Shown here piece by piece: positions 1 to 64,000 of a stretch of 64,000 nucleotides of DNA (positions are counted from its first letter, which is position 1; each line of letters begins with the position of its first letter). Both the position numbers and the translations under genes were made by a program. Under the pieces are notes generated by a model. The model had not been told where the DNA came from, searched no databases, and saw nothing but the letters and a program-made list of their open reading frames with translations. Where the stretch lies: positions 62,001 to 126,000 of the forward strand of contig CAMBXL010000003.1 of assembly GCA_945871905.1 (NCBI GenBank). The letters are read 5' to 3'. This DNA is from Chitinophaga pinensis (GTDB lineage Bacteria; Bacteroidota; Bacteroidia; NS11-12g; UBA955).

Positions 1-1
1 C

Positions 2-109
2 GCCCGACAAACCGCTGTTCCCTTTTACCTCAAACTCAATTATACCATCCAAGGAAGCGAATTTACAGAAGTGGGCATTCCTCACTCAAAAATGGCAAAA
101 CAACTGTAA
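2..109 (+). CDS. C-terminal end of a GNAT-family (ElaA-like) N-acetyltransferase, 5' truncated by window edge
   Basis: The first 36 codons form an open frame ending in TAA at 107-109. The translated tail contains AVPFYLKLNY and GIPHSKMAK, which match the last strand and C-terminus of GNAT acetyltransferases of the ElaA type, where a 'FYxxxGF' helix is followed by 'GIPHxxM'. The acetyl-CoA binding P-loop lies outside the window, so substrate cannot be judged. It reads towards the M16 protease gene but is separated from it by about 100 bases with a promoter box, so the two are probably not co-transcribed. The family assignment rests on a short tail only. Confidence 0.6.
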   Translation, partial: ARQTAVPFYLKLNYTIQGSEFTEVGIPHSKMAKQL

Positions 110-181
110 GTAATCTTCTGCTATTTTAGATAAACAAGCGTATTTCTCTGTAAATTAATTTTCAAAACCTTATTTTTTATC

Positions 182-189
182 TATTTTTG
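182..189 (+). promoter_or_regulatory. -7 promoter box (TATTTTTG) of the M16 protease gene
   Basis: TATTTTTG fits the Bacteroidota -7 consensus TAnnTTTG. It overlaps the upstream TTG codon at 187, which argues that translation begins at the ATG at 211. No clear -33 TTTG is seen at the usual distance. Confidence 0.55.
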
Positions 190-210
190 AAATCCTTTTT
201 ATTCATCAAA

Positions 211-3135
211 ATGAACAAATTTTTATTAATCTGCTTTGTATTGCTTGGTTTTCAAGTCAATTCACAAACCCGCTATTCTACCTACGGTAAAACATCGAAC
301 GGAAAATACACCTATACCAAAGTGGCAAACGACCCAACTGGTGCAAGATGGTATGTCCTTCCCAACGGACTTACTGTTATTTTATCTGTAAACAAAGAAC
401 AACCAAGTGTTCAAACATTAATTGCCGTAAAAGCAGGTAGCAAAAATGACCCTGCCGACAATACCGGATTAGCCCATTACTTGGAACACCTTTTATTTAA
501 AGGTACCGACCAATATGGCACTCAAGATTATGCCAAAGAAAGTATTTACTTGAAACAAATAGACCAACTTTACGAAAAATACAATCAAACGAAAGATGAA
601 AAATTGAGAACTTCTATCTACAGACAAATAGACAGTATCAGTAGCATTGCTTCACAATTCAGTATTGCCAATGAATACGACAAAGTTTGTCAGTCAATAG
701 GTGCACAAGGGACCAATGCTTTTACTAGTGTTGAACAAACAGTGTATGTTAACAATATCCCTTCTAACAGAATACACCAATGGGTACAATTGGAGGCTGA
801 AAGATACCGTCAACCAGTATTCAGATTATTTCACACTGAACTAGAAGCTGTTTACGAAGAAAAAAATATTTCATTGGACAACGACATGAGCAAAGTTTAC
901 GAGGGTTTATTTGCCAGTTTGTTTCGCCAACATCCTTATGGAACTCAAACAACTATTGGTACAGTTGATCATTTAAAAAACCCTTCTTTGGTCAAAATTA
1001 GAGAGTATTACAACACCTATTATGTTCCTAATAACATGGCAATTATAATGGTAGGCGATTTTAACCCTGATGAGTTAATTGAAATGATAGACGAACATTT
1101 TTCGTACATGAAACCTTCCACAGTTCCAGAATTTAAGTCCCCAATAGAATATCCAAGAGGTCGCCCTGACAGCATTTCAATTACTGGACCAGATGAAGCA
1201 AGCCTGGTGATGGGATGGCGTTTTGACGGTATTTCGAGCAGAGAAGCATTAATGGTAAGAGTTATTGATTTGTTATTAAGCAATAGCAAAGCTGGTTTGA
1301 TAGATTTGAACTTGGTGAAACAACAAAAAGCATTGAATGCTGGATGTTCGCCTGAATTTATGAAAGATTATTCTGTTCACTTATTTTATGGTTCTCCCAA
1401 ACAAGGTCAGTCATTGGAGGAATTAAGAGAACTGATTTTATCACAAATTGAAAAAATTAAAAAAGGCGAATTTGATGATGAATTACTAAAAGGGATTATT
1501 ACCAATAACATGGTTGACGAAATTAAAAAATATGAACAGTATGAAAGTGTTGCCTACTCCTTATTAGATGCTTTTGTTACCGACCGCAAATGGATAGATG
1601 TGTTGAATGACAATTTCAAAATGAGCATTGTAACTAAACAGGAAATAATGGACTTTGCCAATGAATATTACAACAATGGTTATAGCGTTATATACAAACG
1701 TACAGGTGAAAAACCCAAAATTGCAAAAATAGAAAAACCTGCTATTACCGAAGTGTCGCTCAACAGAGATAAAACTTCTTTATTTGTCAATGATTTATTG
1801 AGCGAAGAAGCGGATTCTATGCTTCCTGTTTTTGTAGATTACCAACAAAGTTTACAAACAGAAAAAATTGCTGGTCTAGATTTTTATTACAAAAAGAATG
1901 AAGACAATCAGTTGTTTACATTGTATTATGTTTTAGACATGGGACGTTTTAACAACAAAAAAATGCCTTTAGCAATTGAGTATTTGCAATACATAGGAAC
2001 CGACAAATACAAAGCAGATGAAATTAGTAAAAAGTTTTACCAATTGGCTTGTAATTATGGTGTTTCTGCAGGCGACAAAAGAAGTTACATTTACTTAAGC
2101 GGACCTCAACAAAACTTTAAAGAAGCTTTAACCCTATTCGAGCATTTATTGAGCAATGCTAAAGGAGACAATCAAGCATTAAAAGATTACATTGAAAGTA
2201 TTAAAAAATCGAGAGAAGACGAAAAACTCAACAAAAGAGCGATTGCTTCAGCTCTGAGCACTTATGCCCTTTATGGCAAAAACAATCCAAAAACATACTT
2301 ACTTAATAACGCTGAGTTAAATGCACTTACTGCACCTGAACTAATAAGTATTATTAAAAGTTTGAACCAATACAAGCACCATATTTTCTATTACGGTCCT
2401 GAGGAAAAAACGATCGCAGCCCAAACCATTACTCAACTGCATGTTGTGCCAAAACAGTTCCTTATTATTCCTCCGGCTATTGTTTTTAAACCACAAGTGC
2501 AAACCAAAAACATGGTGTACTTTACACATTATGAAATGGTTCAAGCCGAAATCAATTGGCGCAGCTCTTTGGGTGAGTTTAACATCAGTCAAGTTCCTGC
2601 AATTAGAGCGTTCAATGAATATTTTGGTGGCGGCATGAGCAGTGTTGTTTTTCAGGAAATCAGAGAATCTCGCGCCTTGGCATATTCTACTTATGCCTAC
2701 TACAATCAATCGATGGAAAAAGGAAAAAACGACTTATTGATAGCTTATGTAGGAACGCAAGCAGACAAATTACACGATGCCATTAAAACCATGAATGGTT
2801 TATTGAGTAATATGCCTGAAAATGAAGAAAGTTTCAACCAAGCAAAAGCCTCTATTTTAAGTTCAATAGAAGCCGAGCGTATCAACAAAACCAATTTATT
2901 CTTCAGATATTTAAGTGCAATTGACATGGGAATTGATTATGACTACAGAAAAATGGTTTATGAATCTATTCAAAAAATGACCTTCAATGACATTAAGCAA
3001 CTGCATGAACAAGCTGTTAAGAACGCAAAATGGTCGATGGCGATTGTTGGCTCAAAAGACAAAATAAAAGAAGCCGATTTACGTCAATATGGCGAATTCA
3101 AATCGTTGACTTTAGAAGAAATTTTCGGGTACTAA
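211..3135 (+). CDS. M16 (insulinase-type) zinc metallopeptidase, secreted/periplasmic
   Basis: Large protein of about 974 residues with the duplicated M16 architecture (two active-type plus two inactive-type halves). The inverted zinc motif HxxEH is seen as HYLEH at about residues 89-93, and the distal glutamate region ELEAVYEEKN follows about 75-120 residues later. The C-terminal half keeps the 'FNEYFGGGMSSVVFQEIRE' signature of the second M16 domain. An in-frame TTG exists at 187, but the ATG at 211 starts a clean signal peptide (MNKFLLICFVLLGFQVNS) and lies just after the promoter box, so it is preferred. Family members degrade peptides in the periplasm. A strong hairpin terminator follows, so it is probably a single-gene unit. 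Confidence 0.93.
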   Translation: MNKFLLICFVLLGFQVNSQTRYSTYGKTSNGKYTYTKVANDPTGARWYVLPNGLTVILSVNKEQPSVQTLIAVKAGSKNDPADNTGLAHYLEHLLFKGTDQYGTQDYAKESIYLKQIDQLYEKYNQTKDEKLRTSIYRQIDSISSIASQFSIANEYDKVCQSIGAQGTNAFTSVEQTVYVNNIPSNRIHQWVQLEAERYRQPVFRLFHTELEAVYEEKNISLDNDMSKVYEGLFASLFRQHPYGTQTTIGTVDHLKNPSLVKIREYYNTYYVPNNMAIIMVGDFNPDELIEMIDEHFSYMKPSTVPEFKSPIEYPRGRPDSISITGPDEASLVMGWRFDGISSREALMVRVIDLLLSNSKAGLIDLNLVKQQKALNAGCSPEFMKDYSVHLFYGSPKQGQSLEELRELILSQIEKIKKGEFDDELLKGIITNNMVDEIKKYEQYESVAYSLLDAFVTDRKWIDVLNDNFKMSIVTKQEIMDFANEYYNNGYSVIYKRTGEKPKIAKIEKPAITEVSLNRDKTSLFVNDLLSEEADSMLPVFVDYQQSLQTEKIAGLDFYYKKNEDNQLFTLYYVLDMGRFNNKKMPLAIEYLQYIGTDKYKADEISKKFYQLACNYGVSAGDKRSYIYLSGPQQNFKEALTLFEHLLSNAKGDNQALKDYIESIKKSREDEKLNKRAIASALSTYALYGKNNPKTYLLNNAELNALTAPELISIIKSLNQYKHHIFYYGPEEKTIAAQTITQLHVVPKQFLIIPPAIVFKPQVQTKNMVYFTHYEMVQAEINWRSSLGEFNISQVPAIRAFNEYFGGGMSSVVFQEIRESRALAYSTYAYYNQSMEKGKNDLLIAYVGTQADKLHDAIKTMNGLLSNMPENEESFNQAKASILSSIEAERINKTNLFFRYLSAIDMGIDYDYRKMVYESIQKMTFNDIKQLHEQAVKNAKWSMAIVGSKDKIKEADLRQYGEFKSLTLEEIFGY

Positions 3136-3165
3136 TACCCCTAAAGAATTTTATTGTACCTGTTT

Positions 3166-3202
3166 TAAAAAGGGATTTAACTAAGCATTAAATCCCTTTT
3201 TT
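3166..3202 (+). terminator. Rho-independent terminator after the M16 gene
   Basis: A perfect stem of about 13 bp (AAAAGGGATTTAA and its complement) with a 7-base loop is followed by a T run, 30 bases after the stop codon. Confidence 0.85.
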
Positions 3203-3368
3203 ATTCTCCAATTTAAGTATTAGAAATTCGTTATTAGAGTTAAATATCAAAAAATCAGCTTATTGTATATTGAAAAGCATCCACATTGTCGGATGGTTAA
3301 GAAAAACAATAATTAGCAAATTTGAAGAGATTTAGCTTGCAATAGAATGTCTAGTGCTTAGTTTGGGT

Positions 3369-4733
3369 TTACCCAAAAAGGTATTCAAAAGCTTCTTCTA
3401 CTTTTCCTATTTGGATAATTTTTATTTGGTAAGATTTCAGGTCGATCCCTTTATTGTACTTTGAAATCATTATTTCTTTGAACCCTAATTTTTGGGCTTC
3501 TGAAATCCTTTGTTCGATTCTTGAAACCGCTCTAACTTCCCCACTTAAACCAATTTCTGCCGAAAAAGCGATATGAGAATTGATAGGTACATTTTGGTAC
3601 GACGATAAAACGGCGGCAACGATTCCCAAATCCAATCCGGGGTCTTCGAGTTTCATTCCCCCTGCAATGTTTACAAACACGTCTTTTACTCCCAATTGGA
3701 AACCACATCGTTTTTCGAGAACGGCCAAAAGCATACTTAACCTCCTTAAATCAAAACCATTACTAGTACGCTGAGGGGTTCCATAAACAGCAGAACTAAC
3801 CAAAGATTGGGTTTCTAATAAGATGGGGCGAATACCTTCTACGGCGCAACTGATGGTAATACCACTCAATAATTCTTCACGCTCAGAAATCAAAATTTCC
3901 GAAGGATTTTCGATTTCACGAAGTCCATCCCCACGCATTTCGTAGATGCCTATTTCGCTTGCCGAACCAAATCGGTTTTTCAGCGTACGTAAAATTCTGT
4001 AATTGTAATGGCGGTCGCCTTCAAATTGCAAAACAGTATCCACCATGTGTTCCAAAACCTTAGGACCTGCAATATTTCCGTCTTTATTGATATGACCGAT
4101 TAAAAAAACTGGAATACCGGTTGACTTGGCAAAACGAAGCAGTTCTGCTGTGGCATATTTTATTTGACTGATACTTCCGGGAGGAGAATCGATAGAATCG
4201 CTTGAGAGTGTTTGTACAGAATCCACGATTAACAACTCAGGACTGCTTTTTTGCAAAAAGGAAATGAGATTTTCGAGAGATGTTTCGCACATAACATAGC
4301 AGTTTTGGTTCGTGATACCGATACGTTCGGCACGCATCTTTAACTGCGATTCACTTTCTTCACCACTGATGTAAAGGACATGTTGGTTTATTTTTAGTGC
4401 CAATTGCAGCAGAAGGGTTGATTTTCCAATTCCCGGTTCACCACCAATAAGCGTAATAGAACCAGAAACGAGACCACCGCCAAGTACGCGATTTAATTCA
4501 CTATCGGGCAAAAGAGTTCTGGTTTCAGAACCTTTTTCAATTTCCTGCATTTGAATGGCTTTGGTGGGAGTTCCACTTTCCGATTTGTTCCATAATTTTT
4601 TAGAATGGTCGGTTTTATTGACAATTTCCTCTGTAAAACTATTCCATTCCTCACATGAGGGACATTTCCCTAACCATTTTGTCGCAGAGTATCCACAATT
4701 CTTACAAAAATATTTAACAGTAGATTTTGTCAT
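3369..4733 (-). CDS. radA: DNA repair protein RadA
   Basis: 454 residues, the usual RadA length. In order it shows an N-terminal C4 zinc finger (CKNCG at about 10-14 and CPSC at about 24-27), a RecA-like ATPase with Walker A GGEPGIGKST at about 97-106, the RadA-specific KNRFG motif near residue 255, and a C-terminal Lon-protease-like domain. RadA promotes branch migration of recombination intermediates and helps process stalled forks in the cytoplasm. The ATG at 4733 directly precedes the zinc finger, so the start is secure. The gene stands alone on the minus strand, divergent from the ExbB operon; a near-consensus box with one base less spacing lies upstream but is not convincing. Confidence 0.96.
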   Translation of the reverse strand: MTKSTVKYFCKNCGYSATKWLGKCPSCEEWNSFTEEIVNKTDHSKKLWNKSESGTPTKAIQMQEIEKGSETRTLLPDSELNRVLGGGLVSGSITLIGGEPGIGKSTLLLQLALKINQHVLYISGEESESQLKMRAERIGITNQNCYVMCETSLENLISFLQKSSPELLIVDSVQTLSSDSIDSPPGSISQIKYATAELLRFAKSTGIPVFLIGHINKDGNIAGPKVLEHMVDTVLQFEGDRHYNYRILRTLKNRFGSASEIGIYEMRGDGLREIENPSEILISEREELLSGITISCAVEGIRPILLETQSLVSSAVYGTPQRTSNGFDLRRLSMLLAVLEKRCGFQLGVKDVFVNIAGGMKLEDPGLDLGIVAAVLSSYQNVPINSHIAFSAEIGLSGEVRAVSRIEQRISEAQKLGFKEIMISKYNKGIDLKSYQIKIIQIGKVEEAFEYLFG

Positions 4734-4845
4734 AAGTATGTCACAAATTAACGAATTTGTAAGGTAGAAATAAAAATTATCGTTAAAAAGATGAAAAAAA
4801 AGAAAGATTTAACTAATATTTAATTTAGATTGTGGAATATTTTAA

Positions 4846-4853
4846 TATTTTTG
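4846..4853 (+). promoter_or_regulatory. -7 promoter box (TATTTTTG) of the ExbB/ExbD operon
   Basis: TATTTTTG about 29 bases before the ATG of the first TonB-system gene. The expected start site falls near 4857, giving an A-rich leader of about 25 bases with no Shine-Dalgarno sequence. Confidence 0.55.
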
Positions 4854-4881
4854 CAGTCTCATTAATAGAAAATAAAAAAAA

Positions 4882-5694
4882 ATGAAAAAATTATTCGCCT
4901 TAATTCTTGGAATTAGCTTGTTTAGCAGTAACATGAGTTCATTAATGGCTCAAACACCACCTGCACCTGCCACAGAAGAAACTACACCTGACACCAATGT
5001 TAAAACAGAGGCTGTTGCAACTGAAGCCCCAGCAAAAGAAGAGAAAAAAGCAGAAGCACCATCAGGACACCAAGTAATCAAAAACAAATTCATCGAGGGA
5101 GATCCAATTTGGATGGCACCGGTATTAATTTGTATGCTTATCGGTTTAGCTATTGTTATTGAAAGAATCATCTCTTTATTCTTAATGGGCATTAACACTC
5201 AAAAATTTGTAAGTAGAGTTGAAGAACTTTTACGTACAAAAGGTGTTGAAGCTGCAAAAGAAGAGTGCAGAAACACAAAAGGCCCTATCGCTAGTATCTA
5301 TTACCAAGGTTTAGACAGAGTAGACGAAGGTATTGAAAAAGTAGATGCAGCAGTTCAATCTTATGGTTCAGTTCAAATGGGACAATTAGAAAAAGGGATG
5401 GTTTGGATTTCATTGTTCATTGCATTAGCACCGATGTTAGGATTCTTAGGAACGGTTGTAGGTATGATTTATGCATTTGATATGATTGCTGCAGCAGGTG
5501 ATATTTCTCCAACAATTGTTGCGAGTGGTATTAAAGTGGCTTTGTTAACAACAGTTGCTGGTTTGATTGTTGCTATTATCCTACAAATTTTCTATAACTT
5601 ATTATTGTCTAAAATAGACAGTATCGCTAACGAAATGGAAGATGCTTCTATCTCATTAACTGATATGTTAATCAAAAATAAAATTGTAAAATAA
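4882..5694 (+). CDS. exbB: MotA/TolQ/ExbB proton-channel family protein with N-terminal signal-like extension
   Basis: 270 residues. The C-terminal two thirds carry the MotA/TolQ/ExbB fold: a first membrane segment at about 75-100, a cytoplasmic loop, and a pair of segments around 'IALAPMLGFLGTVVGM' and 'VASGIKVALLTTVAGLIVAI', the hallmark ExbB region. With ExbD it forms the proton-motive-force motor that energises TonB-dependent outer-membrane uptake or related envelope work. Unusually, the N-terminus looks like a signal peptide (MKKLFALILGISLFSSNM ending LMAQ) followed by about 40 residues rich in Ala, Pro, Thr, Glu and Lys before the first channel segment. It is first in a four-gene operon with gaps of 5, 3 and 18 bases. 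Confidence 0.93.
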   Translation: MKKLFALILGISLFSSNMSSLMAQTPPAPATEETTPDTNVKTEAVATEAPAKEEKKAEAPSGHQVIKNKFIEGDPIWMAPVLICMLIGLAIVIERIISLFLMGINTQKFVSRVEELLRTKGVEAAKEECRNTKGPIASIYYQGLDRVDEGIEKVDAAVQSYGSVQMGQLEKGMVWISLFIALAPMLGFLGTVVGMIYAFDMIAAAGDISPTIVASGIKVALLTTVAGLIVAIILQIFYNLLLSKIDSIANEMEDASISLTDMLIKNKIVK

Positions 5695-5699
5695 GCAAT

Positions 5700-6128
5700 A
5701 TGAACAAACTGAGTAAAAATATTTTTTACGCTGTCACTATCGGCTTGTCAGTCATATTAACGATGATGATATTAATAGCTGGTAATAACGATGTTGACAT
5801 GCCTGTTGGATTAGGAATGATACTTATGTACATATTACTGGTTGTTACTCTTTTATCTTCAGTTGCTTTAGCTGTAAAAAGTTTGATTCAAAAACCAAAA
5901 TCAGCTATGATGTTCATGGTTGGTTTGGGTATTTTAACTGTTTTAACAGTCATTGGATACTTTTCAGACAGTGCTGTATTGCAGACAAATTGGGCTGAGT
6001 TTGGAGTAGACACTGTATTTTATTCAAGAATGATTGGTGGTAGTATTATTGCAACTTATATCATTTTAGTTGGTGCAGTTGCTTTAACTTTCTTTGCTTC
6101 AATCAGAGACTTTATTAAAAGATTCTAA
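5700..6128 (+). CDS. Four-helix integral membrane protein in the ExbB/ExbD operon
   Basis: 142 residues, nearly all in four predicted transmembrane segments (about 8-28, 36-58, 69-89 and 113-137). No enzymatic motif is visible. It starts 5 bases after exbB and ends 3 bases before the first exbD, so it is very likely translated with them. A small membrane gene at this place between exbB and exbD is a recurring Bacteroidota arrangement, but I know of no established function. An accessory subunit of the proton-channel motor is an inference from position. Confidence 0.75.
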   Translation: MNKLSKNIFYAVTIGLSVILTMMILIAGNNDVDMPVGLGMILMYILLVVTLLSSVALAVKSLIQKPKSAMMFMVGLGILTVLTVIGYFSDSAVLQTNWAEFGVDTVFYSRMIGGSIIATYIILVGAVALTFFASIRDFIKRF

Positions 6129-6131
6129 ACC

Positions 6132-6686
6132 ATGGCTAGAACTTCAAGAAAATTACCAGAAATTAACGCAGGTTCGATGGCTGATATCGCCTTCTTACTT
6201 CTTATTTTCTTTTTGGTAACCACAAGTATTGACAGTGACAAAGGTATTCCTATTAAACTTCCACCAAAATTAGACGAGAATCAACCGGATCCTCCTACCA
6301 TCAAAGCAAGAAATATATATGAAGTTTTAATCAACGCGAATAATCAATTGCTTGTTGAAAATAATTGGATGAACATCGTGGATTTAACAGAAAGCACTAA
6401 AAAATTTATTTCAAATAATGGTGTTGACGAAAATTTAAGTGAAAATCCAGATAAGGCTGTTATTTCATTGAAAAATGACAAAGGCACTTCATATGGTGTT
6501 TACATTATGGTTCAAAACGAGTTGAAACGCGCCTACAATGAATTGCGTGATGAATATGCTTTAAATCAATACGGTTCTACCTATGCTGAGTTAGGAAAAG
6601 GAAGTAAACAACAACAAGAAGTTGCTAAAAAATATCCGCAAAAAATTTCAGAAGCTGAACCAGAAAATGCTTTCGATTTAAAATAA
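6132..6686 (+). CDS. exbD: ExbD/TolR family biopolymer transport protein (first copy)
   Basis: 184 residues. The N-terminus is cytoplasmic and is followed by one transmembrane helix with the invariant acidic residue in '[18 protein letters not shown]' (Asp19), the proton-carrying site of ExbD/TolR. The rest is a periplasmic domain, somewhat longer than in ExbD of Proteobacteria, with a Gln/Lys-rich tail. It works with the ExbB-like channel encoded just upstream. The ATG is 3 bases after the preceding stop codon. It differs from the second ExbD copy in its longer periplasmic part, which suggests the two copies have distinct partners or form a heteromeric complex. Confidence 0.92.
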
Positions 6687-6704
6687 AATAATTAAAAACG
6701 ACTA

Positions 6705-7178
6705 ATGGCAAAATTCAAAAAAAGCGGTAGCTCAGATTCACAGAATATTAATACGGCTTCGTTACCAGATATCGTATTTATGTTGTTGTTTTTCTTCATG
6801 GTTGTAACCAAAATGAAAGACGATGAAATAAAAGTTAAAATATCTGTACCGGTTGCTACTGAAGTAACAACACTTGAAAACAAACAAGTGGTAACCTATT
6901 TATACATAGGGAAACCTAAACAACCAGAGATTTTTGGAACCTCTACCCGTTTACAATTAAACGATGCTTTCAAAGACCCTAGATCCATTCCAGTTTGGGT
7001 AGAAGAAGAGAAAAAAAGGTTACCAAGTAATTTAGTTCCATTGTTCACTGTTTCTATCAAAGCTGATAGAGATATTAAAATGGGTATAGTACAAGATGTA
7101 AAGCAAGGTTTAAGAGAAGCAAATGCGCTTAAAATTATCTATTCTACAAACAAAGGAATGGTTAAAACCAAAGATTAA
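6705..7178 (+). CDS. exbD: ExbD/TolR family biopolymer transport protein (second copy)
   Basis: 157 residues with the same plan as the first copy: short cytoplasmic N-terminus, one membrane helix in 'TASLPDIVFMLLFFFMVVTK' with the conserved Asp, then a periplasmic domain ending in the 'VSIKADRDIKMGIVQDV' strand-helix typical of ExbD. It closes the ExbB operon and is followed by a strong terminator 33 bases downstream. Two consecutive ExbD genes behind one ExbB are typical of Bacteroidota TonB systems. Confidence 0.92.
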   Translation: MAKFKKSGSSDSQNINTASLPDIVFMLLFFFMVVTKMKDDEIKVKISVPVATEVTTLENKQVVTYLYIGKPKQPEIFGTSTRLQLNDAFKDPRSIPVWVEEEKKRLPSNLVPLFTVSIKADRDIKMGIVQDVKQGLREANALKIIYSTNKGMVKTKD

Positions 7179-7210
7179 ATTATCTTTAATTTTTCAAAAT
7201 ATTTTAAAAA

Positions 7211-7238
7211 AAGGGTTGAATCATCAACCCTTTTTTTT
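7211..7238 (+). terminator. Terminator of the ExbB/ExbD operon
   Basis: Nine-base stem AAGGGTTGA with its complement, 4-base loop, followed by at least seven T residues, 33 bases after the last ExbD stop codon. Confidence 0.85.
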
Positions 7239-7355
7239 GTGCCTTTATGGATATTGTTTCACTAGTTGCAGTAAAAGGTATATTCGTTTTAAGCTACAGA
7301 ATTGAGCTTTTTTAGGATCGAGAAAGATACAATTAATCACAACTTTAAAGAGTGG

Positions 7356-7988
7356 CTAGTCGAGTGAAAATGTAATTGGAATTCTTAGTTTTGTTCTAAC
7401 TGGCAAACCATTAACCTCTCCTGCTATCCAATAACCACTACTTAAATTAACTATCCTTACTGCTTCATTTACAATGCTTTCGTTAGTACAATTACTAGTT
7501 TCTATATCTGAAACAGTTCCATCTTTATTTACTACAAATGTTACAACAACTTGACATGTAATTTTTTTTTCTATAGCACTTTCAGGATAAATGATGTTAT
7601 TTACTAAAAATTTTTCAAATGTTAGGTTCCCTTTTTTGAAATATGGATTTTGATTTGTTGATTCAACTACGAATGAATTTATTTCTTCATTAATTTCATT
7701 TGATTGAATATGATTTTGTGTTTTTCCATCAAGCAAAGTGTCGTTACCTGAAACTTCATATTTATTTACACGAACAAGTGTTGTACTGTCTGCCGAATTG
7801 TTATTAAAAATAGAATCAATCCATGTTTTAGGACTTTCACTTATTATGGTTTGATTGACTCTATAAAACACATCACTTGTTGTGGTCGTAACTTAATAAT
7901 TTTTGTTTAAAAAAAATTTTGTTGTTGTTGATTGGGCAAGACTTTCAGCGACAAACAATGCAAATACAAGTAGAATAATAAAACGCAT
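7356..7988 (-). pseudogene. TonB C-terminal-domain protein with signal peptide, interrupted by an in-frame TAA
   Basis: Read on the minus strand, an ATG at 7986-7988 opens a signal peptide (MRFIILLVFALFVAESLAQS) and 31 codons later meets TAA at 7893-7895. The same frame then continues without shift to 7356, ending in a TonB_C-like domain: a segment with 'NNIIYPESAIEKKITCQVVV', 'NKDGTVSDIET' and a final 'RTKLRIPITF'. The downstream part could only start by itself at a GTG (7871) without any signal peptide. The simplest reading is one secreted TonB-domain gene (about 210 codons) split by a nonsense codon. Alternatives are a sequencing error or stop read-through. It lies beside the ExbB/ExbD operon but on the other strand. 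Confidence 0.75.
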
Positions 7989-8099
7989 TCTCAATATTAA
8001 AGAGAAGAATTTGATTATCAAAAAATAAAAAAACCATTAGATTGTCATAAATATGTCATTAATTTTTAAATTATTAGGGGATTGTTTAATTTATAGTGT

Positions 8100-8107
8100 T
8101 ATGTTTG
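8100..8107 (+). promoter_or_regulatory. -7 promoter box (TATGTTTG) of the giant secreted protein gene
   Basis: TATGTTTG lies 17 bases before the ATG at 8125. It sits downstream of the earlier in-frame ATG at 8053 and so decides the start in favour of 8125. Confidence 0.5.
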
Positions 8108-8124
8108 TACTAAGTAAATTGTCT

Positions 8125-11100
8125 ATGATACAAGTAATTACAAAAAAAATCAATCGATTAATCTTTACATTTATTAATGTATTTTTAATTAGCTATTCAA
8201 CACAAGCTCAAACGTGTTCTATTTCAGGAGACACCTCTGTCTGTGAAAATGCAGTAGAAAATTACACCTCTGTAGTCACGGGAGTTGGATTCACATATCA
8301 ATGGAACGCTTTTGGTGGGGTTTCTATTGGTTCAGGTTCATCTATTTCCGTAGCTTGGGCGAATTCTGGAAGTGGGCAAGTAACCTTGATTGTTCGAAAC
8401 AACTTGAACCAAGTGGTTTGCTCTGTTACCCAAAATGTGCTTATTTATGCTGCACCTAAACCATTTATTCTACCCTCATTTGCTGCTTCTTGTGGTGAAA
8501 AGGACTCTATAAAAAGTGATGGAAACTCTGGTCAAGGTCCCAAAAGGGATGGTGATGAATGTTTAAGCGTTTGTGATTCCACTTGGGTAACCTATTCTAC
8601 TCCCTTTCATGCAGGAAGCATCTATTTATGGACTATTGCGGGAAGTGCAACTGTTATACCTAGCATAAGCAACACCATACAAGTCTATTGGACAGGTGTA
8701 GGAAACGGCAATGTAACAGTAACTGAAACAGACATTAATGGTTGTGTAGGCACTAATGAACTTTGTGTAGTGATTGTTGCTAAACCCAACGCTTCATTTA
8801 CTACCATGCCAGCAACAGTTTCAGGGGTAGTTAATGCTTGTCTTAATCAAGCCATACAATTTATCAATACGTCCAATACTGGCGGAGGTAGTCCTTTGTG
8901 GCTCTATACTTGGGTGTGGGGTGATGGAAATACAACCATATTAAACGGAAGTAGTCCCGGAAACACATCGCATGCTTATGCCGCAGCGGGAAGTTACACT
9001 GTTATGTTGATAGTTGAAAATGAATGCCATTGTAAAGACACTGCTTTAATCAATGTTGATGTAAGTACATTACCCGGGCCAGACATAGAATGTGTAAGCA
9101 CCGTTTGTCCAGGCACAACTGTAACATATTCCACAAACGCTATTTGTCCTACTTATAATTGGACTGTTATAAACGGAAGTATTATTGGTAGTTCCACCAA
9201 TGCTTCTGTAACTGTTACTTGGGGGAGTTCTGGTCCAGGCTATTTAACGTTACAAACATTAGGATGTTCTTCAATGTGTGCTTCTCCTACAACAGTAGTT
9301 GTGCCAATTATTACGCCATCTGCTACAATTTTTGGTAAATCTTTGGTTTGCGAATATACTTGTGAAAAATATTCAATATCATGTACCATACCGGTAGACA
9401 GTATCGTGTGGCAAGTTCCTGCAGGTGTTACCATTATTTCTGATTCTGTAAATGTTCACGAAATAGAAGTTTGCTTTAATCAAGCTAGTTTTACCAGTGG
9501 TCAAATTACTGCCAATTATTTCCATACTACTCCGGGTGCTGTACCTGCATTATCTTGCGGAGGTGTTGCTACTCTTACCATAAGCAAGCGCCCACAATTG
9601 TCATTGTTTTATCCTAGTGAAATTTGCGACCAATCCACTTTAGGGGGTTCGCACATCACCGCAGCCTCCGGAAATATCCAATGGGTAATTACGCAAGCAG
9701 GCAATCCATCTCCTTTGGCAACAAGTACACAAGCGGCCTCTTTATTTTATAATCCATTATGGGTTTGGGGTCCCGGCAATTTTACCATTACAGCCAATGA
9801 CTTAAGTGGAAATTATTGTAATGCCCCTCAAAGTTTCAATTTAAAAGTCAATCCAATCCCTTCGCCTCCAGATTCTATTGTTGGGCCTAATTTGGTTTGT
9901 CCTAACACACCTTACACTTACTTGGGTTTTGCAAGTTCAAGTCAACTTACCCTTATGTGGAATATTACAGGAGGAACACCAACAAGTTCTAGTGGCCCTT
10001 TTGTTTCGGTATTATGGGGAGCATCGGGACCATACAGTTTATCTCTCTATCAAATTGACCCTGCTACTGGCTGTCAGTCAAGCGCTATAAACTACAATGT
10101 TAATTCTGTTTTACCATTGACTCCTGCCAACATCATTGGCGCAAGTTCTGCTTGCTCTAATTCAGCAATCTCTAATGCTTATTCAACCAATTCTCCAGGA
10201 ACTAGTTTTGTGTGGTCTATAACACCAAATGCGGCAGGAAGTGTAACTTCAGGAAACTATTCTCCAAATATTGATGTGCAATGGAATAATTGGACAGGAA
10301 CCGCTCTTTTAACTTTAGTAAGAAATGTTTGTGGTGTTAGCCATACTACTTTCTTCTCGGTTAATGTGACGGCACCTCCAACGCCTACTATTACTGTTCC
10401 AGCTTCAGCATGTCAAGGCGCTACCGTTACCATGAGTAGTAGCTCTCCTGGTGCAACTTTTACTTGGAATTTTGGTAATGGTGGAACGGGTTCTGGCTCT
10501 CCTGTTACGCATGTATTTAATAGTCCCGGTACTTATAATGTTATCGTTACTGCCAATTACAGTGGTTCATGCACAGGAAGTGCTACTGCCGCTTCTACAA
10601 TAGTCATTAATCCTAAACCAATTGTCAATATTTCGACCCCTGACCCTAATATTTTTTGTGGCACAGTCGGTAATGTTTCTATGTTTGTTGCTGCCCCAGC
10701 CATAGCCACAACTTATCAATGGTACCGTTCGCCTTCTACATTTCTTGCTACAGGACCTTCTTATACTTCAAATGTTATAGGCACCTATTATGTTGTAGCC
10801 ACTAATTCTTTTGGTTGTTCAGGAACGAGTAATACCATTTTAATAGATACTACATGTAAAAAGTGTATTCCAGACCCTAATTATTTAGTTGATTTTGCTA
10901 TCATCAAACAAGGGTGTAATAAAGATAGTTTTTCAGGCACATACTCAAGCGGTGCAAGTAGTCCCTTTTATAATTTTGATGACCCTTATGGCAGTTCCAA
11001 TATAGTCTTTGGGAATACTGCTACTCATACTTTCCCTGAACCAGGCTACTACCGTGTTAGATTTTGTGTTAATGTTCCTGATACAAGCCAATTAGATTCT

Positions 11101-13782
11101 TGTACTATCTGTAAAATGCGAGTTGATACCATTAAATACATTCCTAATTTTTACACTTCATTTACTTGTTTAAATGGTTCAGGAAGCATGCTCTTAAATT
11201 TAGTAAACACTACTAAGATTTTATCAGGCTATCCAACACCATCTTATGCTTGGAATATCAATAGCAACCCTGTATTTAGCACCTCTGCAAACACTTCGAT
11301 TGTATTAACCTCAGGCACATATAACGTAACACTTACTGTCAATGGCGTTTGTGTAAAAACCATCTCCGTTACAGTTCCCGGATTTCCGCAAGCCAATTTT
11401 ACAGCACCCGACTCGGTCTGTGTCAATGCCCCCATACCATTTACCAATACAAGTACAGGGTTTTTTACCAAATCTGTATGGCATTTCGGTGATTTATCTT
11501 CTGTTATAGCCAATTCTCCTATTAAAACTTATGCTAGTGCGGGTTTATTCAATGTTAAGTTAGTAATTACTAATGTATATGGTTGTAAAGATTCGGTTAC
11601 TAAAGCAATAAGAGTTTTGCCTAACACGCTTTCTGCTGTTATAAATGCCGCAGGTCCAACCTCTTTCTGTGAGGGCTCTTCCGTAACTTTACAAAGTTCA
11701 GTGAATTTGGGATATCCTGCCTATAGTTATTTGTGGAACACCACTGCCACAACTGCTAATATAAATGCTCAATACACGGGCAAATATTATTTAGATGTAA
11801 GTGATAGTAAAGGCTGTTTTGCACGTTCTAACTTTATTGATGTTTTAGTCCATCCAAAACCTCGACCTAATATTAGTGGACCAAATTCAGTTTGTTTTGG
11901 TACAAATCCTAAATTTTCAGTTAATTATCCAGCTACACCCTATACTATTAATTGGAGTTTAGATGGCGCTAACACCCCGTGGCTCAATCAATCCAATAAC
12001 ACTTTGTTTGGACTTACAGTTGGTCCACACTCTTTGGTAGTTCAAATTACAAGTCCTAACAATTGTGTAGACGTTGATACTTTCAACTTTGTAGTGAATC
12101 CAAAACCAAATGCATACATACTTCCAAATGCATCTTTGTGTGAGGGACAGTCACACTTATTGGTTGGCGGTTCATTTTCCCCTAATATTATGGCTAATTA
12201 TTGGAATACAGGTTCTAATAATGACTCAATTACAGTGTCTGCCCCTAGTACATATTTGTTTACAGTGGTTGACTCCAACGGTTGCAAAAACACAGTCTCT
12301 AAAACGGTTTACCCTTTACCAGATTTTTGTGGTTTGTTAACAGGGTGTTATGACATTTGTGACACAGTTACGCAATTGGTATGGCATGCTCCAAAAGGTT
12401 ATGCTTCCTATCAATGGTACTATTTCAACAATCCAATTCCATGGGCTACTAATGACACCTTCCATGTGCCGCTTTACCAATCGGGTACCTACTATTTAAG
12501 ACTGACTTCTGCGCAAGGTTGCACCAAATTATCTCCTGCCATAAATATCAAATTTATCAATTGCGGTTCAGACTGCCAAATGAACGCTAGCGTTCAAATA
12601 GCTTGTTCTCAAGTGAATCAACAAGGTTATCAAACTTACAGTGTAACGATGCAGATTAACAACAATTTGTCGAGTGGTGCAGGCGTTTCTGTCACTTCAA
12701 CTAACGGCACTATTAGCGGATTATCTCCAGGAACTTTACCTTTAGGCCTGAATACTGTAACATTTACCTTTACAGATGTGCCTCCTGTAAATAGTTCAAC
12801 TTGCTTTACGATTAAATTGTTTGATGAAAACAAAAAATGTGATACTACTATTTGCGTTAAATTGCCACCATGTGAAGATAAGTGCGAAAAGTCTGTTCGT
12901 TTAAAATCGTTTGATTGTGCAGGAATAGATGGAGCCGGCAATCCAATGTATCAAATGTGTTTAGATATTTTCTGGGGAGGAAGTAATGGTTCTTCATTAA
13001 GCGTAAACACACCTTCAGGATCTGTTACAATTAGTCCGGTCAACGTTAATAATGGCAATCAAACTATTTGTTTTACCTATACAGATTTACCTCCTTTGAA
13101 TAATTCAGCGATGTTCTATTTTAATTTCTTTGACCCTCAAAAAGAGAAAATATGTAAAGATTCCTTAAAAATAGGATATAAACCATGTAAAGACACATGC
13201 AAAATTGGTGTGTATGGCTTGTGTGTTCATTGCAAAGAGCAAAGTACCACAGGAACTTTATATGACATTGAACTTACTGTTATGAATACTTTAGGAACGA
13301 ATGCCAATGTTTCAATTTTACCAATAGCAGCAGGATCCTTTGGAGCACCAGTGCCTAACCCTATTCCTCCGGGCATTTCAAACATCAATATTCCATTTAA
13401 TGATGTTGGACCAAGAGACAGTATTATTTGCTTTAGAATTTTGTTAACGGCACAAAATAAGTCATGTTGGCAAGATGTCTGTGTGTATTTACCTGAGTGT
13501 GATGATCACAGTAATTTGAGCAAAATACAAGCTTTGTCATACTTTAGCTTAGCACCAAATCCAGCAAATGATGTTGTAATGTTACATTATTCTCCATTAA
13601 ACACAGAAAATAACACCATTGAAGTTAGGGATTTGTCTGGCAAACTGATTGAAAATCATCAATTAAACAGTGATGGGACTCAAAGAAAAATAATGACTAC
13701 AAATTGGGCAGATGGTATTTACTACGTAACACTGAAAAGCAATGGTGTATATAGAGGAACTATAAAGTTAGTTAAACAATAG
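8125..13782 (+). CDS. Giant secreted Ig-like/PKD repeat protein with T9SS type A sorting domain
   Basis: About 1885 residues from the preferred ATG at 8125, which begins a signal peptide ending YSTQAQ; an in-frame ATG at 8053 would add 24 residues before it. The body is a chain of Ig-like and PKD-type beta-sandwich repeats marked by recurring 'YxWN/WSI', 'G.GTSHAYAAAGSYTV' and 'VFNSPGTYNVIV' strands and many cysteines. Near the end are three tandem modules of about 100 residues, each starting with a Cys-x3-Cys motif (SDCQM, DKCEK, DTCKI; nucleotides about 12560, 12870 and 13190). The last 80 residues (FSLAPNPANDVV to the C-terminal TIKLVKQ) are a Por-secretion type A sorting domain, so the protein should cross the outer membrane by the type IX system and become surface-bound. 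The role is unknown; adhesion or matrix is plausible. Its own terminator follows. Confidence 0.88.
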   Translation: MIQVITKKINRLIFTFINVFLISYSTQAQTCSISGDTSVCENAVENYTSVVTGVGFTYQWNAFGGVSIGSGSSISVAWANSGSGQVTLIVRNNLNQVVCSVTQNVLIYAAPKPFILPSFAASCGEKDSIKSDGNSGQGPKRDGDECLSVCDSTWVTYSTPFHAGSIYLWTIAGSATVIPSISNTIQVYWTGVGNGNVTVTETDINGCVGTNELCVVIVAKPNASFTTMPATVSGVVNACLNQAIQFINTSNTGGGSPLWLYTWVWGDGNTTILNGSSPGNTSHAYAAAGSYTVMLIVENECHCKDTALINVDVSTLPGPDIECVSTVCPGTTVTYSTNAICPTYNWTVINGSIIGSSTNASVTVTWGSSGPGYLTLQTLGCSSMCASPTTVVVPIITPSATIFGKSLVCEYTCEKYSISCTIPVDSIVWQVPAGVTIISDSVNVHEIEVCFNQASFTSGQITANYFHTTPGAVPALSCGGVATLTISKRPQLSLFYPSEICDQSTLGGSHITAASGNIQWVITQAGNPSPLATSTQAASLFYNPLWVWGPGNFTITANDLSGNYCNAPQSFNLKVNPIPSPPDSIVGPNLVCPNTPYTYLGFASSSQLTLMWNITGGTPTSSSGPFVSVLWGASGPYSLSLYQIDPATGCQSSAINYNVNSVLPLTPANIIGASSACSNSAISNAYSTNSPGTSFVWSITPNAAGSVTSGNYSPNIDVQWNNWTGTALLTLVRNVCGVSHTTFFSVNVTAPPTPTITVPASACQGATVTMSSSSPGATFTWNFGNGGTGSGSPVTHVFNSPGTYNVIVTANYSGSCTGSATAASTIVINPKPIVNISTPDPNIFCGTVGNVSMFVAAPAIATTYQWYRSPSTFLATGPSYTSNVIGTYYVVATNSFGCSGTSNTILIDTTCKKCIPDPNYLVDFAIIKQGCNKDSFSGTYSSGASSPFYNFDDPYGSSNIVFGNTATHTFPEPGYYRVRFCVNVPDTSQLDSCTICKMRVDTIKYIPNFYTSFTCLNGSGSMLLNLVNTTKILSGYPTPSYAWNINSNPVFSTSANTSIVLTSGTYNVTLTVNGVCVKTISVTVPGFPQANFTAPDSVCVNAPIPFTNTSTGFFTKSVWHFGDLSSVIANSPIKTYASAGLFNVKLVITNVYGCKDSVTKAIRVLPNTLSAVINAAGPTSFCEGSSVTLQSSVNLGYPAYSYLWNTTATTANINAQYTGKYYLDVSDSKGCFARSNFIDVLVHPKPRPNISGPNSVCFGTNPKFSVNYPATPYTINWSLDGANTPWLNQSNNTLFGLTVGPHSLVVQITSPNNCVDVDTFNFVVNPKPNAYILPNASLCEGQSHLLVGGSFSPNIMANYWNTGSNNDSITVSAPSTYLFTVVDSNGCKNTVSKTVYPLPDFCGLLTGCYDICDTVTQLVWHAPKGYASYQWYYFNNPIPWATNDTFHVPLYQSGTYYLRLTSAQGCTKLSPAINIKFINCGSDCQMNASVQIACSQVNQQGYQTYSVTMQINNNLSSGAGVSVTSTNGTISGLSPGTLPLGLNTVTFTFTDVPPVNSSTCFTIKLFDENKKCDTTICVKLPPCEDKCEKSVRLKSFDCAGIDGAGNPMYQMCLDIFWGGSNGSSLSVNTPSGSVTISPVNVNNGNQTICFTYTDLPPLNNSAMFYFNFFDPQKEKICKDSLKIGYKPCKDTCKIGVYGLCVHCKEQSTTGTLYDIELTVMNTLGTNANVSILPIAAGSFGAPVPNPIPPGISNINIPFNDVGPRDSIICFRILLTAQNKSCWQDVCVYLPECDDHSNLSKIQALSYFSLAPNPANDVVMLHYSPLNTENNTIEVRDLSGKLIENHQLNSDGTQRKIMTTNWADGIYYVTLKSNGVYRGTIKLVKQ

Positions 13783-13802
13783 TTTTTCTATTTCCACTTT
13801 TT

Positions 13803-13838
13803 AGAAAGCAAGTTCAACAATGAATTTGCTTTCTTTTT
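13803..13838 (+). terminator. Terminator after the giant secreted protein gene
   Basis: AGAAAGCAA at 13803-13811 pairs perfectly with TTGCTTTCT at 13826-13834 and is followed by a T run, 20 bases after the stop codon. Confidence 0.8.
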
Positions 13839-14083
13839 TGCAAGAAGTTTTTTCAACTTCTATAATAGGCTTCAAGTATTTTTAACTGATACTTTTTATG
13901 AACCACTCAAAGTGACTAATAACTGTTTAAATTTATCATATAAACTATTCCCCACTAGTCATGTTGACGAAGGAGAGATCTTTTCCTGACAGCTTTTTGG
14001 AAATTTTTAATGTTTATTTTATTCAATAATATTCGGTTTTACTACTAAATCTTCATTTACTTTTAATCTCTACTTTCTTAATG

Positions 14084-14180
14084 TCATCCTGAGCTTAGTC
14101 GAAGGGTCATTGCAAAAAAGAAAGACCACGAATCCCGCAGTACTGCGGGAGCAGCGAAGCTACCCAAAGAAAAAGCAAGT
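14084..14180. repeat. Dispersed intergenic repeat with perfect palindrome TCCCGCAGTACTGCGGGA
   Basis: This is part of an approximately 890-base stretch (13839-14725) without a credible gene. It contains a 'CATCCTGAGCTTAGTCGAAGG' type segment, commonly seen as a dispersed element in Bacteroidota genomes (my recollection), followed by an 18-base perfect palindrome at 14133-14150. Open frames crossing it have repeat-derived, non-protein-like composition. Confidence 0.6.
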
Positions 14181-14439
14181 GCCACAATGAGGCTTTTATT
14201 TACAGAGCTAAATAAATTTTTGAGGGTTTGCTTTTTTTGACCTCTACAGGTGATTTCCTCGAGTCCACTTGAGGAACTTCCTTTGAGGTAACCCAAAAAA
14301 ATCTAAACCCCCAAAAACCACCGCATTGAATGGCACGTTTGGAAACCAAAGAAGGATTTTTAATTTGTGAATTTTGATTTTAGATTTTTGTCATGGTGAG
14401 ACTCTCGAACCATAGACAAAAAAGACTTAATAAAATATA

Positions 14440-14520
14440 GTCCCGTGCGGCTGGGTTCCGAAGCTTCAGAACAGCCAAGAAGTCCCGCTTTTTTGCGGGA
14501 TTCCCTTTTGTGGATAGGCA
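14440..14520. repeat. Second intergenic repeat unit with TCCCGC/GCGGGA hairpin
   Basis: TCCCGC at 14483-14488 pairs with GCGGGA at 14495-14500 around a T-rich loop. It has the same CCCGC/GCGGG core and nearby 'CCGAAGCTTC' type sequence as the 14.1 kb unit, in the same orientation, so the two look like diverged members of one family. Confidence 0.5.
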
Positions 14521-14631
14521 GCCGAGATTGCAGCCACAAAAACGGAATTTTTTATTGGGTGGTGGTTTTTGTTTCTTTTAACATTAAAAGAAAAAAAGAA
14601 TTTCAAGTTAAGTTAAAATTTCATTCAAAGA

Positions 14632-14679
14632 AGACGCCAAGCATGGCGTCTCTACAAACAATCACGCTGCACGGCGTGA
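14632..14679. repeat. Two adjacent GC-rich hairpins (AGACGCCA and TCACGC inverted repeats)
   Basis: AGACGCCA (14632-14639) pairs with TGGCGTCT (14644-14651), and TCACGC (14662-14667) pairs with GCGTGA (14674-14679). These compact palindromes resemble the 'gcatggcgtctctac' elements found repeatedly between genes in many Bacteroidota and Cyanobacteria. They lie about 50 bases beyond the lysS stop codon and could also act as transcription end structures, though no T run follows. Confidence 0.5.
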
Positions 14680-14683
14680 AACT

Positions 14684-14735
14684 TTAACCCCTCATTCCTA
14701 ACTCCTAACCCCTAATCCCTAACTCCTAATTCCTC
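14684..14735. repeat. Imperfect tandem tract of CCTAAyTC-like units running into the lysS stop
   Basis: Six to seven irregular units of the type CCTAACTCCTAACCCCTAA fill about 50 bases, and the last one supplies the lysS stop codon (CTA at 14726-14728 on the plus strand). The units vary in length (7-8 bases), so this is a degenerate simple repeat, not a CRISPR. Confidence 0.6.
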
Positions 14736-16234
14736 TCCGGTCTCATTTGCGGGAAAAACAATACCTCTTGGATAGAAGATTGGTTGGTCATCATCATGGT
14801 TAATCTGTCAATACCAACGCCTAAACCAGCTGTTGGTGGCATTCCATATTCAAGCGATCTTAAAAAATCTTCATCAAATGGCATTGCCTCATCATCGCCT
14901 CTACCTGCCAATTTCAATTGGTCTTCAAAACGTTCTCTTTGGTCGATAGGGTCGTTTAACTCAGAATAGGCATTCGCAATTTCTTTACCATTAACAAACA
15001 ATTCAAATCTTTCAACCAAACCTTCAACTGTACGGTGTTTCTTGGTTAACGGACTCATTTCAATAGGATAATCGGTAATAAAAGTTGGTTGTATGCAATG
15101 CATTTCGCATTTTGCGCCAAATATTTCATCTATTAATTTTCCTTTACCCATGCTTGCATCGGTTGGAATTCCCATTTGTTTGCAAGCTTCTCTTATTTGC
15201 GCCTCGTCCATTTTAGAAATATCCACGCCTGTGTATTCTTTTATCGCATCAAACATTGTAATACGTTTGTACGGTCGTGCAAAACTAATGGCTTGTTCTC
15301 CCACCATTACTTCTGTTGTTCCGTTTACATCCATGGCTACTTTTTCTATCATTTGTTCGGTGTAATCCATCATCCAATTGTAGTCCTTGTAGGCAACATA
15401 TATTTCTAATCCAGTAAATTCAGGATTGTGTGTTTTGTCGATTCCTTCGTTTCTGAAATTTTTGGCAAACTCAAACACGCCATCAAATCCACCCACAATC
15501 AATCTTTTTAAATACAATTCATTGGCAATTCTTAGAAACAGAGGAATGTCTAATGCGTTGTGATGTGTTTTGAAAGGACGGGCAGCAGCACCACCATGTA
15601 CAGTTTGTAAAATTGGTGTTTCTACTTCCATGTAACCGCTGTCTAAGAATGTATTTCTAAGGGACTGAATTACTTTAGAACGCTTAATAAATGTTTCTTT
15701 AACGTGAGTATTTACTATTAAATCGACATAACGCATACGATGTCTTAATTCTGAATCACTGAATGCATCATAAAGAACACCATCTTTTTCTTTTACAATT
15801 GGGAGTGGGTTTAATGATTTACACAACACTTTCAATTTATCTACCCTTAGTGTTGTTTCACCTGTTCTGGTTACAAAAACTGAACCTGTAACCCCTATAA
15901 TATCGCCAATATCCAGTAAATGAAGTACCACTTGGTCAAATAATGTTTTATCCTCCTCTGTACAAATATTATCACGACCCACATACAACTGAAAACGACC
16001 ATCCTTGTCTTGAATTTTCATAAAACAAACCTTCCCCTTGGGTTGAATACTCATGATTCTACCCGCCATACTTACCTCTTGAAAATTGTTTTCTTCTGCA
16101 TTAAAGCCATCCAAAATTTCTTGAGAATAAGCATTTATATCCCACAATTCAGCTGGATAAGGGTTGATTCCTAATTGAAAAAGTTGGTCTAACTTTTGTC
16201 TTCTTTGTATTTGTAGTTCGTTTAACTCTGACAT
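14726..16234 (-). CDS. lysS: Lysyl-tRNA synthetase, class II
   Basis: 502 residues, the normal length for bacterial LysRS. An N-terminal OB-fold anticodon-binding domain (about 55-150, with 'VSMAGRIMSIQPKGKVCFMK') is followed by the class II catalytic core: motif 2 seen as 'FAKNFRNEGIDKTHNPEFT' and motif 3 as 'GLGVGIDRLTMMM' near the C-terminus. It charges tRNA-Lys with lysine in the cytoplasm. The ATG at 16234 is well placed before 'SELNELQIQRRQKLDQLF'. It appears to be a single-gene unit; the 3' end runs into a degenerate repeat tract that provides the stop codon. Confidence 0.97.
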   Translation of the reverse strand: MSELNELQIQRRQKLDQLFQLGINPYPAELWDINAYSQEILDGFNAEENNFQEVSMAGRIMSIQPKGKVCFMKIQDKDGRFQLYVGRDNICTEEDKTLFDQVVLHLLDIGDIIGVTGSVFVTRTGETTLRVDKLKVLCKSLNPLPIVKEKDGVLYDAFSDSELRHRMRYVDLIVNTHVKETFIKRSKVIQSLRNTFLDSGYMEVETPILQTVHGGAAARPFKTHHNALDIPLFLRIANELYLKRLIVGGFDGVFEFAKNFRNEGIDKTHNPEFTGLEIYVAYKDYNWMMDYTEQMIEKVAMDVNGTTEVMVGEQAISFARPYKRITMFDAIKEYTGVDISKMDEAQIREACKQMGIPTDASMGKGKLIDEIFGAKCEMHCIQPTFITDYPIEMSPLTKKHRTVEGLVERFELFVNGKEIANAYSELNDPIDQRERFEDQLKLAGRGDDEAMPFDEDFLRSLEYGMPPTAGLGVGIDRLTMMMTNQSSIQEVLFFPQMRPERN

Positions 16235-16271
16235 CTTTTTTCTTTATAATTGCTGTTTAATAACAAGTTGG

Positions 16272-16279
16272 CAAAAATA
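16272..16279 (-). promoter_or_regulatory. -7 promoter box (TATTTTTG) of lysS
   Basis: CAAAAATA on the plus strand is TATTTTTG on the minus strand, about 38 bases upstream of the lysS ATG, predicting a leader of roughly 30 bases. Confidence 0.5.
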
Positions 16280-16331
16280 CACTTGATTTGGGTATTTTTC
16301 ATTTATAAAGCAACTAAAACACCAAATTGTT

Positions 16332-16339
16332 TATCTTTG
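16332..16339 (+). promoter_or_regulatory. -7 promoter box (TATCTTTG) of the T9SS type B surface protein
   Basis: TATCTTTG lies 27 bases before the TTG start codon at 16367. No -33 element is obvious. Confidence 0.45.
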
Positions 16340-16366
16340 TGGTAAAATCAACTAAAATAAATAAAA

Positions 16367-19300
16367 TTGAATCGAAATCTACAACAAATAGTTTTTGTTT
16401 TGAAACCACTCTTTATTGGTTTGATTTTATTTTTTTCAAATCTATCTGAAGCCCAACTTTTACTAGAAAACAAAGGCCGATTCCCCGAAAATATTACTTA
16501 TACCCAACAATTCAAGAATGGAATGGCTTATTTCAATACAACAGGTTATTCTATTGTATTGAATGATGAAGTCATCAAAGACAGCCTTTGGCATCACTTA
16601 CACAAATACAAAACCCTAAAACATGACTTTATAGTTCCTGCTCACCGATATGATGTTGAATTTGTAAATGCTTTAAAACCTCAAATAATCCCTTCCTTTC
16701 CTTCTCCCACTTTATACAACTTTTACAAGGGTTCTCAACCACAAAATTGGCATACCATGTTGCGTTCTTATGGCAAACTGTATTATCAAAACATCTATCC
16801 CAATATTGACTGGGAAGTTCTTTATTTACACCAAGCCAGTAAACACAATTTCATTATCAATCCTTTTGGTAATCACCGAAATATTCAATTAAGATACAAC
16901 TTTACGTCTGGGGTGTCGATAGAAAATGGTCACTTAAAAATAAAAACGAGTGTGGGTACGCTTATTGAACACAAACCTTATGCCTACCAAATTATAGAAA
17001 ATGACACTGTAGTAATTCCTTGCAAGTATCAACTCAAAAAAACCAAGGATTCTTATCTTGTTTCATTTGAGATTGCGGAATACCATCAAAACCACCGTTT
17101 GATTATTGACCCTGTTTTGGTTTTTTCGACATACAGTGGCAGTCAAGGTGACAATTTTGGCTTTACATCAACCCATGATTCCAAATCGAACCTTTATGGT
17201 GCGGGTATTGTAGATGGTGGCACGGGAACAAATTCGGGCGATTTCCCTTTTACAACTGGTGCCTTCCAAACCGTTTATTCTGGCGGTCAGGGTTTAGCGC
17301 CTGCCAATCTTCCTTGTGACATCGGCATCAATAAATTTGACAGTGCAGGAAACACCCAATTATATGGCACTTATTTGGGTGGCGATAGAGATGAATTTCC
17401 TCACAGTTTGGTGGTTGACAATCAGGACAATGTAATTATTATGGGCACCACTTATTCTAATGATTTTCCGGTTCACGACTCGGCTTTTGACAAAACCATC
17501 AATGGGCAAACCGATATTTTTGTTGTTAAGCTTAGTGAAAATGGAAGCACAATGATGGGAGGTTCTTATATTGGTGGCAGTGGTTTTGACGGCATTAATG
17601 GCAATGATTTAAGATTCAACTATGCCGATGATTTTAGGGGTGATGTAATTGTAGATTCAAGTAACAATATCTATGTAGCTTCTACCACTTATAGTGCCAA
17701 TTTCCCTATTAGAAATGCCATACAAAGTTCGCGTGCTTCGCTCCAAGATGGTTGTGTTTTCAGTTTTGATCCATTGATTAGAAAGTTGAGATTTAGCACC
17801 TATTTAGGCGGCAACGATGACGATGCCATGTATTCAATTAGAATGTATGACACATTTATATACTTGGGTGGAGGTACTGCTAGTAATGCCATGGCGTTTC
17901 CAGTAAGCGGACACCAAAATGCCTACAATGGCGGCCGTGCCGATGGTTTTCTTGCTAAAATAACTCAAAAAGGCAAACTCATTAATAGCACCTATTTTGG
18001 GACCCCTTCCTACGACCAAATCTTTTTTCTGGACATAGATGTGAATGGTCAGGTGTATGCCGCAGGTCAAACAGATGGAGATATAAACAGAACCCCCAAC
18101 ACCTATGGTTCTGACAAAAAAAGTCAATTTGTAGTTAGATATTCTCCCAACATTGCTGTTATTAATTTGGCTACCACATTTGGTAACAGGAACAACAACC
18201 CCGAACTTTCTCCATCTGCATTTTTAGTAGACAGATGTGACAATATTTACTTTTCGGGTTGGGGTAGTCCTATAGACTATGATGGTTTGCACTCTTTGAC
18301 AACATTTGGTTTACCTATTTCATCTAATGCCATACAACCTAATACTGATAATAAAGATTTTTACTTGTTGGTTTTAAACAAAAATGCCTCTAATTTACTT
18401 TATGCAACCTATTACGGTGGTGACAAAACAGAAGACCATGTTGATGGAGGCACATCTAGGTTTGACAAAAGAGGGGTTGTTTATCAATCGGTTTGTGCTA
18501 GTTGTCCTGATGTGGGAGGCAATCAAGATTTTCCAATAACTTCTAATGTTCCCTTCCCTACCAATTTAAGTCCTAGATGCAGTAATGCTACCTTTAAAAT
18601 AGATTTTCAAATCAACTATTCAATCGATGCATTGTTTAATGCTACTCCTAAATTAGGATGTTTGCCTTTACCTGTCCAATTTACAAAAACAAGCATACTT
18701 GCACGTCAATATTATTGGGATTTTGGAGATGGAAGTCCTATAGACACAGGCAAAAACCCAATCCATATTTACACCAAACCAGGCTTATTTAAGGTCAAAC
18801 TGTTGGCTGTAGATTCTTTTTCATGTAACGTCTCTGAATTTGACTCTACTTTCATTGAGGTTAAAGAAACCCCTAATTCTGACTTTGAATTCAAAACCGA
18901 AGTTTGTAGCAATGAATTTATATTTAAAAACTTATCGGAAAATGCGACTAATCCTGAATGGGATTTTGGCGACAGCAGTAACATATCAATAGCAGACAAT
19001 CCAACTCATATTTACACCAAAGATGGTTATTTTAAGGTATTGTTAAAAGTAACACACCCTACGTCAGGGTGTACGGATACGCAAAGCACTATTATTCCGT
19101 ATTTCAACGACCCTTTACAATCTATAAAGATTCCAAATGTATTTACACCAAATAATGACAACACGAATGATTGTTATACCATAGGCGGTTTAAACCCAGG
19201 GTGCGATGAAGCCAAAATTTGGATATACAACCGTTGGGGAATCTTGGTATTTGAGGGTACATTGCCTACTGAATGTTGGACCGGCTATTTGAATAACAGT

Positions 19301-19411
19301 AACGAACCGCTTACAAGTGGCATTTATTATTATATACTAGAGTTGGACAGTAAAAGAAAAGAATTTTCGGACCGCAAAACCATCAACGGGGTTATTCATC
19401 TCATTAAGTAA
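16367..19411 (+). CDS. Secreted SBBP/PKD surface protein with gliding-motility-type (T9SS type B) C-terminal domain
   Basis: 1014 residues. The start is TTG; no ATG lies before the signal peptide (FVLKPLFIGLILFFSNL, cleaved near SEAQ). The N-terminal region beginning 'LLENKGRFPENITYTQQF' matches the DUF7948-type domain that precedes SBBP beta-propeller repeats, visible as recurring 'STYLGG..DE' and 'YATYYGGDKTED' units. Two PKD domains follow around 'YYWDFGDGSPIDTGKNPIHIY' and 'EWDFGDSSN'. The last 90 residues (IPNVFTPNNDNTND, IYNRWG, TSGIYYYILEL) are the gliding-associated CHU_C / type B T9SS domain. The product should be exported by the type IX system and held at the cell surface. Specific role unknown. 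Confidence 0.88.
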   Translation: MNRNLQQIVFVLKPLFIGLILFFSNLSEAQLLLENKGRFPENITYTQQFKNGMAYFNTTGYSIVLNDEVIKDSLWHHLHKYKTLKHDFIVPAHRYDVEFVNALKPQIIPSFPSPTLYNFYKGSQPQNWHTMLRSYGKLYYQNIYPNIDWEVLYLHQASKHNFIINPFGNHRNIQLRYNFTSGVSIENGHLKIKTSVGTLIEHKPYAYQIIENDTVVIPCKYQLKKTKDSYLVSFEIAEYHQNHRLIIDPVLVFSTYSGSQGDNFGFTSTHDSKSNLYGAGIVDGGTGTNSGDFPFTTGAFQTVYSGGQGLAPANLPCDIGINKFDSAGNTQLYGTYLGGDRDEFPHSLVVDNQDNVIIMGTTYSNDFPVHDSAFDKTINGQTDIFVVKLSENGSTMMGGSYIGGSGFDGINGNDLRFNYADDFRGDVIVDSSNNIYVASTTYSANFPIRNAIQSSRASLQDGCVFSFDPLIRKLRFSTYLGGNDDDAMYSIRMYDTFIYLGGGTASNAMAFPVSGHQNAYNGGRADGFLAKITQKGKLINSTYFGTPSYDQIFFLDIDVNGQVYAAGQTDGDINRTPNTYGSDKKSQFVVRYSPNIAVINLATTFGNRNNNPELSPSAFLVDRCDNIYFSGWGSPIDYDGLHSLTTFGLPISSNAIQPNTDNKDFYLLVLNKNASNLLYATYYGGDKTEDHVDGGTSRFDKRGVVYQSVCASCPDVGGNQDFPITSNVPFPTNLSPRCSNATFKIDFQINYSIDALFNATPKLGCLPLPVQFTKTSILARQYYWDFGDGSPIDTGKNPIHIYTKPGLFKVKLLAVDSFSCNVSEFDSTFIEVKETPNSDFEFKTEVCSNEFIFKNLSENATNPEWDFGDSSNISIADNPTHIYTKDGYFKVLLKVTHPTSGCTDTQSTIIPYFNDPLQSIKIPNVFTPNNDNTNDCYTIGGLNPGCDEAKIWIYNRWGILVFEGTLPTECWTGYLNNSNEPLTSGIYYYILELDSKRKEFSDRKTINGVIHLIK

Positions 19412-19412
19412 A

Positions 19413-19538
19413 CTACTTGTTGAGGTAGGCTGTCAACATCCAAATGGTTTTTTCTTGAGCACGAATGTAATCACTCATTAAAGCATTAGTTCCTTCATCC
19501 TCTAATTCCGATGCAATTCCAAGAATTTCTCTTTGACT
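19413..19538 (-). pseudogene. dps: Remnant of a Dps/ferritin-like gene (C-terminal 41 codons only)
   Basis: On the minus strand the frame ending in TAG (19413-19415) reads REILGIASELEDEGTNAL, then SDYIRAQEKTIWMLTAYL. This is the characteristic last helix pair of Dps proteins ('.DEGT.DL.SDYI..QEK..WM..A.L'). Upstream of about codon 41 the match is lost, there is no start codon, and none of the ferroxidase residues are present. The sequence is only about 126 bases long between two intact genes. It is read as the decayed 3' end of a dps gene whose front part was deleted. Confidence 0.75.
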
Positions 19539-19637
19539 ATTTATTTCTTTTTGGGGGCAAAAAAGATGAAATATAGCATTTAATAAGTGACAAAAAAAAC
19601 ATCAATCTGCACAGCATGAAACCAATAACCGATGAAA

Positions 19638-20918
19638 TTAGTCTTCGTTATTGTACAACAATTCCCTTTCGGTTTTTTTGACTTTCATGCCATCGGTGAG
19701 TTTGAAACTAATGGCTTCATAAGGTGCTACTATCACCTCGTCGCCCTTTTTCAATCCGCTTATGACATGTATAAATTTTGTGTCTTGAATGCCTGTTTTC
19801 ACGACTCTTTGTTTGGCAATACCATTTTCATACACAAACACCACTTCCTCTTTTTCGGTAGCGTTTCCTTTTTTCTCTTTCATTGTAATGGCGCTAACAT
19901 CTATGGCAGTCACCTGTTTTTTGTAAGTGGTATAAATATGAACTGTTGAGGACATTCCGGGCCTGAACAACCAATTTCCTTTATTTTCCGCCAACAATTG
20001 TTGATACGATGATTCTAAAATTAGCACTTTCACCTCGTATTTTGTTACTTGGTCGGTACTCATTTGCACTCCTGAAGATTTTGAACTATTGGCAACTTGT
20101 GTCACTATACCCTTAAACATTTTCCCGGGAAAGGCGTTTACCTCTACTCCAGCGCTGTCACCCACATGTATTCTAACAATATCATTTTCGTTCACTTCCA
20201 CACGCACTTCCATTCTACTTAAGTTGGAAATACGCATCATTTCTGTTCCTGCCATCTGTGCTGTACCCACCACACGTTCACCTCTTTTGCTTACCAAACC
20301 TGTTATGACGCCTGATGTAGGGGCTATAACATTGGTTCGGTTGTAATTTTTACCCGCTTGGTTTACACTCGCTTGCACTGAAGCCGTGTTGTATTGCGAG
20401 GCCAAAACCTGTTTCTCTGCCGATTCATACTCTGCTTTTGACATCATATATTGTGCCTCTGCTGTATTAAATTCTTGTTGACTTATTACCTTATCCTCAA
20501 ATAACTTCTTTTGCATTTCGAAATTCTTTTTTTGTAATTCCAAACTGGCTCTTACTCGGGTAAGTTGTGCTTGCACATTAGCCGCATTGGCTTTGGCATT
20601 ATTCAATCCTGCATTGGCTTGTTCCAACTGTGTTTGGTAAATATCGGGATTTATTCTTGCTAATAACTGTCCTTTTTGTACTTGTTCACCCTCTTGGATG
20701 TACAAGTCTATGATTTCTCCTGATACATCGGGACTAATTTTAACTTCATTTTCAGGATATATAGTACCACTTGCTGTTACTTCCTCCACAATATTCTGAA
20801 GACTTACTTTGTCTGTAGCTATATTTAATCCTTTTTTATCTTTTTTAGCAAAAAGCACTGCGACTATTAGCACAATACTGATACTTGCTAAAACTATAAT
20901 TATTTTTTTGGTTGACAT
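19638..20918 (-). CDS. HlyD/MacA-type efflux RND transporter periplasmic adaptor subunit
   Basis: 426 residues. An N-terminal membrane anchor (IIIVLASISIVLIVAVLF) is followed by a biotinyl-lipoyl half-domain ('LYIQEGEQVQKGQLLARINP'), a long coiled-coil hairpin rich in Ala, Gln and Lys (about 95-190), the second lipoyl half ('APTSGVITGLVSKRGERV') and a beta-barrel/membrane-proximal domain. Such adaptors link an inner-membrane ABC (MacB) or RND pump to an outer-membrane TolC channel. The tolC-like gene starts just upstream (gap of 7 bases), so the two form an operon, but the inner-membrane pump is not in the window downstream. The substrate cannot be deduced. Confidence 0.92.
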   Translation of the reverse strand: MSTKKIIIVLASISIVLIVAVLFAKKDKKGLNIATDKVSLQNIVEEVTASGTIYPENEVKISPDVSGEIIDLYIQEGEQVQKGQLLARINPDIYQTQLEQANAGLNNAKANAANVQAQLTRVRASLELQKKNFEMQKKLFEDKVISQQEFNTAEAQYMMSKAEYESAEKQVLASQYNTASVQASVNQAGKNYNRTNVIAPTSGVITGLVSKRGERVVGTAQMAGTEMMRISNLSRMEVRVEVNENDIVRIHVGDSAGVEVNAFPGKMFKGIVTQVANSSKSSGVQMSTDQVTKYEVKVLILESSYQQLLAENKGNWLFRPGMSSTVHIYTTYKKQVTAIDVSAITMKEKKGNATEKEEVVFVYENGIAKQRVVKTGIQDTKFIHVISGLKKGDEVIVAPYEAISFKLTDGMKVKKTERELLYNNED

Positions 20919-20925
20919 GGTTGTT

Positions 20926-22341
20926 TTATAATGCGATTGGATTTCCTTTGTAAAATTCTATAATAAGTGCTCTAAATACAACTTCGTATTTGGCTTGTAT
21001 TTCATTGGATGTTGCCATACTATAATTGTTTTTGGCTTGTGTTAGTTCAAACACATTGGTTGCCCCTGCTTCGTATCTTTTTTGAATGTAATTCAAATTA
21101 TTTTGCTGCGCTTCCACACTTTTCGTGGTAGCTGCATACCTTTGGGTAGCTGCTAAATAATTGTTGTAGGCTAAGTTTATCTCATTCATCAATGAATTTT
21201 CCACTCTTTTTAAATTCAGTTCACTCACCTGACTGTTTATTTTTGATTTTGCAATTTGATTTTGCGACTGAAACCCATTGAACAAATTCCAACTTAAACT
21301 TATGCCTGCACTTTGACCAATATTGTCACGCAATTGTTTATTAAAATCAATGGTTTTGGTTTGAAATGAATAAACAGGTTGCACCACATTTTCATTCCCA
21401 TTTTGAGTGACACCAATTACTTGAGTTCCATTGATATTTACACCTGTAATTTCTCTGGCGTTTTCAGAAAAAACGGTACTAACCGACCCGTACAACGATA
21501 CCGTTGGCGACCACAAGCTTTTACTGACTCTTATTTGAATATCTGCAGCTTCTTTTTGTAATACTGCCGCCCTTACTTGTGGCAATTTGGATACAGCAGC
21601 TCTGTATATATCATCTGCAGTTCCTGTTTGTGCCATTAGTGTTTGAATATTGGCGGGCATCAACAATTCAAATGGATCGCTAAACGGGTATTGCATCAAC
21701 ATTTTAAGACTAAGAATGGCATTATTATATTGTGCATTGGCATTAATAATCGCTAATTCCTCGTTGGCAAGTTGCGCCTTTTGGGTTAGTAACACCGTTA
21801 AATCTGCAACTCCCGCATCCACCATTTTTTGAGCTCTTATAATGTTTTGTAGGGTCGTTTGCACTTGCATTTCTGCATTTTTAACTTGTTCTACACTTTG
21901 AATAACCAATAAGTATGCAGAAGAAACATTGATAGCCACTTGGTTCTTGATATTCTCTATATTTTCGGCAGATACTTTTCTCAATGTTTGTTGTTGCTTA
22001 ATGTTATTATAATTTTGAAATCCATTAAAAACAGTCAATCCAGCATTCAGACCGATGTTATTAGAGCGCAATGTTTGATTGATAAACGTATTGGTAAATC
22101 GGTCAATGGTTCTACCAAACTGATAGTGCTGACCTGCACTTGCAGAAAGAGAAGGCAACAAACTGGTGTAACTTTGGCGTTCACCTATCTCAACACTTCT
22201 TTCACTTAAAAGCGCTTGTTGCACATCTAAGTTATTTTTCCAAGCGTAATCAATACAATCTTTCAATAAAAAAGGAGAAGATTGTGCTCTAATTGAGCTC
22301 ACCATGAGTGAAAAAACACCAAATAAAACCAATTTACGCAT
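20926..22341 (-). CDS. TolC-family outer membrane efflux protein
   Basis: About 471 residues from the ATG at 22341, which starts the signal peptide MRKLVLFGVFSLMVSSIRAQ; the frame is open for another 61 codons upstream but these run into the crtI gene and are not protein-like. Two OEP repeats of alternating helices and strands are visible ('DCIDYAWKNNLDVQQALLSE' and 'AGISLSWNLFNGFQSQNQIA'), the classical TolC duplication. The product forms a trimeric outer-membrane and periplasmic tunnel. It is first in an operon with the HlyD-type adaptor and has a well-formed promoter at 22369-22398. Confidence 0.94.
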   Translation of the reverse strand: MRKLVLFGVFSLMVSSIRAQSSPFLLKDCIDYAWKNNLDVQQALLSERSVEIGERQSYTSLLPSLSASAGQHYQFGRTIDRFTNTFINQTLRSNNIGLNAGLTVFNGFQNYNNIKQQQTLRKVSAENIENIKNQVAINVSSAYLLVIQSVEQVKNAEMQVQTTLQNIIRAQKMVDAGVADLTVLLTQKAQLANEELAIINANAQYNNAILSLKMLMQYPFSDPFELLMPANIQTLMAQTGTADDIYRAAVSKLPQVRAAVLQKEAADIQIRVSKSLWSPTVSLYGSVSTVFSENAREITGVNINGTQVIGVTQNGNENVVQPVYSFQTKTIDFNKQLRDNIGQSAGISLSWNLFNGFQSQNQIAKSKINSQVSELNLKRVENSLMNEINLAYNNYLAATQRYAATTKSVEAQQNNLNYIQKRYEAGATNVFELTQAKNNYSMATSNEIQAKYEVVFRALIIEFYKGNPIAL

Positions 22342-22368
22342 CTTGTATTTTCTTTTTAAAAATTTTGT

Positions 22369-22398
22369 CAAAGCTAATCCGTTTATTTTTTTATCAAA
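22369..22398 (-). promoter_or_regulatory. Promoter TTTG-N18-TAGCTTTG of the tolC-hlyD operon
   Basis: On the minus strand, a -33 TTTG (22395-22398) and -7 TAGCTTTG (22369-22376) are separated by 18 bases, within the usual Bacteroidota spacing. The start site would be near 22365, about 24 bases before the ATG at 22341, which confirms the shorter start. Confidence 0.65.
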
Positions 22399-22436
22399 AT
22401 TACATTCGATTAATTTAATTGTTAAACGACCAAAAG

Positions 22437-23909
22437 TTAATTGTCTAAAATCAAATTGCTTGTAATTTTGGCACTCAACAGACACAATGGTATTCCTCCT
22501 CCGGGATGAACACTGCCTCCACAAAAATACAAATCACGAATACTTCCACTGAAATTGGCATGTCTGAAAAATGCTGACATAAGCGCATTACTACTACTGC
22601 CATAGAGTGCTCCTTTGTAACTTGAAGTTTTGGATTCTATTAATCTTGGGTCAAGTAGCTGTTCCTCTTCAATCAATGGTTCAATATCTGTCTTTAACAT
22701 GCTATTGATTTTTGAAATCACCTTTTGTCGTGCTGTTTTAATTAACGCATCCCAATCTTGACCTTCATTACAAGGCACATTAATCATTACAAACCAATTT
22801 TCCGAACCTTGTGGGGCATCTTCCTGCCTACATTTTGAGCTTATGTTAATGTATATAGTCGGGTCATTGTCTATCAATTTTTCATTAAAAAGGGTGTTAA
22901 ATTCTTTTTGATAATCGTTACTAAACAAGATGTTGTGCAATCCCAATTCGGAGAACTCTTTGCGTATTCCCCAATAAAAAATAAGGGCACTACTGCTGGA
23001 TTCTACCTTATTAACTTTGCTAGGGGTTTTAACAGTTGGCATTAATTTTTTGTAAGTTGGATACACATCCATGTTACTTACAGTAATATCGGCAGCAATA
23101 AAATGACCATTCAACATGATTCCTTTGCTCCTATTTCCCTCCACTACTATAGATTGAACGGCGGCATTGTATATAAACTTAACCCCTTTTCTTTCTGCCA
23201 AATCAACCAAAGATTGGGTAATACTGTGCATCCCTTTTACGGGAAAGAATGTGCCATAGCCAAACTCCAAATGAGGGATAATATTTAGTGTAGCAGGCGC
23301 AACATAAGGATTGCTGCCATTGTAAGTTGCATATCGATTGAAAAATTGCACCAAATACTTGCTTTTGAAGGTTGTCGTATTTTTAATATTCATACTCGTC
23401 AACATATTCAAACGCCACAAATTCAGAATACCTATAAGGCCTGTTTTGCAAAAATAAGTACTCAGCTTATGCAATGATTTTTCCAAAAAAACAGGTCGGG
23501 TTACATTGTACATGAACTTACTTTTATTTAAAAAACGAGTCACGGTAGTTTTGTCCTCACCAAATTTTTGATGTGCCAATTCCGTGAATGCTTCGGCGGA
23601 ACTTGGCGAGTTAAACTGAGTGCCATCAGGATAAAAATAGTGACAGGCAGTATCTAATTTAATATAGTTGAAATACTGTTTTGGGTTTTCTCCATACAGC
23701 TCAAACAATTCATCGACAAACATGGGCATCGTAAACAATGATGGACCAGCATCAAAACGGTAATGACCCAATTGTAGTTCCGATAACTTACCACCAGGAT
23801 AGGCATTTGCCTCATATACTTCGACCTCAAAACCCTTTGCCCTAAGCCTCAATGCTGTTGCAATACCGGCAATTCCGGCACCAATGATTATGACTTTTTT
23901 TGTTTGCAT
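22437..23909 (-). CDS. crtI: CrtI-type phytoene/carotenoid desaturase (FAD-dependent)
   Basis: About 490 residues from the ATG at 23909; a frame start 15 bases earlier is less likely. The N-terminal Rossmann FAD motif KVIIIGAGIAGIATAL and the 'EANAYPGGKL' segment, with the carotenoid-desaturase C-terminal signature 'FCGGSVHPGGGIPLCLLSAK', identify the CrtI family. These enzymes introduce double bases' worth of desaturation into phytoene or related polyenes at the cytoplasmic membrane. No crtB, crtY or crtZ gene is nearby, so the exact substrate (phytoene, 1-hydroxycarotenoid or a diapo-type polyene) cannot be assigned. The gene is transcribed in the same direction as the efflux operon but is separated from it by 95 bases containing that operon's promoter. 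Confidence 0.88.
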   Translation of the reverse strand: MQTKKVIIIGAGIAGIATALRLRAKGFEVEVYEANAYPGGKLSELQLGHYRFDAGPSLFTMPMFVDELFELYGENPKQYFNYIKLDTACHYFYPDGTQFNSPSSAEAFTELAHQKFGEDKTTVTRFLNKSKFMYNVTRPVFLEKSLHKLSTYFCKTGLIGILNLWRLNMLTSMNIKNTTTFKSKYLVQFFNRYATYNGSNPYVAPATLNIIPHLEFGYGTFFPVKGMHSITQSLVDLAERKGVKFIYNAAVQSIVVEGNRSKGIMLNGHFIAADITVSNMDVYPTYKKLMPTVKTPSKVNKVESSSSALIFYWGIRKEFSELGLHNILFSNDYQKEFNTLFNEKLIDNDPTIYINISSKCRQEDAPQGSENWFVMINVPCNEGQDWDALIKTARQKVISKINSMLKTDIEPLIEEEQLLDPRLIESKTSSYKGALYGSSSNALMSAFFRHANFSGSIRDLYFCGGSVHPGGGIPLCLLSAKITSNLILDN

Positions 23910-24059
23910 ATATGTGAATAGCAAAGTAAATGATTTATTGTTTTAATTTCTAAAATAAAGTATGTTTTTGTTTAAATCCATATCATTAAAGTGTTCTTAC
24001 ATTTTCTATCCTTTTAAAATAAGTATTGATTAACCTTTTTTAATCTATCTCAAATGGAT

Positions 24060-24067
24060 TAAATTTG
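24060..24067 (+). promoter_or_regulatory. -7 promoter box (TAAATTTG) directly before the VWA gene
   Basis: TAAATTTG ends 6 bases before the ATG at 24074; the predicted start site (about 24070-24073) nearly coincides with the ATG. The TTG at 24065 lies inside the box and is therefore not the start. Confidence 0.55.
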
Positions 24068-24073
24068 CATCCA

Positions 24074-26143
24074 ATGCAATTGCTTTTGTCTGCACCTTGG
24101 TGGTTTATCGTGTTCTGTTTACTAGCAGGATTGGGCTATGCATTTTTGCTTTATCAGTCGCATTTAAAATCAACTTTATACAAGATACTCTTTGTTCTTC
24201 GTTTTTTAGTTGTTACTATTTTGTGCTTTCTCCTCCTTTCGCCTTTGTTTGTTTACAAAAAAAAGACCCTCGAAAAACCTAAAATTTTATTGGTGCTTGA
24301 CCAATCGGAATCTTTGATAAACAACGCCTCGAAACTTGATTATGAAACTAGATTTACGAATGAGTGGAAGGATTTGAAAGACCAATTGGGAAACGATTTT
24401 GATGTTGAATACTTAACTTTAGGAAGCGAAATTACGCCTTCTGACTCTTTTCAATTCAATCAAAAAAAGACCCATATCAGTCAATTGTTTGATTATGTAA
24501 ATAACACTTACACCCGACAAAATATTGGTGCAGTGGTGTTGGCATCCGACGGACTTTTTAACCGAGGAATTAACCCTTTGTACAAATCATTTAATACCGC
24601 TACTCACTTATACACTATTGGCATGGGTGATACTTTATTAAAAAAAGACTTGAAAATAAAAGAAGCAAATGCCAATGCCATTGCCTATTTGAACAATTTA
24701 TTTCCTGTTGAAATTGCCATTCAAGCCAACGGTTGTGAGGGTAAAAATACGGTTCTTACGGTTAGTTCTAATGGAAAAACATTACATACTGAAACGGCTT
24801 CCATTAATCAAACTAATTTTTACAAAACGGTAAGTGTCAATGTAGCGGCCGACCTCCCCGGCGTTAAGCATCTGATAGTAACTGTTCAAGCGGTGGAAAA
24901 TGAATTTACAGTAAAGAACAATAGGCAAGATGTTTTTGTAGATGTTATTGATGGTAGAGAAAAAATTGCCTTGATATATGATGGCCCCCATCCTGATATT
25001 GGCGCAATAAAAGAAGCTGTAAAAACCCAAGAAAACTATGAACTTATAAGTACCGACCTAGGTTCATTTAACCCAAAAGATTTGCCACAATACAGTGTCT
25101 TAATTTTACACCAAGTTCCCTCTAAGTCGAGCCCTTCGCAAGGATTAATGAATGCTATAAAACAAGCCAAAATTCCTGTTTGGTGTATTGTTGGCACTCA
25201 AACTAACGTGGACCAACTGAATCAACTTACCCCATTGGCCAAAATAGCCAAGCATCAAAACAGATACAATGAAAGTCAAGTTACTTCAAATACAAACTTT
25301 CAGTTATTTACATTAGAAACCAATACTTTTGAATCTCTTAGCAAATTTCCACCACTTAAGTCGCCTTATGGTTTTTACGAAACTGCTGACCCATCATACA
25401 CTTTGGCCTATCAAAAAATAGGAAGTGTAAACACGGCAATTCCTATGTTAACTTTTTATAGTAGCAATGGTGAAAAAACGGCGTTTTTGTTCGGTGAAGG
25501 CCTTTGGAAATGGCGATTGTCCGATTATGAAGAGAACGAAAACCACAATGCAAGCAATGAAATCATCAATAAAACCATTCAATTTTTAACTAATAAGGAG
25601 GACAAACGTAAGTTTAAGGCTTATCCCAATCAAAATAAATACGATGAAGATGAACCTATTAAATTTTATGCTGAATTATACAACGCAAACTATGAAGCAA
25701 TAGTGAACAAAAACGTTCAATTAACCATTAAGAATAACGCCAATAAATCCTTTCAATATAACTTTACACCTGCACAGAACAAATACCAAGTTGATTTAGG
25801 TTTTTTAAATTCAGGATTTTACAACTACACCGCAAAGGCTGATGGAATTACTGAAACGGTAAGTGGCAAAATCATAGTGAATGCACTTCAATTGGAATCA
25901 TTGGAAACCCAAGCAAATTTTCAATTATTAAGAGACCTTTCACAAAAACATAACGGCAATTTTTACAAGAACAATCAATTGGATGAATTGGCAAAAACAA
26001 TAAAAAACAATACCAATATCACAGGTAAAAAAAGAGTTGAAAAAACCATTGAAGATTTAATTCATTCAAAATGGATATTTGCTTTGATATTAGTTTTACT
26101 GACCATAGAATGGTTTATCCGTAAATATGAGGGCGCTTATTGA
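24074..26143 (+). CDS. Membrane-anchored protein with VWA-type domain, function unknown
   Basis: About 689 residues. Two N-terminal transmembrane helices (about 5-27 and 36-60) are followed by a von Willebrand A-like domain beginning with ILLVLDQSES, where D-x-S-x-S is the MIDAS metal-binding signature, and 'GAVVLASDGLFNRG' as a second core strand. The centre is beta-rich, resembling glutamine-amidotransferase-like or CARDB-like membrane proteins, and a final helix (WIFALILVLLTIEWFIRK) anchors the C-terminus. The layout resembles the large BatA/BatB-like membrane VWA proteins of Bacteroidota. It overlaps the following radical SAM gene by one base (TGATG), implying coupled translation. I cannot name the function; a scaffold or sensor in envelope biogenesis is inferred. 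Confidence 0.78.
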   Translation: MQLLLSAPWWFIVFCLLAGLGYAFLLYQSHLKSTLYKILFVLRFLVVTILCFLLLSPLFVYKKKTLEKPKILLVLDQSESLINNASKLDYETRFTNEWKDLKDQLGNDFDVEYLTLGSEITPSDSFQFNQKKTHISQLFDYVNNTYTRQNIGAVVLASDGLFNRGINPLYKSFNTATHLYTIGMGDTLLKKDLKIKEANANAIAYLNNLFPVEIAIQANGCEGKNTVLTVSSNGKTLHTETASINQTNFYKTVSVNVAADLPGVKHLIVTVQAVENEFTVKNNRQDVFVDVIDGREKIALIYDGPHPDIGAIKEAVKTQENYELISTDLGSFNPKDLPQYSVLILHQVPSKSSPSQGLMNAIKQAKIPVWCIVGTQTNVDQLNQLTPLAKIAKHQNRYNESQVTSNTNFQLFTLETNTFESLSKFPPLKSPYGFYETADPSYTLAYQKIGSVNTAIPMLTFYSSNGEKTAFLFGEGLWKWRLSDYEENENHNASNEIINKTIQFLTNKEDKRKFKAYPNQNKYDEDEPIKFYAELYNANYEAIVNKNVQLTIKNNANKSFQYNFTPAQNKYQVDLGFLNSGFYNYTAKADGITETVSGKIIVNALQLESLETQANFQLLRDLSQKHNGNFYKNNQLDELAKTIKNNTNITGKKRVEKTIEDLIHSKWIFALILVLLTIEWFIRKYEGAY

Positions 26144-27123
26144 TGATGAATATTCCATTGACCCAACATCCAGTATTGTGCAATTATTATGTCACTTACC
26201 GATGTAATGCCAAATGTTCATTTTGCGATATATGGGAAAAACCTTCGCCATACGTAACAATTGAAGAAGTAACTCAAAACCTAAAAGACCTGAAAAGGCT
26301 AGGTGTTAATGTTATAGATTTTACAGGTGGTGAACCACTCCTTCACAGGCAATTACCCGATTTTTTGAACATCGCTAAATCGTTAGGATTTATTACAACA
26401 GTGACAACGAATGCACTGCTTTATCCTAAAATGGCCACATCATTAAAAGGGCTTATTGACATGCTTCATTTTTCTTTAGATTCTCCCCATGAAGCCGCAC
26501 ACAATGAAAGCCGTGGTGTTAAATTATTTGATAAATTCTTGGAATCAATCGAAGTTGCTAAGCAACTCAACGAAAGGCCCGACATTATCTTCACTGTTTT
26601 CAGTCACAATATTCACGAAATAGAAGAAGTTTACAACCGTTTTTGCCTTCCCAATCAGTTCATGTTAATTCTTAATCCCGTGTTTGAATACAACGAAGTG
26701 GGAGCGCAGTTAAGCAAAGAAGATTTAGACATTTTGAGTGTTTGGGGCAAAAAAAAGTACGTTTACTTGAACCAAGGGTTTATAGAACTCAGAAAAAATG
26801 GCGGCAATCACATTGCACAACCGGTGTGTAAAGCGGGAAGCACTACGGTGGTTATTTCTCCTGAGAATGAATTGGTGCTTCCTTGTTATCATTTGGGACT
26901 TGAGAACCATAAAATTAGCAATAATTTGTATGAATTATGGACCAGTAAAAACATCCAAAAAGCAATAAAAATGGAAGGTCGACATGCGGCATGTGAAGGC
27001 TGTACTATCAATTGTTATATGCAACCTAGCTTTGCCACACATTTAAGTCAATATTGGTTCAAAGCACTCCCCTCTACTCTCAAATATAACTTAATTAAAG
27101 GCACTTGGAAACAACTTTTGTAA
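26143..27123 (+). CDS. Radical SAM protein with SPASM/twitch-like C-terminus
   Basis: About 326 residues. The N-terminal CNAKCSFCD is the CxxxCxxC motif that binds the catalytic 4Fe-4S cluster, followed by 'VIDFTGGEPLLH' (the GGEP SAM-binding motif). The C-terminal part has a set of cysteines (VCKAG, LPCYH, CEGCTINCY) arranged like a SPASM or twitch domain holding a second cluster. The ATG at 26143 overlaps the stop codon of the VWA gene; a TTG three bases earlier is also possible. SPASM enzymes often modify peptides or proteins, and MoaA/HpnH-like relatives modify small molecules. Which applies here is unknown, and no short precursor peptide gene is seen beside it. Confidence 0.88.
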   Translation: MMNIPLTQHPVLCNYYVTYRCNAKCSFCDIWEKPSPYVTIEEVTQNLKDLKRLGVNVIDFTGGEPLLHRQLPDFLNIAKSLGFITTVTTNALLYPKMATSLKGLIDMLHFSLDSPHEAAHNESRGVKLFDKFLESIEVAKQLNERPDIIFTVFSHNIHEIEEVYNRFCLPNQFMLILNPVFEYNEVGAQLSKEDLDILSVWGKKKYVYLNQGFIELRKNGGNHIAQPVCKAGSTTVVISPENELVLPCYHLGLENHKISNNLYELWTSKNIQKAIKMEGRHAACEGCTINCYMQPSFATHLSQYWFKALPSTLKYNLIKGTWKQLL

Positions 27124-27156
27124 GTGAATCTGCTATCCTTTGAGCTTTTGAAATCT

Positions 27157-27190
27157 TTTGTTTTTGCAATGTATTAAAATAATATATTTG
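27157..27190 (+). promoter_or_regulatory. Promoter TTTG-N22-TATATTTG before the glycosyltransferase gene
   Basis: A -33 TTTG (27157-27160) and -7 TATATTTG (27183-27190) with a 22-base spacer lie between the radical SAM and GT2 genes. The predicted start site is only a few bases before the TTG start codon at 27202. A TTTG at 27163 would give a 16-base spacer instead. Confidence 0.6.
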
Positions 27191-27201
27191 CAAATAAAAC
27201 A

Positions 27202-29169
27202 TTGGTAGATATTTCGGTCATAATAGTGAATTACAATGTCCAAGCTTTGCTTGAACAAACCGTTTTATCTGTATACAAAGCGGCGTCCAATTTAAACATC
27301 GAAATTATTGTCGTTGACAATCATTCTGCTGATGAATCTTGCAACATGATTCGCAGGCGTTTCAAGGATGTTATATTAATTGACAATCAAGAAAATGTTG
27401 GGTTTAGCAGAGCAAATAACCAAGGAATAGAAATAGCCAAAGGTCAACATGTATTAATACTAAATCCAGACACTGTTTTAAGTGAAGACAGCTTAAGCAA
27501 AACACATCAATATTTACTTACACACATAGATGTTGGTGCTTTGGGAGTAAGGATGATAGATGGCAGAGGAACCTTTTTGCCAGAATCTAAAAGGGGTTTA
27601 CCAACGCCAATGGTTGCCTTTTACAAAATGAGTGGACTGGCGAAACTTTTTCCAAATTCAAAAAGATTCGGCGCGTATCACCTAAGCTACCTCAACGAAT
27701 TTGAAAACCATGAAGTGGATGTATTGAGTGGTGCTTTTATGATGATTAAGAAAAAGGTTTTGGATGAAGTTGGTTATTTTGATGAAAGTTTTTTTATGTA
27801 TGGCGAAGACATTGACTTGAGCTATCGCATTCAAAAAGCAGGCTACAAAAATGCTTATTTTTCGGAAACCACTATCATTCATTACAAAGGGGAAAGCACC
27901 AAAAAACACAGCGTCAATTATGTGAAAATTTTTTACCAAGCCATGGCCAAATTTGCAAAGAAACACTTTAGTAAACAACAAGGATGGTGGTTTTCGGTTT
28001 GTATTAATTTAGCTATCTTTTTAAGAGCAATTATCGCCCTTATCAATCGTACATTTAGTCAATTGAAATTGGTGGCAGCAGATTACATACTCACCTATTT
28101 GGCTTATGTTGGTATTACTAGATATTGGGAACATTACAATAAGTTTGTGATTGGAGGATTTTATCCCGACCACTATTTGTATTTACATGTCCCTATTTAT
28201 TGCCTTTTTTGGATAGGCGGCATTTATATTAGCGGGGGTTATCAATACAAGTTTGATTTATCTAAATCATCGCGAGGTATTATTTTAGGTTCTGTTACTT
28301 TACTGACTGCCTATGCATTACTTCCCGAAAACATGAGATTTTCTAGGGCATTGATTGTTTTGGGCGCAACATTGGCTTTTCTAATCAGCTTATTCAACCG
28401 CTTGGTTTTTCATTTCTTAAAATACAAACATTTGAATACCAATACCAGTCAACTGTCACAAGTGGTTATTATTGGCGAACCTGAAGAATGTGAAAGAGTC
28501 AAACAAATATTGATATTGTATCCCAACCGTTTTAAACTCATCGGATTTATTCGTCCCAAATCATCAAACACAACGGGCGATTGGATGGGACATTCGGAAC
28601 ATTTGAATGATTTGATAGATTTATATCAAATCAATGAAATTATATTTTGTGCCAAAGACATTCCGGGTACAGAAATAATGGAGATGATGAGTAACAGTAA
28701 CAATAACCATGTAAAGTTTAAAATAATGCCTGAGAAAGGTGAATTTATTATTGGGAGCAATTCCAAAAACACAAGTGGCGAATTTTACAGTGTGGATATT
28801 ACGCCTGCACTTAACAATCAAGAGACACGAAACAAAAAAAGAATGTTCGATTTGATTATTTGCTTCCTATTAATTCCTTCTGCACTTTTTATACTTTGGA
28901 ATTTAAAAACATTCCGACTTATCTATATCAATTGGATGGCTTGTTTAATAGGCAAAAAAACTTGGGTTGGCTACCACCCCAATGTAGATATTAAAAAACT
29001 ACCCTTGCTAAAACCTGGAGTTTTTAAAGTTGGCGAACACTTGACTAATATAAATAAAGACAATCAACATATTAACCATCTAAACCTTATTTATGCCACA
29101 AATTATAATTGGCAATTTGATTTAAATATCCTTGTAAAAGAAATATTTTCTAATAACTTCGCAAAATAA
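27202..29169 (+). CDS. GT2 glycosyltransferase fused to membrane helices and a sugar-transferase-like Rossmann/terminal segment
   Basis: 655 residues, start TTG (no ATG available before the first strand). Residues 1-250 are a GT-A glycosyltransferase family 2 domain: VDISVIIVNYN, 'IIVVDNHSADES', 'LNPDTVLSE' (DxD-type region) and 'FFMYGEDIDLSYR', as in rhamnosyltransferase-like enzymes. Residues about 270-410 contain five to six transmembrane helices. A Rossmann-like unit follows (QVVIIGEPEECERVK), as in the CoA_binding_3 part of WbaP/WcaJ phosphoglycosyl transferases, and then a 'KRMFDLIICFLLIPSALF' helix that looks like the start of their catalytic domain. The catalytic RxG...KFRSM part is not present. 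It is followed at 13 bases by the acyl-CoA synthetase gene. Role in surface glycan assembly is inferred. Confidence 0.82.
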   Translation: MVDISVIIVNYNVQALLEQTVLSVYKAASNLNIEIIVVDNHSADESCNMIRRRFKDVILIDNQENVGFSRANNQGIEIAKGQHVLILNPDTVLSEDSLSKTHQYLLTHIDVGALGVRMIDGRGTFLPESKRGLPTPMVAFYKMSGLAKLFPNSKRFGAYHLSYLNEFENHEVDVLSGAFMMIKKKVLDEVGYFDESFFMYGEDIDLSYRIQKAGYKNAYFSETTIIHYKGESTKKHSVNYVKIFYQAMAKFAKKHFSKQQGWWFSVCINLAIFLRAIIALINRTFSQLKLVAADYILTYLAYVGITRYWEHYNKFVIGGFYPDHYLYLHVPIYCLFWIGGIYISGGYQYKFDLSKSSRGIILGSVTLLTAYALLPENMRFSRALIVLGATLAFLISLFNRLVFHFLKYKHLNTNTSQLSQVVIIGEPEECERVKQILILYPNRFKLIGFIRPKSSNTTGDWMGHSEHLNDLIDLYQINEIIFCAKDIPGTEIMEMMSNSNNNHVKFKIMPEKGEFIIGSNSKNTSGEFYSVDITPALNNQETRNKKRMFDLIICFLLIPSALFILWNLKTFRLIYINWMACLIGKKTWVGYHPNVDIKKLPLLKPGVFKVGEHLTNINKDNQHINHLNLIYATNYNWQFDLNILVKEIFSNNFAK

Positions 29170-29182
29170 TACCCAAAACATT

Positions 29183-31066
29183 ATGACAGTAAAAGATCCA
29201 AATTTTGGTTCACTCCACGAATTCTTTCTAAACTCTGCAAATAACATCCACAAGCCTGACCATGTTTTCCTTATGGAAAAAAACGGTAAAGAATATGAGT
29301 CAATCACTTACCAAACAGCCCTCGAAAATATTGAACTTTGGGCCAGTTATCTTTATCACATTGGCATTCGTAAAAACGACAAAGTTGCTATTTGTTTAGA
29401 CAATTGTCCTGAATTTATATACCTTGACCAAGCTTTACAGAAAATAGGGGCTGTTAATGTTTCTATTTACCCAACCCTAACACCAGAGGAAACCGCATTT
29501 ATCCTTAATGATAGCAACAGTAAAGCGGTATTATTAGGCAATCCATTTTTATTCAAAAAATTCTTAAAAGTTGAACAAAAATGCCCTGACATTCAGCATG
29601 TTTTTTTGGCATTTGACGATAAATTTGCCAATCAAGAAAAATATATAACGGTTCAACATCTTAAAGAAGAAGCCAAAAAATTAGTCTCTACTTATAAAAC
29701 TGAAATTGAGGCCATTTTACCTACCATTCAACACAATGATTTGGCGGCATTAATATATACCAGCGGAACTACAGGAGTTCCTAAAGGGACCATGTTGAGT
29801 CATTACAACTTTATGAGTAACTGTTATGACGCTTATGAATTGTGTCCAAGTATCAACAGTAGCGACCGTTTTTTATCCTTTTTACCATTAAGTCACGTTT
29901 ATGAAAGAATGGCTGGATACTACATACCAACTTATATTGGCGCTCAAATAGCTTTTGCTGAAAGCATAGAAAAAGTTGCTCAAAACTTTATGGAAGCTCA
30001 ACCTTCTATTATGACCTGTGTTCCTCGTTTGTTGGAACGTTTGGAAGGTAGAATCAGAGGAAATGCAGAAGCAAAAGGTGGACTTACACTGAAAATATTT
30101 AATTGGTGTTTGTCTGTAGGTGAACAAGTTCGTTTAAATACCGAGAATAAGAAATCCATTGGACCTTTGTTAAAACTAAAACACAGTATTGCCGAGAAAT
30201 TAGTGTTCAGTAAGATAAAAGCAAAGTTGGGTGGCAGATTGAAACTATTGGTTTCAGGTGGTGGTGCATTGCCACAACATATTGGTGAATTTTTTGGAAA
30301 TGTGGGTATCCGTTGTCAACAAGGTTACGGACTCACTGAAACGTCTCCATTTGTTACATTAAACGAATTTCACAGACAAATTCACGGCACAAGCGGAAGA
30401 GTAGCACCAAGACAACAATTGGCTATCCAAAATATAGAAACCAAAGAAATAATTACTATCCAAACTTATGATAGTTTCAAAGAAGATTTTGAATGTGAAG
30501 AGGGAGAAATATTGTGTAAAGGTCCAAATATTATGTTAGGATACTACAACAATCCTAAAGAAACAGCATTAGTTATGGACGAAGAAGGTTGGTTTCATAC
30601 AGGCGATATTGGTAAGTTTTATAAAGGTTATATTAAAATTACAGACCGATATAAAAACATGCTTAAAACCAGTTTGGGTAAAAATATTTATCCTACACCT
30701 ATCGAAAATACTTATTTACAGAGTGATAAAATAGAGCAAATCTTTATTATAGGTGACCAAAGAGAATACGTAACAGCCATTATTATCCCTAAAGAAGAAA
30801 AATTAAAAGATTTCGTAGGTTTAAACAACATGAACTTCAATGGTGACGATGATATTATTGAAGATGAACAATTAAAAAAATGGATTGAAGAGGACATAAA
30901 AAAGCTATCTTTGCACCTTTCTAACTACGCGCGTATTAGAAGTTTCATTATTAAAAGGAATCCTTTCAGTATTGAAAGTGGAGAACTCACCGTAACACTC
31001 AAACAAAAAAGAAAAGTTATAGAAGAAAGATACAGTCAATGGATTGAAAAAATGTATCAATCATAA
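29183..31066 (+). CDS. Long-chain fatty acid--CoA ligase (AMP-binding family)
   Basis: 627 residues. The AMP-binding P-loop YTSGTTGVPKG is at about 191-201, the 'QGYGLTETSPF' A5 motif is near 378, and 'GWFHTGDIGKFYKGYIKITDR' (A7/A8 hinge) is near 470. Length and the 'LPLSHVYERMAGYY' segment place it in the long-chain acyl-CoA synthetase group (FadD15/ACSL-like). It activates fatty acids to acyl-CoA through an acyl-adenylate at the inner membrane face. It follows the GT2 gene by 13 bases and precedes a MraY/WecA-type gene by 22 bases, so it is probably co-transcribed with envelope genes. Confidence 0.92.
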   Translation: MTVKDPNFGSLHEFFLNSANNIHKPDHVFLMEKNGKEYESITYQTALENIELWASYLYHIGIRKNDKVAICLDNCPEFIYLDQALQKIGAVNVSIYPTLTPEETAFILNDSNSKAVLLGNPFLFKKFLKVEQKCPDIQHVFLAFDDKFANQEKYITVQHLKEEAKKLVSTYKTEIEAILPTIQHNDLAALIYTSGTTGVPKGTMLSHYNFMSNCYDAYELCPSINSSDRFLSFLPLSHVYERMAGYYIPTYIGAQIAFAESIEKVAQNFMEAQPSIMTCVPRLLERLEGRIRGNAEAKGGLTLKIFNWCLSVGEQVRLNTENKKSIGPLLKLKHSIAEKLVFSKIKAKLGGRLKLLVSGGGALPQHIGEFFGNVGIRCQQGYGLTETSPFVTLNEFHRQIHGTSGRVAPRQQLAIQNIETKEIITIQTYDSFKEDFECEEGEILCKGPNIMLGYYNNPKETALVMDEEGWFHTGDIGKFYKGYIKITDRYKNMLKTSLGKNIYPTPIENTYLQSDKIEQIFIIGDQREYVTAIIIPKEEKLKDFVGLNNMNFNGDDDIIEDEQLKKWIEEDIKKLSLHLSNYARIRSFIIKRNPFSIESGELTVTLKQKRKVIEERYSQWIEKMYQS

Positions 31067-31088
31067 TCCGTAACTCTCAATCAATTAT

Positions 31089-32135
31089 ATGTTAAAACTA
31101 TACTATTTTTTAATAGCCCCACTTGGCATGTTAATAATGGCTTTTGCTTATTTAAAAGTAGCTGCTAAACTTAATCTATACGACCATCCAGTTGGCAGAA
31201 GTTCACACATCAATAGAACCATTACAGGATACGGTATTTTTGTTTTATTGGGCTTGTTTTTGTTTAGCGTTGTATTTCCATACACACTAAGCCCCTACTT
31301 TATTATTGGCTTGGTAATGATGGCAACCATCAGTTTTATAGATGACATAGTTTTTGTAAAACACTTTATCAGGCTTATTTTTCAACTTTTTGCACTCATT
31401 TTATTAGCCATTGACCTTCCTTTTGATTACCTTACATCCGATAAACTACCTTTGATTATTGCCGCTGTTATTTTTGGTATAGGTGTATTAAATGCTTTCA
31501 ACTTTATGGATGGCATTAATGGTATGTTAGGTTTAAATTCCTTGGTTATTTTGGTCAGTTTTTGGTGGTTGAACAATCATACTTATGACGCTACCGGGCA
31601 TGAAATCACCTTTATTGCCAACGAATTTATATACACATTAATCATTGGTGTTTCTATCTTTTTATTTTTTAATTTAAGGAACAAAGCCGTTGCATTTGCT
31701 GGAGATGTAGGCAGTATTTCTATTGCATTTGTTATTTTTTACCTGATGGTCAATTTAATATTTGCGACAGGTAATTATGCCTACCTTCTATTGTTTGTTG
31801 TTATAGGAATAGATGCGGCGCTTACCATTATTTTCAAACTGCTTTTAAGAGAAAACATATTTGTGCCTCACAGAGATTTCTTATTCAAAAAACTAGTCCA
31901 TGTAGGCAAATACAAGCATGTTAATATTTCTATTATTTATGCGATGGTTCAAGCATTTATCTCGATTATTGTTATTTCGTTACCCCTTCAAAACAAACTT
32001 TCTGCCCAACTGAGCATCTTGTTTATAGTGGTAGTAGGCTTGTGTAGCACTTACATCATCATCAGAAATAAATACACCAAAAAAAGAGTGATTAAATCTT
32101 TACAAAGAGACGCTAATATTGTAGAAGAAGATTAA
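31089..32135 (+). CDS. MraY/WecA-type polyprenyl-phosphate sugar-1-phosphate transferase
   Basis: 348 residues with about ten transmembrane helices. Diagnostic loops are 'GRSSHINRTITGYGIF' (cytoplasmic loop 1), 'SFIDDIVF' (the Asp-Asp pair), 'LNAFNFMDGINGM' (the NxxNxxDGIDGL-like motif), 'AFAGDVGSISIAF' and 'VPHRDFLFKKLVH', where HRxHxxH-type residues are partly kept. WecA/TagO-like enzymes transfer GlcNAc-1-phosphate to undecaprenyl phosphate to start surface polysaccharides; the loop is closer to the WecA group than to MraY. Its stop codon overlaps the convergent fabD stop by 4 bases, leaving no terminator between them. Confidence 0.88.
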   Translation: MLKLYYFLIAPLGMLIMAFAYLKVAAKLNLYDHPVGRSSHINRTITGYGIFVLLGLFLFSVVFPYTLSPYFIIGLVMMATISFIDDIVFVKHFIRLIFQLFALILLAIDLPFDYLTSDKLPLIIAAVIFGIGVLNAFNFMDGINGMLGLNSLVILVSFWWLNNHTYDATGHEITFIANEFIYTLIIGVSIFLFFNLRNKAVAFAGDVGSISIAFVIFYLMVNLIFATGNYAYLLLFVVIGIDAALTIIFKLLLRENIFVPHRDFLFKKLVHVGKYKHVNISIIYAMVQAFISIIVISLPLQNKLSAQLSILFIVVVGLCSTYIIIRNKYTKKRVIKSLQRDANIVEED

Positions 32136-33007
32136 GCAATTTCAGAGCTTGGCGCTATTTTCTTAACCAAGCCTTGTAACACTTTTCCAGGACCACATTC
32201 TTCAAAACGCACCGCCCCATCTGTTACCATAGCTTGAACACATTGCGTCCATTTTACGGGAGCAGTCAGTTGTTTTAATAGGTTAGCTTTTATTTGTTCT
32301 GGATCTACTTCAGCTTGAGCTGTCACATTTTGATAAATAGGACAAGAGCCTTGACTGAATTTTGTATTTTGTATGGCAATAGCTAATTTTTCTTCAGCAG
32401 GTTTCATTAAAGGCGAATGAAATGCGCCTCCAACTTGTAACACTAAAGCACGTTTTGCTCCAGCTGCCTTAAGTTTTTCGCAAGCTTCATTCACTGCTTC
32501 AATTTCCCCTGAAATAACCAATTGTCCTGGACAGTTATAATTAGCAGGCACTACAATACCGCTTGTAATAGAAGCACAAATTTCTTCAACTTTACTATCC
32601 TCCAATCCCAACACAGCCGCCATTGTGCTAGGTTTCAATTGACAAGCCTCTTGCATAGCCATAGCACGTTGATACACCAATTTTAAACCATCCTCAAAAG
32701 TAAGGGTTCCATTGGCAACCAAAGCCGAAAATTCACCTAAACTGTGACCTGCAACCATGTCGGGAGCAAAATTATTTCCCAAACATTTGGCTGCGATAAC
32801 TGAATGTAAAAAAATGGCTGGTTGTGTAATATTGGTTTGTTTTAAACCCTCATCTGTTCCGTTAAACATTTCATCTGTAATACGGAAACCTAATATCTCG
32901 TTTGCTTTTTCAAACAAAGCTTTAGCTTCTGGATGTTGATCGTATAAATCTTTTCCCATCCCTACAAATTGTGCTCCTTGACCCGGAAATAAAAATGCTT
33001 TTTTCAT
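32132..33007 (-). CDS. fabD: Malonyl-CoA:ACP transacylase
   Basis: 291 residues. KKAFLFPGQGAQFVGMGKDL is the family N-terminus; the nucleophile elbow GHSLGE places the catalytic Ser at about 89 and the second catalytic residue is the His in 'GGAFHSPLM' near 198. FabD loads malonyl groups onto acyl carrier protein for type II fatty acid synthesis in the cytoplasm. The 3' end overlaps the convergent transferase gene by 4 bases. No other fab genes are adjacent, and the 89 bases upstream hold no clear -7 box. Confidence 0.96.
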   Translation of the reverse strand: MKKAFLFPGQGAQFVGMGKDLYDQHPEAKALFEKANEILGFRITDEMFNGTDEGLKQTNITQPAIFLHSVIAAKCLGNNFAPDMVAGHSLGEFSALVANGTLTFEDGLKLVYQRAMAMQEACQLKPSTMAAVLGLEDSKVEEICASITSGIVVPANYNCPGQLVISGEIEAVNEACEKLKAAGAKRALVLQVGGAFHSPLMKPAEEKLAIAIQNTKFSQGSCPIYQNVTAQAEVDPEQIKANLLKQLTAPVKWTQCVQAMVTDGAVRFEECGPGKVLQGLVKKIAPSSEIA

Positions 33008-33096
33008 ATCTTTTTAATTCTTATTGTTTTATATATTTTATATCTCTAACTGTTAAATTCTTAATGCTTCAATTTTACGCTTATTTTTTAAATTTT

Positions 33097-33456
33097 CTAT
33101 TGTTTTTCTAATTCTGCTAATACTAATGTTTCTTTTTGAGTCAACTTGGCTTTTACCAATTCATAGCTGTGGTCTATTAGTTCTTTTAATAATGTGGATG
33201 ATAAACCCTCGATGTAAACCGTATTCCAATGGGTTTTGTTCATGTGGTATCCTGGTTTTATTTGTGGATATTCTTCTCTTAATTCAATGGCTTTTTCGGG
33301 ATTGCATTTTAAATTGATGCTTTGAAAATCGTTTAAACTACACAATGTAAATACTTTGCCCATCACTTTGAAGACTAATATATCAGGACCAAAAGGACAT
33401 TCCTCTGTTACTCCAGGTTTGGAAAGGCAATAGTTTCTAAATTGCTCAATGTCCAT
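33097..33456 (-). CDS. MmcQ/YjbR family protein
   Basis: 119 residues, the full length of the YjbR fold. MDIEQFRNYCLSKPGVTEEC, then 'FKVMGKVFTLCSL' and 'GYHMNKTHWNTV' are the recognisable segments of this family, which is DNA-binding-like (double wing) but without a firmly established function. It starts 8 bases after the ftcD stop codon on the same strand and is probably co-transcribed with it. Confidence 0.85.
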   Translation of the reverse strand: MDIEQFRNYCLSKPGVTEECPFGPDILVFKVMGKVFTLCSLNDFQSINLKCNPEKAIELREEYPQIKPGYHMNKTHWNTVYIEGLSSTLLKELIDHSYELVKAKLTQKETLVLAELEKQ

Positions 33457-33464
33457 TGTTGATT

Positions 33465-35156
33465 CTAAAAAGCTATGGCCTCTTCAACACGTTGAAGTAT
33501 GGCATCTATTTGAGTATGATTTTCCTTTAACAATTGTTTTGCTTCTTCGGCAAAAGCAGCAGCTTGTTGTTTGTTAGACAAACCCTTGGCATTAATCATG
33601 ACATTAAAATAAGCCCCTCTTACTGCGGTTTTAATGCACAATAAGCCTACACCTGCGTCGGTTATACTGTTCTGATTGCCTTGTTCCACCATTTGACGAA
33701 GAATGTCAACACATTGAAAAGCTACTTTCATGGTTTTTAATGGTACTTCAGTTGCGTAAACTGATGCATTTTCAATTGCAGCTTTTCGACTATTTTTTTC
33801 CTCTTCAGTTGATTTTGGTAATTGCATCGCAGACATTATTGCATTAAATGCCTGAGTATCTTCATCAATAAAAGTCAACAATTGCTGTTTCAATGCTTGC
33901 GCTTTTTCTGCCCAAACAGAGAATTCAGCGGTACGATGCTCCCAACCTCTTTTATCTGCACTTAAATTGGCTACCATAGCCCCTAAACTGATGCCTATCG
34001 TTCCACACAATGCACTTACTGACCCACCTCCCGGAGCAGGACTTTCGCTTGCCGTTTCGTTGGCAAATTGTTTGATTGTTAAATCGATAAGGGCGGTCTT
34101 GTTTTGTTGCTGTAAAACGTATTCAATAATTCGTTCTTGCGGATTGAAAGGACTTAATTGGTTGAGCCCCAAAGATTCAACTGCTATATGAATCAATTCT
34201 TCTTCGCTTACCCCAACACTTCTGCCTTGTTTTTCTAAGTAATATTTACCAGCCTCTAACAGGGGTTGTAATGGAACTAATCCTACCAATTCACTTCCTG
34301 TAACTCTTACACCACGCTCATTGGCTTTAGCGCAAACCTCATCAAAAGCTTTGTGGACCGATGTAATTTTGTAATTGGTTAAGTTCATGCTTATTTGCGC
34401 TAAACCATACTCTTCGATATACCAACCAATAGCTTTTACTGATTTTAATGTCCCCGGAATTCTTACATCTTCTCCATTTTCATCTTTCACCACTTTACCT
34501 GAATAAGGATTTCCTTCTCTTTTCACCCTTCCTGCTTCTCTTACATCAAACGCAATTCTGTTGGCAATACGGGTAGATTTGGTATTTAAATTCACATTGT
34601 AAGCTATCAAAAAATCGCGAGCACCAATAACGGTTGCGCCATGTTTGGCAGGCAACTCACTAGGCCCAAAATCAGGTTTCCATTCAGGAAGTTTTATTTT
34701 TTCGGCAAATCCCTCATATTCTCCTCCACGAATCACTGACAAGTTAGAACGGTTTTTATTCGGTTGAGCCTCTTCATATAAATAAACAGGTATTTTTAGT
34801 TCATTTCCAACTTTTTCGGCTAAAACAATGGCCCATTTGGCACACTCTTCCATGCTTATTCCCGAAACAGGTACAAACGGACAAACATCAGTTGCACCCA
34901 TGCGAGGATGTTCACCTTTGTGTGTTCTCATGTCAATTAATTCGGCAGCTTTTTGAATACCAAGGAAAGCAGCTTCAACTACCTGTAGTGGAGAACCGGC
35001 AAAAGTAACAACTGTTCTGTTAGTCGCTTTACCCATATCAACGTGCAATAATTTTACACCTTCTACGCTCTCTATTGCTTGGGTAATTTGATTGATTATT
35101 TCAGGATTTTGCCCTTCACTAAAGTTAGGCACACATTCTATGATTTGTTTCGACAT
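33465..35156 (-). CDS. ftcD: Bifunctional glutamate formimidoyltransferase / formimidoyl-THF cyclodeaminase
   Basis: 563 residues combining an N-terminal formiminotransferase (about 1-300: 'ECVPNFSEGQNPEIINQITQ', 'KGEHPRMGATDVCPFVP') and a C-terminal cyclodeaminase (about 350-560: 'SPAPGGGSVSALCGTIGISL', with the glycine-rich loop of the FTCD_C family). The first domain moves the formimino group of formiminoglutamate to tetrahydrofolate, and the second releases ammonia to give 5,10-methenyl-THF, the last step of one histidine degradation route. No hut genes lie beside it. The fused form occurs in animals and in many Bacteroidota. A -7 box lies only 8 bases upstream of the ATG. Confidence 0.95.
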   Translation of the reverse strand: MSKQIIECVPNFSEGQNPEIINQITQAIESVEGVKLLHVDMGKATNRTVVTFAGSPLQVVEAAFLGIQKAAELIDMRTHKGEHPRMGATDVCPFVPVSGISMEECAKWAIVLAEKVGNELKIPVYLYEEAQPNKNRSNLSVIRGGEYEGFAEKIKLPEWKPDFGPSELPAKHGATVIGARDFLIAYNVNLNTKSTRIANRIAFDVREAGRVKREGNPYSGKVVKDENGEDVRIPGTLKSVKAIGWYIEEYGLAQISMNLTNYKITSVHKAFDEVCAKANERGVRVTGSELVGLVPLQPLLEAGKYYLEKQGRSVGVSEEELIHIAVESLGLNQLSPFNPQERIIEYVLQQQNKTALIDLTIKQFANETASESPAPGGGSVSALCGTIGISLGAMVANLSADKRGWEHRTAEFSVWAEKAQALKQQLLTFIDEDTQAFNAIMSAMQLPKSTEEEKNSRKAAIENASVYATEVPLKTMKVAFQCVDILRQMVEQGNQNSITDAGVGLLCIKTAVRGAYFNVMINAKGLSNKQQAAAFAEEAKQLLKENHTQIDAILQRVEEAIAF

Positions 35157-35163
35157 GATGGCA

Positions 35164-35171
35164 CAAAAATA
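35164..35171 (-). promoter_or_regulatory. -7 promoter box (TATTTTTG) abutting the ftcD start
   Basis: On the minus strand TATTTTTG ends 7 bases before the ATG at 35156, so the transcript would begin within about 4 bases of the start codon. Confidence 0.5.
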
Positions 35172-35289
35172 ATATCAAACTATTAAATAGAAGCGGCTTG
35201 CAAAAAAATAATAGCATTTCTTTTAAAGTTGATTATTAAGTTTTTATCGATTTTTTTCATCAATTTTAATAATTAAACCAAGGCTTTAG

Positions 35290-35297
35290 TATGTTTG
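35290..35297 (+). promoter_or_regulatory. -7 promoter box (TATGTTTG) abutting the PspC gene start
   Basis: TATGTTTG ends 4 bases before the ATG at 35302; the predicted start site falls on or next to the ATG, implying a leaderless mRNA. Confidence 0.55.
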
Positions 35298-35301
35298 TGT
35301 T

Positions 35302-35736
35302 ATGAATCCACAAAAATTATGGCGTAAAAAAGACGATAAAGTTATTGCAGGAATATGCAGTGGCTTAGGTCAATATTTCAATTCAAACCCTATTTTATTT
35401 AGATTTGCATTCTTGGCATTACTCTTTGCTGGTGGAAGCAGTATTTTTATCTATATTATTTTGTGGATAGTGCTTCCCTCTGAACCAATTGCAACAAAAA
35501 GCGAGACTATTTATACAGAAACAATCAATGCTTCAGATGCGGGAAACCAAATCAATGAAATACAATCTACAGACAGTACTAGCTTGGTATTTGGGTTATT
35601 ATTAATTTCTGGTGGGGTATTATTGTTATTAAATAATTTAATTCCTTATTTAAAAATACAAAAGTTATGGCCCGTAATAATCATCATGATTGGTTTAGGA
35701 TTACTATTCAACAAAAAGAAATATAAAAACAATTAA
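35302..35736 (+). CDS. PspC-domain membrane protein with LiaF-like C-terminal helices
   Basis: 144 residues. An N-terminal PspC domain ('KLWRKKDDKVIAGICSGLGQ' and 'FRFAFLALLFAGGSSIFIYI') is followed by a linker and two helices ('GLLLISGGVLLLLNNLIPYL', 'LWPVIIIMIGLGLLFN') of the LiaI/LiaF transmembrane type (DUF5668-like). PspC proteins sense or respond to membrane stress in other bacteria. The gene is followed after one base by a small protein made only of the same LiaF-type helices, so the two probably act together. Confidence 0.87.
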   Translation: MNPQKLWRKKDDKVIAGICSGLGQYFNSNPILFRFAFLALLFAGGSSIFIYIILWIVLPSEPIATKSETIYTETINASDAGNQINEIQSTDSTSLVFGLLLISGGVLLLLNNLIPYLKIQKLWPVIIIMIGLGLLFNKKKYKNN

Positions 35737-35737
35737 T

Positions 35738-35995
35738 ATGAAAAATCAGAATTTTACAGCGGGACTTTTATTATCGATACTTGGCGTGGTTTTATTACTT
35801 CGCAATTTCGATTTATTGAACATCAATTGGAATGTGGTTTTAAAGTTTTGGCCACTATTGCTTATTTATTTGGGATTAGCCACATTATACGGCAACAAAA
35901 AAACATGGGTTGTTCCCATTGCGATGTTATTTATAACTTTGGTTTCAATAGTATTGTATTGGTTATTTAAAGAATCGGCTGGATTGATAGTATAG
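35738..35995 (+). CDS. Small LiaI/LiaF-like transmembrane protein
   Basis: 85 residues with three hydrophobic segments (about 6-22, 33-51 and 57-80), beginning 'KNQNFTAGLLLSILGVVLLL' and containing 'LKFWPLLLIYLGLATLYG', the LiaF/DUF5668 pattern also present at the C-terminus of the preceding PspC protein. The start codon is one base after the previous stop codon. It likely arose with the neighbour as one envelope-stress module. Confidence 0.8.
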   Translation: MKNQNFTAGLLLSILGVVLLLRNFDLLNINWNVVLKFWPLLLIYLGLATLYGNKKTWVVPIAMLFITLVSIVLYWLFKESAGLIV

Positions 35996-36060
35996 CTAAT
36001 GAGGGAGTTATCTCCTTAAAATAAAAATTATATTATATTTAGTAAATCATATTCAATTAA

Positions 36061-36090
36061 AAAGGGAACCAAATTGGTTCCCTTTTTAAT
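36061..36090. terminator. Bidirectional terminator between the PspC operon and nrdJ
   Basis: AAAGGGAACC (36061-36070) pairs perfectly with GGTTCCCTTT (36076-36085) around a 5-base loop and is flanked by A and T runs. It lies between converging genes and can serve both. Confidence 0.85.
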
Positions 36091-36110
36091 ATCAAGTTTT
36101 CAATCATCTA

Positions 36111-39100
36111 TTAACTACAACCGCTTGTAGTTCCACAAGTTAAGCAAGTGTAACATGTGCCTGAGCGAACTGTAATATTACCACAGCTTTTGCATGCAGG
36201 TGCATCACCCATGCTTGGTGGCAAATTGGCTTTAACCGCTTGTTTCACTTCTTTTTTTACTACTGAAGACAAGTTAGTTTCAGTAATTGAAGAAGTTGTA
36301 GTCATTTGAATTTCATTTTGCGCCAAGTTGTATGAAGCATCAATCGGGCTGATTTCATCTACAATTTTTGGTTTAATATGCAATTGTTCTTGTCTGTTTA
36401 GGTATTCGAATCCTAATAATCTGAAGATAAAATCTACAACAGAAGTTGATGATTTGATGTTGTCATGACCTTCTACCATTCCGCTTGGTTCAAATCTGCT
36501 GAATGTAAATTTATCATAATACTCTTCCAATGGAACACCATATTGAAGACCAATTGAAACTGCGATAGCAAAACAGTTCATTAATGAACGGAAACTAGCG
36601 CCTTCTTTGTGCATATCTACAAATATTTCACCTAATGTTCCATCTTCGTATTCACCTGTTCTCACAAATACTGTATTACCATCAATTTTAGATTTTTGAG
36701 TAAAGCCTTTGCGTTTGTTTGGCAATACTTTACGAGTCGCAATATTGGATAATTGTTGTTTGAAAGATGGGTTATTGCTACTGTTGATAATCAATCGAGC
36801 TGCTTCTAAAACTATTTCTGGCGTTAAATCTTCAACTCTAGTTGTGGCATTGATACCAACTGCTTTTTCTACCACGTCTACTTGGTCGCTTACAGCATCT
36901 TCGGTTACATCTACTTTTTTGTCAGATTTGTTTGACAATGGTTGAGACAATTTACAACCATCTCTGTATAGTGCATTTGCTTTGATACCTAATTTCCAAC
37001 TTAGTTCGTAGCATGATTTGATATCTTCTACTGAAGCTTCGTTTGGCAAGTTGATTGTTTTTGAAATAGCTCCAGAAATGAATGGTTGTGCTGCTGCCAT
37101 CATACGAATATGAGAATGAGCATGTAAGAAACGGGTTCCGTTTTTACCACATTTATTAGCAGTATCAAACACAGGATAGTGTTCTTCTTTTAAGTAAGGA
37201 GCACCTTCTATAGACATTGTTCCTGTTACGAATTCATTCGCTTTTTCAATATCTGCATATTTAAAGCCTAAAGCGTGTAACAAATTAAAGTTAACGTCAT
37301 TGTATTGAGCCGGCGTAAATCCTAATTTTTGCAACATTGTTTCACCTAAAGTGGCAATATTAAATACGAAGTCAATATCGAAAGCACGTTCCAATTGAGC
37401 TTCTACTACTTGAATATCTTCTGCAGAAAATCCTTTTGCCATCAATGTTTCATGATTGACAAATGGAGCACCTTTTAAAGTGGCGTGTCCTTTAGCATAA
37501 TTGATAATTGCATCAGACTCTTCTTGAGTGTAACCTAATGTTTTAAGGGCAGAAGGAACTGCTTGGTTGATGATTTTAAAATAACCACCACCACTTAATT
37601 TTTTAAATTTAACAAGTGCGAAATCAGGCTCGATACCAGTCGTATCACAATCCATCACTAATCCAATAGTTCCTGTAGGAGCTATTACTGTAGATTGGGC
37701 ATTGCGGTAACCAAATTTTTCACCTAGCATTAAAGCTTTGTCCCATGCATTACAAGCTGATCTCAATAAATCTTCAGGGCAGTATTGAGGATCGATACCT
37801 ACTGCAGGAATACTTAATCCTTCGTAAGCCAATGGTGTATTGTAGGCTGCATAGCGGTGGTTACGGATTACGCGTAACATGTGTTTTTTGTTTTTATCAT
37901 ACATTTTGAACGACCCTTTTACAGCGGCCATTTCAGCACTTGTAGCGTATGATTGTCCTGTTAATATTGCAGTCAATGAACCACAGATAGCAGAAGCTTT
38001 TGGACTGTCATAAGGAATACCAGACACCATTAATAAAGCCCCTAAGTTAGCATATCCAAGACCTAGAGTACGGTATTCGTAACTCAATTGAGCTACTTCT
38101 TTACTTGGGAATTGAGCCATTAATACAGACACCTCCAAAACTACAGTCCACAAACGAATCGCATATTCATAAGAAGCGATATCAAACTCCAATTTATCAG
38201 CATCAAAAAACTTCATTAAGTTTAAAGAAGCCAAATTACAAGCAGTATTATCTAAGAACATGTATTCAGAACAAGGGTTAGAAGCATTGATACGACCGCC
38301 TTCTGGGCAAGTATGCCATTCATTGATAGTATCGTCGTATTGCACTCCTGGGTCAGCACATGCCCAAGCAGCATCGCCAATTGCATCCCATACTTCTCTT
38401 GAAGGAATTTCTTTCATTACATTTCCTTTTGCACGACCTACCAACTGCCAGTTAGTGTCTTGTTTTAGTGCTTCAAAAAATTTATTAGGAATACGAACTG
38501 AGTTATTTGAATTTTGACCAGACACTGTTGCGTATGCTTCACCTTCATAATCGCTTGGGTAACCTGCATCAATTAAGGCAGCTACTTTTTTCTCTTCTTC
38601 TTTCTTCCAATTAACGAAAGACATTATCTCAGGATGGTCTAAATCTAGACAAACCATTTTAGCAGCTCTTCTTGTTGTTCCACCAGATTTGATTGCACCA
38701 GCAGCTCTGTCACCTATTTTCAAGAATGACATTAAACCAGAAGACGTTCCTCCTCCTGATAATTTTTCACCATTACCTCTAATTCTAGAGAAATTGGTAC
38801 CCACACCAGAACCATATTTAAAAATACGTGCTTCACGAACCCATAAATCCATGATACCACCTTCGTTTACCAAATCATCATCAACAGATAAAATAAAACA
38901 TGCATGAGGCTGAGGGCGTTCGTATGCAGAAGTTGAACGCATTAATTTCTCAGTATCAGGATCTACGTAATAATGTCCTTGAGGATTACCTGTAATACCA
39001 TATGCAGAATGTAAACCTGTGTTAAACCATTGAGGAGAATTAGGTGCAGATTGTTGAGCTATTATAGAGAAAACCAATTCTTCATAAAACACTTGAGCAT

Positions 39101-39443
39101 CATTAGCTGAAGCAAAGTAATTGTGTTTTTCACCCCATTGTCTCCAGCAATCAGCCAAACGATGAGCCACTTGTTTCACACTAGTCTCACTTCCTAGTGA
39201 ACCATCTTCTAATGGCACACCTGCTTTTCTAAAATACTTTTGTGCTAGAATATCTGTAGCCACCTGACTCCATGAAGCAGGCACTTCTACATTTTTCATT
39301 TCAAACACCACATCACCATTTGGATTCTTAATGGCCGATGTACGGTATTCGTATTGGAATAAGTCAAAAGGGGAAACGCCCTCTTTTGTGTTTAGCCTCT
39401 CAAATTTGAGGCCTTTTTTCATTTGGTCAAGGTTTTGCTGCAT
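36111..39443 (-). CDS. nrdJ: Vitamin B12-dependent (class II) ribonucleoside-diphosphate reductase
   Basis: 1110 residues. The long RNR alpha barrel is recognised by 'QQSAPNSPQWFNTGL', 'NPCSEYMFLDNTACNLASLN' (active-site NxCxE-type region) and 'APTGTIGLVMDCDTTGIEPD' near the centre, with no adjacent small subunit. A TSCPD-type domain follows, and the C-terminus is a zinc-ribbon-like tail (CKSCG, CYTCLTCG). Class II enzymes use adenosylcobalamin to generate the thiyl radical and make deoxynucleotides with or without oxygen. The gene is monocistronic, with a terminator at the 3' end and a hairpin in the predicted leader. No cobalamin riboswitch is evident upstream, although only about 250 bases lie between it and the next gene. 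Confidence 0.96.
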   Translation of the reverse strand: MQQNLDQMKKGLKFERLNTKEGVSPFDLFQYEYRTSAIKNPNGDVVFEMKNVEVPASWSQVATDILAQKYFRKAGVPLEDGSLGSETSVKQVAHRLADCWRQWGEKHNYFASANDAQVFYEELVFSIIAQQSAPNSPQWFNTGLHSAYGITGNPQGHYYVDPDTEKLMRSTSAYERPQPHACFILSVDDDLVNEGGIMDLWVREARIFKYGSGVGTNFSRIRGNGEKLSGGGTSSGLMSFLKIGDRAAGAIKSGGTTRRAAKMVCLDLDHPEIMSFVNWKKEEEKKVAALIDAGYPSDYEGEAYATVSGQNSNNSVRIPNKFFEALKQDTNWQLVGRAKGNVMKEIPSREVWDAIGDAAWACADPGVQYDDTINEWHTCPEGGRINASNPCSEYMFLDNTACNLASLNLMKFFDADKLEFDIASYEYAIRLWTVVLEVSVLMAQFPSKEVAQLSYEYRTLGLGYANLGALLMVSGIPYDSPKASAICGSLTAILTGQSYATSAEMAAVKGSFKMYDKNKKHMLRVIRNHRYAAYNTPLAYEGLSIPAVGIDPQYCPEDLLRSACNAWDKALMLGEKFGYRNAQSTVIAPTGTIGLVMDCDTTGIEPDFALVKFKKLSGGGYFKIINQAVPSALKTLGYTQEESDAIINYAKGHATLKGAPFVNHETLMAKGFSAEDIQVVEAQLERAFDIDFVFNIATLGETMLQKLGFTPAQYNDVNFNLLHALGFKYADIEKANEFVTGTMSIEGAPYLKEEHYPVFDTANKCGKNGTRFLHAHSHIRMMAAAQPFISGAISKTINLPNEASVEDIKSCYELSWKLGIKANALYRDGCKLSQPLSNKSDKKVDVTEDAVSDQVDVVEKAVGINATTRVEDLTPEIVLEAARLIINSSNNPSFKQQLSNIATRKVLPNKRKGFTQKSKIDGNTVFVRTGEYEDGTLGEIFVDMHKEGASFRSLMNCFAIAVSIGLQYGVPLEEYYDKFTFSRFEPSGMVEGHDNIKSSTSVVDFIFRLLGFEYLNRQEQLHIKPKIVDEISPIDASYNLAQNEIQMTTTSSITETNLSSVVKKEVKQAVKANLPPSMGDAPACKSCGNITVRSGTCYTCLTCGTTSGCS

Positions 39444-39489
39444 ACGCTAGTGGTTTATTTTTTGTAATCTATTGGTTTTAAATTAAAAA

Positions 39490-39518
39490 GACTTCGATGC
39501 ATTTTCTGCAAAGAAGTC
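39490..39518 (-). other. Hairpin at the predicted 5' end of the nrdJ transcript
   Basis: GACTTC-GA-TGCA-loop-TGCA-AA-GAAGTC forms a two-part stem. On the minus strand it is followed directly by five T residues, so it looks like a short terminator or attenuator placed between the putative promoter and nrdJ. Confidence 0.45.
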
Positions 39519-39521
39519 CTT

Positions 39522-39529
39522 CAAAACTA
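39522..39529 (-). promoter_or_regulatory. Candidate -7 box (TAGTTTTG) of nrdJ
   Basis: CAAAACTA on the plus strand reads TAGTTTTG on the minus strand, about 79 bases before the nrdJ ATG. A TTG lies only 15 bases further upstream, slightly too close for the usual -33 element. Confidence 0.35.
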
Positions 39530-39697
39530 ATCTTATTCAATGGACAATTTAAAATGGACTTTTCCACATAAATTGCAAAACCCTTTACTGATGTTATTTT
39601 TGCTATGTTGAAAACAAAAATTAAGAGTATTTTTACTTGTTTTTAAAAAAAATGTGTTACTTTTACCCTCCGTATTTAATAACTTCTATAAGTTTTC

Positions 39698-40462
39698 ATG
39701 TCCCAATTTACAACAAAACTAATAACTTGTCAAATCGACCACAAAAAAGCGCTTGCAGTGTTGATAGACCCTGACAAAAACAACGAAAGTGTCTCAAATA
39801 TTGCACAACTTTGTGAGCAAAATCAGGTGGATTTTATTCTAGTAGGTGGTAGCCTTTTGAGCAGTAGTAATTTACAAAATACCATCCTGAGTATTAAACA
39901 ACATTATTCTGGTTTTGTTTATTTATTTCCTGGAAATGAAATGATGATTGCCCCCGAAGCAGATGGTATTCTATTTCTATCTTTGCTAAGTGGCAGAAAT
40001 CCAGAATATTTGATTGGCAAACACATCAATGCAGCCCCATTATTAATTCAAAGTAATTTGGATGTGGTACCCACAGCATACATTCTTATTGATGGAGGTC
40101 GCGAAACCAGTGTTTCTTATATTAGTAATACCAAACCCATCCCTTCCGACAAACCCGATATTGCAACCGCGACTGCCCTAGCAGGACAACTTCTTGGTTT
40201 TAAATGCACCTACATGGATGCAGGCAGCGGCGCATTGAATGCAATACCGGCGGAACTTATCCAAAAAGTAAAAAAACACACTCAAATCCCTCTTGTTATT
40301 GGTGGTGGTATTAAAAACGCCCAAAATGCTGTGGATGCCTATAATGCCGGTGCCGACTTACTTGTTATTGGCAATGGCGTGGAAGACAATAGCAATCTTA
40401 TTGTAACTATCTCTAACGTAAAACATAAGTTAAACAATCAAATATTGTCACAAAATCTTTAA
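39698..40462 (+). CDS. pcrB: PcrB/GGGPS-family (geranylgeranyl)glyceryl phosphate synthase
   Basis: 254 residues with the TIM-barrel prenyltransferase pattern: 'KKALAVLIDPDKN' (the family's N-terminal DPDK motif), 'FILVGGSLLSS', 'YLFPGN', and the phosphate-binding C-terminal part 'IPLVIGGGIKNAQNAVDAYN' with 'GADLLVIGNGVED'. The enzyme joins a polyprenyl group to sn-glycerol-1-phosphate through an ether bond, the archaeal-type first step that Bacteroidota also encode as group II GGGPS. The prenyl chain length cannot be read from the sequence. The next gene's frame opens before this one ends. Confidence 0.92.
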   Translation: MSQFTTKLITCQIDHKKALAVLIDPDKNNESVSNIAQLCEQNQVDFILVGGSLLSSSNLQNTILSIKQHYSGFVYLFPGNEMMIAPEADGILFLSLLSGRNPEYLIGKHINAAPLLIQSNLDVVPTAYILIDGGRETSVSYISNTKPIPSDKPDIATATALAGQLLGFKCTYMDAGSGALNAIPAELIQKVKKHTQIPLVIGGGIKNAQNAVDAYNAGADLLVIGNGVEDNSNLIVTISNVKHKLNNQILSQNL

Positions 40463-41939
40463 ATCTGTTTCCATACCGATATTTTGGTGGTTTTTAGGAC
40501 TTGGCTTACTCTATATATTATTCCCCAATCCTAATCCTCATATTGATGCTTGGTATTATGCGGCATGCGTAAAACATCAAGAAGATTTATTGATGAATCA
40601 TCACCTTCTTTACAATTTCACAGGCTTTATTTGGCATCAAATAATCTCGTTTTTTATTCCGCAAATTGAAGCCATAAGTAGTCTAAATGTATTGAATAGC
40701 CTTGTTGCCACTGCTTCTTTATTTTGCATCTATTCTATTTTTCTTAAACTTAATTCCCCAAAAAATCAAGCACTATTACTGAGTTTACTCTGTGGAGTTT
40801 GTTTCGGATTTTGGCGTTATTCCATAGAAGCTGAAACCTATATCATTCCTTTATTTCTCTCTTTACTCTCTACCAACCTCTACTTTAACAAATCAAAATG
40901 GCTGTTGTCAGGATTATTTGCCGCTCTTAGTATTTTGTTCCATCAAGTCCATTTGTGGTGGAGTTTGGCCTTTGTATTTGGGCTTTATTTTTCCGATTCA
41001 TCAGTCAAAGAAAAATTAAAATTTACAATCCCCTTTGCTATCATTCCTATTGTCTATGTTTTGGTGTTTTTGACACACTCTACACAGGACTCTTTTTTAA
41101 CTTATATATTGGGCGAATATCAGGGAGGACATGCTTCAATTCAAGTAAAACCAATTTCGTTTATTCTGACATTTGTAAATTTTTTCCGAACTTTTTTACA
41201 GTTACATGGCGAAATGATGATTTTCATTGTCACTTATTTTGAATTCTTTATTTTTCTAATTTTACTTGCTTTTTATTTTGGCGTAAAAACATGGTCGAAC
41301 CGCTCTTCTTATCAATTCACTAAAACCTCTACAGTATTTCCACATGTAAAATGGGGCCTTATTTTGGCTTTTATTTTTCACTTACTTTTTGCTTTTTTAT
41401 CCGATGGTAATATTGAGTTTATGGTTATGTTGCCTTTTCTCATTATTGCTATTTTGGTTTCCAAATTCCAAATTCAGGCACAAGGGCTGCTAAAATATTG
41501 TGTCTCTGTATTGTTTGTATGGAACTTTACTTTTGGGGTACTTATACATTATGTATTCAACACCAACAACTCCCAAACTCAAGTTAAACTAACTTTGGAA
41601 CACCCCAAGGACCTTTTTATTTGGAGCAATCAGCCACTTATTCAAAATCAAATTTTATATAAAAAAGGGTTTAATTATCCCATTGATTTCATCAAACATG
41701 ACACTATTCAATCGGGCACATTGTATATAGCCATGAAAAAAGGGAAACGGGTATTTACTGATGTAGGAATAAAAAATAACAAGTGGACAAGGGCGGGAAT
41801 GATAGACCAAAAAGAAAAAAAATCCTTTTACAACTACTTTAACACTCAAAAAATTGACTCATTTGAGAATATCTATGGAAAGAATTACATAGAAGAATTG
41901 ATACTGAGTGATAAATTACTATTTTTGCAGGCACATTAA
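40437..41939 (+). CDS. Polytopic membrane protein (glycosyltransferase/mannosyltransferase-like), start uncertain
   Basis: The first ATG/TTG in frame is at 40590-40593, but the frame is open back to a stop at 40431-40433 and the upstream codons read as protein: 'IPIFWWFLGLGLLYILFP', 'PHIDAWYYAACVKHQEDL', then 'MNHHLLYNFTGFIWHQI'. That string is the first membrane helix and periplasmic loop expected for DUF2723- or ArnT-like membrane transferases ('D.W.Y...V....L..HHLLYN'). No ATG, GTG or TTG occurs in this segment; ATC (40437, 40455) and ATA (40473, 40479) are the only near-start codons. The rest has about nine transmembrane helices. It probably overlaps the end of pcrB. Function is not known; glycan-related transfer is a family-level inference. 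Confidence 0.65.
   Translation: MKYCHKIFKSVSIPIFWWFLGLGLLYILFPNPNPHIDAWYYAACVKHQEDLLMNHHLLYNFTGFIWHQIISFFIPQIEAISSLNVLNSLVATASLFCIYSIFLKLNSPKNQALLLSLLCGVCFGFWRYSIEAETYIIPLFLSLLSTNLYFNKSKWLLSGLFAALSILFHQVHLWWSLAFVFGLYFSDSSVKEKLKFTIPFAIIPIVYVLVFLTHSTQDSFLTYILGEYQGGHASIQVKPISFILTFVNFFRTFLQLHGEMMIFIVTYFEFFIFLILLAFYFGVKTWSNRSSYQFTKTSTVFPHVKWGLILAFIFHLLFAFLSDGNIEFMVMLPFLIIAILVSKFQIQAQGLLKYCVSVLFVWNFTFGVLIHYVFNTNNSQTQVKLTLEHPKDLFIWSNQPLIQNQILYKKGFNYPIDFIKHDTIQSGTLYIAMKKGKRVFTDVGIKNNKWTRAGMIDQKEKKSFYNYFNTQKIDSFENIYGKNYIEELILSDKLLFLQAH
41898..41927 (+). promoter_or_regulatory. Promoter TTG-N19-TATTTTTG for purK-purE inside the preceding gene
   Basis: A -33 TTG (41898-41900) and -7 TATTTTTG (41920-41927) are 19 bases apart, lying inside the last codons of the upstream membrane protein gene. 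The predicted start site is about 10 bases before the purK ATG at 41941. Confidence 0.6.
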
Positions 41940-41940
41940 A

Positions 41941-43095
41941 ATGCTTCCTTCAACAATTAAAATCGGAATTATAGGTGGTGGTCAGTTGGGCAAAATGCTC
42001 ATTGAGGCTGGGAAACCATGGAATATTCATTACACAATACTAGAAACCGACAATGCACCTGCACAACAAATTGCAAACGAACATATTGTGGGTCATTTGT
42101 ATGATTCTGAAAAAATAAAACAATTGGCAGAACGCTGTGATGTAATCACTTACGAGATAGAACATATTGACACCCAAACTTTACTTGAATTAGAAGCTTC
42201 AGGTAAACGCATCATTCCATCTCCACAGTTGTTGCAAATTATTCAAGACAAAGGCTTACAAAAAGATTTTTTTAGCACTCATCAAATTGCAACTGCGCCT
42301 TATTCATTGGCAGACAATAGAGCAGATTGTGCTGAAAAAGTAAAGAACTTTAACAGCGAAAAGGTTGCTGTAAAATTACGTAAGGGTGGATACGACGGCA
42401 AGGGGGTTGAGTTACTTTCTAAACAAGAAATCGCCAATAATCCGATGTGTATTCCGTTTGATGAACCTTGTGTTATTGAAGCTTTTGTTCCCAATGCAAT
42501 TGAAATTGCCATTATTGTTGCTCGAAATGAACAGGGAGAAATTGACACTTTTCCTTCCGTAGAAATGGAATTCAATCCTAAGACTAATTTGGTTGAGTTT
42601 TTATTTTCACCAGCCAATATTTCTGAGGAGATAGAACAAAAGGCAAAAGATTTAGCTATAAAATGTGTTGAAAAATTAAATGGGGTTGGTCTTTTTGCTA
42701 TTGAAATGTTTTTAGACAAAAACAATGAATTGTATGTCAATGAAATTGCTCCACGACCGCACAACAGTGGACATCACACAATAGAAGCATGTTATACCAG
42801 TCAGTATGAACAGTTAAATCGTATTTTACTGAAAATGCCATTAGGGTCTACCCAACTTATTCAACCGGCGGCAATGCTAAATTTACTAGGTGCTGAGGGT
42901 ATTAATGGGAAATACGAGTTAACAGGCTTAGATCAATTACTTTCAACAGAGGGTATATACATTCATTTGTATAACAAAAGTTCAAGTAAACCGCACCGCA
43001 AAATGGGTCACATAACTGTATTGGGTAAAACAACACAAGAAGTAAAAGAAAAGGCTACCTTTGTACAAAACAACATTGGAATGAAAGCGTTATAG
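41941..43095 (+). CDS. purK: 5-(carboxyamino)imidazole ribonucleotide synthase
   Basis: About 384 residues from the ATG at 41941; an 11-codon upstream extension overlaps the promoter. 'KIGIIGGGQLGKMLIEAG' is the N-terminal PurK motif, and the ATP-grasp region includes 'VAVKLRKGGYDGKGVELL' and 'LYVNEIAPRPHNSGHHTIEAC', a PurK signature. It converts AIR, bicarbonate and ATP to N5-CAIR in de novo purine synthesis. purE follows 35 bases downstream, so the two consecutive steps are encoded together. Confidence 0.95.
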   Translation: MLPSTIKIGIIGGGQLGKMLIEAGKPWNIHYTILETDNAPAQQIANEHIVGHLYDSEKIKQLAERCDVITYEIEHIDTQTLLELEASGKRIIPSPQLLQIIQDKGLQKDFFSTHQIATAPYSLADNRADCAEKVKNFNSEKVAVKLRKGGYDGKGVELLSKQEIANNPMCIPFDEPCVIEAFVPNAIEIAIIVARNEQGEIDTFPSVEMEFNPKTNLVEFLFSPANISEEIEQKAKDLAIKCVEKLNGVGLFAIEMFLDKNNELYVNEIAPRPHNSGHHTIEACYTSQYEQLNRILLKMPLGSTQLIQPAAMLNLLGAEGINGKYELTGLDQLLSTEGIYIHLYNKSSSKPHRKMGHITVLGKTTQEVKEKATFVQNNIGMKAL

Positions 43096-43130
43096 AAATT
43101 AACAAAAAGAGAAATTTATTATAAAAGAAT

Positions 43131-43643
43131 ATGGCAGATGTATTAATAATTATGGGTTCAGACAGCGACTTACCTGTTATGAAAGAGGCCGCAGTAATAC
43201 TTGAAGAGTTAGGCATAAGTTTTAAAATAAGTATTGTAAGTGCTCACCGCACACCAAAACGCATGTTTACTGAAGCACAAAATGCAAAAAAAAATGGCCA
43301 CAAATGCATCATTGCTGGTGCAGGTGGTGCGGCACATTTACCCGGAATGACGGCTAGTTTAACAGAACTTCCTGTTATTGGCGTTCCAATAAGATTAAAT
43401 GTATTGAGTGGAATTGATGCACTATACAGTATTGTTCAAATGCCCCCTGGTGTTCCGGTAGCAACAATGTCAATAGATGGGGCTAAAAATGCAGGTTTAT
43501 TTGCTGCTAAAATTTTAGCTATTAATAATTCAAAAATCGCTAGTAATCTTTCAAAATTCTCTAGTAAACTTGAAGAAGTTGTTTTAGAAAAAGCCACTCA
43601 ACTGGAACGTGATGGTTATCAAAAATATCTCAGCAGAAAATGA
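43131..43643 (+). CDS. purE: N5-carboxyaminoimidazole ribonucleotide mutase
   Basis: 170 residues, full length for PurE. 'VLIIMGSDSDLPVMKEAAVI' and 'SAHRTPKRM' with 'IIAGAGGAAHLPGMTASLTE' are the substrate-binding loops of class I PurE; the catalytic His lies in the GGAAHLPG loop. It isomerises N5-CAIR to CAIR. It follows purK with a purine-rich stretch (AAAAAGAGA) upstream, and its stop codon overlaps the ATG of the next gene by 4 bases (ATGA). Confidence 0.96.
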   Translation: MADVLIIMGSDSDLPVMKEAAVILEELGISFKISIVSAHRTPKRMFTEAQNAKKNGHKCIIAGAGGAAHLPGMTASLTELPVIGVPIRLNVLSGIDALYSIVQMPPGVPVATMSIDGAKNAGLFAAKILAINNSKIASNLSKFSSKLEEVVLEKATQLERDGYQKYLSRK

Positions 43644-44218
43644 TCATTGAGCTTGGAGATACGCTTATTTCCACAGAGATTTTTGACACCAATTTTGTTT
43701 GCAATTTAAGTAAATGCAAAGGCGCTTGTTGTATTGAAGGCAACAGAGGTGCACCACTTGAGATTGAGGAAATCAATGCTTACCAAAAGGAATGGCACAA
43801 CTTAGCCCCATATTTAAATGAGCAAAGTACCAAACTTTATGAGAAAGAAGGCTTTTATGAAGGGGACGATTTCATAGAATATGCCACTACTTGTCACCCT
43901 ACAGGCGAGTGTATTTTTGCTTATCGCAATGATGGTTGCCTAAGTTGTGGTATAGAAAAAGCCTACAAAGAAAAAGCCATAGAAACCGCTAAACCTATCA
44001 GCTGTCATTTATATCCTATTCGTTTGGGTAAAGTTGGCTTATACACAACACTCAACTATCACAAATGGGATATTTGCATTGCTGCATGCGCCTTAGGTGA
44101 TGAACTTAAAGTTCCAGTTTTTAAATTTTTGAAAGAGCCTTTAATTAGACAATTTGGAACAAGTTGGTATCAGGAGCTTGAGAGCATCTATGAAGCTTGG
44201 CTCACAGAAAAAAAATAA
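43640..44218 (+). CDS. DUF3109 family cysteine-rich protein
   Basis: 192 residues. The N-terminal 'FVCNLSKCKGACCIEGNRGA' is the defining DUF3109 motif, a YkgJ-like cluster of cysteines probably binding zinc or an Fe-S cluster; more cysteines follow (TCHPTGECIF, GCLSCGIEK, ISCHLYPIRL, CIAACALG). Function is unproven. It overlaps purE by 4 bases and is followed after 12 bases by the SprT-like gene, so it shares their transcript. Confidence 0.87.
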   Translation: MIIELGDTLISTEIFDTNFVCNLSKCKGACCIEGNRGAPLEIEEINAYQKEWHNLAPYLNEQSTKLYEKEGFYEGDDFIEYATTCHPTGECIFAYRNDGCLSCGIEKAYKEKAIETAKPISCHLYPIRLGKVGLYTTLNYHKWDICIAACALGDELKVPVFKFLKEPLIRQFGTSWYQELESIYEAWLTEKK

Positions 44219-44230
44219 AAAACTATAGCG

Positions 44231-44851
44231 TTGACAAAGGCAGAATTAACCGAAAAAATAAAACCTTTTCTTCCAATAGGTACTGAAAATTATTTAGTGG
44301 AACTGCTTATTCAGTATAAAATTCAACTTAGATTAAGCAAACCCCGAATCAGCAAGTATGGCGATTACAGAGCGCCATTTAAAAACGAAAAAAACCACCG
44401 AATTTCCGTTAACAAGAACTTAAATCCCTATGCATTTATCACCACTTTTTTGCACGAAGTGGCGCACTTGGTGGCTTTTGAAAAATTCAGAAACAAGATA
44501 GATCCTCACGGTAAAGAATGGAAACACGAGTTTAAACTGCTTTTAGAACCCTTAATTAGCCACCACCAATTGCCTGATGATGTTGCACGTGCGCTAAAAA
44601 CATACATGCACGACCCCTCAGCAAGTAGCTGTAGCGACCAAAACCTAAGCAAAGTACTGTCAATGTACGACAAGGATCAAAAACTCCTTTTAGAAACATT
44701 GCCTATTGGTTCCGTTTTTAAAATAGAGAGTGGCAGAGTGTTCAAAAAAGGAAAAACACTAAGAACGTGGGTTCAATGTGTAGAAATAAAAAGTGGTAAA
44801 GAATACAGAATTAGTGGAATTTGCAAAGTGGAGGAAATCGCAGACTTATAA
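44231..44851 (+). CDS. SprT-like zinc metalloprotease-domain protein
   Basis: 206 residues, start TTG at 44231 (no nearby ATG). 'TTFLHEVAHLVAFEKF' carries the HExxH zinc motif at about residue 75 (HEVAH), followed by 'DPHGKEWKHEFKLLL' where a further metal-binding His sits, as in SprT/Spartan-like domains. The C-terminal part has a small beta domain. Bacterial SprT-like proteins are poorly understood. Its 3' end overlaps that of the convergent PspC gene by 6 bases. Confidence 0.85.
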   Translation: MTKAELTEKIKPFLPIGTENYLVELLIQYKIQLRLSKPRISKYGDYRAPFKNEKNHRISVNKNLNPYAFITTFLHEVAHLVAFEKFRNKIDPHGKEWKHEFKLLLEPLISHHQLPDDVARALKTYMHDPSASSCSDQNLSKVLSMYDKDQKLLLETLPIGSVFKIESGRVFKKGKTLRTWVQCVEIKSGKEYRISGICKVEEIADL

Positions 44852-45064
44852 GTCCCACACTGCTGTGCGCTTTTCGTAATAATAGTTTTTGATATTCATC
44901 CAAAAAGCTAAAATCATGTAAATAATTAAGGGAGAACCTAAAGTTAAAAAGGTGGTGTAAATAAAAAACAGTCGGATTCTTCTGGTGCACAAGCCCATTT
45001 TATCTCCTATTTTAGAGCAAACACCAAAGGCTTTCTGTTCTATTAAACTTTTAAATATTTGCAT
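44846..45064 (-). CDS. Short PspC-domain membrane protein
   Basis: 72 residues. 'AFGVCSKIGDKMGLCTRRI' followed by a helix 'LFFIYTTFLTLGSPLIIYMI' matches the PspC domain (G[IV]C.G[LI].....R..F......iiY...). It lacks the LiaF-like extension of the PspC protein at 35.3 kb. A -7 box stands five bases before the ATG. The convergent 3' overlap with the SprT-like gene leaves no terminator. Confidence 0.8.
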   Translation of the reverse strand: MQIFKSLIEQKAFGVCSKIGDKMGLCTRRIRLFFIYTTFLTLGSPLIIYMILAFWMNIKNYYYEKRTAVWDL

Positions 45065-45068
45065 TCAA

Positions 45069-45076
45069 CAAAAATA
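45069..45076 (-). promoter_or_regulatory. -7 promoter box (TATTTTTG) abutting the short PspC gene
   Basis: TATTTTTG on the minus strand ends 4 bases before the ATG at 45064, predicting a leaderless transcript. Confidence 0.5.
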
Positions 45077-45160
45077 GTAAAAAAGGATTAAAGTTTAATT
45101 TTAATTTTTTAATTTCAAACCCTACTTTATTAAAAAAAAGATTACTTCATCAAAATCAAT

Positions 45161-45553
45161 TCAATGAAACCAAAAATACTTGATTTGAGTTAGTAACATA
45201 TTGATTAAAAAATGACTGTAAGACAACGAATTGTTTTTACTTAAATAAAATAAGCCTAAAGAGAGATTGATAACAAAAAACACCATGAAATACAATGAAT
45301 TTGTTGTGCCAATATAAAGAAGTGTAATTAAAAAAGACAATGAAATGGAAACAACAAGACTCGATAAAATGGACATCAATCCTGTTTTATTGACTACTTG
45401 AGTTACAATTTTATAGGGATTGTAATACATGATAAAGGGTAAGTAAAGCATTACAACTATCAATAGGTCTATGACATTGATTTGATGTAAAAAAAGTAAC
45501 CCAATTAGTAATAAGAGAATTAGGTTTTCGTGTGTTGATTTTAAAGATTTCAT
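45161..45553 (-). CDS. Hypothetical membrane protein with four helices
   Basis: 130 residues, mostly hydrophobic: segments at about 10-27, 29-43, 58-80 and 85-104. Few charged residues and no recognisable motif. The initiation region MKSLKSTHENLILLLLIGLL is normal for an inner-membrane protein. It stands alone between the short PspC gene and a palindromic repeat; no promoter box was found. Unrecognised. Confidence 0.55.
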   Translation of the reverse strand: MKSLKSTHENLILLLLIGLLFLHQINVIDLLIVVMLYLPFIMYYNPYKIVTQVVNKTGLMSILSSLVVSISLSFLITLLYIGTTNSLYFMVFFVINLSLGLFYLSKNNSLSYSHFLINMLLTQIKYFWFH

Positions 45554-45582
45554 TGTTTGTCTATTTTATGCTTACTCTTACA

Positions 45583-45619
45583 TCCCGATAGCTATCGGGA
45601 GAGCGGTCGGGTGAGCGGC
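45583..45619. repeat. Palindromic repeat TCCCGATAGCTATCGGGA plus GGTGAGCGGC-type tail (copy 1)
   Basis: An 18-base perfect palindrome at 45583-45600 is followed by GAGCGGTCGGGTGAGCGGC. The GC-rich tail reappears at 46545-46567 in the same orientation. Shorter or damaged forms of the palindrome occur at 57518 and around 61006-61038. Confidence 0.75.
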
Positions 45620-45637
45620 AATAAGGTTATCATCTTG

Positions 45638-45687
45638 AAAAAAACATTGTTACCGCAAGTAATTATTAGTACTTACGGCAACAATGT
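45638..45687 (-). terminator. Long terminator of the 45.7-46.5 kb operon
   Basis: ACATTGTTACCGCAAGTA (45644-45661) pairs with 45670-45687 over 18 positions with only two mismatches, both of which become G-U pairs in the minus-strand RNA. On that strand the stem is followed by seven T residues. Confidence 0.85.
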
Positions 45688-45712
45688 ATAAATTTATTAA
45701 TTTTTTTAATTT

Positions 45713-46099
45713 TCAGGGCGATTTCAAACTTTTACTCAGATAATAATTCCCTTCATTAAAACACATTACTATCTTATTGTCATTAATTTGAATTAGGGCT
45801 TTGTTATTTCCAATTAAAATAGAGTCACCTCCAATAAATTGAATATTTTCTTGTTCTTCCAACTCCATTGTTGGTGAATATATTTCCAACTTTTCTTCTG
45901 AAAATTTAAAAATCATTCCCGAATAATCAACCGAAGTTAAAAGGAGATCTTCTATATTATTTATATTTTCAGATGTCCTCACAAAACTATCCACACACCA
46001 AATTCCACTTATATTCGAATTTAATGAAACTTGATTGGGTTTATTATTACAAGAAATTATTAAACAAGCCATTACTAAATATATTATTTTACTATTCAT
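45713..46099 (-). CDS. Small putative lipoprotein, function unknown
   Basis: 128 residues. The N-terminus MNSKIIYLVMACLIISCNNK has a lipobox-like LIISC with the Cys at residue 17. The mature part has a pattern of short strands ('GIWCVDSFVR', 'GGDSILIGNNKALIQINDNK') reminiscent of small lipocalin-like Bacteroidota lipoproteins. It overlaps the preceding secreted protein gene by 8 bases and is followed by a strong terminator, so the two form an operon bracketed by repeats. Confidence 0.65.
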   Translation of the reverse strand: MNSKIIYLVMACLIISCNNKPNQVSLNSNISGIWCVDSFVRTSENINNIEDLLLTSVDYSGMIFKFSEEKLEIYSPTMELEEQENIQFIGGDSILIGNNKALIQINDNKIVMCFNEGNYYLSKSLKSP

Positions 46100-46490
46100 T
46101 TGTATTTGCAGTTATCTTTTTCATTTCAACTATAATATATCCCCATGGTATAACATCTAATGGTTCCTCTATGCCTGTTTCACTAAATACATTCATTTTG
46201 TACCCATTACTTTCATTTCCAGTTTTTCCTCCATTTCCGCTTTGGTATGCAATTCCTACAAAATGATGTTTTTTCCCATCTCCATCTGTTACCCATAAAT
46301 CCCAATGTTCTAAACTTGGAGGACAACACATATCTACTTCGATCCAACCTTTAATTTCCCATGTTTTTCCATTGGCGTCCTTTACAGTAGTATTAATTTG
46401 TATTTTTTTTGCTGAAACATCGTTTACAAATCCTACTAATCCAAAAAACATTAAAACAGAGAGGAGAGACAATTTTACTACTTTTTTCAT
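46092..46490 (-). CDS. Small secreted protein, function unknown
   Basis: 132 residues with a clear signal peptide (KLSLLSVLMFFGLVGFV, cleavage near DVSA). The mature part contains 'VDMCCPPSLEHWDLWVTDGD' with an adjacent cysteine pair, and no motif that I recognise. It is first in a two-gene unit with the lipoprotein gene. Confidence 0.6.
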   Translation of the reverse strand: MKKVVKLSLLSVLMFFGLVGFVNDVSAKKIQINTTVKDANGKTWEIKGWIEVDMCCPPSLEHWDLWVTDGDGKKHHFVGIAYQSGNGGKTGNESNGYKMNVFSETGIEEPLDVIPWGYIIVEMKKITANTNE

Positions 46491-46544
46491 GATTTTTTAT
46501 ATTTATTTTTTTTTTTGCTTTCTCTTACCTTTTTCAGCTTTCAG

Positions 46545-46567
46545 GGTATCGGGGTCAGGTGAGCGGC
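46545..46567. repeat. GC-rich repeat tail (copy 2), direct repeat of 45591-45619
   Basis: GTATCGGGGTCAGGTGAGCGGC shares TATCGGG and GGTGAGCGGC with the 45.6 kb copy, in the same orientation. The two copies bracket the operon of two small secreted proteins. Confidence 0.55.
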
Positions 46568-46605
46568 CGTCTCTTTTGCCTTTCAACATTACAAATTAAT
46601 ATAGA

Positions 46606-46672
46606 TTTTTTTGGAATAAAAAGGAATACATTATTCCACTTTTACGCTATTTTTTGGAATAAAAGTGGAATA
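46606..46672. promoter_or_regulatory. Inverted/direct repeat cluster, candidate operator upstream of the HTH gene
   Basis: TTATTCCACTTTTA (46631-46644) is a perfect inverted repeat of TAAAAGTGGAATAA (46660-46673). The run T6-7-GGAATAAAA...GGAATA is also present twice in direct orientation (46606-46628 and 46650-46672). The cluster lies 30-100 bases upstream of a consensus promoter driving an HTH protein. Confidence 0.55.
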
Positions 46673-46701
46673 AATGCCAATAATGTCACAAATATGCTAT
46701 A

Positions 46702-46732
46702 TTGTTTAAAACAACTTTCTATTATAAGTTTG
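46702..46732 (+). promoter_or_regulatory. Promoter TTG-N20-TAAGTTTG of the HTH gene
   Basis: A -33 TTG (46702-46704) and -7 TAAGTTTG (46725-46732) are 20 bases apart. The ATG at 46738 is 5 bases beyond the box, so the mRNA would be leaderless; the upstream TTG at 46702 belongs to the promoter, not to the gene. Confidence 0.6.
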
Positions 46733-46737
46733 TAACA

Positions 46738-47169
46738 ATGAATAATGAAAACGATTGGATTTTACCTAAAATCAAGAAACTAATAAGAGAAAAACAAACC
46801 AAACTAGAAATCTTAGCCAAATTTATCGGCATTTCTCAAGGTGAGTTTTCGAAAATATTAAATGGGGAAAGGCTAAATTACTATAAACACATCCCTGCCA
46901 TAGCCGACTATTTTAACCTCTCTTTTTTGGAATTAGTAAAAAATGACCTTCCTAATCATTTTAATACTTCTACATCTGAAAACTCTGAGGTATTTTTACT
47001 TAACAAATACATTACTCAATGTAATGAAACGATTAGTTCAAAAGATGCTACCATAAAAACTTTGGATGACTTTGTTAAATCTGAACGTGAAGCCAAAGAA
47101 AACTACAAACGAAAATACGAAAATTGTAAAGAAAAGTTGAAACTAGCTGAGGGTAAAAACCTTAAATAA
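46738..47169 (+). CDS. HTH (XRE/Cro-like) DNA-binding protein with C-terminal coiled coil
   Basis: 143 residues from the ATG at 46738. Residues about 8-65 form an HTH: 'KLEILAKFIGISQGEFSKIL' with 'NGERLNYYKHIPAIADYF', the normal XRE pattern. The C-terminal third is charged and helical ('SEREAKENYKRKYENCKEKL'), likely a coiled coil for dimerisation. The inverted repeats 65-130 bases upstream are candidate binding sites, which would make it autoregulated; this is inference. Its stop codon abuts that of the next convergent gene. Confidence 0.78.
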   Translation: MNNENDWILPKIKKLIREKQTKLEILAKFIGISQGEFSKILNGERLNYYKHIPAIADYFNLSFLELVKNDLPNHFNTSTSENSEVFLLNKYITQCNETISSKDATIKTLDDFVKSEREAKENYKRKYENCKEKLKLAEGKNLK

Positions 47170-48426
47170 TTAAGTTTTTAATTTTTTCTTTTTAGCACTT
47201 GGGAACAACACATTGTTTAAAATCAAACGATAGCCAGGGCTGTTGGGAAACAACTGCAAATTGGTGGGTGGCTCTCCTACCATGTGTTGGTAATCTTCGG
47301 GGTCGTGACCACTGTAAAAAGTCCAAGTGCCTTTGCCTATGCTCCCATGAATATAGCGGGCTTCGTTGGCAGGTGCATAATCTCCCATTATGACAACTTC
47401 ACTTTTAATGTATTGTTTCTTAAACGCAGTGGTTTGCCCCATAAACCCTTTGATGGTGTTGGTGTGGTTTTGGCACAACATAGCTGGTACAACATCCCAC
47501 TTAGCACTAAAATCGAACAAGGTAAAATAATCACTGCTTTCGTTTACAAAACGCGTGTGGGTATTGTCTATACTGGCATGTTCGTAGGTCATTGGCCCGC
47601 GTTCCAAGGTAAAATCCTTGAATGCAAAGGTCTGGTTAAAGTTTAATTTTTCTTGTGCATCGGGGTCAGCGGCATCTCCATCAAATACACTTTCGCAAAT
47701 ATCTATACCATCGGCTGCCAAAGCAATGTCATAAGTATCGGTGGCACTGCACATGGCAAATAAAAAACCGCCTCCTAAACAAAAATCTCTTATTTTTTTG
47801 GCAACCGCAAGTTTTAATTGTGACACTTTTGTAAACCCATTTCGTGCCGCACAAGCTTCATTCTCCCTTACCTCCTCCTGATACCATGCGGTGTTTCTGT
47901 AATTGTGCCAAAACTTTCCGTACTGCCCCGTAAAATCCTCGTGATGTAAGTGCAACCAATCATACAACAATAGTTTGTCTTGCAAAACTTCGTCGTCGAA
48001 CACTTTGTCGTAAGGTATTTCGGCATATTCCATTACCATGGTTACAGCATCATCCCAAGGTTGCTTATTTTTGGGAGTATAAACCGCTATTTTGGGAACT
48101 TTCAACAACTTTACGGTTTCCATGTTTACCTCGGGATTAGAAATTTCGGCGTAAATAGCATTGGCTTTTGCTTCTGTTATTATTTGATATGACACTCCCC
48201 TAACTTTACATTCACTCTCTTGGGCTGCATTGAACGTAAACATAAAACTTCCCCCTTGGTAGTTGAGCAACCAATCCACCTCTCCACCTGATTTAAGCAC
48301 ATAAAAAGCAATGCCATAAGCCTTCAAATGATCCTTTTGGGTTTCATCCATCGGTATAAAAATCTGTAAAGCCTGTGCCGAATGGACAAGCAAAACAAAC
48401 AAAAAAGTAAAGACAGATTTTTTCAT
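47170..48426 (-). CDS. Secreted protein of the Bacteroidota 'asparagine synthetase B' label family, function unknown
   Basis: 418 residues with a signal peptide (KKSVFTFLFVLLVHSAQA). Recognisable family segments are 'IFIPMDETQKDHLKAYGIAF', 'DWLLNYQGGSFMF', 'KQPWDDAVTMVMEYAEIPY', 'LYDWLHLHHEDFTGQYGKFW' and the C-terminal 'GHDPEDYQHMVGEPPTNLQL'. I recall relatives being labelled asparagine synthetase B, but neither an N-terminal catalytic Cys of class II glutamine amidotransferases nor an ATP pyrophosphatase loop is visible, and a signal peptide makes that function implausible. Conserved His, Asp and a 'GGGFLFAMCSATD' loop hint at an enzyme fold acting outside the cytoplasm. It has a good promoter just upstream. 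Confidence 0.75.
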   Translation of the reverse strand: MKKSVFTFLFVLLVHSAQALQIFIPMDETQKDHLKAYGIAFYVLKSGGEVDWLLNYQGGSFMFTFNAAQESECKVRGVSYQIITEAKANAIYAEISNPEVNMETVKLLKVPKIAVYTPKNKQPWDDAVTMVMEYAEIPYDKVFDDEVLQDKLLLYDWLHLHHEDFTGQYGKFWHNYRNTAWYQEEVRENEACAARNGFTKVSQLKLAVAKKIRDFCLGGGFLFAMCSATDTYDIALAADGIDICESVFDGDAADPDAQEKLNFNQTFAFKDFTLERGPMTYEHASIDNTHTRFVNESSDYFTLFDFSAKWDVVPAMLCQNHTNTIKGFMGQTTAFKKQYIKSEVVIMGDYAPANEARYIHGSIGKGTWTFYSGHDPEDYQHMVGEPPTNLQLFPNSPGYRLILNNVLFPSAKKKKLKT

Positions 48427-48440
48427 AAGGTGATGTTTTA

Positions 48441-48471
48441 CAAATTTAAGGTTTTTTTATATTGAAGTCAA
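48441..48471 (-). promoter_or_regulatory. Promoter TTG-N20-TAAATTTG of the 47.2 kb secreted protein
   Basis: On the minus strand, TTG (48469-48471) and TAAATTTG (48441-48448) are 20 bases apart. The start site would be about 10 bases before the ATG at 48426. Confidence 0.6.
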
Positions 48472-48477
48472 TTATTT

Positions 48478-48840
48478 TTATTTCACCAACTGAATTCCTG
48501 CGAAAGCAAGTGCTATTCCCACTATATTACTCAACAAAGCGTATGAAATGGCAGTGAATACATGACCATTTCTAAACAGGTTGATAAACTCTAATCCAAA
48601 AGATGAAAATGTAGTAAAACCGCCTAAAATTCCCACAATCCAAAACAAAGTGTATGGTTCAGATAACTTGGTTTTAAAAAAATAACTAAACAAAAGTCCA
48701 ATCAAAAAACAACCCAACAAATTGGTTATAAATGTATTCAAAGGAAATTGGTGTCCATCTGATTTCCCAAGCAAAAGTGTTAAAGCGTATCTTAACACAG
48801 CGCCTATACCGCCCCCTAAAAATACATAAACCATGTTCAT
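48478..48840 (-). CDS. crcB: Fluoride efflux transporter CrcB/Fluc
   Basis: 120 residues with four transmembrane helices. 'YVFLGGGIGAVLRYALTLLL', 'PLNTFITNLLGCFLIGLLF' and 'GILGGFTTFSSFGLE' are the conserved Fluc segments, including the central Asn and the FSTF-like Phe box. The dual-topology dimer exports fluoride through the inner membrane. The start codon overlaps the stop codon of the rfbD-like gene by 4 bases, so no room exists for a fluoride riboswitch directly in front. Confidence 0.93.
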   Translation of the reverse strand: MNMVYVFLGGGIGAVLRYALTLLLGKSDGHQFPLNTFITNLLGCFLIGLLFSYFFKTKLSEPYTLFWIVGILGGFTTFSSFGLEFINLFRNGHVFTAISYALLSNIVGIALAFAGIQLVK

Positions 48841-49742
48841 CGTTGTTCTAATTGAGATTGAATAAGCGCTAAACCTTCTCTAAAAGAATGTGGTTTATAG
48901 CCTAATTCTCTTTGCGCTTTGTCTATAATAAATCCCGTTTTAGGTGGTCTTTTGGCAGCTTGATTTAGCACAGTTGAAGCGGTAGTATTGATTAACCCTT
49001 TGTCGAATCCAAAAAAATCGGCCACTTCCATTACTAATTCATCAATTCTGAAAAAATCTTTCCCAGAAATATGGTATATCCCTTCAGCATTTTTAGACTC
49101 AGCTAAAAAACATCCCATTGCCAAATCCTCTGCTAAAGTTGGCGTTCGGTATTGGTCGTTTACAACGTTTAAAGTTTGTTTTTTTTCAAATGCCCCCTTT
49201 GCCCACAACACAATATTGCTTCTACTCATGTCGGAAACCACTCCGTACACTAACACCGTTCTTAATATGGCGTAATGATGAGATTGCGTTATTACAATTT
49301 GTTCCCCCTTTAATTTTGACAATCCATAATAACTAATTGGATTGGGAATTTCCTCTTCAGACAAAGGTCCATGGGTGCCATCGAAAATAAAATCGGTAGA
49401 AATATGAATCAAATGAGCCTTGATTTCATTGCAAGCATTTACCAAGTATTGAACTGCATGAATATTCAAAGTATCGCAACCCTCTTTATCCGTTTCACAA
49501 GCATCTACATTGGTCATAGCAGCCGTATTGATAACACAATCGGGACGTTCATTGCTTAGGACCTCCATAACTTGAACTTCATTACTGATGTCCAAATCAA
49601 TGTAATGTAAATTGTCCTTTTGAGGATGTCTGCAAGGCCCCTTGGCTGTAGCGATAAATTGCTTATCAGAATGTTGAAGATATAAGTCAACTAATTTTTG
49701 CCCCAGCAAACCATTAGCGCCTGTTATTAGTATTTTTTTCAT
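48837..49742 (-). CDS. RfbD-like SDR reductase (dTDP-4-dehydrorhamnose reductase family)
   Basis: 301 residues. 'KKILITGANGLLGQKLVDLY' carries the TGxxGxxG NAD(P)-binding motif and 'YYGLSKLKGE' the YxxxK catalytic pair. 'INTAAMTNVDACE' is the typical RfbD third motif. RfbD reduces dTDP-4-dehydrorhamnose to dTDP-rhamnose. No rfbA, rfbB or rfbC is nearby, and many Bacteroidota carry such reductases apart from rhamnose clusters, so the exact sugar or other substrate is open. Overlap with crcB and a 3-base gap to DUF1573 suggest an operon. Confidence 0.88.
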   Translation of the reverse strand: MKKILITGANGLLGQKLVDLYLQHSDKQFIATAKGPCRHPQKDNLHYIDLDISNEVQVMEVLSNERPDCVINTAAMTNVDACETDKEGCDTLNIHAVQYLVNACNEIKAHLIHISTDFIFDGTHGPLSEEEIPNPISYYGLSKLKGEQIVITQSHHYAILRTVLVYGVVSDMSRSNIVLWAKGAFEKKQTLNVVNDQYRTPTLAEDLAMGCFLAESKNAEGIYHISGKDFFRIDELVMEVADFFGFDKGLINTTASTVLNQAAKRPPKTGFIIDKAQRELGYKPHSFREGLALIQSQLEQR

Positions 49743-49745
49743 GGA

Positions 49746-50243
49746 TTAAAATTCGGGAGTACGGCTAGGTTTAAATTTTACAGATTTAGTTTTCTTTTTC
49801 TTTTTTTTAGGTTCAGCGGATTTTGTTTGACTTTGATGTTTTAATATATCTTCTTCAATCGCTTTATCTACCACTTTCACTTTAAAAACGGCATATTTTT
49901 CGGCCCCATTGTTAATCACAATAATTTGCTTAACCATGGTTTGTCCAGCAAAACCGGCACTTCTGAATTGCACTTTTATAACACCCCTTTCACCTGGTTT
50001 GATAGCGCCTTCTGTAAAAGTAGGAGTTGTACAACCGCAGGCAGGCCAAGCTTGTTTAATGATTAAATCCTCATTACCAATATTGGTAAAACCGAAGTCA
50101 TAAAACACAGTATCTCCAGCGTAAACTTTACCAAACTGAGCTGTATCGACATCAAATTTTAGTAAGGCTTGAGCGCCTACATTTGCAATTCCTGCATGAA
50201 AGAAAAGCATCAAAAGAGCAAAAAGTTTAAAATTTTTATTCAT
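49746..50243 (-). CDS. DUF1573 domain secreted protein
   Basis: About 165 residues from the ATG at 50243, which opens the signal peptide NFKLFALLMLFFHAGIANV ending near GAQ; a start 27 bases earlier lacks support. The domain shows 'DFGFTNIGNEDLIIKQAWPA' and 'CGCTTPTF', the CGCT signature of DUF1573, an Ig-like (ASPM/SPD2-type) fold. The tail is Lys-rich. It is common in Bacteroidota, with no assigned role. It probably heads the operon with rfbD-like and crcB and lies divergently from the M13 protease gene. Confidence 0.85.
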   Translation of the reverse strand: MNKNFKLFALLMLFFHAGIANVGAQALLKFDVDTAQFGKVYAGDTVFYDFGFTNIGNEDLIIKQAWPACGCTTPTFTEGAIKPGERGVIKVQFRSAGFAGQTMVKQIIVINNGAEKYAVFKVKVVDKAIEEDILKHQSQTKSAEPKKKKKKTKSVKFKPSRTPEF

Positions 50244-50284
50244 TGAATCCACGAAATTAATAAAAAACAAGTATAATTGCTAAC

Positions 50285-52339
50285 ATGAAACAAACCCTTT
50301 ACAATGGCTTTTTGGCTTGTCTTATTTTAAGCACCTTAACTCAATGCAGTTCAACAAGTGCGCCACAAACAGAAGAAGTGGCAATAAACGATGGTTTTGA
50401 CACTAGCTCTCTCGACCGTCGATACAGACCTCAAGATGATTTTGACAGTTTTGCAAATGGTGGTTGGAAAAAACTAAATCCGATTCCTTCTACTGAGGGA
50501 ACTTGGGGTGCTTTTGGCATTTTAGACAAAGAAAATTCAGAAGTTAAGCTAAAAGGTATCATTGATGAGGTTTCAAAAAACAAATCGAACAAGCCGCAAT
50601 CCGATGAGCAAAAAATAGCAGACATGTACCGTTCATTTATGGATACCATGTTGATTGAAAAATTGGGTTTGAATCCTTTGCAAAACTATATCAATGAAAT
50701 AGAACAAGTAAAACAGCTAGACCAATGGGTGGCACTAAGTGGGAAATTGCAAATTATAGGTGTGCCAAGTGTCGTAGGTATTTATGTGGATGCCGACGAT
50801 AAAAACAGTGCTATGAATGCTGTAAAAATGGTGCAAGGTGGCTTAAGTTTAGGTGAAAAAAGTTACTATTCAGGAACAGACGAACGCATGAAAAGCATTC
50901 GCAATGAATTTGTAAAACACGTAGATAACCTGATGAAGTTAAGTGGCAAAACCCAAACTAATATTGGCAAATCTTTGCTTGACTTTGAAACCAAATTAGC
51001 TGCTATTCAATTGAGCAATGTTGAACTTAGAGACCCTTTAAAAACATACAATAAAGTCGCTCTAAAAGATTTACAGAAACAAAGCCAAAACATTGATTGG
51101 GTTAATTTTGCGGCTCAACAACAAGTAATAACCGATACGGTTGTGGTTCAAAACCTTCAATATTACCAAAAATTAAACACCCTTTTGAATAGTGTTCCCG
51201 TTGATGTTTTAAAACAATACACTTTATACAAACTGATTATTTCATACAGCACCTATTTACCATCAGCTTTTAAGAATGAAAGGTTTAATTTTTATGGCGT
51301 TATTAAAAGTGGTATCAAAGAACAGAAAAAACGTGAAATTCAAGCAATTGATATAACAGAAAGCATTGGAGAAGGCAATATTCTAGGCAGACTTTATACA
51401 AAAAAATATTTCCCTGAAGAGTCCAAACAAAAAGTATCTGAAATGATTGAAAATGTTCGTGCTGTGTATGGCGAAAGAATAGACCAACTTGCCTGGATGA
51501 GCGAAAGCACAAAAAAAATGGCAAAGAAAAAACTATCTACTTTTACCTATAAAATAGGATATCCAGACCAATGGGACGATTATTCAGCCATCAATATTAC
51601 AGCTAGCACATTAATTGCTAATGTGATTTCGAACAGTGAATGGAGTCACAAAAAAATGGTAAAAGACATTGGCAAACCGGTTGACAAAAAACGTTGGTAC
51701 ATGTCGCCACAAACTGTAAATGCTTATTACAATCCGTTGAACAATGAAATCGTTTTTCCTGCGGGCATTTTACAAGCACCATTTTTTAATCCTAACGCTG
51801 ATGATGCCATTAATTATGGTGGAATTATTGCGGTTATTGGCCATGAATTCACCCACGGTTTTGACGACCAAGGGGCGCAATACGATGAAGTGGGTAACTT
51901 AAGAAATTGGTGGACCGAAGCAGACTTTACCAATTTTAACAATTTAAGCAAAAGCTATATTTCCTATTTTAATAAATTTGAGGTATTGCCTCAAGTATTT
52001 GTAAATGGTGAACTTACCATAGGAGAAAATATTGCAGATTTGGGCGGACTTACATTGGCATATTACGCCTTAGTGAGATCAATGAAAGGCAAAAAAGAAC
52101 CTGCCCCTATTGATGGTTTTACTTGGCAACAAAGATTCTTTTTAAGTTGGGCTCAAGTATGGCACAACAACATCAAAGACGAAGAATTGCGCAACAGAAT
52201 ACTAACCGACCCACATGCACCTGCTAGACAAAGAATCAATGGTCCATTGAGACACTTAAATGAATTTTACAAAGCGTTTGATTTAAAAGAAGGTGACAAA
52301 ATGTGGTTACCAGCAGGCGAAAGAATTAAGATTTGGTAA
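50285..52339 (+). CDS. M13-family zinc metallopeptidase (PepO/neprilysin-like), lipoprotein
   Basis: 684 residues. 'GFLACLILSTLTQCSSTS' has a lipobox-like TQC near residue 20, so it is probably anchored by lipid. The peptidase M13 N- and C-terminal domains are complete: 'VNAYYNPLNNEIVFPAGIL' (NAxY substrate loop), 'VIGHEFTHGFDDQGAQYD' with HExxH at about 519-523, and 'GENIADLGGLTLAYYAL', whose first Glu is the third zinc ligand. It should degrade oligopeptides in the periplasm or at the surface. It is divergent from the DUF1573 gene. Confidence 0.94.
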   Translation: MKQTLYNGFLACLILSTLTQCSSTSAPQTEEVAINDGFDTSSLDRRYRPQDDFDSFANGGWKKLNPIPSTEGTWGAFGILDKENSEVKLKGIIDEVSKNKSNKPQSDEQKIADMYRSFMDTMLIEKLGLNPLQNYINEIEQVKQLDQWVALSGKLQIIGVPSVVGIYVDADDKNSAMNAVKMVQGGLSLGEKSYYSGTDERMKSIRNEFVKHVDNLMKLSGKTQTNIGKSLLDFETKLAAIQLSNVELRDPLKTYNKVALKDLQKQSQNIDWVNFAAQQQVITDTVVVQNLQYYQKLNTLLNSVPVDVLKQYTLYKLIISYSTYLPSAFKNERFNFYGVIKSGIKEQKKREIQAIDITESIGEGNILGRLYTKKYFPEESKQKVSEMIENVRAVYGERIDQLAWMSESTKKMAKKKLSTFTYKIGYPDQWDDYSAINITASTLIANVISNSEWSHKKMVKDIGKPVDKKRWYMSPQTVNAYYNPLNNEIVFPAGILQAPFFNPNADDAINYGGIIAVIGHEFTHGFDDQGAQYDEVGNLRNWWTEADFTNFNNLSKSYISYFNKFEVLPQVFVNGELTIGENIADLGGLTLAYYALVRSMKGKKEPAPIDGFTWQQRFFLSWAQVWHNNIKDEELRNRILTDPHAPARQRINGPLRHLNEFYKAFDLKEGDKMWLPAGERIKIW

Positions 52340-52435
52340 AGCTTTCTTATGTCTTAGTTCTTGGCCCTTGTTTTCTTTCACTACCCTAAAACATTTTATT
52401 ATACAAACGACACGTTTATCATTAGAAAACGATTA

Positions 52436-52466
52436 TTTGAAATACCATCCATTCTTATTAACTTTG
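52436..52466 (+). promoter_or_regulatory. Promoter TTTG-N19-TAACTTTG of the leucyl aminopeptidase gene
   Basis: TTTG (52436-52439) and TAACTTTG (52459-52466) with a 19-base spacer give a consensus promoter. The start site would lie about 6 bases before the ATG at 52476. Confidence 0.65.
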
Positions 52467-52475
52467 CCCTAACTT

Positions 52476-53915
52476 ATGTTGAACATACAAATAAAAGCGA
52501 AAGCAAGCGTTGCCGACCATATTATTTCCATTATAAACAGTGTTGGTTTTAAGTCTTTAAAGTCCTTGACTCCAAAGGAGAACAAAGCAATTATTGATGC
52601 CATTAAAAACAAAAAACAATGGCTATACTTCTACAATGGCGAACTATACCACTATGTAGTAATCACAGAAAATCCGAACCATTGGGAACAAAAAGAAAAA
52701 TTAAGAACTGTTGGTTCTGAACTATCAAAACAACTGAATCATAACAAAGTAAGTCAAGCCGCTATTTTTTCTGAGGAGGCTTCATCTGCACTTTCACTAA
52801 CTGAAGGAATTGCGCTTAAAAACTATCAGTTTTTAAAATACAAAACCAAATCAGAAGATGTTAAAAATACATTAACTTCCATACACATTGTATGTAAAGA
52901 AATGACCGAAGAGGCGCTTCATGAACTTAACACTATCATTAAAGCGACATACATAGCCAGAGACTTGGTGAACGAACCTCAAAGTTATTTAAATGCGATT
53001 CAGTTGTCCGAGGAGTTTAAAAAAATCAGCAAAGAGGCAGGGTTTAAATTAGAGGTTTGGAATGAGGCTAAAATAGCAACACAGAAAATGGGCGGACTAT
53101 TGGCTGTAAACAAAGGCAGTAAAATACCACCGACATTTAATATTATGGAATACAAGCCTAAAAACGCAACTAACAAGAAACCATTTGTTTTAGTTGGCAA
53201 AGGGATTGTATATGATACCGGTGGATTAAGCTTAAAACCTACGCCGCAAAGTATGGATTTTATGAAGTGCGACATGGCCGGTAGTGCAGTTGTGGCAGGC
53301 GTTATGTATGCTATAGCACTCTTAAAACTACCTTTACACGTTGTTGGATTAGTGCCTGCTACGGACAATTGGATTGGCGAAAACAGTTACGCACCCGGCG
53401 ATGTAATAACGATGTACAGCGGCACAACCGTTGAAATATTAAACACAGATGCCGAAGGAAGATTGGTATTAGCAGATGCTTTACATTTTGCTAAAAAACT
53501 AAAACCTGAGTTAGTAATAGATTTTGCTACTTTAACTGGTGCTGCTGTAAGAGCTATAGGACCTTATGCTTCGGCGATGATGGGCACTGCAAATGATGAA
53601 TACAAAGGACAAATGTTTGAAAGCAGTTATGCCGTGTTTGAGCGTTTAATTGAGTTTCCATTGTGGAAAGATTACGCTGATGAGTTAAAATCATCGGTTG
53701 CGGATATGAGCAATTTAGGTAAAGGTGAAGGTGGACAAATTAGTGCCGCTAAATTTTTAGAACATTTTACAGACTACCCTTGGATGCACATAGACATAGC
53801 AGGTACCGCGTTTAATCATGCAGAAAAAGGTTATCAAACCATAGGTGGAACAGGAGTTGGTGTAAGAATGATGATTGATTTTTTAAGCAAACAATGTTCA
53901 ACAACTAAAAAGTAA
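52476..53915 (+). CDS. pepA: M17 leucyl aminopeptidase
   Basis: 479 residues. The C-terminal catalytic domain holds the family signature NTDAEGRLVLADAL (about 322-335), with metal ligands in 'VGKGIVYDTGGLSLKP' (Lys and Asp of the dinuclear site) and 'KCDMAGSAVVAGVM'. The N-terminal macro-like domain is shorter and diverged. It releases N-terminal residues from peptides in the cytoplasm as a hexamer. pdxA follows after one base, but the two functions are unrelated. Confidence 0.95.
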   Translation: MLNIQIKAKASVADHIISIINSVGFKSLKSLTPKENKAIIDAIKNKKQWLYFYNGELYHYVVITENPNHWEQKEKLRTVGSELSKQLNHNKVSQAAIFSEEASSALSLTEGIALKNYQFLKYKTKSEDVKNTLTSIHIVCKEMTEEALHELNTIIKATYIARDLVNEPQSYLNAIQLSEEFKKISKEAGFKLEVWNEAKIATQKMGGLLAVNKGSKIPPTFNIMEYKPKNATNKKPFVLVGKGIVYDTGGLSLKPTPQSMDFMKCDMAGSAVVAGVMYAIALLKLPLHVVGLVPATDNWIGENSYAPGDVITMYSGTTVEILNTDAEGRLVLADALHFAKKLKPELVIDFATLTGAAVRAIGPYASAMMGTANDEYKGQMFESSYAVFERLIEFPLWKDYADELKSSVADMSNLGKGEGGQISAAKFLEHFTDYPWMHIDIAGTAFNHAEKGYQTIGGTGVGVRMMIDFLSKQCSTTKK

Positions 53916-53916
53916 T

Positions 53917-54981
53917 ATGAAATTACCAATCATAGGCATCTCACAAGGCGACCCTAATGGAATTGGGTTTGAAGTCATCTTAAAAACGCTTCAACACTCT
54001 TTTATTTACGAACACTTTACGCCAGTATTGTACGCCAATCCAAAATCATTTTCTTTTTACAAAAAACTGTTGAATATGGAACAGCCTAGTTATGTTTTAA
54101 TTAGAGACATAAAAGAGGCAAAACCAAATCAGCTCAACTTAATAGCTAGCAGTCAGGAAGCATTTGAAATTTCACTTGGTAAAGCAGATGAAGGTTCGGG
54201 AAAGGAAGCCTTGATGGCGTTGGACAGAATGTTAGTAGATTCTTTAGCAGGCAACTTAGATGCCATTGTTACTGCACCCTTGGACAAGTCAACTGTAAAA
54301 ACTGCAGAAGGCTTTACAGGACATACAGGACATATTACTAAAGCATACAAAAAATCGGAGTCATTAATGCTTTTATTTAATGATGATATTCGTGTGGGAT
54401 TAATTACAGAACATATTCCGGTCAGTAAAATTGCGCAAACAATTACAACTGAATTAATTTTAAAGAAAGTAAAAATAGCTCATGAGAGTTTAAAAACTGA
54501 CTTTGGTATCAACAAACCAAAAATTGCATTATTGGGTTTAAATCCTCACAATGGTGACAATGGTAAAATGGGACAAGAAGAGCAAACCATTATAGAACCT
54601 GCAATAAAACAAGCCAAAGAAGAAGGTATTTTTTGCATGGGCCCTTACAGTGCTGACGGTTTTTTTGGAATGAAATTGTATTCTAAATTTGATTTAGTAA
54701 TGGCCATGTACCACGATCAAGGGTTGATTCCCTTTAAGAGTATGGCTTTTGAAGATGGGGTTAATTATACTGCGGGTCTTCCAATTATAAGAACAAGTCC
54801 CGACCACGGCACGGCTTATGACTTAGTGGGTAAAAACATTGCAAGTAATTTGAGCTTCACTAATGCATTATTTGAGGCAGTTCATTTGTATTATTCCAGA
54901 AATGAGTCAGATGAATTGGCTAAAAATCCACTTAAATACTCAGAATTTAAGCGTGAGCGATTTAGATTAGAAAAAGGTTAG
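53917..54981 (+). CDS. pdxA: 4-hydroxythreonine-4-phosphate dehydrogenase
   Basis: 354 residues, as for PdxA. 'PIIGISQGDPNGIGFEVILK' is the family N-terminus, 'TAPLDKSTV', 'GFTGHTGHITKAY', 'LGLNPHNGDNGKMGQEE' (with a metal-ligand His) and 'YHDQGLIPFKSMAF' are conserved active-site segments. It oxidises 4-phospho-hydroxy-L-threonine in DXP-dependent pyridoxal phosphate synthesis. It begins one base after the aminopeptidase stop codon. Confidence 0.96.
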   Translation: MKLPIIGISQGDPNGIGFEVILKTLQHSFIYEHFTPVLYANPKSFSFYKKLLNMEQPSYVLIRDIKEAKPNQLNLIASSQEAFEISLGKADEGSGKEALMALDRMLVDSLAGNLDAIVTAPLDKSTVKTAEGFTGHTGHITKAYKKSESLMLLFNDDIRVGLITEHIPVSKIAQTITTELILKKVKIAHESLKTDFGINKPKIALLGLNPHNGDNGKMGQEEQTIIEPAIKQAKEEGIFCMGPYSADGFFGMKLYSKFDLVMAMYHDQGLIPFKSMAFEDGVNYTAGLPIIRTSPDHGTAYDLVGKNIASNLSFTNALFEAVHLYYSRNESDELAKNPLKYSEFKRERFRLEKG

Positions 54982-54990
54982 CGCCTGTAT

Positions 54991-55524
54991 TTAAACAAAC
55001 CTAGGGTCAGTTTCCATTACATGTCCGCATGATTTACAAGTACGCAAATCTTCATTGCCATAAAACTCCTTAAAACGAGGAATAAAGTCTTTTTCGATGT
55101 CATTTAATTCAAAATGATAGGCGTGTAAAGGATAGTTACATTTTTCGCAAAACCACATTAGTCCGTCAGTAAAACCTTTTCCGGCACGCACTCTTTCTAT
55201 TACCAAACCCAAAGAATTGGCAGAACGAACAGGAGAATGTGGAACTTTTGCAGGCAACAAAAACATATCACCGGCAGTAAGAGGAATGTCAACCGCTTTA
55301 CCATCTTGTTGAATTCTAACATTAATATCACCTTCCAATTGGTAGAAAAACTCTTCTGTTTCATTGTAGTGATAATCCTTACGGGCATTAGGTCCAGCAA
55401 CCACCATAACAATAAAATCTCCAGCACCAATGGTTAAATTTTTATTTCCAACAGGTGGTTTCAAAAGATGTCTATTTTCTTCAATCCATTTATTGAAATT
55501 AAAAGGGGGGTTTATCTTTGTCAT
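54991..55524 (-). CDS. nbaC: 3-hydroxyanthranilate 3,4-dioxygenase
   Basis: 177 residues. The cupin iron ligands are His52, Glu58 and His96 in 'KDYHYNETEEFFYQLEGD' and 'LPAKVPHSPVRS'; 'GLMWFCEKCNYPLHAYHF' and 'RTCKSCGHV' give the four cysteines of the rubredoxin-like C-terminal metal site found in bacterial-type enzymes. It opens the ring of 3-hydroxyanthranilate in the kynurenine pathway leading to quinolinate and NAD or to complete tryptophan degradation. No other kynurenine gene is in the window. A -7 box touches its start codon. Confidence 0.95.
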   Translation of the reverse strand: MTKINPPFNFNKWIEENRHLLKPPVGNKNLTIGAGDFIVMVVAGPNARKDYHYNETEEFFYQLEGDINVRIQQDGKAVDIPLTAGDMFLLPAKVPHSPVRSANSLGLVIERVRAGKGFTDGLMWFCEKCNYPLHAYHFELNDIEKDFIPRFKEFYGNEDLRTCKSCGHVMETDPRFV

Positions 55525-55528
55525 GCTT

Positions 55529-55536
55529 CAAAAATA
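55529..55536 (-). promoter_or_regulatory. -7 promoter box (TATTTTTG) abutting the 3-hydroxyanthranilate dioxygenase gene
   Basis: On the minus strand TATTTTTG ends 4 bases before the ATG at 55524, so the transcript would start on or next to the ATG. Confidence 0.5.
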
Positions 55537-55588
55537 GTTTTTTTTTTACTTTTGTTGAAATTATCATTTATTTTCTCATATTCGCACT

Positions 55589-56461
55589 ATGAACAAAGAG
55601 AGCGAAGATATCGCCCCAATATATATACGAAAAGTCTTTAAAGACAAGAATCCTAAGTTAGCAAAATGGCTTCCAGGCTTTATATTTAGTTTTTTGGAAC
55701 GCTTGTTACACCAAATCGACATGAACAGAGTTATTGACAGAACAAGAGGAAAAAAAGGAGTTGATTTTGCGAGAGGTTGTTTCGACGAGATTGGCGTTAC
55801 CATTCAGTCTAGACACCAAGAGAACGTTCCAAAAACAGGACGATTGATATTGGCATCTAACCATCCTTTAGGCGGTTTGGATGGCATGGGTTTTATCAGT
55901 GAAGTACACAAAATAAGACCAGATGTTCGATTTATAGTTAACGACATTTTATTAAATGTAAAACCCTTACAAGGCATTTTCTTGGGTGTAAATAAACACG
56001 GAACAAATGCCAAAAATTCGTTAATCGAGGTTGAAAATCAGTTTGCTTCGGAGAGTGCTACCTTAATTTTCCCTGCTGGTATGGTTTCTCGCAAACAAGA
56101 CGGCAAAATTTTTGACTTAAGATGGCACAAAAGTTTTATTACCAAATCGGTGAAGTATCAGTCGGACATTATTCCGGTATTTATAGATGGCAACAACAGT
56201 AAACGCTTTTATAATATTGCTATGTGGCGCAAAAGATTGGGCATAAAAATAAACATTGAAATGTTATTATTACCAAGTGAAATGTTTAAACTTAAAGGTC
56301 AAACGGTTACTATTTATTTTGGAAAACCAATTCCAGCCTATTTAATTAAAAACATAGGAGAGCATCATAAAATAGCAAATGCGATGCGTCATTTTGTATA
56401 CAAATTAAAGGACGAACCAAATTCAGATTTTGAAACGTTTTACAACCAATTTAAACAATAA
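55589..56461 (+). CDS. glsA: PlsC-like O-acyltransferase, GlsA-type (aminolipid synthesis)
   Basis: 290 residues. The acyltransferase core shows 'LILASNHPLGGLDGMGFI', the HxxxxxD active-site block in the form used by the GlsA/OlsA-like group (one residue longer than the classical HX4D), then 'LIFPAGMVSRKQDG' (the second, EGTRS-equivalent, block). It is followed by a GNAT-fold N-acyltransferase gene 31 bases downstream. In Bacteroides the pair GlsB/GlsA makes N-acyl then O-acyl glycine (and serine) lipids; here the same two families stand side by side in the order A then B. The amino acid head group cannot be deduced. Confidence 0.82.
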   Translation: MNKESEDIAPIYIRKVFKDKNPKLAKWLPGFIFSFLERLLHQIDMNRVIDRTRGKKGVDFARGCFDEIGVTIQSRHQENVPKTGRLILASNHPLGGLDGMGFISEVHKIRPDVRFIVNDILLNVKPLQGIFLGVNKHGTNAKNSLIEVENQFASESATLIFPAGMVSRKQDGKIFDLRWHKSFITKSVKYQSDIIPVFIDGNNSKRFYNIAMWRKRLGIKINIEMLLLPSEMFKLKGQTVTIYFGKPIPAYLIKNIGEHHKIANAMRHFVYKLKDEPNSDFETFYNQFKQ

Positions 56462-56492
56462 TCGACTATATTTACACACTTAAAACAGAGGT

Positions 56493-57428
56493 ATGAATGA
56501 AATAATAGCGCCAATTGATCGTGACCTATTAATTAAAGAACTTGAGCAAGACCACTTTATTCGTCCCACCAATAACGGTGGCAACGAATTGTATGTTGTT
56601 GATTGTCATACAGCTCCTAATATTTTAAAAGAGATTGGTAGACTTAGGGAATTGTCATTTAGAGCTGCAGGTGGAGGCACAGGCAAAGATTGTGATTTAG
56701 ATGAGTTTGATTTTGGACCAACGGCATACAAACAATTAATTGTATGGCAACCACAAGACAAGGAAATTATAGGAGGTTACAGATACATTAAAACGATAGA
56801 TGCTAGGCAAGAAAATGGCGATTATCATTTAGCGACGACAGAGATTTATGAATTTAGCGATAAGATGAAAAACTTTTATTTTTTATCTACCATTGAACTC
56901 GGACGATCTTTTGTTCAGCCCAAATATCAACCGAGTGCCGAAAACCGAAAAGGTTTATTTAGTTTAGATAATTTATGGGATGGTTTGGGAGCACTAATAA
57001 TAATGCATCCTGAGGTTCACTACTTCTTTGGGAAAGTTACAATGTACACACACTTTAGTAAAGAGGCAAGAGACTACATATTATCATTTATGCACCATTA
57101 TTTTCCTGACCAAGAACAACTCATTAAAGTAGAACATCCTGTTGAGATAGAACATGACACAAAATCATTTATTGAAACTTTAATGGGGTTAGATTATAAA
57201 GATGGGCACCATTTATTAAATGGTAAAGTGAGAGAATTAGGCGAAAACATTCCGCCTTTGTTTAATTCATACATGAATACAAGTCCTACAATGAAGACAT
57301 TTCCAACCTGTATAAACCACCATTTTGGTGATGTCGAAGAAACAGGTATAATGGTTACAATCGCTGATATATATGAGAGTAAGAAGGACAGGCATGTCAG
57401 TTCTTACTTAAAATTTTTATCAAAATGA
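56493..57428 (+). CDS. glsB: GNAT-fold N-acyltransferase, GlsB/OlsB-type (aminolipid synthesis)
   Basis: 311 residues. 'GRLRELSFRAAGGGTGKDCD' with 'LDEFDFGPTAYKQLIVW' and 'IGGYRYI' belongs to the Acetyltransf_5 (PF13444-type) family of acyl-ACP-dependent N-acyltransferases such as OlsB and GlsB. These attach a 3-hydroxyacyl chain to the amino group of glycine or ornithine. A purine-rich AGAGG stands 5 bases before the ATG. It lies after glsA-like and directly before the tRNA-Asn locus. Confidence 0.84.
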   Translation: MNEIIAPIDRDLLIKELEQDHFIRPTNNGGNELYVVDCHTAPNILKEIGRLRELSFRAAGGGTGKDCDLDEFDFGPTAYKQLIVWQPQDKEIIGGYRYIKTIDARQENGDYHLATTEIYEFSDKMKNFYFLSTIELGRSFVQPKYQPSAENRKGLFSLDNLWDGLGALIIMHPEVHYFFGKVTMYTHFSKEARDYILSFMHHYFPDQEQLIKVEHPVEIEHDTKSFIETLMGLDYKDGHHLLNGKVRELGENIPPLFNSYMNTSPTMKTFPTCINHHFGDVEETGIMVTIADIYESKKDRHVSSYLKFLSK

Positions 57429-57457
57429 TGGGCATAAATAAAAACATAAAAATATTT

Positions 57458-57487
57458 TTTGTCATTCCCGAAAAATACTTATATTTG
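57458..57487 (+). promoter_or_regulatory. Consensus promoter TTTG-N18-TATATTTG of the tRNA-Asn locus
   Basis: TTTG (57458-57461) and TATATTTG (57480-57487), 18 bases apart, are a full match to the Bacteroidota consensus. The predicted start is near 57492, ahead of the broken tRNA copy and the intact tRNA. Confidence 0.75.
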
Positions 57488-57503
57488 CACTCCTTTTAGG
57501 AAA

Positions 57504-57550
57504 TTCCTTGATAGCTCTCCCGATAGCTATCTGGAGGTTAGAGCGAGTGA
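57504..57550 (+). pseudogene. Broken tRNA-Asn copy: 5' part interrupted by a palindrome-like insert
   Basis: TTCCTTGATAGCTC (57504-57517) and GGTTAGAGCGAGTGA (57536-57550) are identical to positions of the intact tRNA-Asn 80 bases downstream. Between them, the D-loop AGCT is replaced by 18 bases (TCCCGATAGCTATCTGGA) that nearly match the palindrome TCCCGATAGCTATCGGGA seen at 45583. The anticodon loop, T arm and 3' acceptor strand are missing. Confidence 0.85.
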
Positions 57551-57583
57551 AAGCAAACTCTAATTAAAAAAAATCGGACAGAT

Positions 57584-57657
57584 TCCTTGATAGCTCAGCT
57601 GGTTAGAGCGAGTGACTGTTAATCACTAGGTCCCTGGTTCGAGCCCAGGTCAGGGAG
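57584..57657 (+). tRNA. tRNA-Asn (anticodon GTT)
   Basis: Complete cloverleaf of 74 bases without encoded CCA: acceptor TCCTTGA pairs with TCAGGGA, D stem GCTC/GAGC, anticodon stem AGTGA/TCACT with loop CTGTTAA (anticodon GTT at 57618-57620), T stem CCTGG/CCAGG with loop TTCGAGC, discriminator G. It follows a strong promoter and a broken copy of itself, and ends 10 bases before a terminator stem. Confidence 0.95.
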
Positions 57658-57667
57658 CAATAATGAT

Positions 57668-57701
57668 AAAAAGGTTATACTTTTATAGTGTAACCTTTTT
57701 T
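57668..57701 (+). terminator. Terminator after tRNA-Asn
   Basis: AAGGTTATAC (57671-57680) pairs with GTGTAACCTT (57688-57697) with one G-T pair and is flanked by A and T runs. Confidence 0.85.
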
Positions 57702-57708
57702 ATGTCTT

Positions 57709-57816
57709 ATGGATAAGCTAGTTCAATTCCTTAAAAAGTACCGACGTCAAATCATCGTGGGCGTACTTTTCTATCTCTTCTTGATTTTCAGAGATGTAAT
57801 TAAGTCCTTCTTTTAA
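57709..57816 (+). CDS. Possible 35-residue single-helix membrane peptide
   Basis: ATG to TAA over 36 codons, with a basic N-terminus (QFLKKYRRQ) followed by one hydrophobic helix (IIVGVLFYLFLIF) and an amphipathic end. It starts 8 bases after the tRNA terminator and its stop codon merges with a hairpin (57816-57844). No promoter box was found, so expression is doubtful. Its layout parallels that of the 80-residue membrane protein 200 bases downstream: both precede a copy of the same non-coding block. Confidence 0.4.
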   Translation: MDKLVQFLKKYRRQIIVGVLFYLFLIFRDVIKSFF

Positions 57817-57839
57817 AATTGTAGGGAGTTTAATCCTAC

Positions 57840-57940
57840 AATTTCCTGATAGTCACATACTCAATCATCGCATTATTTTGCATCTTTCGAGGAAAAGGGG
57901 AGCTTCACTGGACAAGCCATCAGAATTGATGGCTTTTTTT
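57840..57940 (+). repeat. Non-coding block A: conserved ~60-base segment, GGGGAGC and terminator hairpin
   Basis: The segment from AATTTCC through TACTCAATCATCGCATTAT, TTGCATCTTT and GGGGAGC (57897-57903) recurs as block B at 58302. It ends with AAGCCATC/GATGGCTT (57914-57935) and a T run. The layout (promoter-like box, short body, tRNA-tail-like GGGAGC, terminator) resembles that of the tRNA-Asn locus without the tRNA body. Confidence 0.7.
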
Positions 57941-57970
57941 GTCTATCACTGAGTTAAGCTAGCTGCATCT

Positions 57971-58002
57971 TTTGTTTTTTTCTAAAAGAGTTTTTAAATT
58001 TG
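57971..58002 (+). promoter_or_regulatory. Promoter TTTG-N20-TAAATTTG of the 80-residue membrane protein
   Basis: TTTG (57971-57974) and TAAATTTG (57995-58002) are 20 bases apart, 22 bases upstream of the ATG at 58025. Confidence 0.65.
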
Positions 58003-58024
58003 CTCTAAATCAAATAGACTCAAA

Positions 58025-58267
58025 ATGAACGCACCTTTCAGTAAGTACCTCTACATTGGTTTTTTATTATTAGGCTTATACCAAGCCATTTTCTCTAAAG
58101 ACTATGTTCAAGCAGCAGCATCTCTGGGTATAGGATTGGCATTTGACCCATTCAATCCAGACCAAAAATGGAATGACAGACCCACTTGGCAAAAGGCAGT
58201 TTTGATTATTCACCTTGCATTGGTCGCAGCCATGTTTGGATTTGGTGTTGGGTTGAATGACAAGTAG
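58025..58267 (+). CDS. Small two-helix membrane protein, function unknown
   Basis: 80 residues: a helix at about 8-22 (YLYIGFLLLGLYQAIF), a loop with 'FDPFNPDQKWNDRPTWQKAV' and a second helix at about 57-76. The FDPFNPDQ.W..R..WQK pattern recurs, as I recall, in small Bacteroidota membrane proteins without known function. It has its own consensus promoter and an inverted repeat (GGGTTGAA/TTCAACCC, about 58250-58298) around its stop codon, then block B. Single-gene unit. Confidence 0.75.
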   Translation: MNAPFSKYLYIGFLLLGLYQAIFSKDYVQAAASLGIGLAFDPFNPDQKWNDRPTWQKAVLIIHLALVAAMFGFGVGLNDK

Positions 58268-58301
58268 ACCTCTTGTAAACTTGCACGAAGTTCAACCCTT
58301 T

Positions 58302-58398
58302 AATTTCCAAATAGTCAAGTACTCAATCATTGCATTATAGTTGCATCTTTTGTCAATAAGGGGAGCATCAAAAAGCCGCAAGTCCTGCGGCTTTTTTT
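58302..58398 (+). repeat. Non-coding block B: second copy of block A with a different terminator hairpin
   Basis: It shares with block A AATTTCC, ATAGTCA, TACTCAATCAT, GCATTAT, TTGCATCTTT and AAGGGGAGC (GGGGAGC at 58360-58366) in the same order and spacing. The hairpin AAAGCCGCA/TGCGGCTTT (58372-58394) with a T run differs in sequence but not in position. Confidence 0.7.
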
Positions 58399-58442
58399 AT
58401 TACATAATTTTTATTAGTATAGCTCTTTCAAAAACTATCAAT

Positions 58443-58736
58443 TTGCTGTTCTTAGTTTACATTCTTTTTTCTGAAAAACTCAATAAATACTACATCGGAA
58501 CTACAGATGACATAGAGCGAAGAGTTAAAGAACATAATAGTAAATTCTATGAAAACAATTACACTAGCAGAGGAATTCCTTGGCAAATGGCCTTTAACAT
58601 TTCTTGCCAATCAAGCAGTCAGGCTTTTAAAATTGAAAAACATATCAAGGCTATGCATTCAAAGAACTATATCCAGAATTTGATTAAATATCCTGAAATG
58701 ACTCAGAAATTACTTGATAGGTACAAAGATTTATAA
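58443..58736 (+). CDS. GIY-YIG nuclease-family protein
   Basis: About 98 residues. 'VYILFSEKLNKYYIGTTDDI' holds the VYI...YIG core of the small UPF0213/GIY-YIG family, followed by 'ERRVKEHNS' with the catalytic-type Arg, and the conserved Glu in 'QAFKIEKHIKAMHSK'. The only plausible start is TTG at 58443 (or the CTG after it); the open frame upstream runs through block B and its terminator and is not coding. Such stand-alone GIY-YIG genes are frequent in Bacteroidota; biological role unknown. Confidence 0.82.
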   Translation: MLFLVYILFSEKLNKYYIGTTDDIERRVKEHNSKFYENNYTSRGIPWQMAFNISCQSSSQAFKIEKHIKAMHSKNYIQNLIKYPEMTQKLLDRYKDL

Positions 58737-58809
58737 AGTCAAAGTTGATTAGCGTTCAACCATATCCATTTCGGGAGAAATTAATTACACAAAAATACTT
58801 TAATTAAAT

Positions 58810-59235
58810 CTATTCAACGACATATTGCATAGAAGCTGTTGCTCTTGCATCATCATTATTGTCATCTAATTTCTTCTGGGCAAATGGAGAACCGTTTTTA
58901 CTAACAGAGATGCTTAAAGATATTTTTAAATGATTCTCAGTCCCGCCATTCCATCCCTTTTTAACAACATTTAAGTCAGCAAGAAATCCGCTTTTTACAG
59001 GTCCTATAGTTGTTTCCCAGTCACCAGTATTGATAACAGATTGAATAATCTGATTAGATTCGTTGGTTATACTTGTATTGAGTTTTACCCCATAATAAGG
59101 CGATGAATTACTTTTTACAGAATATTTAATGTAATATTCATCACTATTTGAAGCATCGTTAGCATCTTTCTTACATCCGATTGCAAAGCTAAACAGAAGT
59201 ATAATAAATACTATTTTAACGTTTATAGTTTTCAT
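58810..59235 (-). CDS. Putative lipoprotein, function unknown
   Basis: 141 residues. The signal peptide VKIVFIILLFSFAIGC ends in a lipobox-like AIGC, with Cys at residue 21, then KKDANDASNSDE, a typical acidic spacer after the lipid anchor in Bacteroidota. The mature part is beta-rich ('EYYIKYSVKSNSSPYYGVKL') and ends 'RATASMQYVVE'; no known motif. A -7 box touches the ATG. Confidence 0.72.
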   Translation of the reverse strand: MKTINVKIVFIILLFSFAIGCKKDANDASNSDEYYIKYSVKSNSSPYYGVKLNTSITNESNQIIQSVINTGDWETTIGPVKSGFLADLNVVKKGWNGGTENHLKISLSISVSKNGSPFAQKKLDDNNDDARATASMQYVVE

Positions 59236-59239
59236 TCTA

Positions 59240-59247
59240 CAAATTTA
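59240..59247 (-). promoter_or_regulatory. -7 promoter box (TAAATTTG) abutting the lipoprotein gene
   Basis: On the minus strand TAAATTTG ends 4 bases before the ATG at 59235; a leaderless transcript is predicted. Confidence 0.5.
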
Positions 59248-59310
59248 TATATTTCTAAATAATGTAAAACTATATTTCATGAACTTAAAATCACAAAAAT
59301 AATCACAAAA

Positions 59311-59340
59311 AAAGCTTGCACTTTTTAGGTGCAAGCTTTC
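59311..59340. terminator. Terminator between the LamG protein and the lipoprotein gene
   Basis: AAAGCTTGCAC (59311-59321) pairs perfectly with GTGCAAGCTTT (59329-59339) around a 7-base loop, with an A run on the left that reads as a T run for minus-strand transcription of the upstream gene. Confidence 0.8.
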
Positions 59341-59362
59341 AATTATCTGAATAGGTTATTGG

Positions 59363-60709
59363 CTATTGTAAAACGATTTTCTTAACTCCTACCACTTTGT
59401 TATTGGCATCGGAGATATAAAGGGTATATACACCTGCTCCACCCATCGTTTTAGCATCAATTACAAACTGTTGTTGATTGATAACCGATTGGAACACCTG
59501 TTGACCTGCTGTATTAACGATTTTAGCGGTATAAGTACCCATTGTGCTGTAGTTCCCATTATCAATTATGACTTGGGTGCTACTTGGGTTAGGATATACC
59601 TTTACCGTGTTGTAAACAGGGTTACTTAAACTACTTGTATTAACCTTGATGTAAAGAGTATCTCGGGTACTTGTGATACAGGTATCATTAACCGTTAACA
59701 TTGCAACAACTGAAGTGTCTTTACAAGTGTTTTTGGTAGCGATTACTCGGAATAGTTGTTCGTGGTTTTTGACTTTTATGTTGTTAACTGTCAATTTTTT
59801 TGATGTAACTCCCGAATAGAACGAACTTGAGGGAATATTAACCCATCCAAGATTTGATTGATTAGATTGCCATTGGTAAGAAGATGTTGTATCATTAGCT
59901 AATGTATTAAATTGAACTTGTCCGTTGATTGATGATGATTTACTTGTTGGTTCTGTGGAAATAGATAATTTACATCCATAATATAAATCCTTTATTTCTG
60001 ATGCAGATAGTGCACGATTCCAAATTCCGATATCATCTAATTTGCCATTATAAAATTGACCACTTGATGCCCCAAATCCACAAACTGCATTTGTATTATA
60101 TCCACCTATAGATAAATTTGCATTGCAAGAATTTGCAATAATCTTATTTGAAAAAACAATTGTTGACTCCTTCACGCCATCAACATAAATACACATTGAA
60201 TCAGGTGAATATGTAGCCACAATAAATATCCAACTACCTTTGTTAACTATACTATTACTGCATATTCCTTTATCTCCAGAAGGACTTAAATTTGAAAAAT
60301 ACAAAGCCGCTTTATTTTTTTGATTACAAAAATTACCATTAATAGTAAATTGTGGTTGACCATATGGTTGTCCAAAAATAAAACGTTGCTCACCTCCAAA
60401 ATCATTTGAAGTATTTATCCATGCACATAAAGTTCCAGTTAATGAAGTAAGGCTGGATTTATATGGAATATCAATATATGATGAGATGGAATTATCTAAT
60501 AAAATCGCATTTGTATTACTACCATACCTATCACTAGTTAATGCTGCACCATAGATTGTTCCATTATTCCCATTTCCACTTACATCATTAGCATTGCCTG
60601 AAAACGGCCACCAACCCACCAAACCATTGCTTGGCACATAACTTGGCACCTGGGCATTGGCATTTAACAAAGTTCCTACAAGGAACATACTTAGTATTAT
60701 TTTTTTCAT
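59363..60709 (-). CDS. Secreted LamG-domain protein with T9SS type A sorting domain
   Basis: 448 residues with a signal peptide (KKIILSMFLVGTLLNANAQ). 'GLVGWWPFSGNANDVSGNGN' starts a LamG/concanavalin-like lectin domain (about 30-245) that ends 'GKLDDIGIWNRALSASEI'. An Ig-like segment follows ('YQWQSNQSNLGWVNI'), and the last 75 residues (VKVYPNPSSTQVIID to KKIVLQ) form a type A Por-secretion sorting domain. It is expected to be exported through the type IX system and attached to or released from the cell surface; ligand unknown. About 500 bases without genes lie upstream. Confidence 0.9.
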   Translation of the reverse strand: MKKIILSMFLVGTLLNANAQVPSYVPSNGLVGWWPFSGNANDVSGNGNNGTIYGAALTSDRYGSNTNAILLDNSISSYIDIPYKSSLTSLTGTLCAWINTSNDFGGEQRFIFGQPYGQPQFTINGNFCNQKNKAALYFSNLSPSGDKGICSNSIVNKGSWIFIVATYSPDSMCIYVDGVKESTIVFSNKIIANSCNANLSIGGYNTNAVCGFGASSGQFYNGKLDDIGIWNRALSASEIKDLYYGCKLSISTEPTSKSSSINGQVQFNTLANDTTSSYQWQSNQSNLGWVNIPSSSFYSGVTSKKLTVNNIKVKNHEQLFRVIATKNTCKDTSVVAMLTVNDTCITSTRDTLYIKVNTSSLSNPVYNTVKVYPNPSSTQVIIDNGNYSTMGTYTAKIVNTAGQQVFQSVINQQQFVIDAKTMGGAGVYTLYISDANNKVVGVKKIVLQ

Positions 60710-61209
60710 ATTTTTTAATAAACTGATACAATATTAACCTTAAATCTATTCTTTAAAAAATAAATCAACCAAAGGAAGGTCAGAGAAGGTGAAAGCACAA
60801 CTTACTCATATGAAAGGATAGATTCATCATGTTATATTATATCGTAAAATCTATCAATTGGTTTAAACCTAAAACCCACCAAAATCCACCTGTCCAGCAA
60901 ACTAAACACCCCAAGCAATCTTTATCTATTTGTTTTATAGAGTATTATGTAATCTATTAGGGGTTGTGGGTTGTATTTTGGGTCATTAAAATTATTCGAG
61001 CCCAGTCCCGATAGCTAATTGACTATGTATGTCCCGATTATTATCTTGAGGGAGCAAAATTCAATTAAATGCACTTATTAAAATTTAAAAATAATGAATA
61101 TGTTACACGTAGCATTTTCCCTAGACCTAATGAATGGTAGAAAAACCAAAAGATATTTTACTGTGGATGTATAAAATTAAATAAAAATAGAAAATCCATA
61201 TAAGTTGCT
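60710..61209. other. Gene-poor stretch with tRNA-tail-like and palindrome fragments
   Basis: No convincing gene was found. At 60995-61005 TTCGAGCCCAG equals the T loop and 3' T stem of the tRNA-Asn; it is followed by two CCCGATA pieces (about 61006-61014 and 61032-61039) and then GAGGGAGCAA (61048-61057), which matches the tRNA acceptor end. A 26-codon open frame at 61094-61174 has no promoter and looks accidental. Confidence 0.5.
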
Positions 61210-61217
61210 TAAGTTTG
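61210..61217 (+). promoter_or_regulatory. -7 promoter box (TAAGTTTG) of the SOUL protein gene
   Basis: TAAGTTTG lies 27 bases before the ATG at 61245. No -33 element is recognisable at the normal distance. Confidence 0.45.
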
Positions 61218-61244
61218 TTATATATCATCATACCATTAATCCAA

Positions 61245-61832
61245 ATGAAAACAGCAATTATTATTATTTCTATTTTATTATTGATAGTCATCATACAGAT
61301 TTACATATCAAGAAGCACCCAACAAACAGAACAATACAGTTACAAGGTAATAAAAAATTATGACAAATTTGAGATTAGGAAATATGACTCCGCCTTGTTT
61401 TCAAGCGTAAAACTGAGTAAGAAAGGTTACAAAGAAAGTTCAAGTGAAGGTTTTGGTATATTGGCTGGGTATATTTTTGGAAATAATGAATCAAACGAAA
61501 AAATCGCCATGACCTCACCGGTAATGATGGAACTAGGAGATACTTCTAAAATGATGTTTATGGTTCCAAAAAATAAAAATTTGGAGAATTTGCCAAATCC
61601 CAAAAACAGTAAAATAGTATTCGAAAAACAGGAAGAAAAAATTTTTGCGGCCATTCGGTTTGATGGATGGGCAGATGATGAAAAAATTGAAAAATACAAG
61701 TCTATTTTAAGAGATGAATTAGAAAAAGAAAAAATAAATTTCGTAAATAAATTTCTTTTTCTAGGATATAATCCCCCTTATGAAGTCATGAATAGACGTA
61801 ATGAAGTTGTGGTTGAATTAATTAACTATTAG
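61245..61832 (+). CDS. SOUL family heme-binding protein
   Basis: About 195 residues from the ATG at 61245; ten extra codons upstream overlap the promoter region. An N-terminal membrane anchor (AIIIISILLLIVIIQIYI) is followed by the SOUL/p22HBP core: 'YKVIKNYDKFEIRKYDSALF', 'GFGILAGYIFGNNESNEKIA', 'MTSPVMMEL' and 'NPPYEVMNRRNEVVVEL'. Eukaryotic members bind heme; bacterial ones are widespread but uncharacterised. It stands alone, with block C downstream. Confidence 0.9.
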   Translation: MKTAIIIISILLLIVIIQIYISRSTQQTEQYSYKVIKNYDKFEIRKYDSALFSSVKLSKKGYKESSSEGFGILAGYIFGNNESNEKIAMTSPVMMELGDTSKMMFMVPKNKNLENLPNPKNSKIVFEKQEEKIFAAIRFDGWADDEKIEKYKSILRDELEKEKINFVNKFLFLGYNPPYEVMNRRNEVVVELINY

Positions 61833-61892
61833 TTGTAACTCATCAATTACCACTTCACTGTATTAAAACTTTAATTCTTCAATATTTTAAAG

Positions 61893-61981
61893 ATTGAATC
61901 ATTAATCATGGAGACAAAACTGCAACTTATTCCAATGAGGGGAGCAAAACAAAAAAGCATTCACGTCCGAGTGGATTTTTT
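61893..61981 (+). repeat. Non-coding block C: distant copy of blocks A and B with terminator hairpin
   Basis: CTGCAACTTATTCCAATGA followed by GGGGAGCA (GGGGAGC at 61939-61945) aligns with TTGCATCTTTTGTCAATAA plus GGGGAGCA of block B. The hairpin ATTCAC/GTGGAT (61959-61976) with a T run stands at the same place. Similarity is lower than between A and B. Confidence 0.5.
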
Positions 61982-62068
61982 CGATATAAATCATAAGTAT
62001 CACTCGATAGGCTCTTAGATATAAAAAATTGACTTTTAACAAACTAACAACCATTAAACAAATACTAC

Positions 62069-62599
62069 TTAGTATTTCACAATACTAATTACTCCTATTT
62101 CTGCGTTTTCTAATATTTGACGCCCATTAAGAAATTCTAGTTCGGCAATTAAACATGCCACAACAGGAATTGAACCTGCTTTTTTTATCAAATTTGAGGC
62201 CGCAACAAGTGTTCCTCCCGTTGCCAATACATCATCAAATAAGACAACCCTTTTTCCTGACGAGATTGCATCACAATGCATCTCTATTGTAGCCGTTCCA
62301 TATTCTAAATGATAAGTCTCTTGGTATGTTTTAGCAGGCAACTTTCCTGCTTTTCGCACCATCACAAATGGAACCTGCATTTTTGCTGCAATTGCCGCTC
62401 CTAATAAAAACCCTCTGCTTTCTATTCCTGCTATTACTTCTACATTGTAAGGTTGTAATAAGTCAACACTTTCTATTATAATTTCATTGATTAACTCTGG
62501 TTTTAAAAACAGTGTTGATATGTCTTTATATTGAATACCTACTTCAGGAAAGTCAGGTATGGTACGTATAGCCTCTTTTATCTTTTCGGTTAATGTCAT
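62069..62599 (-). CDS. apt: Adenine phosphoribosyltransferase
   Basis: About 176 residues from the ATG at 62599; seven further codons upstream overlap the cupin gene. 'IRTIPDFPEVGIQYKDISTL' is the Apt N-terminus, 'GIESRGFLLGAAIA' the hood region and 'VVLFDDVLATGGTLVAAS' the PRPP-binding loop. It makes AMP from adenine and PRPP. In this operon it sits downstream of MTA/SAH nucleosidase, whose product adenine it salvages. Confidence 0.96.
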   Translation of the reverse strand: MTLTEKIKEAIRTIPDFPEVGIQYKDISTLFLKPELINEIIIESVDLLQPYNVEVIAGIESRGFLLGAAIAAKMQVPFVMVRKAGKLPAKTYQETYHLEYGTATIEMHCDAISSGKRVVLFDDVLATGGTLVAASNLIKKAGSIPVVACLIAELEFLNGRQILENAEIGVISIVKY

Positions 62600-62600
62600 T

Positions 62601-63089
62601 TTATTGATGCAAATGCGCAATGATAGTGTGGTGTTGTGGGTATAACTCCATCAAAGTTTCTGCAGTATAAAGTTGAAAATCTGCAAAATCAAATCCTGGC
62701 GCAACCATACAAGCTGAAAGTGCATACGTATTATCCCCTATTACTTCTGCACCAAAAAGGGTGTTTTTAGGAATAACAACTTGCAATTGATGGCATTTAT
62801 CAAGTTCACTGCCTAATATTTCAGTTTTATGACTCCCATCTTCAAGCAATAAATGAATAGCCACTGGCGCGCCTTGTTGGTAAAGCCAAATTTCATCTGA
62901 CGCAATTTTATGAAATTTAGAAAACTTCCCTGAAGGCAATAAAAAGTATATGAGTGTCGTTAAATCTCGAGGTTCTCCATTAAGGTTTATTACCTTTTCA
63001 TTGCTTCGATAAGTTTCTCTATAATAACCCCCTTCTATGTGAGGCAGAAGTTGTAATTGATCGATTAGTTTCTGTATTTCTGTTGTCAT
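62601..63089 (-). CDS. Cupin (DUF985) family protein
   Basis: 162 residues. 'LPHIEGGYYRETYRS', 'TLIYFLLPSGKFSKFHKI', 'DEIWLYQQGAPVAIHLL' and 'CMVAPGFDFADFQLY' are the hallmarks of the DUF985 cupin family, whose role is unproven (epimerase-like or sugar-binding relatives exist). It begins one base inside the stop of mtnN and ends directly before apt, so it is translated as part of a salvage operon. Confidence 0.88.
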   Translation of the reverse strand: MTTEIQKLIDQLQLLPHIEGGYYRETYRSNEKVINLNGEPRDLTTLIYFLLPSGKFSKFHKIASDEIWLYQQGAPVAIHLLLEDGSHKTEILGSELDKCHQLQVVIPKNTLFGAEVIGDNTYALSACMVAPGFDFADFQLYTAETLMELYPQHHTIIAHLHQ

Positions 63090-63799
63090 TAATGGTTTGT
63101 GTTTAATAAAATTTGCTGAATTACTGCAAGTGAATTACCTGCAACTTCTGGCAAAAAGGCTTCAAAATTTTCAGGGGCTTCACTGTTGGCTTTGTCAGAT
63201 ATTGTACGCACCAAAATAAATGGGGTATTAAGTTTTTTACATACATAAGCAACTGAAGCTCCTTCCATATCCACAGCATCCCCTTGTAACTCTTCGTGCA
63301 TGTAACTATATGTTGTTTGTTCCTTATTGGTTATAAACTGATCGCCAGTAAGCACTCTGCCTATGTGAACACGATGAGCACATTGGGTTTTTTCGGCTAT
63401 GTCAAGCAATTGCTTATTTGAGTCAAAAAAACGCTGACCCGAATAAGGCACCTCACCACGTGGAAAACCCAAGCCACGACCATCCATATCATGTTGGACA
63501 GTATCTTGAGCGATTACAATATCACCAATCTGATAGTCAGGATTTAATGCTCCCGCCACACCAGTAAAAACAACAAATTTGGGTTGGTATAATATAAGTA
63601 AATACTGTGCAGTAAAAGCTGATGCAACTTTACCTACTCCGCTTATTGCTGTGACACAATGCTTGCCAAACAAATCTCCTTCAACAATAGAAATACCATA
63701 TTCTTCGCGATGAATCTGTTCGGTCATATTACTTATAACCGCATCGTATTCTTGCTGCATTGCACTGAGCAATAAAATCGATTTTTTTTCAGATTTCAT
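63089..63799 (-). CDS. mtnN: 5'-methylthioadenosine/S-adenosylhomocysteine nucleosidase
   Basis: 236 residues. 'ILLLSAMQQEYDAVISNMTE' (with the catalytic Glu), 'FTGVAGALNPDYQIGDIVI' and 'GDAVDMEGASVAYVC' (ribose-binding Met-Glu) followed by 'VRTISDKANSEA' (catalytic Asp) define the MTAN family. It hydrolyses MTA and SAH, releasing adenine. First of the mtnN-cupin-apt operon; the -7 box stands just upstream of the ATG. Confidence 0.95.
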   Translation of the reverse strand: MKSEKKSILLLSAMQQEYDAVISNMTEQIHREEYGISIVEGDLFGKHCVTAISGVGKVASAFTAQYLLILYQPKFVVFTGVAGALNPDYQIGDIVIAQDTVQHDMDGRGLGFPRGEVPYSGQRFFDSNKQLLDIAEKTQCAHRVHIGRVLTGDQFITNKEQTTYSYMHEELQGDAVDMEGASVAYVCKKLNTPFILVRTISDKANSEAPENFEAFLPEVAGNSLAVIQQILLNTNH

Positions 63800-63804
63800 T
63801 CGGG

Positions 63805-63812
63805 CAAATATA
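63805..63812 (-). promoter_or_regulatory. -7 promoter box (TATATTTG) abutting mtnN
   Basis: CAAATATA on the plus strand is TATATTTG on the minus strand, ending 5 bases before the ATG at 63799. The transcript would have a leader of at most a few bases. Confidence 0.55.
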
Positions 63813-63868
63813 CAAGTAAAAACATACGGCTTTTATAACTACTTGACATGCATTATTAAATGATTGGA

Positions 63869-64000
63869 TTAGTTATTTTTTTCACTTTTCCCATATTCAT
63901 TTTCCCAAAAAACTGCATTCTTTATCCCTAATTCAGTTGGACTGAAAACTGGGTCTTTACCTTCCTTTCTTTGTCTTTCAAAATCTTTAAAAGCAAGCAA
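63869..64000 (-). CDS. C-terminal end of an alanine/glycine:cation symporter (AGCS) family protein, truncated by window edge
   Basis: The last 43 codons of a minus-strand gene reading 'FERQRKEGKDPVFSPTELG', 'IKNAVFWENEY' and a TAA at 63869-63871. The R-x-R-K-E-G-K-D-P-x-F pattern followed by 'lgI.na..WE' is the cytoplasmic tail I recognise from sodium:alanine symporters of Bacteroidota. The membrane part lies beyond the window, so the assignment rests on the tail. Confidence 0.6.
   Translation of the reverse strand: MLAFKDFERQRKEGKDPVFSPTELGIKNAVFWENEYGKSEKNN

Follow-up and report, generated by a model that had tools for sequence, protein, structure and literature searches.

A broken tRNA-Asn copy carrying a palindrome as the probable footprint of a tRNA-specific GIY-YIG element in Bacteroidota

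Small GIY-YIG nuclease genes, the tRNA genes that they adjoin and damaged copies of these same tRNAs occur in association. In the window, a stretch of 64,000 nucleotides from a contig assigned to Chitinophaga pinensis, a broken copy of tRNA-Asn precedes the intact gene and a GIY-YIG ORF lies 0.8 kb downstream. We regard the broken copy as the probable footprint (at roughly two chances in three) of a tRNA-specific, free-standing GIY-YIG element resembling a homing endonuclease gene. The features of the window that bear on this reading are as follows.

45583..45600, forward strand: intergenic copy of the same palindrome, away from any tRNA (palindrome search)
57455..57487, forward strand: promoter-like sequence, TTTTTTG (57455-57461) ... 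TATATTTG (57480-57487) (sequence)
57503..57581, forward strand: displaced 5' copy of tRNA-Asn with spacer, a 79-bp unit (sequence, self-alignment, genus alignment)
57518..57535, forward strand: palindrome TCCCGATAGCTATC(T)GGA in place of the D-loop AGCT (palindrome search, genus alignment)
57584..57658, forward strand: intact tRNA-Asn (GTT) (ARAGORN; Rfam RF00005, 65.2 bits)
57668..57700, forward strand: terminator-like hairpin behind tRNA-Asn (self-inverted match)
57886..57942, forward strand: probably a decayed tRNA-Asn 3' part followed by its own terminator (alignment to G001)
58359..58396, forward strand: second 3' remnant, AGGGGAGCATC, with a terminator hairpin, directly 5' of the nuclease gene (L276 alignment)
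58443..58736, forward strand: GIY-YIG nuclease ORF, 97 aa, probable TTG start (Pfam PF01541)

The unit opens with 15 nt made up of the last bases of the leader and the 5' bases of the intact tRNA-Asn (ATTCCTTGATAGCTC, 57503-57517), continues with the near-palindrome TCCCGATAGCTATCTGGA (57518-57535) and with GGTTAGAGCGAGTGA (57536-57550), and is closed by an A-rich spacer that runs to 57581. Its two tRNA-identical pieces are each 15 nt long and 100% identical to the tRNA (E=0.002, 5.5-kb search), and the 18-bp palindrome between them has a single mismatch to TCCCGATAGCTATCGGGA. The promoter-like sequence, which we take to be of the Bacteroidota type, reads the broken copy first and the intact tRNA-Asn second; its TATATTTGCACTCC is conserved in six aligned genomes of the genus. 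A preliminary description of this DNA had reported a broken tRNA-Asn copy with a palindromic insert in its D-loop before the intact gene, and the sequence, ARAGORN and the recurrence of the arrangement in relatives all show it to be real. The same description had rightly placed the palindrome at 57518 in one family with that at 45583, the latter being exact and the former one mismatch away. The events that it proposed (duplication of the tRNA, entry of a palindrome into the D-loop and loss of the 3' part) describe the sequence well but do not suffice as a single accident, because the unit is common to six genomes, has equivalents at many tRNAs and is linked to a nuclease across the class. Neither the presence of the unit in other genomes nor the GIY-YIG ORF had figured in that description.

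Downstream of the intact gene, the stretch 57886..57942 was aligned to the tRNA 3' end and terminator of G001 with a score of 39.5 (best of 300 shuffles, 36.5); this is a weak match, carried mostly by the terminator, and the stretch is probably a decayed tRNA-Asn 3' remnant. For the second remnant (58359..58396) the reference was locus L276, whose nuclease ORF comes after a tRNA-Asn 3' fragment that bears a palindrome. The TTG start of the window ORF was likewise set from the ATG of L276, and the PF01541 match (E=1.6e-12) was obtained on a longer ORF, 58341-58736. Further behind tRNA-Asn, G007 and the window genome share about 100 bp at 89% identity; this stretch lies at unequal distances from the tRNA end (L012 +124..+227 and L264 +1646..+1749) and may be another repeat.

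The locus was compared in 12 genomes of the genus on a tree of the neighbouring acetyltransferase gene. The preliminary description had called for a comparison with relatives; here the unit is present, in one to three or more copies, in six of the 12 genomes and absent from the other six. G006, G010, G011 and the window genome carry a single copy, G009 carries three, and in G005 three or more are present before the contig ends. This patchy presence corresponds to four changes on the neighbour-gene tree, at least three of which are forced by starred branches; since the spacer is common to the relatives, the unit probably had one origin. Across the six genomes the 5' tRNA part is 100% identical, the palindrome 96% and the spacer 79%. 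The position of the unit between promoter and tRNA, and the identity of its spacer, would suit a functional RNA leader, with the displaced 5' copy folding as part of the precursor to control how the tRNA is transcribed or processed. The preliminary description had named a conserved arrangement with compensatory changes as the sign of such a leader. Conservation was found, but the nine aligned units contain no compensatory change, and both substitutions inside the palindrome (in G000 and in G005 unit 1) disrupt pairing. With the unit absent from close relatives and its copy number ranging from 0 to 3 or more, we hold a leader to be highly improbable.

Within the window, two matches to the palindrome were found at up to three mismatches (45583 and 57518), against 0.02 expected from shuffles. 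The whole genome holds 12 such sites, seven of them exact, as the check proposed in the preliminary description brought out. Two of the 12 lie within broken tRNA copies: one is the D-loop site at 57518, the other is at G000:C1, where a broken tRNA-Met copy has it in the anticodon loop. Most of the sites that were inspected fall in A+T-rich intergenic DNA. By eye, neither edge of the palindrome at 57518 or 45583 bears the GTAG or CGTC tag that marks REP sequences. A further perfect palindrome of the same form, TCCCGCAGTACTGCGGGA, stands at 14133-14150 of the window with no tRNA near. The dispersal over 12 sites is what one would expect if a simple tandem duplication of the tRNA had been followed by chance insertion of a dispersed palindromic repeat and by decay, and the occurrence of remnants in G007, a genome without a small GIY-YIG gene, fits this explanation too. 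Against it stand the class-wide counts given below and the fact that the pattern recurs at many isotypes and across many families, with a placement of the palindrome that is specific to the lineage.

The surroundings of tRNAs were aligned to the tRNAs themselves (33 in the window genome and 28-32 in each of five more genomes), and displaced copies were accepted at a score of at least 32, a value exceeded in 2 of 1,808 null comparisons. In the window genome such copies lie upstream of 4 of the 33 tRNAs and downstream of one. They were found in all four other genomes of the genus that were examined, and at none of the 31 tRNAs of G032, which belongs to an outgroup genus of the same family. Most contain a palindrome in the D-, anticodon or T-region, and palindrome-bearing remnants adjoin Met, Val, Ala, Ser, Gly and other tRNAs. 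Upstream of tRNAs the copies mainly represent the 5' part; those downstream correspond to the 3' part and in many cases include a terminator. Tandem copies can occur on either side. In the five genomes of the genus, displaced copies accompany 4 of 12 nuclease-linked tRNAs and 16 of 144 others, a weak enrichment (p=0.0498) that was computed with 260-bp flanks, which miss fragments behind the nuclease. G007 has displaced copies and no small GIY-YIG gene; homing genes are lost after fixation, and such a loss would explain these copies. tRNA-Ser(TGA) occurs twice with the same leader near two contig ends (G000:C14:54844 and C17:106), and one of the two has upstream of it a broken copy with the palindrome TCCCGAAGCATCGGGA.

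A gapped search pattern for any palindrome within a D-loop gave five matches in 17 genomes of the genus, one of them a tRNA copy. The D-loop-plus-palindrome pattern, applied to 108 genomes of the order, matched in this genus alone (nine genomes), which at first made the feature look confined to the genus. This view was corrected by the nuclease search: the pattern misses other lineages because their palindromes lie mostly in other arms.

In order to sample GIY-YIG genes without bias to the window protein, we searched eight genomes with the Pfam family and obtained 38 matches, 23 small and 15 long. Fourteen of the 23 small ORFs follow a same-strand tRNA within 0.8 kb and one follows a tmRNA; one of the 23 was not fetched and was scored as a miss. 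None of the 12 long proteins fetched (of 15), UvrC-like by length, lies behind a tRNA. The four small GIY-YIG genes of G000 are found behind tRNA-Met (C2, which we take from its sequence to be of the initiator type), tRNA-Asn, tRNA-Leu and tRNA-Met (C1).

The window protein matches 225 of 395 genomes of the class. From these matches the best-scoring part was fetched (29 other loci, then 60 regions of a longer list), so that the sample leans towards relatives of the window protein, and many of the genomes are draft assemblies. All fetched loci together contain 136 distinct small GIY-YIG ORFs. For 101 of them a tRNA or tmRNA on the same strand lies no more than 1.2 kb upstream (median gap 56 bp); not one of the 136 has solely an opposite-strand tRNA or tmRNA upstream. 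A partial copy of the same tRNA stands behind 76 of the 101 linked ORFs and, in 32 of the 101, upstream of the tRNA; behind 25 no fragment was detected. Among the 35 unlinked ORFs, several lie at contig or locus ends or in arrays, and 19 have a tRNA-like stretch nearby. The linked isotypes include Met, Asn, Leu, Val, Pro, Arg, Ala, His, Thr, Ser, Phe, Asp, Lys and Gly. At L263 (G011:C49) a tmRNA precedes the GIY-YIG gene, behind which the 3' end of the tmRNA is repeated, terminator included; this extends the pattern beyond tRNA.

In most fetched loci about 300-450 bp separate the tRNA from its fragment and are occupied by one GIY-YIG ORF, unlike a tRNA-integrated genomic island, which has an integrase-bearing element between tRNA and 3' repeat. 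At tRNA-Leu, G003 (without nuclease) and G005 (with nuclease) are 90% identical to about 85 bp behind the tRNA and align again further on. The interval between the aligned flanks is a net 250 bp longer in G005, where it contains the nuclease gene and a repeat of the tRNA end together with its terminator. G003 has an unaligned stretch of its own there, so this empty site is not perfectly clean. We also considered whether the GIY-YIG stop codon generally falls within the tRNA fragment, and dropped the idea as this was the case in only 18 of 64 instances.

Palindromes inside colinear tRNA remnants, that is, fragments matching the tRNA on both sides of the palindrome, were detected at 48 of 83 tRNA-linked loci, against 6 of 415 trials with a tRNA of another isotype. 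This difference, and the finding of the same palindrome in the upstream and downstream copies of one locus, make chance insertion of a dispersed repeat very unlikely. The palindromes replace the D-loop, the anticodon arm, the variable/T region or the T/acceptor junction. Their usual form is (T/C)CCCG...CGGG(A/G), and the core CCCG...CGGG is present in 48 of 66 distinct locus-positions. At 12 loci, by a strict test, palindromes flank the intact tRNA on both sides, and in seven of these (L301, L323, L329, L337, L340, L351 and L369) they occupy, as judged by eye, the same place on both sides.

An alternative is a mobile element, short and palindromic, with a preference for tRNA-like hairpins; it would act independently of the nuclease, both being drawn to tRNA neighbourhoods. 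In keeping with this, one genome can hold several palindrome families, and the dispersed repeat TTCGACAGGCTCAGCATGAC has AGGCT swapped for TCCCGATAGCTATCGGGA between L254 and L255, so that palindrome replacement occurs outside tRNA copies as well. However, CCCG..CGGG palindromes number 105 in 76,911 bp inside nuclease modules and 20 in 157,394 bp outside, a density 10.7-fold higher in the modules than in the flanks, and the position of the palindrome follows the nuclease tree described below. We therefore judge such an independent element rather unlikely.

The nuclease tree was built from 82 proteins and 78 columns, and many of its forks are not resolved. The tRNA label requires 29 changes on it, against a shuffled mean of 52.3 (none of 200 shuffles as low). 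For host family, 60 changes compare with a shuffled mean of 63.4, and 10 of 200 shuffles were as low; the nucleases cluster by tRNA isotype and not by host family. The tRNA-Leu(UAA) nucleases of the window genome, of G001 and of another family form one group with 99% SH-aLRT support. The palindrome-bearing arm requires nine changes against 14.0 (1 of 300 as low) and, for tRNA-Asn alone, two against 4.6 (4 of 300 as low). The catalytic residues of the GIY-YIG family, Y, Y, G, R, H and E, are kept in 78-82 of the 82 proteins, and dN/dS is 0.10-0.22 in the six pairs in which dS is not saturated.

Free-standing homing endonucleases are recognised by a GIY-YIG domain with intact catalytic residues in an ORF of its own adjoining the presumed target gene, and this is what was found here; the patchy distribution and the site specificity of lineages are further traits of homing genes that these genes share. 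Isotype clustering could also arise from long vertical inheritance beside one tRNA. Such clustering, together with purifying selection, would be expected of vertically inherited, domesticated proteins of the tRNA locus that are not mobile. We consider this unlikely in view of the patchy distribution (225 of 395 genomes), the near absence of host-family signal and the flanking target duplications.

From these sequence patterns we infer, for the homing-like GIY-YIG element, a cycle in which alleles that lack the element would be cut by the nuclease in the cognate tRNA gene. A copy bearing the element would serve as template for the repair; the locus would regain an intact tRNA, now followed by the nuclease gene, and the halves of the old tRNA would end up displaced to either side. 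The palindrome would mark, as a scar, a copy whose target site is destroyed and which is no longer cut, a role supported by its lineage-specific place; it could equally be a site bound by the nuclease. Tandem arrays may be produced by repair or by unequal exchange between repeated fragments. In the window the cycle would be an old one, with the nuclease retained, the 3' remnants decayed and one 5' remnant left. A broader and more tentative proposal, to which we give slightly less than even odds, is that minimal selfish elements with one nuclease gene each may sit behind essential tRNA and tmRNA genes throughout the class, being isotype-specific, rebuilding the tRNA that they cut and protecting themselves by the palindrome-swapped arms of old copies.

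The closest parallel that we found is SegB, which, like others of its kind, is a free-standing GIY-YIG homing endonuclease of T-even phages encoded near tRNA genes, with reported cutting in tRNA-containing DNA and with tandem amplification of the tRNA region, probably via microhomology between a tRNA 5' end and the segB 3' end; no isotype preference is reported (PMC13096335). The two systems share a GIY-YIG gene adjoining tRNA genes and tandem copies, but the present genes lie in bacterial chromosomes, encode proteins of about 100 aa in lineages tied to tRNA isotypes and are accompanied by truncated, palindrome-bearing tRNA copies. No phage record matched the window protein at E<=0.01 (tblastn), and its matches to PHROG homing endonucleases were weak (E=0.0014 and 0.0016).

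In Allomyces mitochondria, the mobile endonuclease gene ORF360 at ATP6 brings with it a replacement for the end of the target gene. As would be the case here, the carried copy keeps the target gene functional and the old end is displaced; unlike the present element, ORF360 concerns a mitochondrial protein gene, and we know of no palindrome-marked copies in that system. The rtT repeats behind tyrT of E. coli resemble the present loci in being tandem, containing a tRNA end and adjoining a tRNA gene; to our knowledge, they involve neither a nuclease gene nor palindrome replacement. REP/RAYT palindromes and Rickettsia palindromic elements are short and dispersed, some lying inside genes (PMC3733652). 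In this they resemble the palindromes described here, which differ from REP/RAYT in the lack of a GTAG or CGTC tag and in the linkage to a GIY-YIG gene. Our literature searches, which covered papers outside subscription journals and preprint servers, brought up nothing that appears to describe GIY-YIG genes located behind the tRNAs of bacterial chromosomes, or tRNA copies marked by palindromes.

If true, the proposed explanation would account for a puzzling type of tRNA pseudogene in this bacterial class, and would mean that a large family of nuclease genes, specific to isotypes, resides at essential tRNA genes of ordinary chromosomes. It would also connect short dispersed palindromes, for whose spread there is no explanation, with a candidate enzyme and with defined target sites. 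The target can be predicted for each element, namely the linked tRNA and the palindrome-replaced arm, which makes homing in bacterial chromosomes directly testable.

Several fetched loci depart from the simple layout of one tRNA, one nuclease gene and one fragment. L337 is an array of four units, each made of a nuclease and a tRNA-Asn 3' part, with a period of 379 bp, and L326 has four GIY-YIG genes in an array behind tRNA-Pro with a period of 322 bp. Five GIY-YIG genes form an array at L296/L350 with no tRNA in reach, and L339 is also among the loci with tandem arrays. At L030 (G028), the terminator behind tRNA-Asn is succeeded by the tRNA 3' end in reverse complement, an arrangement that amounts to a long DNA palindrome spanning the terminator.

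What the first reader, a model, noticed from the sequence alone, without database searches (positions are those of the whole stretch)
57840..61981. Three repeated non-coding blocks with a tRNA-tail-like GGGGAGC and a terminator
Blocks at 57840-57940 and 58302-58398 share a long segment ending in AAGGGGAGC followed by unrelated hairpins with T runs; a third, weaker copy is at 61893-61981. The order of degenerate -7 box, short body, GGGGAGC and terminator copies that of the tRNA-Asn locus (TATATTTG, tRNA, AGGGAGC, terminator). They may be tRNA loci that lost the tRNA body, or a family of short structured RNAs of 50-100 nt. Nothing annotated explains their conservation.
Basis: partly seen in the sequence, partly recalled or inferred. 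Interest (0 to 1): 0.62.

Follow-up and report, generated by a model that had tools for sequence, protein, structure and literature searches.

The report
Severed integrase gene ends at tRNA-Asn
The repeated blocks are not broken tRNAs or small RNAs but, read on the other strand, the cut-off last codons of DNA-integrase genes, left behind where small mobile gene packages inserted one after another behind the same tRNA gene in many Bacteroidota.

Summary
Blocks A and B are near-certain homologues (nhmmer E 2.7e-21 and 4.8e-27, model built without the window) and C is a diverged third copy (E 4e-4). They are neither tRNA relics nor structured RNAs. About 70 distinct copies ("X") from several Bacteroidota families show that X is coding on the minus strand: APLIDERCSYNAMIEYVTIRKLKG-stop, starting exactly at the core GGGGAGC. 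The "terminator" to the right, read on the same strand, resembles the preceding C-terminal codons of large serine integrases. In relatives the halves are fused in frame: ...VLEGSKNKKETISSLLSIM|AP|LIDKRCNYNAMIEYVTIRKLKG*.

Full-length integrases of this family run antisense into a tRNA 3' end in 24 of 31 loci; 20 of those 24 hide the tRNA's terminator in their last codons. So attP probably lies inside the 3' end of int: integration behind tRNA-Asn swaps the integrase tail, and the native tail (X) stays at the far end of the element.

Repeated insertion gives arrays of mostly one-gene cassettes behind tRNA-Asn (22 of 23 independent contigs with an upstream tRNA). The window holds such a decayed array. 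No intact circular attP form was found; how cassettes move is inferred.

The parts
57584..57658 (+). tRNA-Asn(GTT), anchor of the array; its 3' end AGGGAGC (57652-57658) is the shared core
   Evidence: ARAGORN; Rfam; anchor in 22 of 23 independent contigs
57659..57703 (+). terminator of tRNA-Asn, type T3 (left end of cassette 1)
   Evidence: the same type follows X tails in other genomes
57709..57816 (+). 35-aa membrane-like ORF, cargo of cassette 1 (cassette 57659-57903)
   Evidence: sequence; the whole 245-bp cassette recurs 80% identical behind a Z tail in G082
57804..57903 (-). block A = X tail: severed integrase 3' end, frameshifted by a 1-nt deletion; core 57897-57903
   Evidence: nhmmer E 2.7e-21; reading frame
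57904..57945 (-). type-T1 terminator on the + strand; on the - strand codons KKAINSDGLSSE before the core (remnant of the integrase C-terminus)
   Evidence: score 28 against integrase C-termini in frame with the core; exact T1 occurs only behind such sites
58025..58267 (+). 80-aa protein, no Pfam match, cargo of cassette 2 (57904-58366)
   Evidence: same family precedes X in G017 and G020 and occurs in further arrays
58265..58366 (-). block B = X tail; codes APLIDKRCNYNAMIEYLTIWKLKG-stop from 58366 down to 58292; core 58360-58366
   Evidence: nhmmer E 4.8e-27, frame intact
58367..58400 (+). type-T7 terminator, left end of the next unit
   Evidence: same terminator directly behind intact tRNA-Asn in G012
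58341..58736 (+). ORF containing a GIY-YIG nuclease domain, the cargo right of B (true start is inside the ORF)
   Evidence: Pfam GIY-YIG E 8e-13 for a 97-aa version
58810..59235 (-). lipoprotein-like cargo, 141 aa
   Evidence: homologue in the tRNA-Asn array of congener G007 (L202)
59363..60709 (-). Laminin_G_3 / Por secretion-tail protein, cargo
   Evidence: Pfam; similar gene in the array of G005
60960..61055 (+). decayed Y tail (GGTTGTATTTTGGGTCA) and decayed tRNA-Asn tail (TTCGAGCCCAG..GAGGGAGC)
   Evidence: sequence; compare intact forms in G005 and G007
61215..61832 (+). SOUL haem-binding protein, cargo
   Evidence: Pfam E 1e-44; homologue in the array of congener G015
61864..61945 (-). 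block C = diverged X tail; codes APLIGISCSFVSMINDSIFKILKN-stop from 61945 down; core 61939-61945
   Evidence: nhmmer E 4e-4 and open frame of the same length
61946..61980 (+). type-T8 terminator right of C
   Evidence: same type behind tRNA-Asn in G365 and in G009

Best explanation
Each block is an attachment-site scar. A family of Bacteroidota large serine integrases (Resolvase plus Recombinase domains, about 520 aa) has its attP inside the 3' end of its own gene, with the core GGGGAGC (codons Ala-Pro on the integrase strand). Integration at the 3' end of tRNA-Asn joins the integrase gene to the tRNA: the integrase's last codons are then read antisense from the tRNA (AP|SPGLEPGTP), and the codons just before the core form, on the other strand, a new terminator for the tRNA. 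The native last 24 codons plus stop (block X) are left at the far end of the element. Most elements have lost the integrase and keep only the left end (terminator T), one or two cargo genes and the right end X; successive insertions stack such cassettes behind tRNA-Asn. The window shows three X scars, two of them bounding short cassettes directly behind the tRNA. Shown: homology, reading frame, in-frame fusion of X to integrase C-termini, boundaries at the core, tRNA-Asn anchoring. Inferred: the recombination reaction itself, mobilisation of one-gene cassettes in trans, order of insertions.
For: X is coding on the minus strand: 51 of 55 copies open over 24 codons in that frame, 0 of 55 in the two other frames of that strand, stop at codon 25 in 39 of 55, BLOSUM score per pair 58.7 versus 21-39 in the five other frames, most change at third codon positions. 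Integrase C-terminal remnants fused in frame through the core to X (L115, 41% identity over 105 aa; L066) or to the second tail type Z (L084). T codons in frame with the core resemble integrase C-termini (19 of 75 score 20 or more; 0 in other frames or shifted registers). A complete element in the isolate Aquirufa rosea: tRNA-Asn, then an antisense 521-aa integrase, plasmid-like genes, then X cassettes. 24 of 31 integrases of the family end antisense in a tRNA, and 20 of these 24 carry the tRNA's terminator inside their last codons versus 9 of 192 control windows. The same cassette behind tRNA-Asn or behind X with homology starting at the core. tRNA-Asn upstream in 22 of 23 contigs. Exact T1 terminator only at such sites.
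Against: No free circular form and no full-length integrase ending in X was found. Most array genomes sampled have no close relative of this integrase beside the array. Window copy A is frameshifted, and 32 of 75 T regions are not open, so most copies are decayed. A studied serine integrase (A118) does not use attL as attB (PMC3556126), so tandem accretion needs an extra assumption. One array (G083:C6) has tRNA-Met, not tRNA-Asn, upstream.
Confidence: 0.85

Rival explanations
1. The scars are as described, but the present-day cassettes spread only by homologous recombination between X (or tRNA-Asn) copies after DNA uptake; integrase activity is only ancient.
For: X copies are about 100 nt long and alike enough for homologous exchange. 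Most array genomes sampled show no close integrase at the array, and most T and X copies are decayed. In one pair the same ATPase cassette has different terminators, so exchange right of the core also happens.
Against: Several junctions change partner at the 7-nt core between tRNA-Asn and X, where no longer homology exists.
Confidence: 0.35
2. Integron-like system: X is an attC-like site recombined in trans by an integron-type tyrosine integrase or by Xer.
For: Arrays of one-gene cassettes with a site behind each gene. An IntI-like enzyme exists in G000, G117, G018 and G407.
Against: X has no GTTRRRY 3' end and no palindromic structure. Array-bearing G020, G023 and G482 have only two tyrosine recombinases, Xer-like where typed. 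X is the 3' coding end of a serine integrase.
Confidence: 0.04
3. GIY-YIG homing nucleases cut the tRNA end and drive cassette capture.
For: GIY-YIG genes lie right behind tRNA-Asn in G012 and between tRNA-Asn and a displaced tRNA-Asn 3' half in G018; one follows block B in the window.
Against: Small GIY-YIG genes are absent from array-rich genomes G083, G089, G082, G020, G032, G071, G067 (only the about 600-aa UvrC-type hit there).
Confidence: 0.05
4. tRNA loci that lost the tRNA body, or a family of short structured RNAs.
For: The order promoter-like box, GGGGAGC, terminator in the window.
Against: No tRNA-like body in about 70 copies; no convincing structure; conservation follows a reading frame on the other strand; no Rfam family.
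Confidence: 0.02

Closest known systems
Archaeal SSV-type ('suicidal') integrases (SSV1, pTN3, pT26-2; review PMC8371274)
   Same: The recombination site lies inside the integrase gene; integration into a chromosomal target such as a tRNA gene splits the gene and leaves a gene fragment at the other end of the element; decayed elements stay trapped.
   Different: Those are archaeal tyrosine recombinases and lose activity on splitting. Here it is a bacterial serine integrase and only the last about 24 codons are exchanged for antisense tRNA codons. The review states that integrases that disrupt their own gene occur only in Archaea.
Large serine integrases of phages and integrative elements (A118, Bxb1, phiC31 type)
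   Same: Resolvase plus Recombinase domains, about 520 aa; short core shared by the two sites.
   Different: attP inside the int 3' coding end, targeting of tRNA 3' ends, int codons doubling as the tRNA terminator, and arrays of one-gene remnants.
Integrons (attC gene-cassette arrays)
   Same: Tandem one-gene cassettes, each followed by a recombination-site repeat, anchored at one chromosomal site, shared across taxa.
   Different: Different enzyme class, no attC signature, cargo in both orientations, and the site is a fragment of the integrase gene.
tRNA-integrated genomic islands of Bacteroidota (for example the 10K island of Riemerella, tyrosine integrase, tRNA-Arg, PMC6764341)
   Same: Insertion downstream of a tRNA with direct repeats at both ends of the element.
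   Different: Different recombinase class; a 53-bp repeat there versus a 7-nt core here.

Membership tests
Large serine integrase elements | Integrase with Resolvase and Recombinase domains | tested here: met
   Pfam PF00239 and PF07508 in L234, L241, L243, L254; in the window only C-terminal codon remnants are left
Large serine integrase elements | attP x attB recombination at a short core giving attL and attR | not testable with these tools
   geometry consistent: core GGGGAGC at every junction; the reaction itself was not assayed
Large serine integrase elements | Complete element with integrase at one end and the other att half at the far end | tested here: inconclusive
   Aquirufa rosea shows tRNA-Asn, integrase, plasmid-like genes, then X cassettes; which X belongs to which integrase is not proven
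SSV-type (suicidal) integrases | Tyrosine recombinase | tested here: not met
   the enzyme is a serine recombinase
SSV-type (suicidal) integrases | Recombination site inside the integrase gene, so that integration separates the gene's parts | tested here: met
   in-frame fusion of integrase C-termini to X or Z across the core, and to antisense tRNA in integrated copies; an intact free form was not seen
Integron cassette array | attC sites (RYYYAAC ... GTTRRRY, foldable) | tested here: not met
   X ends in AAGGGGAGC without GTTRRRY and without stable or covarying structure
Integron cassette array | IntI integrase adjacent to the array | tested here: not met
   no IntI at any array read; several array genomes have none at all
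tRNA relic | Recognisable tRNA body fragment beyond the last seven bases | tested here: not met
   ARAGORN and Rfam find only the intact tRNA; X codes for an integrase tail. Separate tails with true tRNA fragments do occur elsewhere
Structured small RNA | Covarying secondary structure | tested here: not met
   -1.12 kcal/mol, 2 pairs with any double change

The most novel reading that the evidence does not exclude
A second, integron-like gene-capture system: serine integrases whose attP is the 3' end of their own gene integrate and excise single-gene cassettes in trans at tRNA-Asn. The integrase tail, and so perhaps its activity or stability, is switched between a native and a tRNA-encoded form on integration, while each cassette supplies the tRNA with a terminator written into the integrase codons.
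Probability: 0.4. Interest if true: 0.88.

Novelty: new variant of a known kind. Interest (0 to 1): 0.72.

Why it matters
A review (PMC8371274) states that recombinases whose target lies in their own gene are found only in Archaea, as tyrosine recombinases. Here the same logic appears in bacterial serine integrases that target many different tRNA genes in Bacteroidota. It explains an annotation oddity (integrase C-termini ending in GLEPGTP-like antisense tRNA peptides), gives a marker (X and related tails) for mapping inserted cassettes, and shows an overlapping code in which integrase codons serve as the tRNA's terminator. It also points to natural attP/attB pairs at tRNA-Asn that could be tested as integration tools for this phylum.

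Tried and rejected
tRNA relics and structured RNA: no body, no covariation.
Phage or plasmid origin of X: no match in phages, IMG/VR or PLSDB. The integrase in plasmids and phages: only distant hits, all under 60% identity; IMG/VR search for the integrase: nothing.
Small single-domain tyrosine recombinase in an X-tailed cassette (L061, L121): in 2 of 70 family genomes, so cargo rather than driver.
GIY-YIG as driver: absent from array-rich genomes.
Xer or IntI-like enzymes as driver: no correlation.
Literature: searches for tRNA-Asn cassettes, serine integrases with attP inside int, and serine integrases in tRNA genes of Bacteroidota gave no description of this; most subscription papers are not held in that library.
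Full report
OBSERVATION. The window is G000:C3:62001-126000, in a 2.5-Mb genome of 31 contigs. The three blocks are real. A model built only from copies outside the window finds B (E 4.8e-27), A (2.7e-21) and C (4e-4), and nothing else below E 0.6. The conserved unit X is about 100 nt and ends exactly at GGGGAGC; to its right sits an intrinsic terminator that differs between copies.

DISTRIBUTION. X occurs in 22 of 70 genomes of the family at E 0.01, in only one further genome of the order, and in 14 of 395 genomes drawn from the class, spread over several families. An exact 27-mer pattern hits 30 GTDB contigs, including the isolates Aquirufa rosea (311-kb contig) and Sediminibacterium sp. C3 (3.2-Mb contig). 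It is absent from the phage, IMG/VR and plasmid collections. Patchy spread of near-identical copies across families and orders points to horizontal transfer; many of these records are MAGs, but the two isolates are not.

ANATOMY OF THE ARRAYS. X copies come in tandem, separated by mostly one or two genes. Over 57 segments the median length is 904 bp, range 177-5302; cargo ORFs lie 54:20 in the direction of the tRNA. Cargo includes an MBL-fold hydrolase, SDR, DJ-1/PfpI, TfoX-C, DUF3703, AraC, SOUL, GIY-YIG and small unknown proteins (some named from sequence only). In 22 of 23 independent contigs with an upstream same-strand tRNA the nearest is tRNA-Asn(GTT); the exception, G083:C6, has tRNA-Met (26 rows, three of them second copies of the same genome). 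Besides X other tails end in the same core: Y (a diverged X), Z, true displaced tRNA-Asn 3' halves, and tRNA tails with a palindrome. The terminators fall into a few types (T1-T8) found behind tRNA-Asn and behind X alike. The exact T1 sequence occurs five times in 70 genomes, every time directly behind such a site.

BOUNDARIES. Cassettes recur in different contexts with homology starting at the core. G117 (behind X) versus G089 (behind tRNA-Asn): 92% from -7. L061 (behind X) versus G018 (behind a tRNA-Asn tail): 87% from -7. The window's first cassette versus G082: the whole 245 bp, 80%. The SDR cassette of Aquirufa versus a Chitinophaga-labelled MAG (L057): the whole 900 bp, 86%. In the window's own genus the tRNA-Asn locus is nearly empty in G014 and holds several kb in G003, G007 and G015, with relatives of the window's cargo (SOUL, 80-aa protein, lipoprotein); G005 has a LamG gene and tails near apt, as here.

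WHAT X IS. Aquirufa rosea (L234) holds, right behind tRNA-Asn, a 521-aa large serine integrase gene running antisense into the tRNA (its last residues, LAPSPGLEPGTP, are antisense tRNA), then plasmid-like genes, then X cassettes. Remnants of the C-terminal part of this integrase lie directly right of X or Z sites in G354, L066 and G018, in the same orientation. Reading X on the minus strand from the core gives APLIDERCSYNAMIEYVTIRKLKG-stop. Of 55 alignable copies 51 are open in this frame and none in the two other frames of that strand; 39 stop at codon 25; protein similarity is far higher in this frame than in any other. Remnants are fused in frame. L115: IKKQVDLDLFSQL|AP|LTDERCSYNTMIEFVTIRKLKG-stop. 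L066: SKVLEGSKNKKETISSLLSIM|AP|LIDKRCNYNAMIEYVTIRKLKG-stop (compare Aquirufa RGVLEGSKNKKEVISDLLCTL|AP|SPGLEPGTP). L084, with the Z tail: KEKEVKIDLLPTL|AP|QIGLFSNQFWDKLRVYAALV. Z is thus a second native integrase tail, conserved in six copies. The T side, in frame with the core, resembles integrase C-termini in 19 of 75 distinct copies and in none of the control frames or registers; window copy A is among them with KKAINSDGLSSE|AP. In the window A is frameshifted, B is intact and C is diverged but open.

GENERALITY. In the class sample 85 of 395 genomes hold relatives of the integrase. Of 31 loci examined (30 from that search plus Aquirufa), 24 have the integrase running antisense into a tRNA (Asn, Glu, Leu, Arg, Val, Lys, Pro, Met, Phe). 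20 of these 24 contain a terminator for the tRNA strand inside their last codons, versus 9 of 192 control windows in the same genes. The window's own genome has two such integrases, at tRNA-Arg(acg) and tRNA-Arg(tct).

MECHANISM. The simplest reading is attP inside the 3' end of int. Before integration the gene reads body-T-AP-X. Integration at the tRNA 3' end gives tRNA|T-body at one end (tail now antisense tRNA; T terminates the tRNA) and X|old flank at the other. Loss of the body leaves small elements T-cargo-X; later insertions at the tRNA push older ones outward. The geometry follows from the sequences; the reaction, its enzyme and whether the small cassettes still move are inferred. Open problem: a studied serine integrase does not use attL as attB (A118, PMC3556126), yet arrays imply that tRNA|T serves again. 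Relaxed right half-sites, different integrase types, or homologous recombination between X copies could explain it; the ATPase cassette with two different terminators shows that exchange right of the core also occurs.

OTHER DRIVERS. Tyrosine recombinases (Xer, IntI-like, a small cargo enzyme) and GIY-YIG nucleases do not correlate with the arrays.

COMPARISON AND NOVELTY. The closest logic is that of SSV-type suicidal integrases, described as exclusively archaeal tyrosine recombinases (PMC8371274). This would be a bacterial, serine-recombinase variant with a tail swap. Membership in the large serine integrase family is shown by domains for relatives; the window itself carries only scars. No paper found describes it, within an open-access library.

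Noticed in passing
57501-57560: Partial second copy of the 5' part of tRNA-Asn (AAATTCCTTGATAGC.. GGTTAGAGCGAGTGA) just upstream of the intact gene, interrupted by the palindrome-like CTCCCGATAGCTATCTGGAG.
   Followed up: no
L086 (G005:C60) 2939-3553; L203 9625; L208 566: Tails made of a tRNA-Asn T-arm interrupted by the REP-like palindrome TCCCGATAGCTATCGGGA, repeated several times around a GIY-YIG gene.
   Followed up: partly
L084 (G018:C51) 9581-10039: A GIY-YIG gene lies between intact tRNA-Asn and a displaced tRNA-Asn 3' half that keeps a terminator: a clean insertion signature of a GIY-YIG mobile gene at a tRNA.
   Followed up: partly
L061 536-1102; L121 1-506; L124 1498-2070: Single-domain tyrosine recombinase of about 190 aa (no core-binding domain), twice as cargo of an X-tailed cassette.
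   Followed up: partly
G000:C12:57557-58963 and G000:C1:30457-31866 (L276, L277): Two further large serine integrases of the window's own genome end antisense in tRNA-Arg(acg) and tRNA-Arg(tct).
   Followed up: partly
L079 (G083:C6:278-288 kb): Array whose nearest upstream tRNA is tRNA-Met near the contig end, while this genome's tRNA-Asn (contig C4) carries terminator T1 with no X found nearby.
   Followed up: partly
G000:C12:3324-3809 (L174); also G117, G018, G407: IntI-like tyrosine integrase with C-terminus SPFDDL and an N-terminal extension, below the TIGR02249 cut-off; present in some array genomes only.
   Followed up: partly
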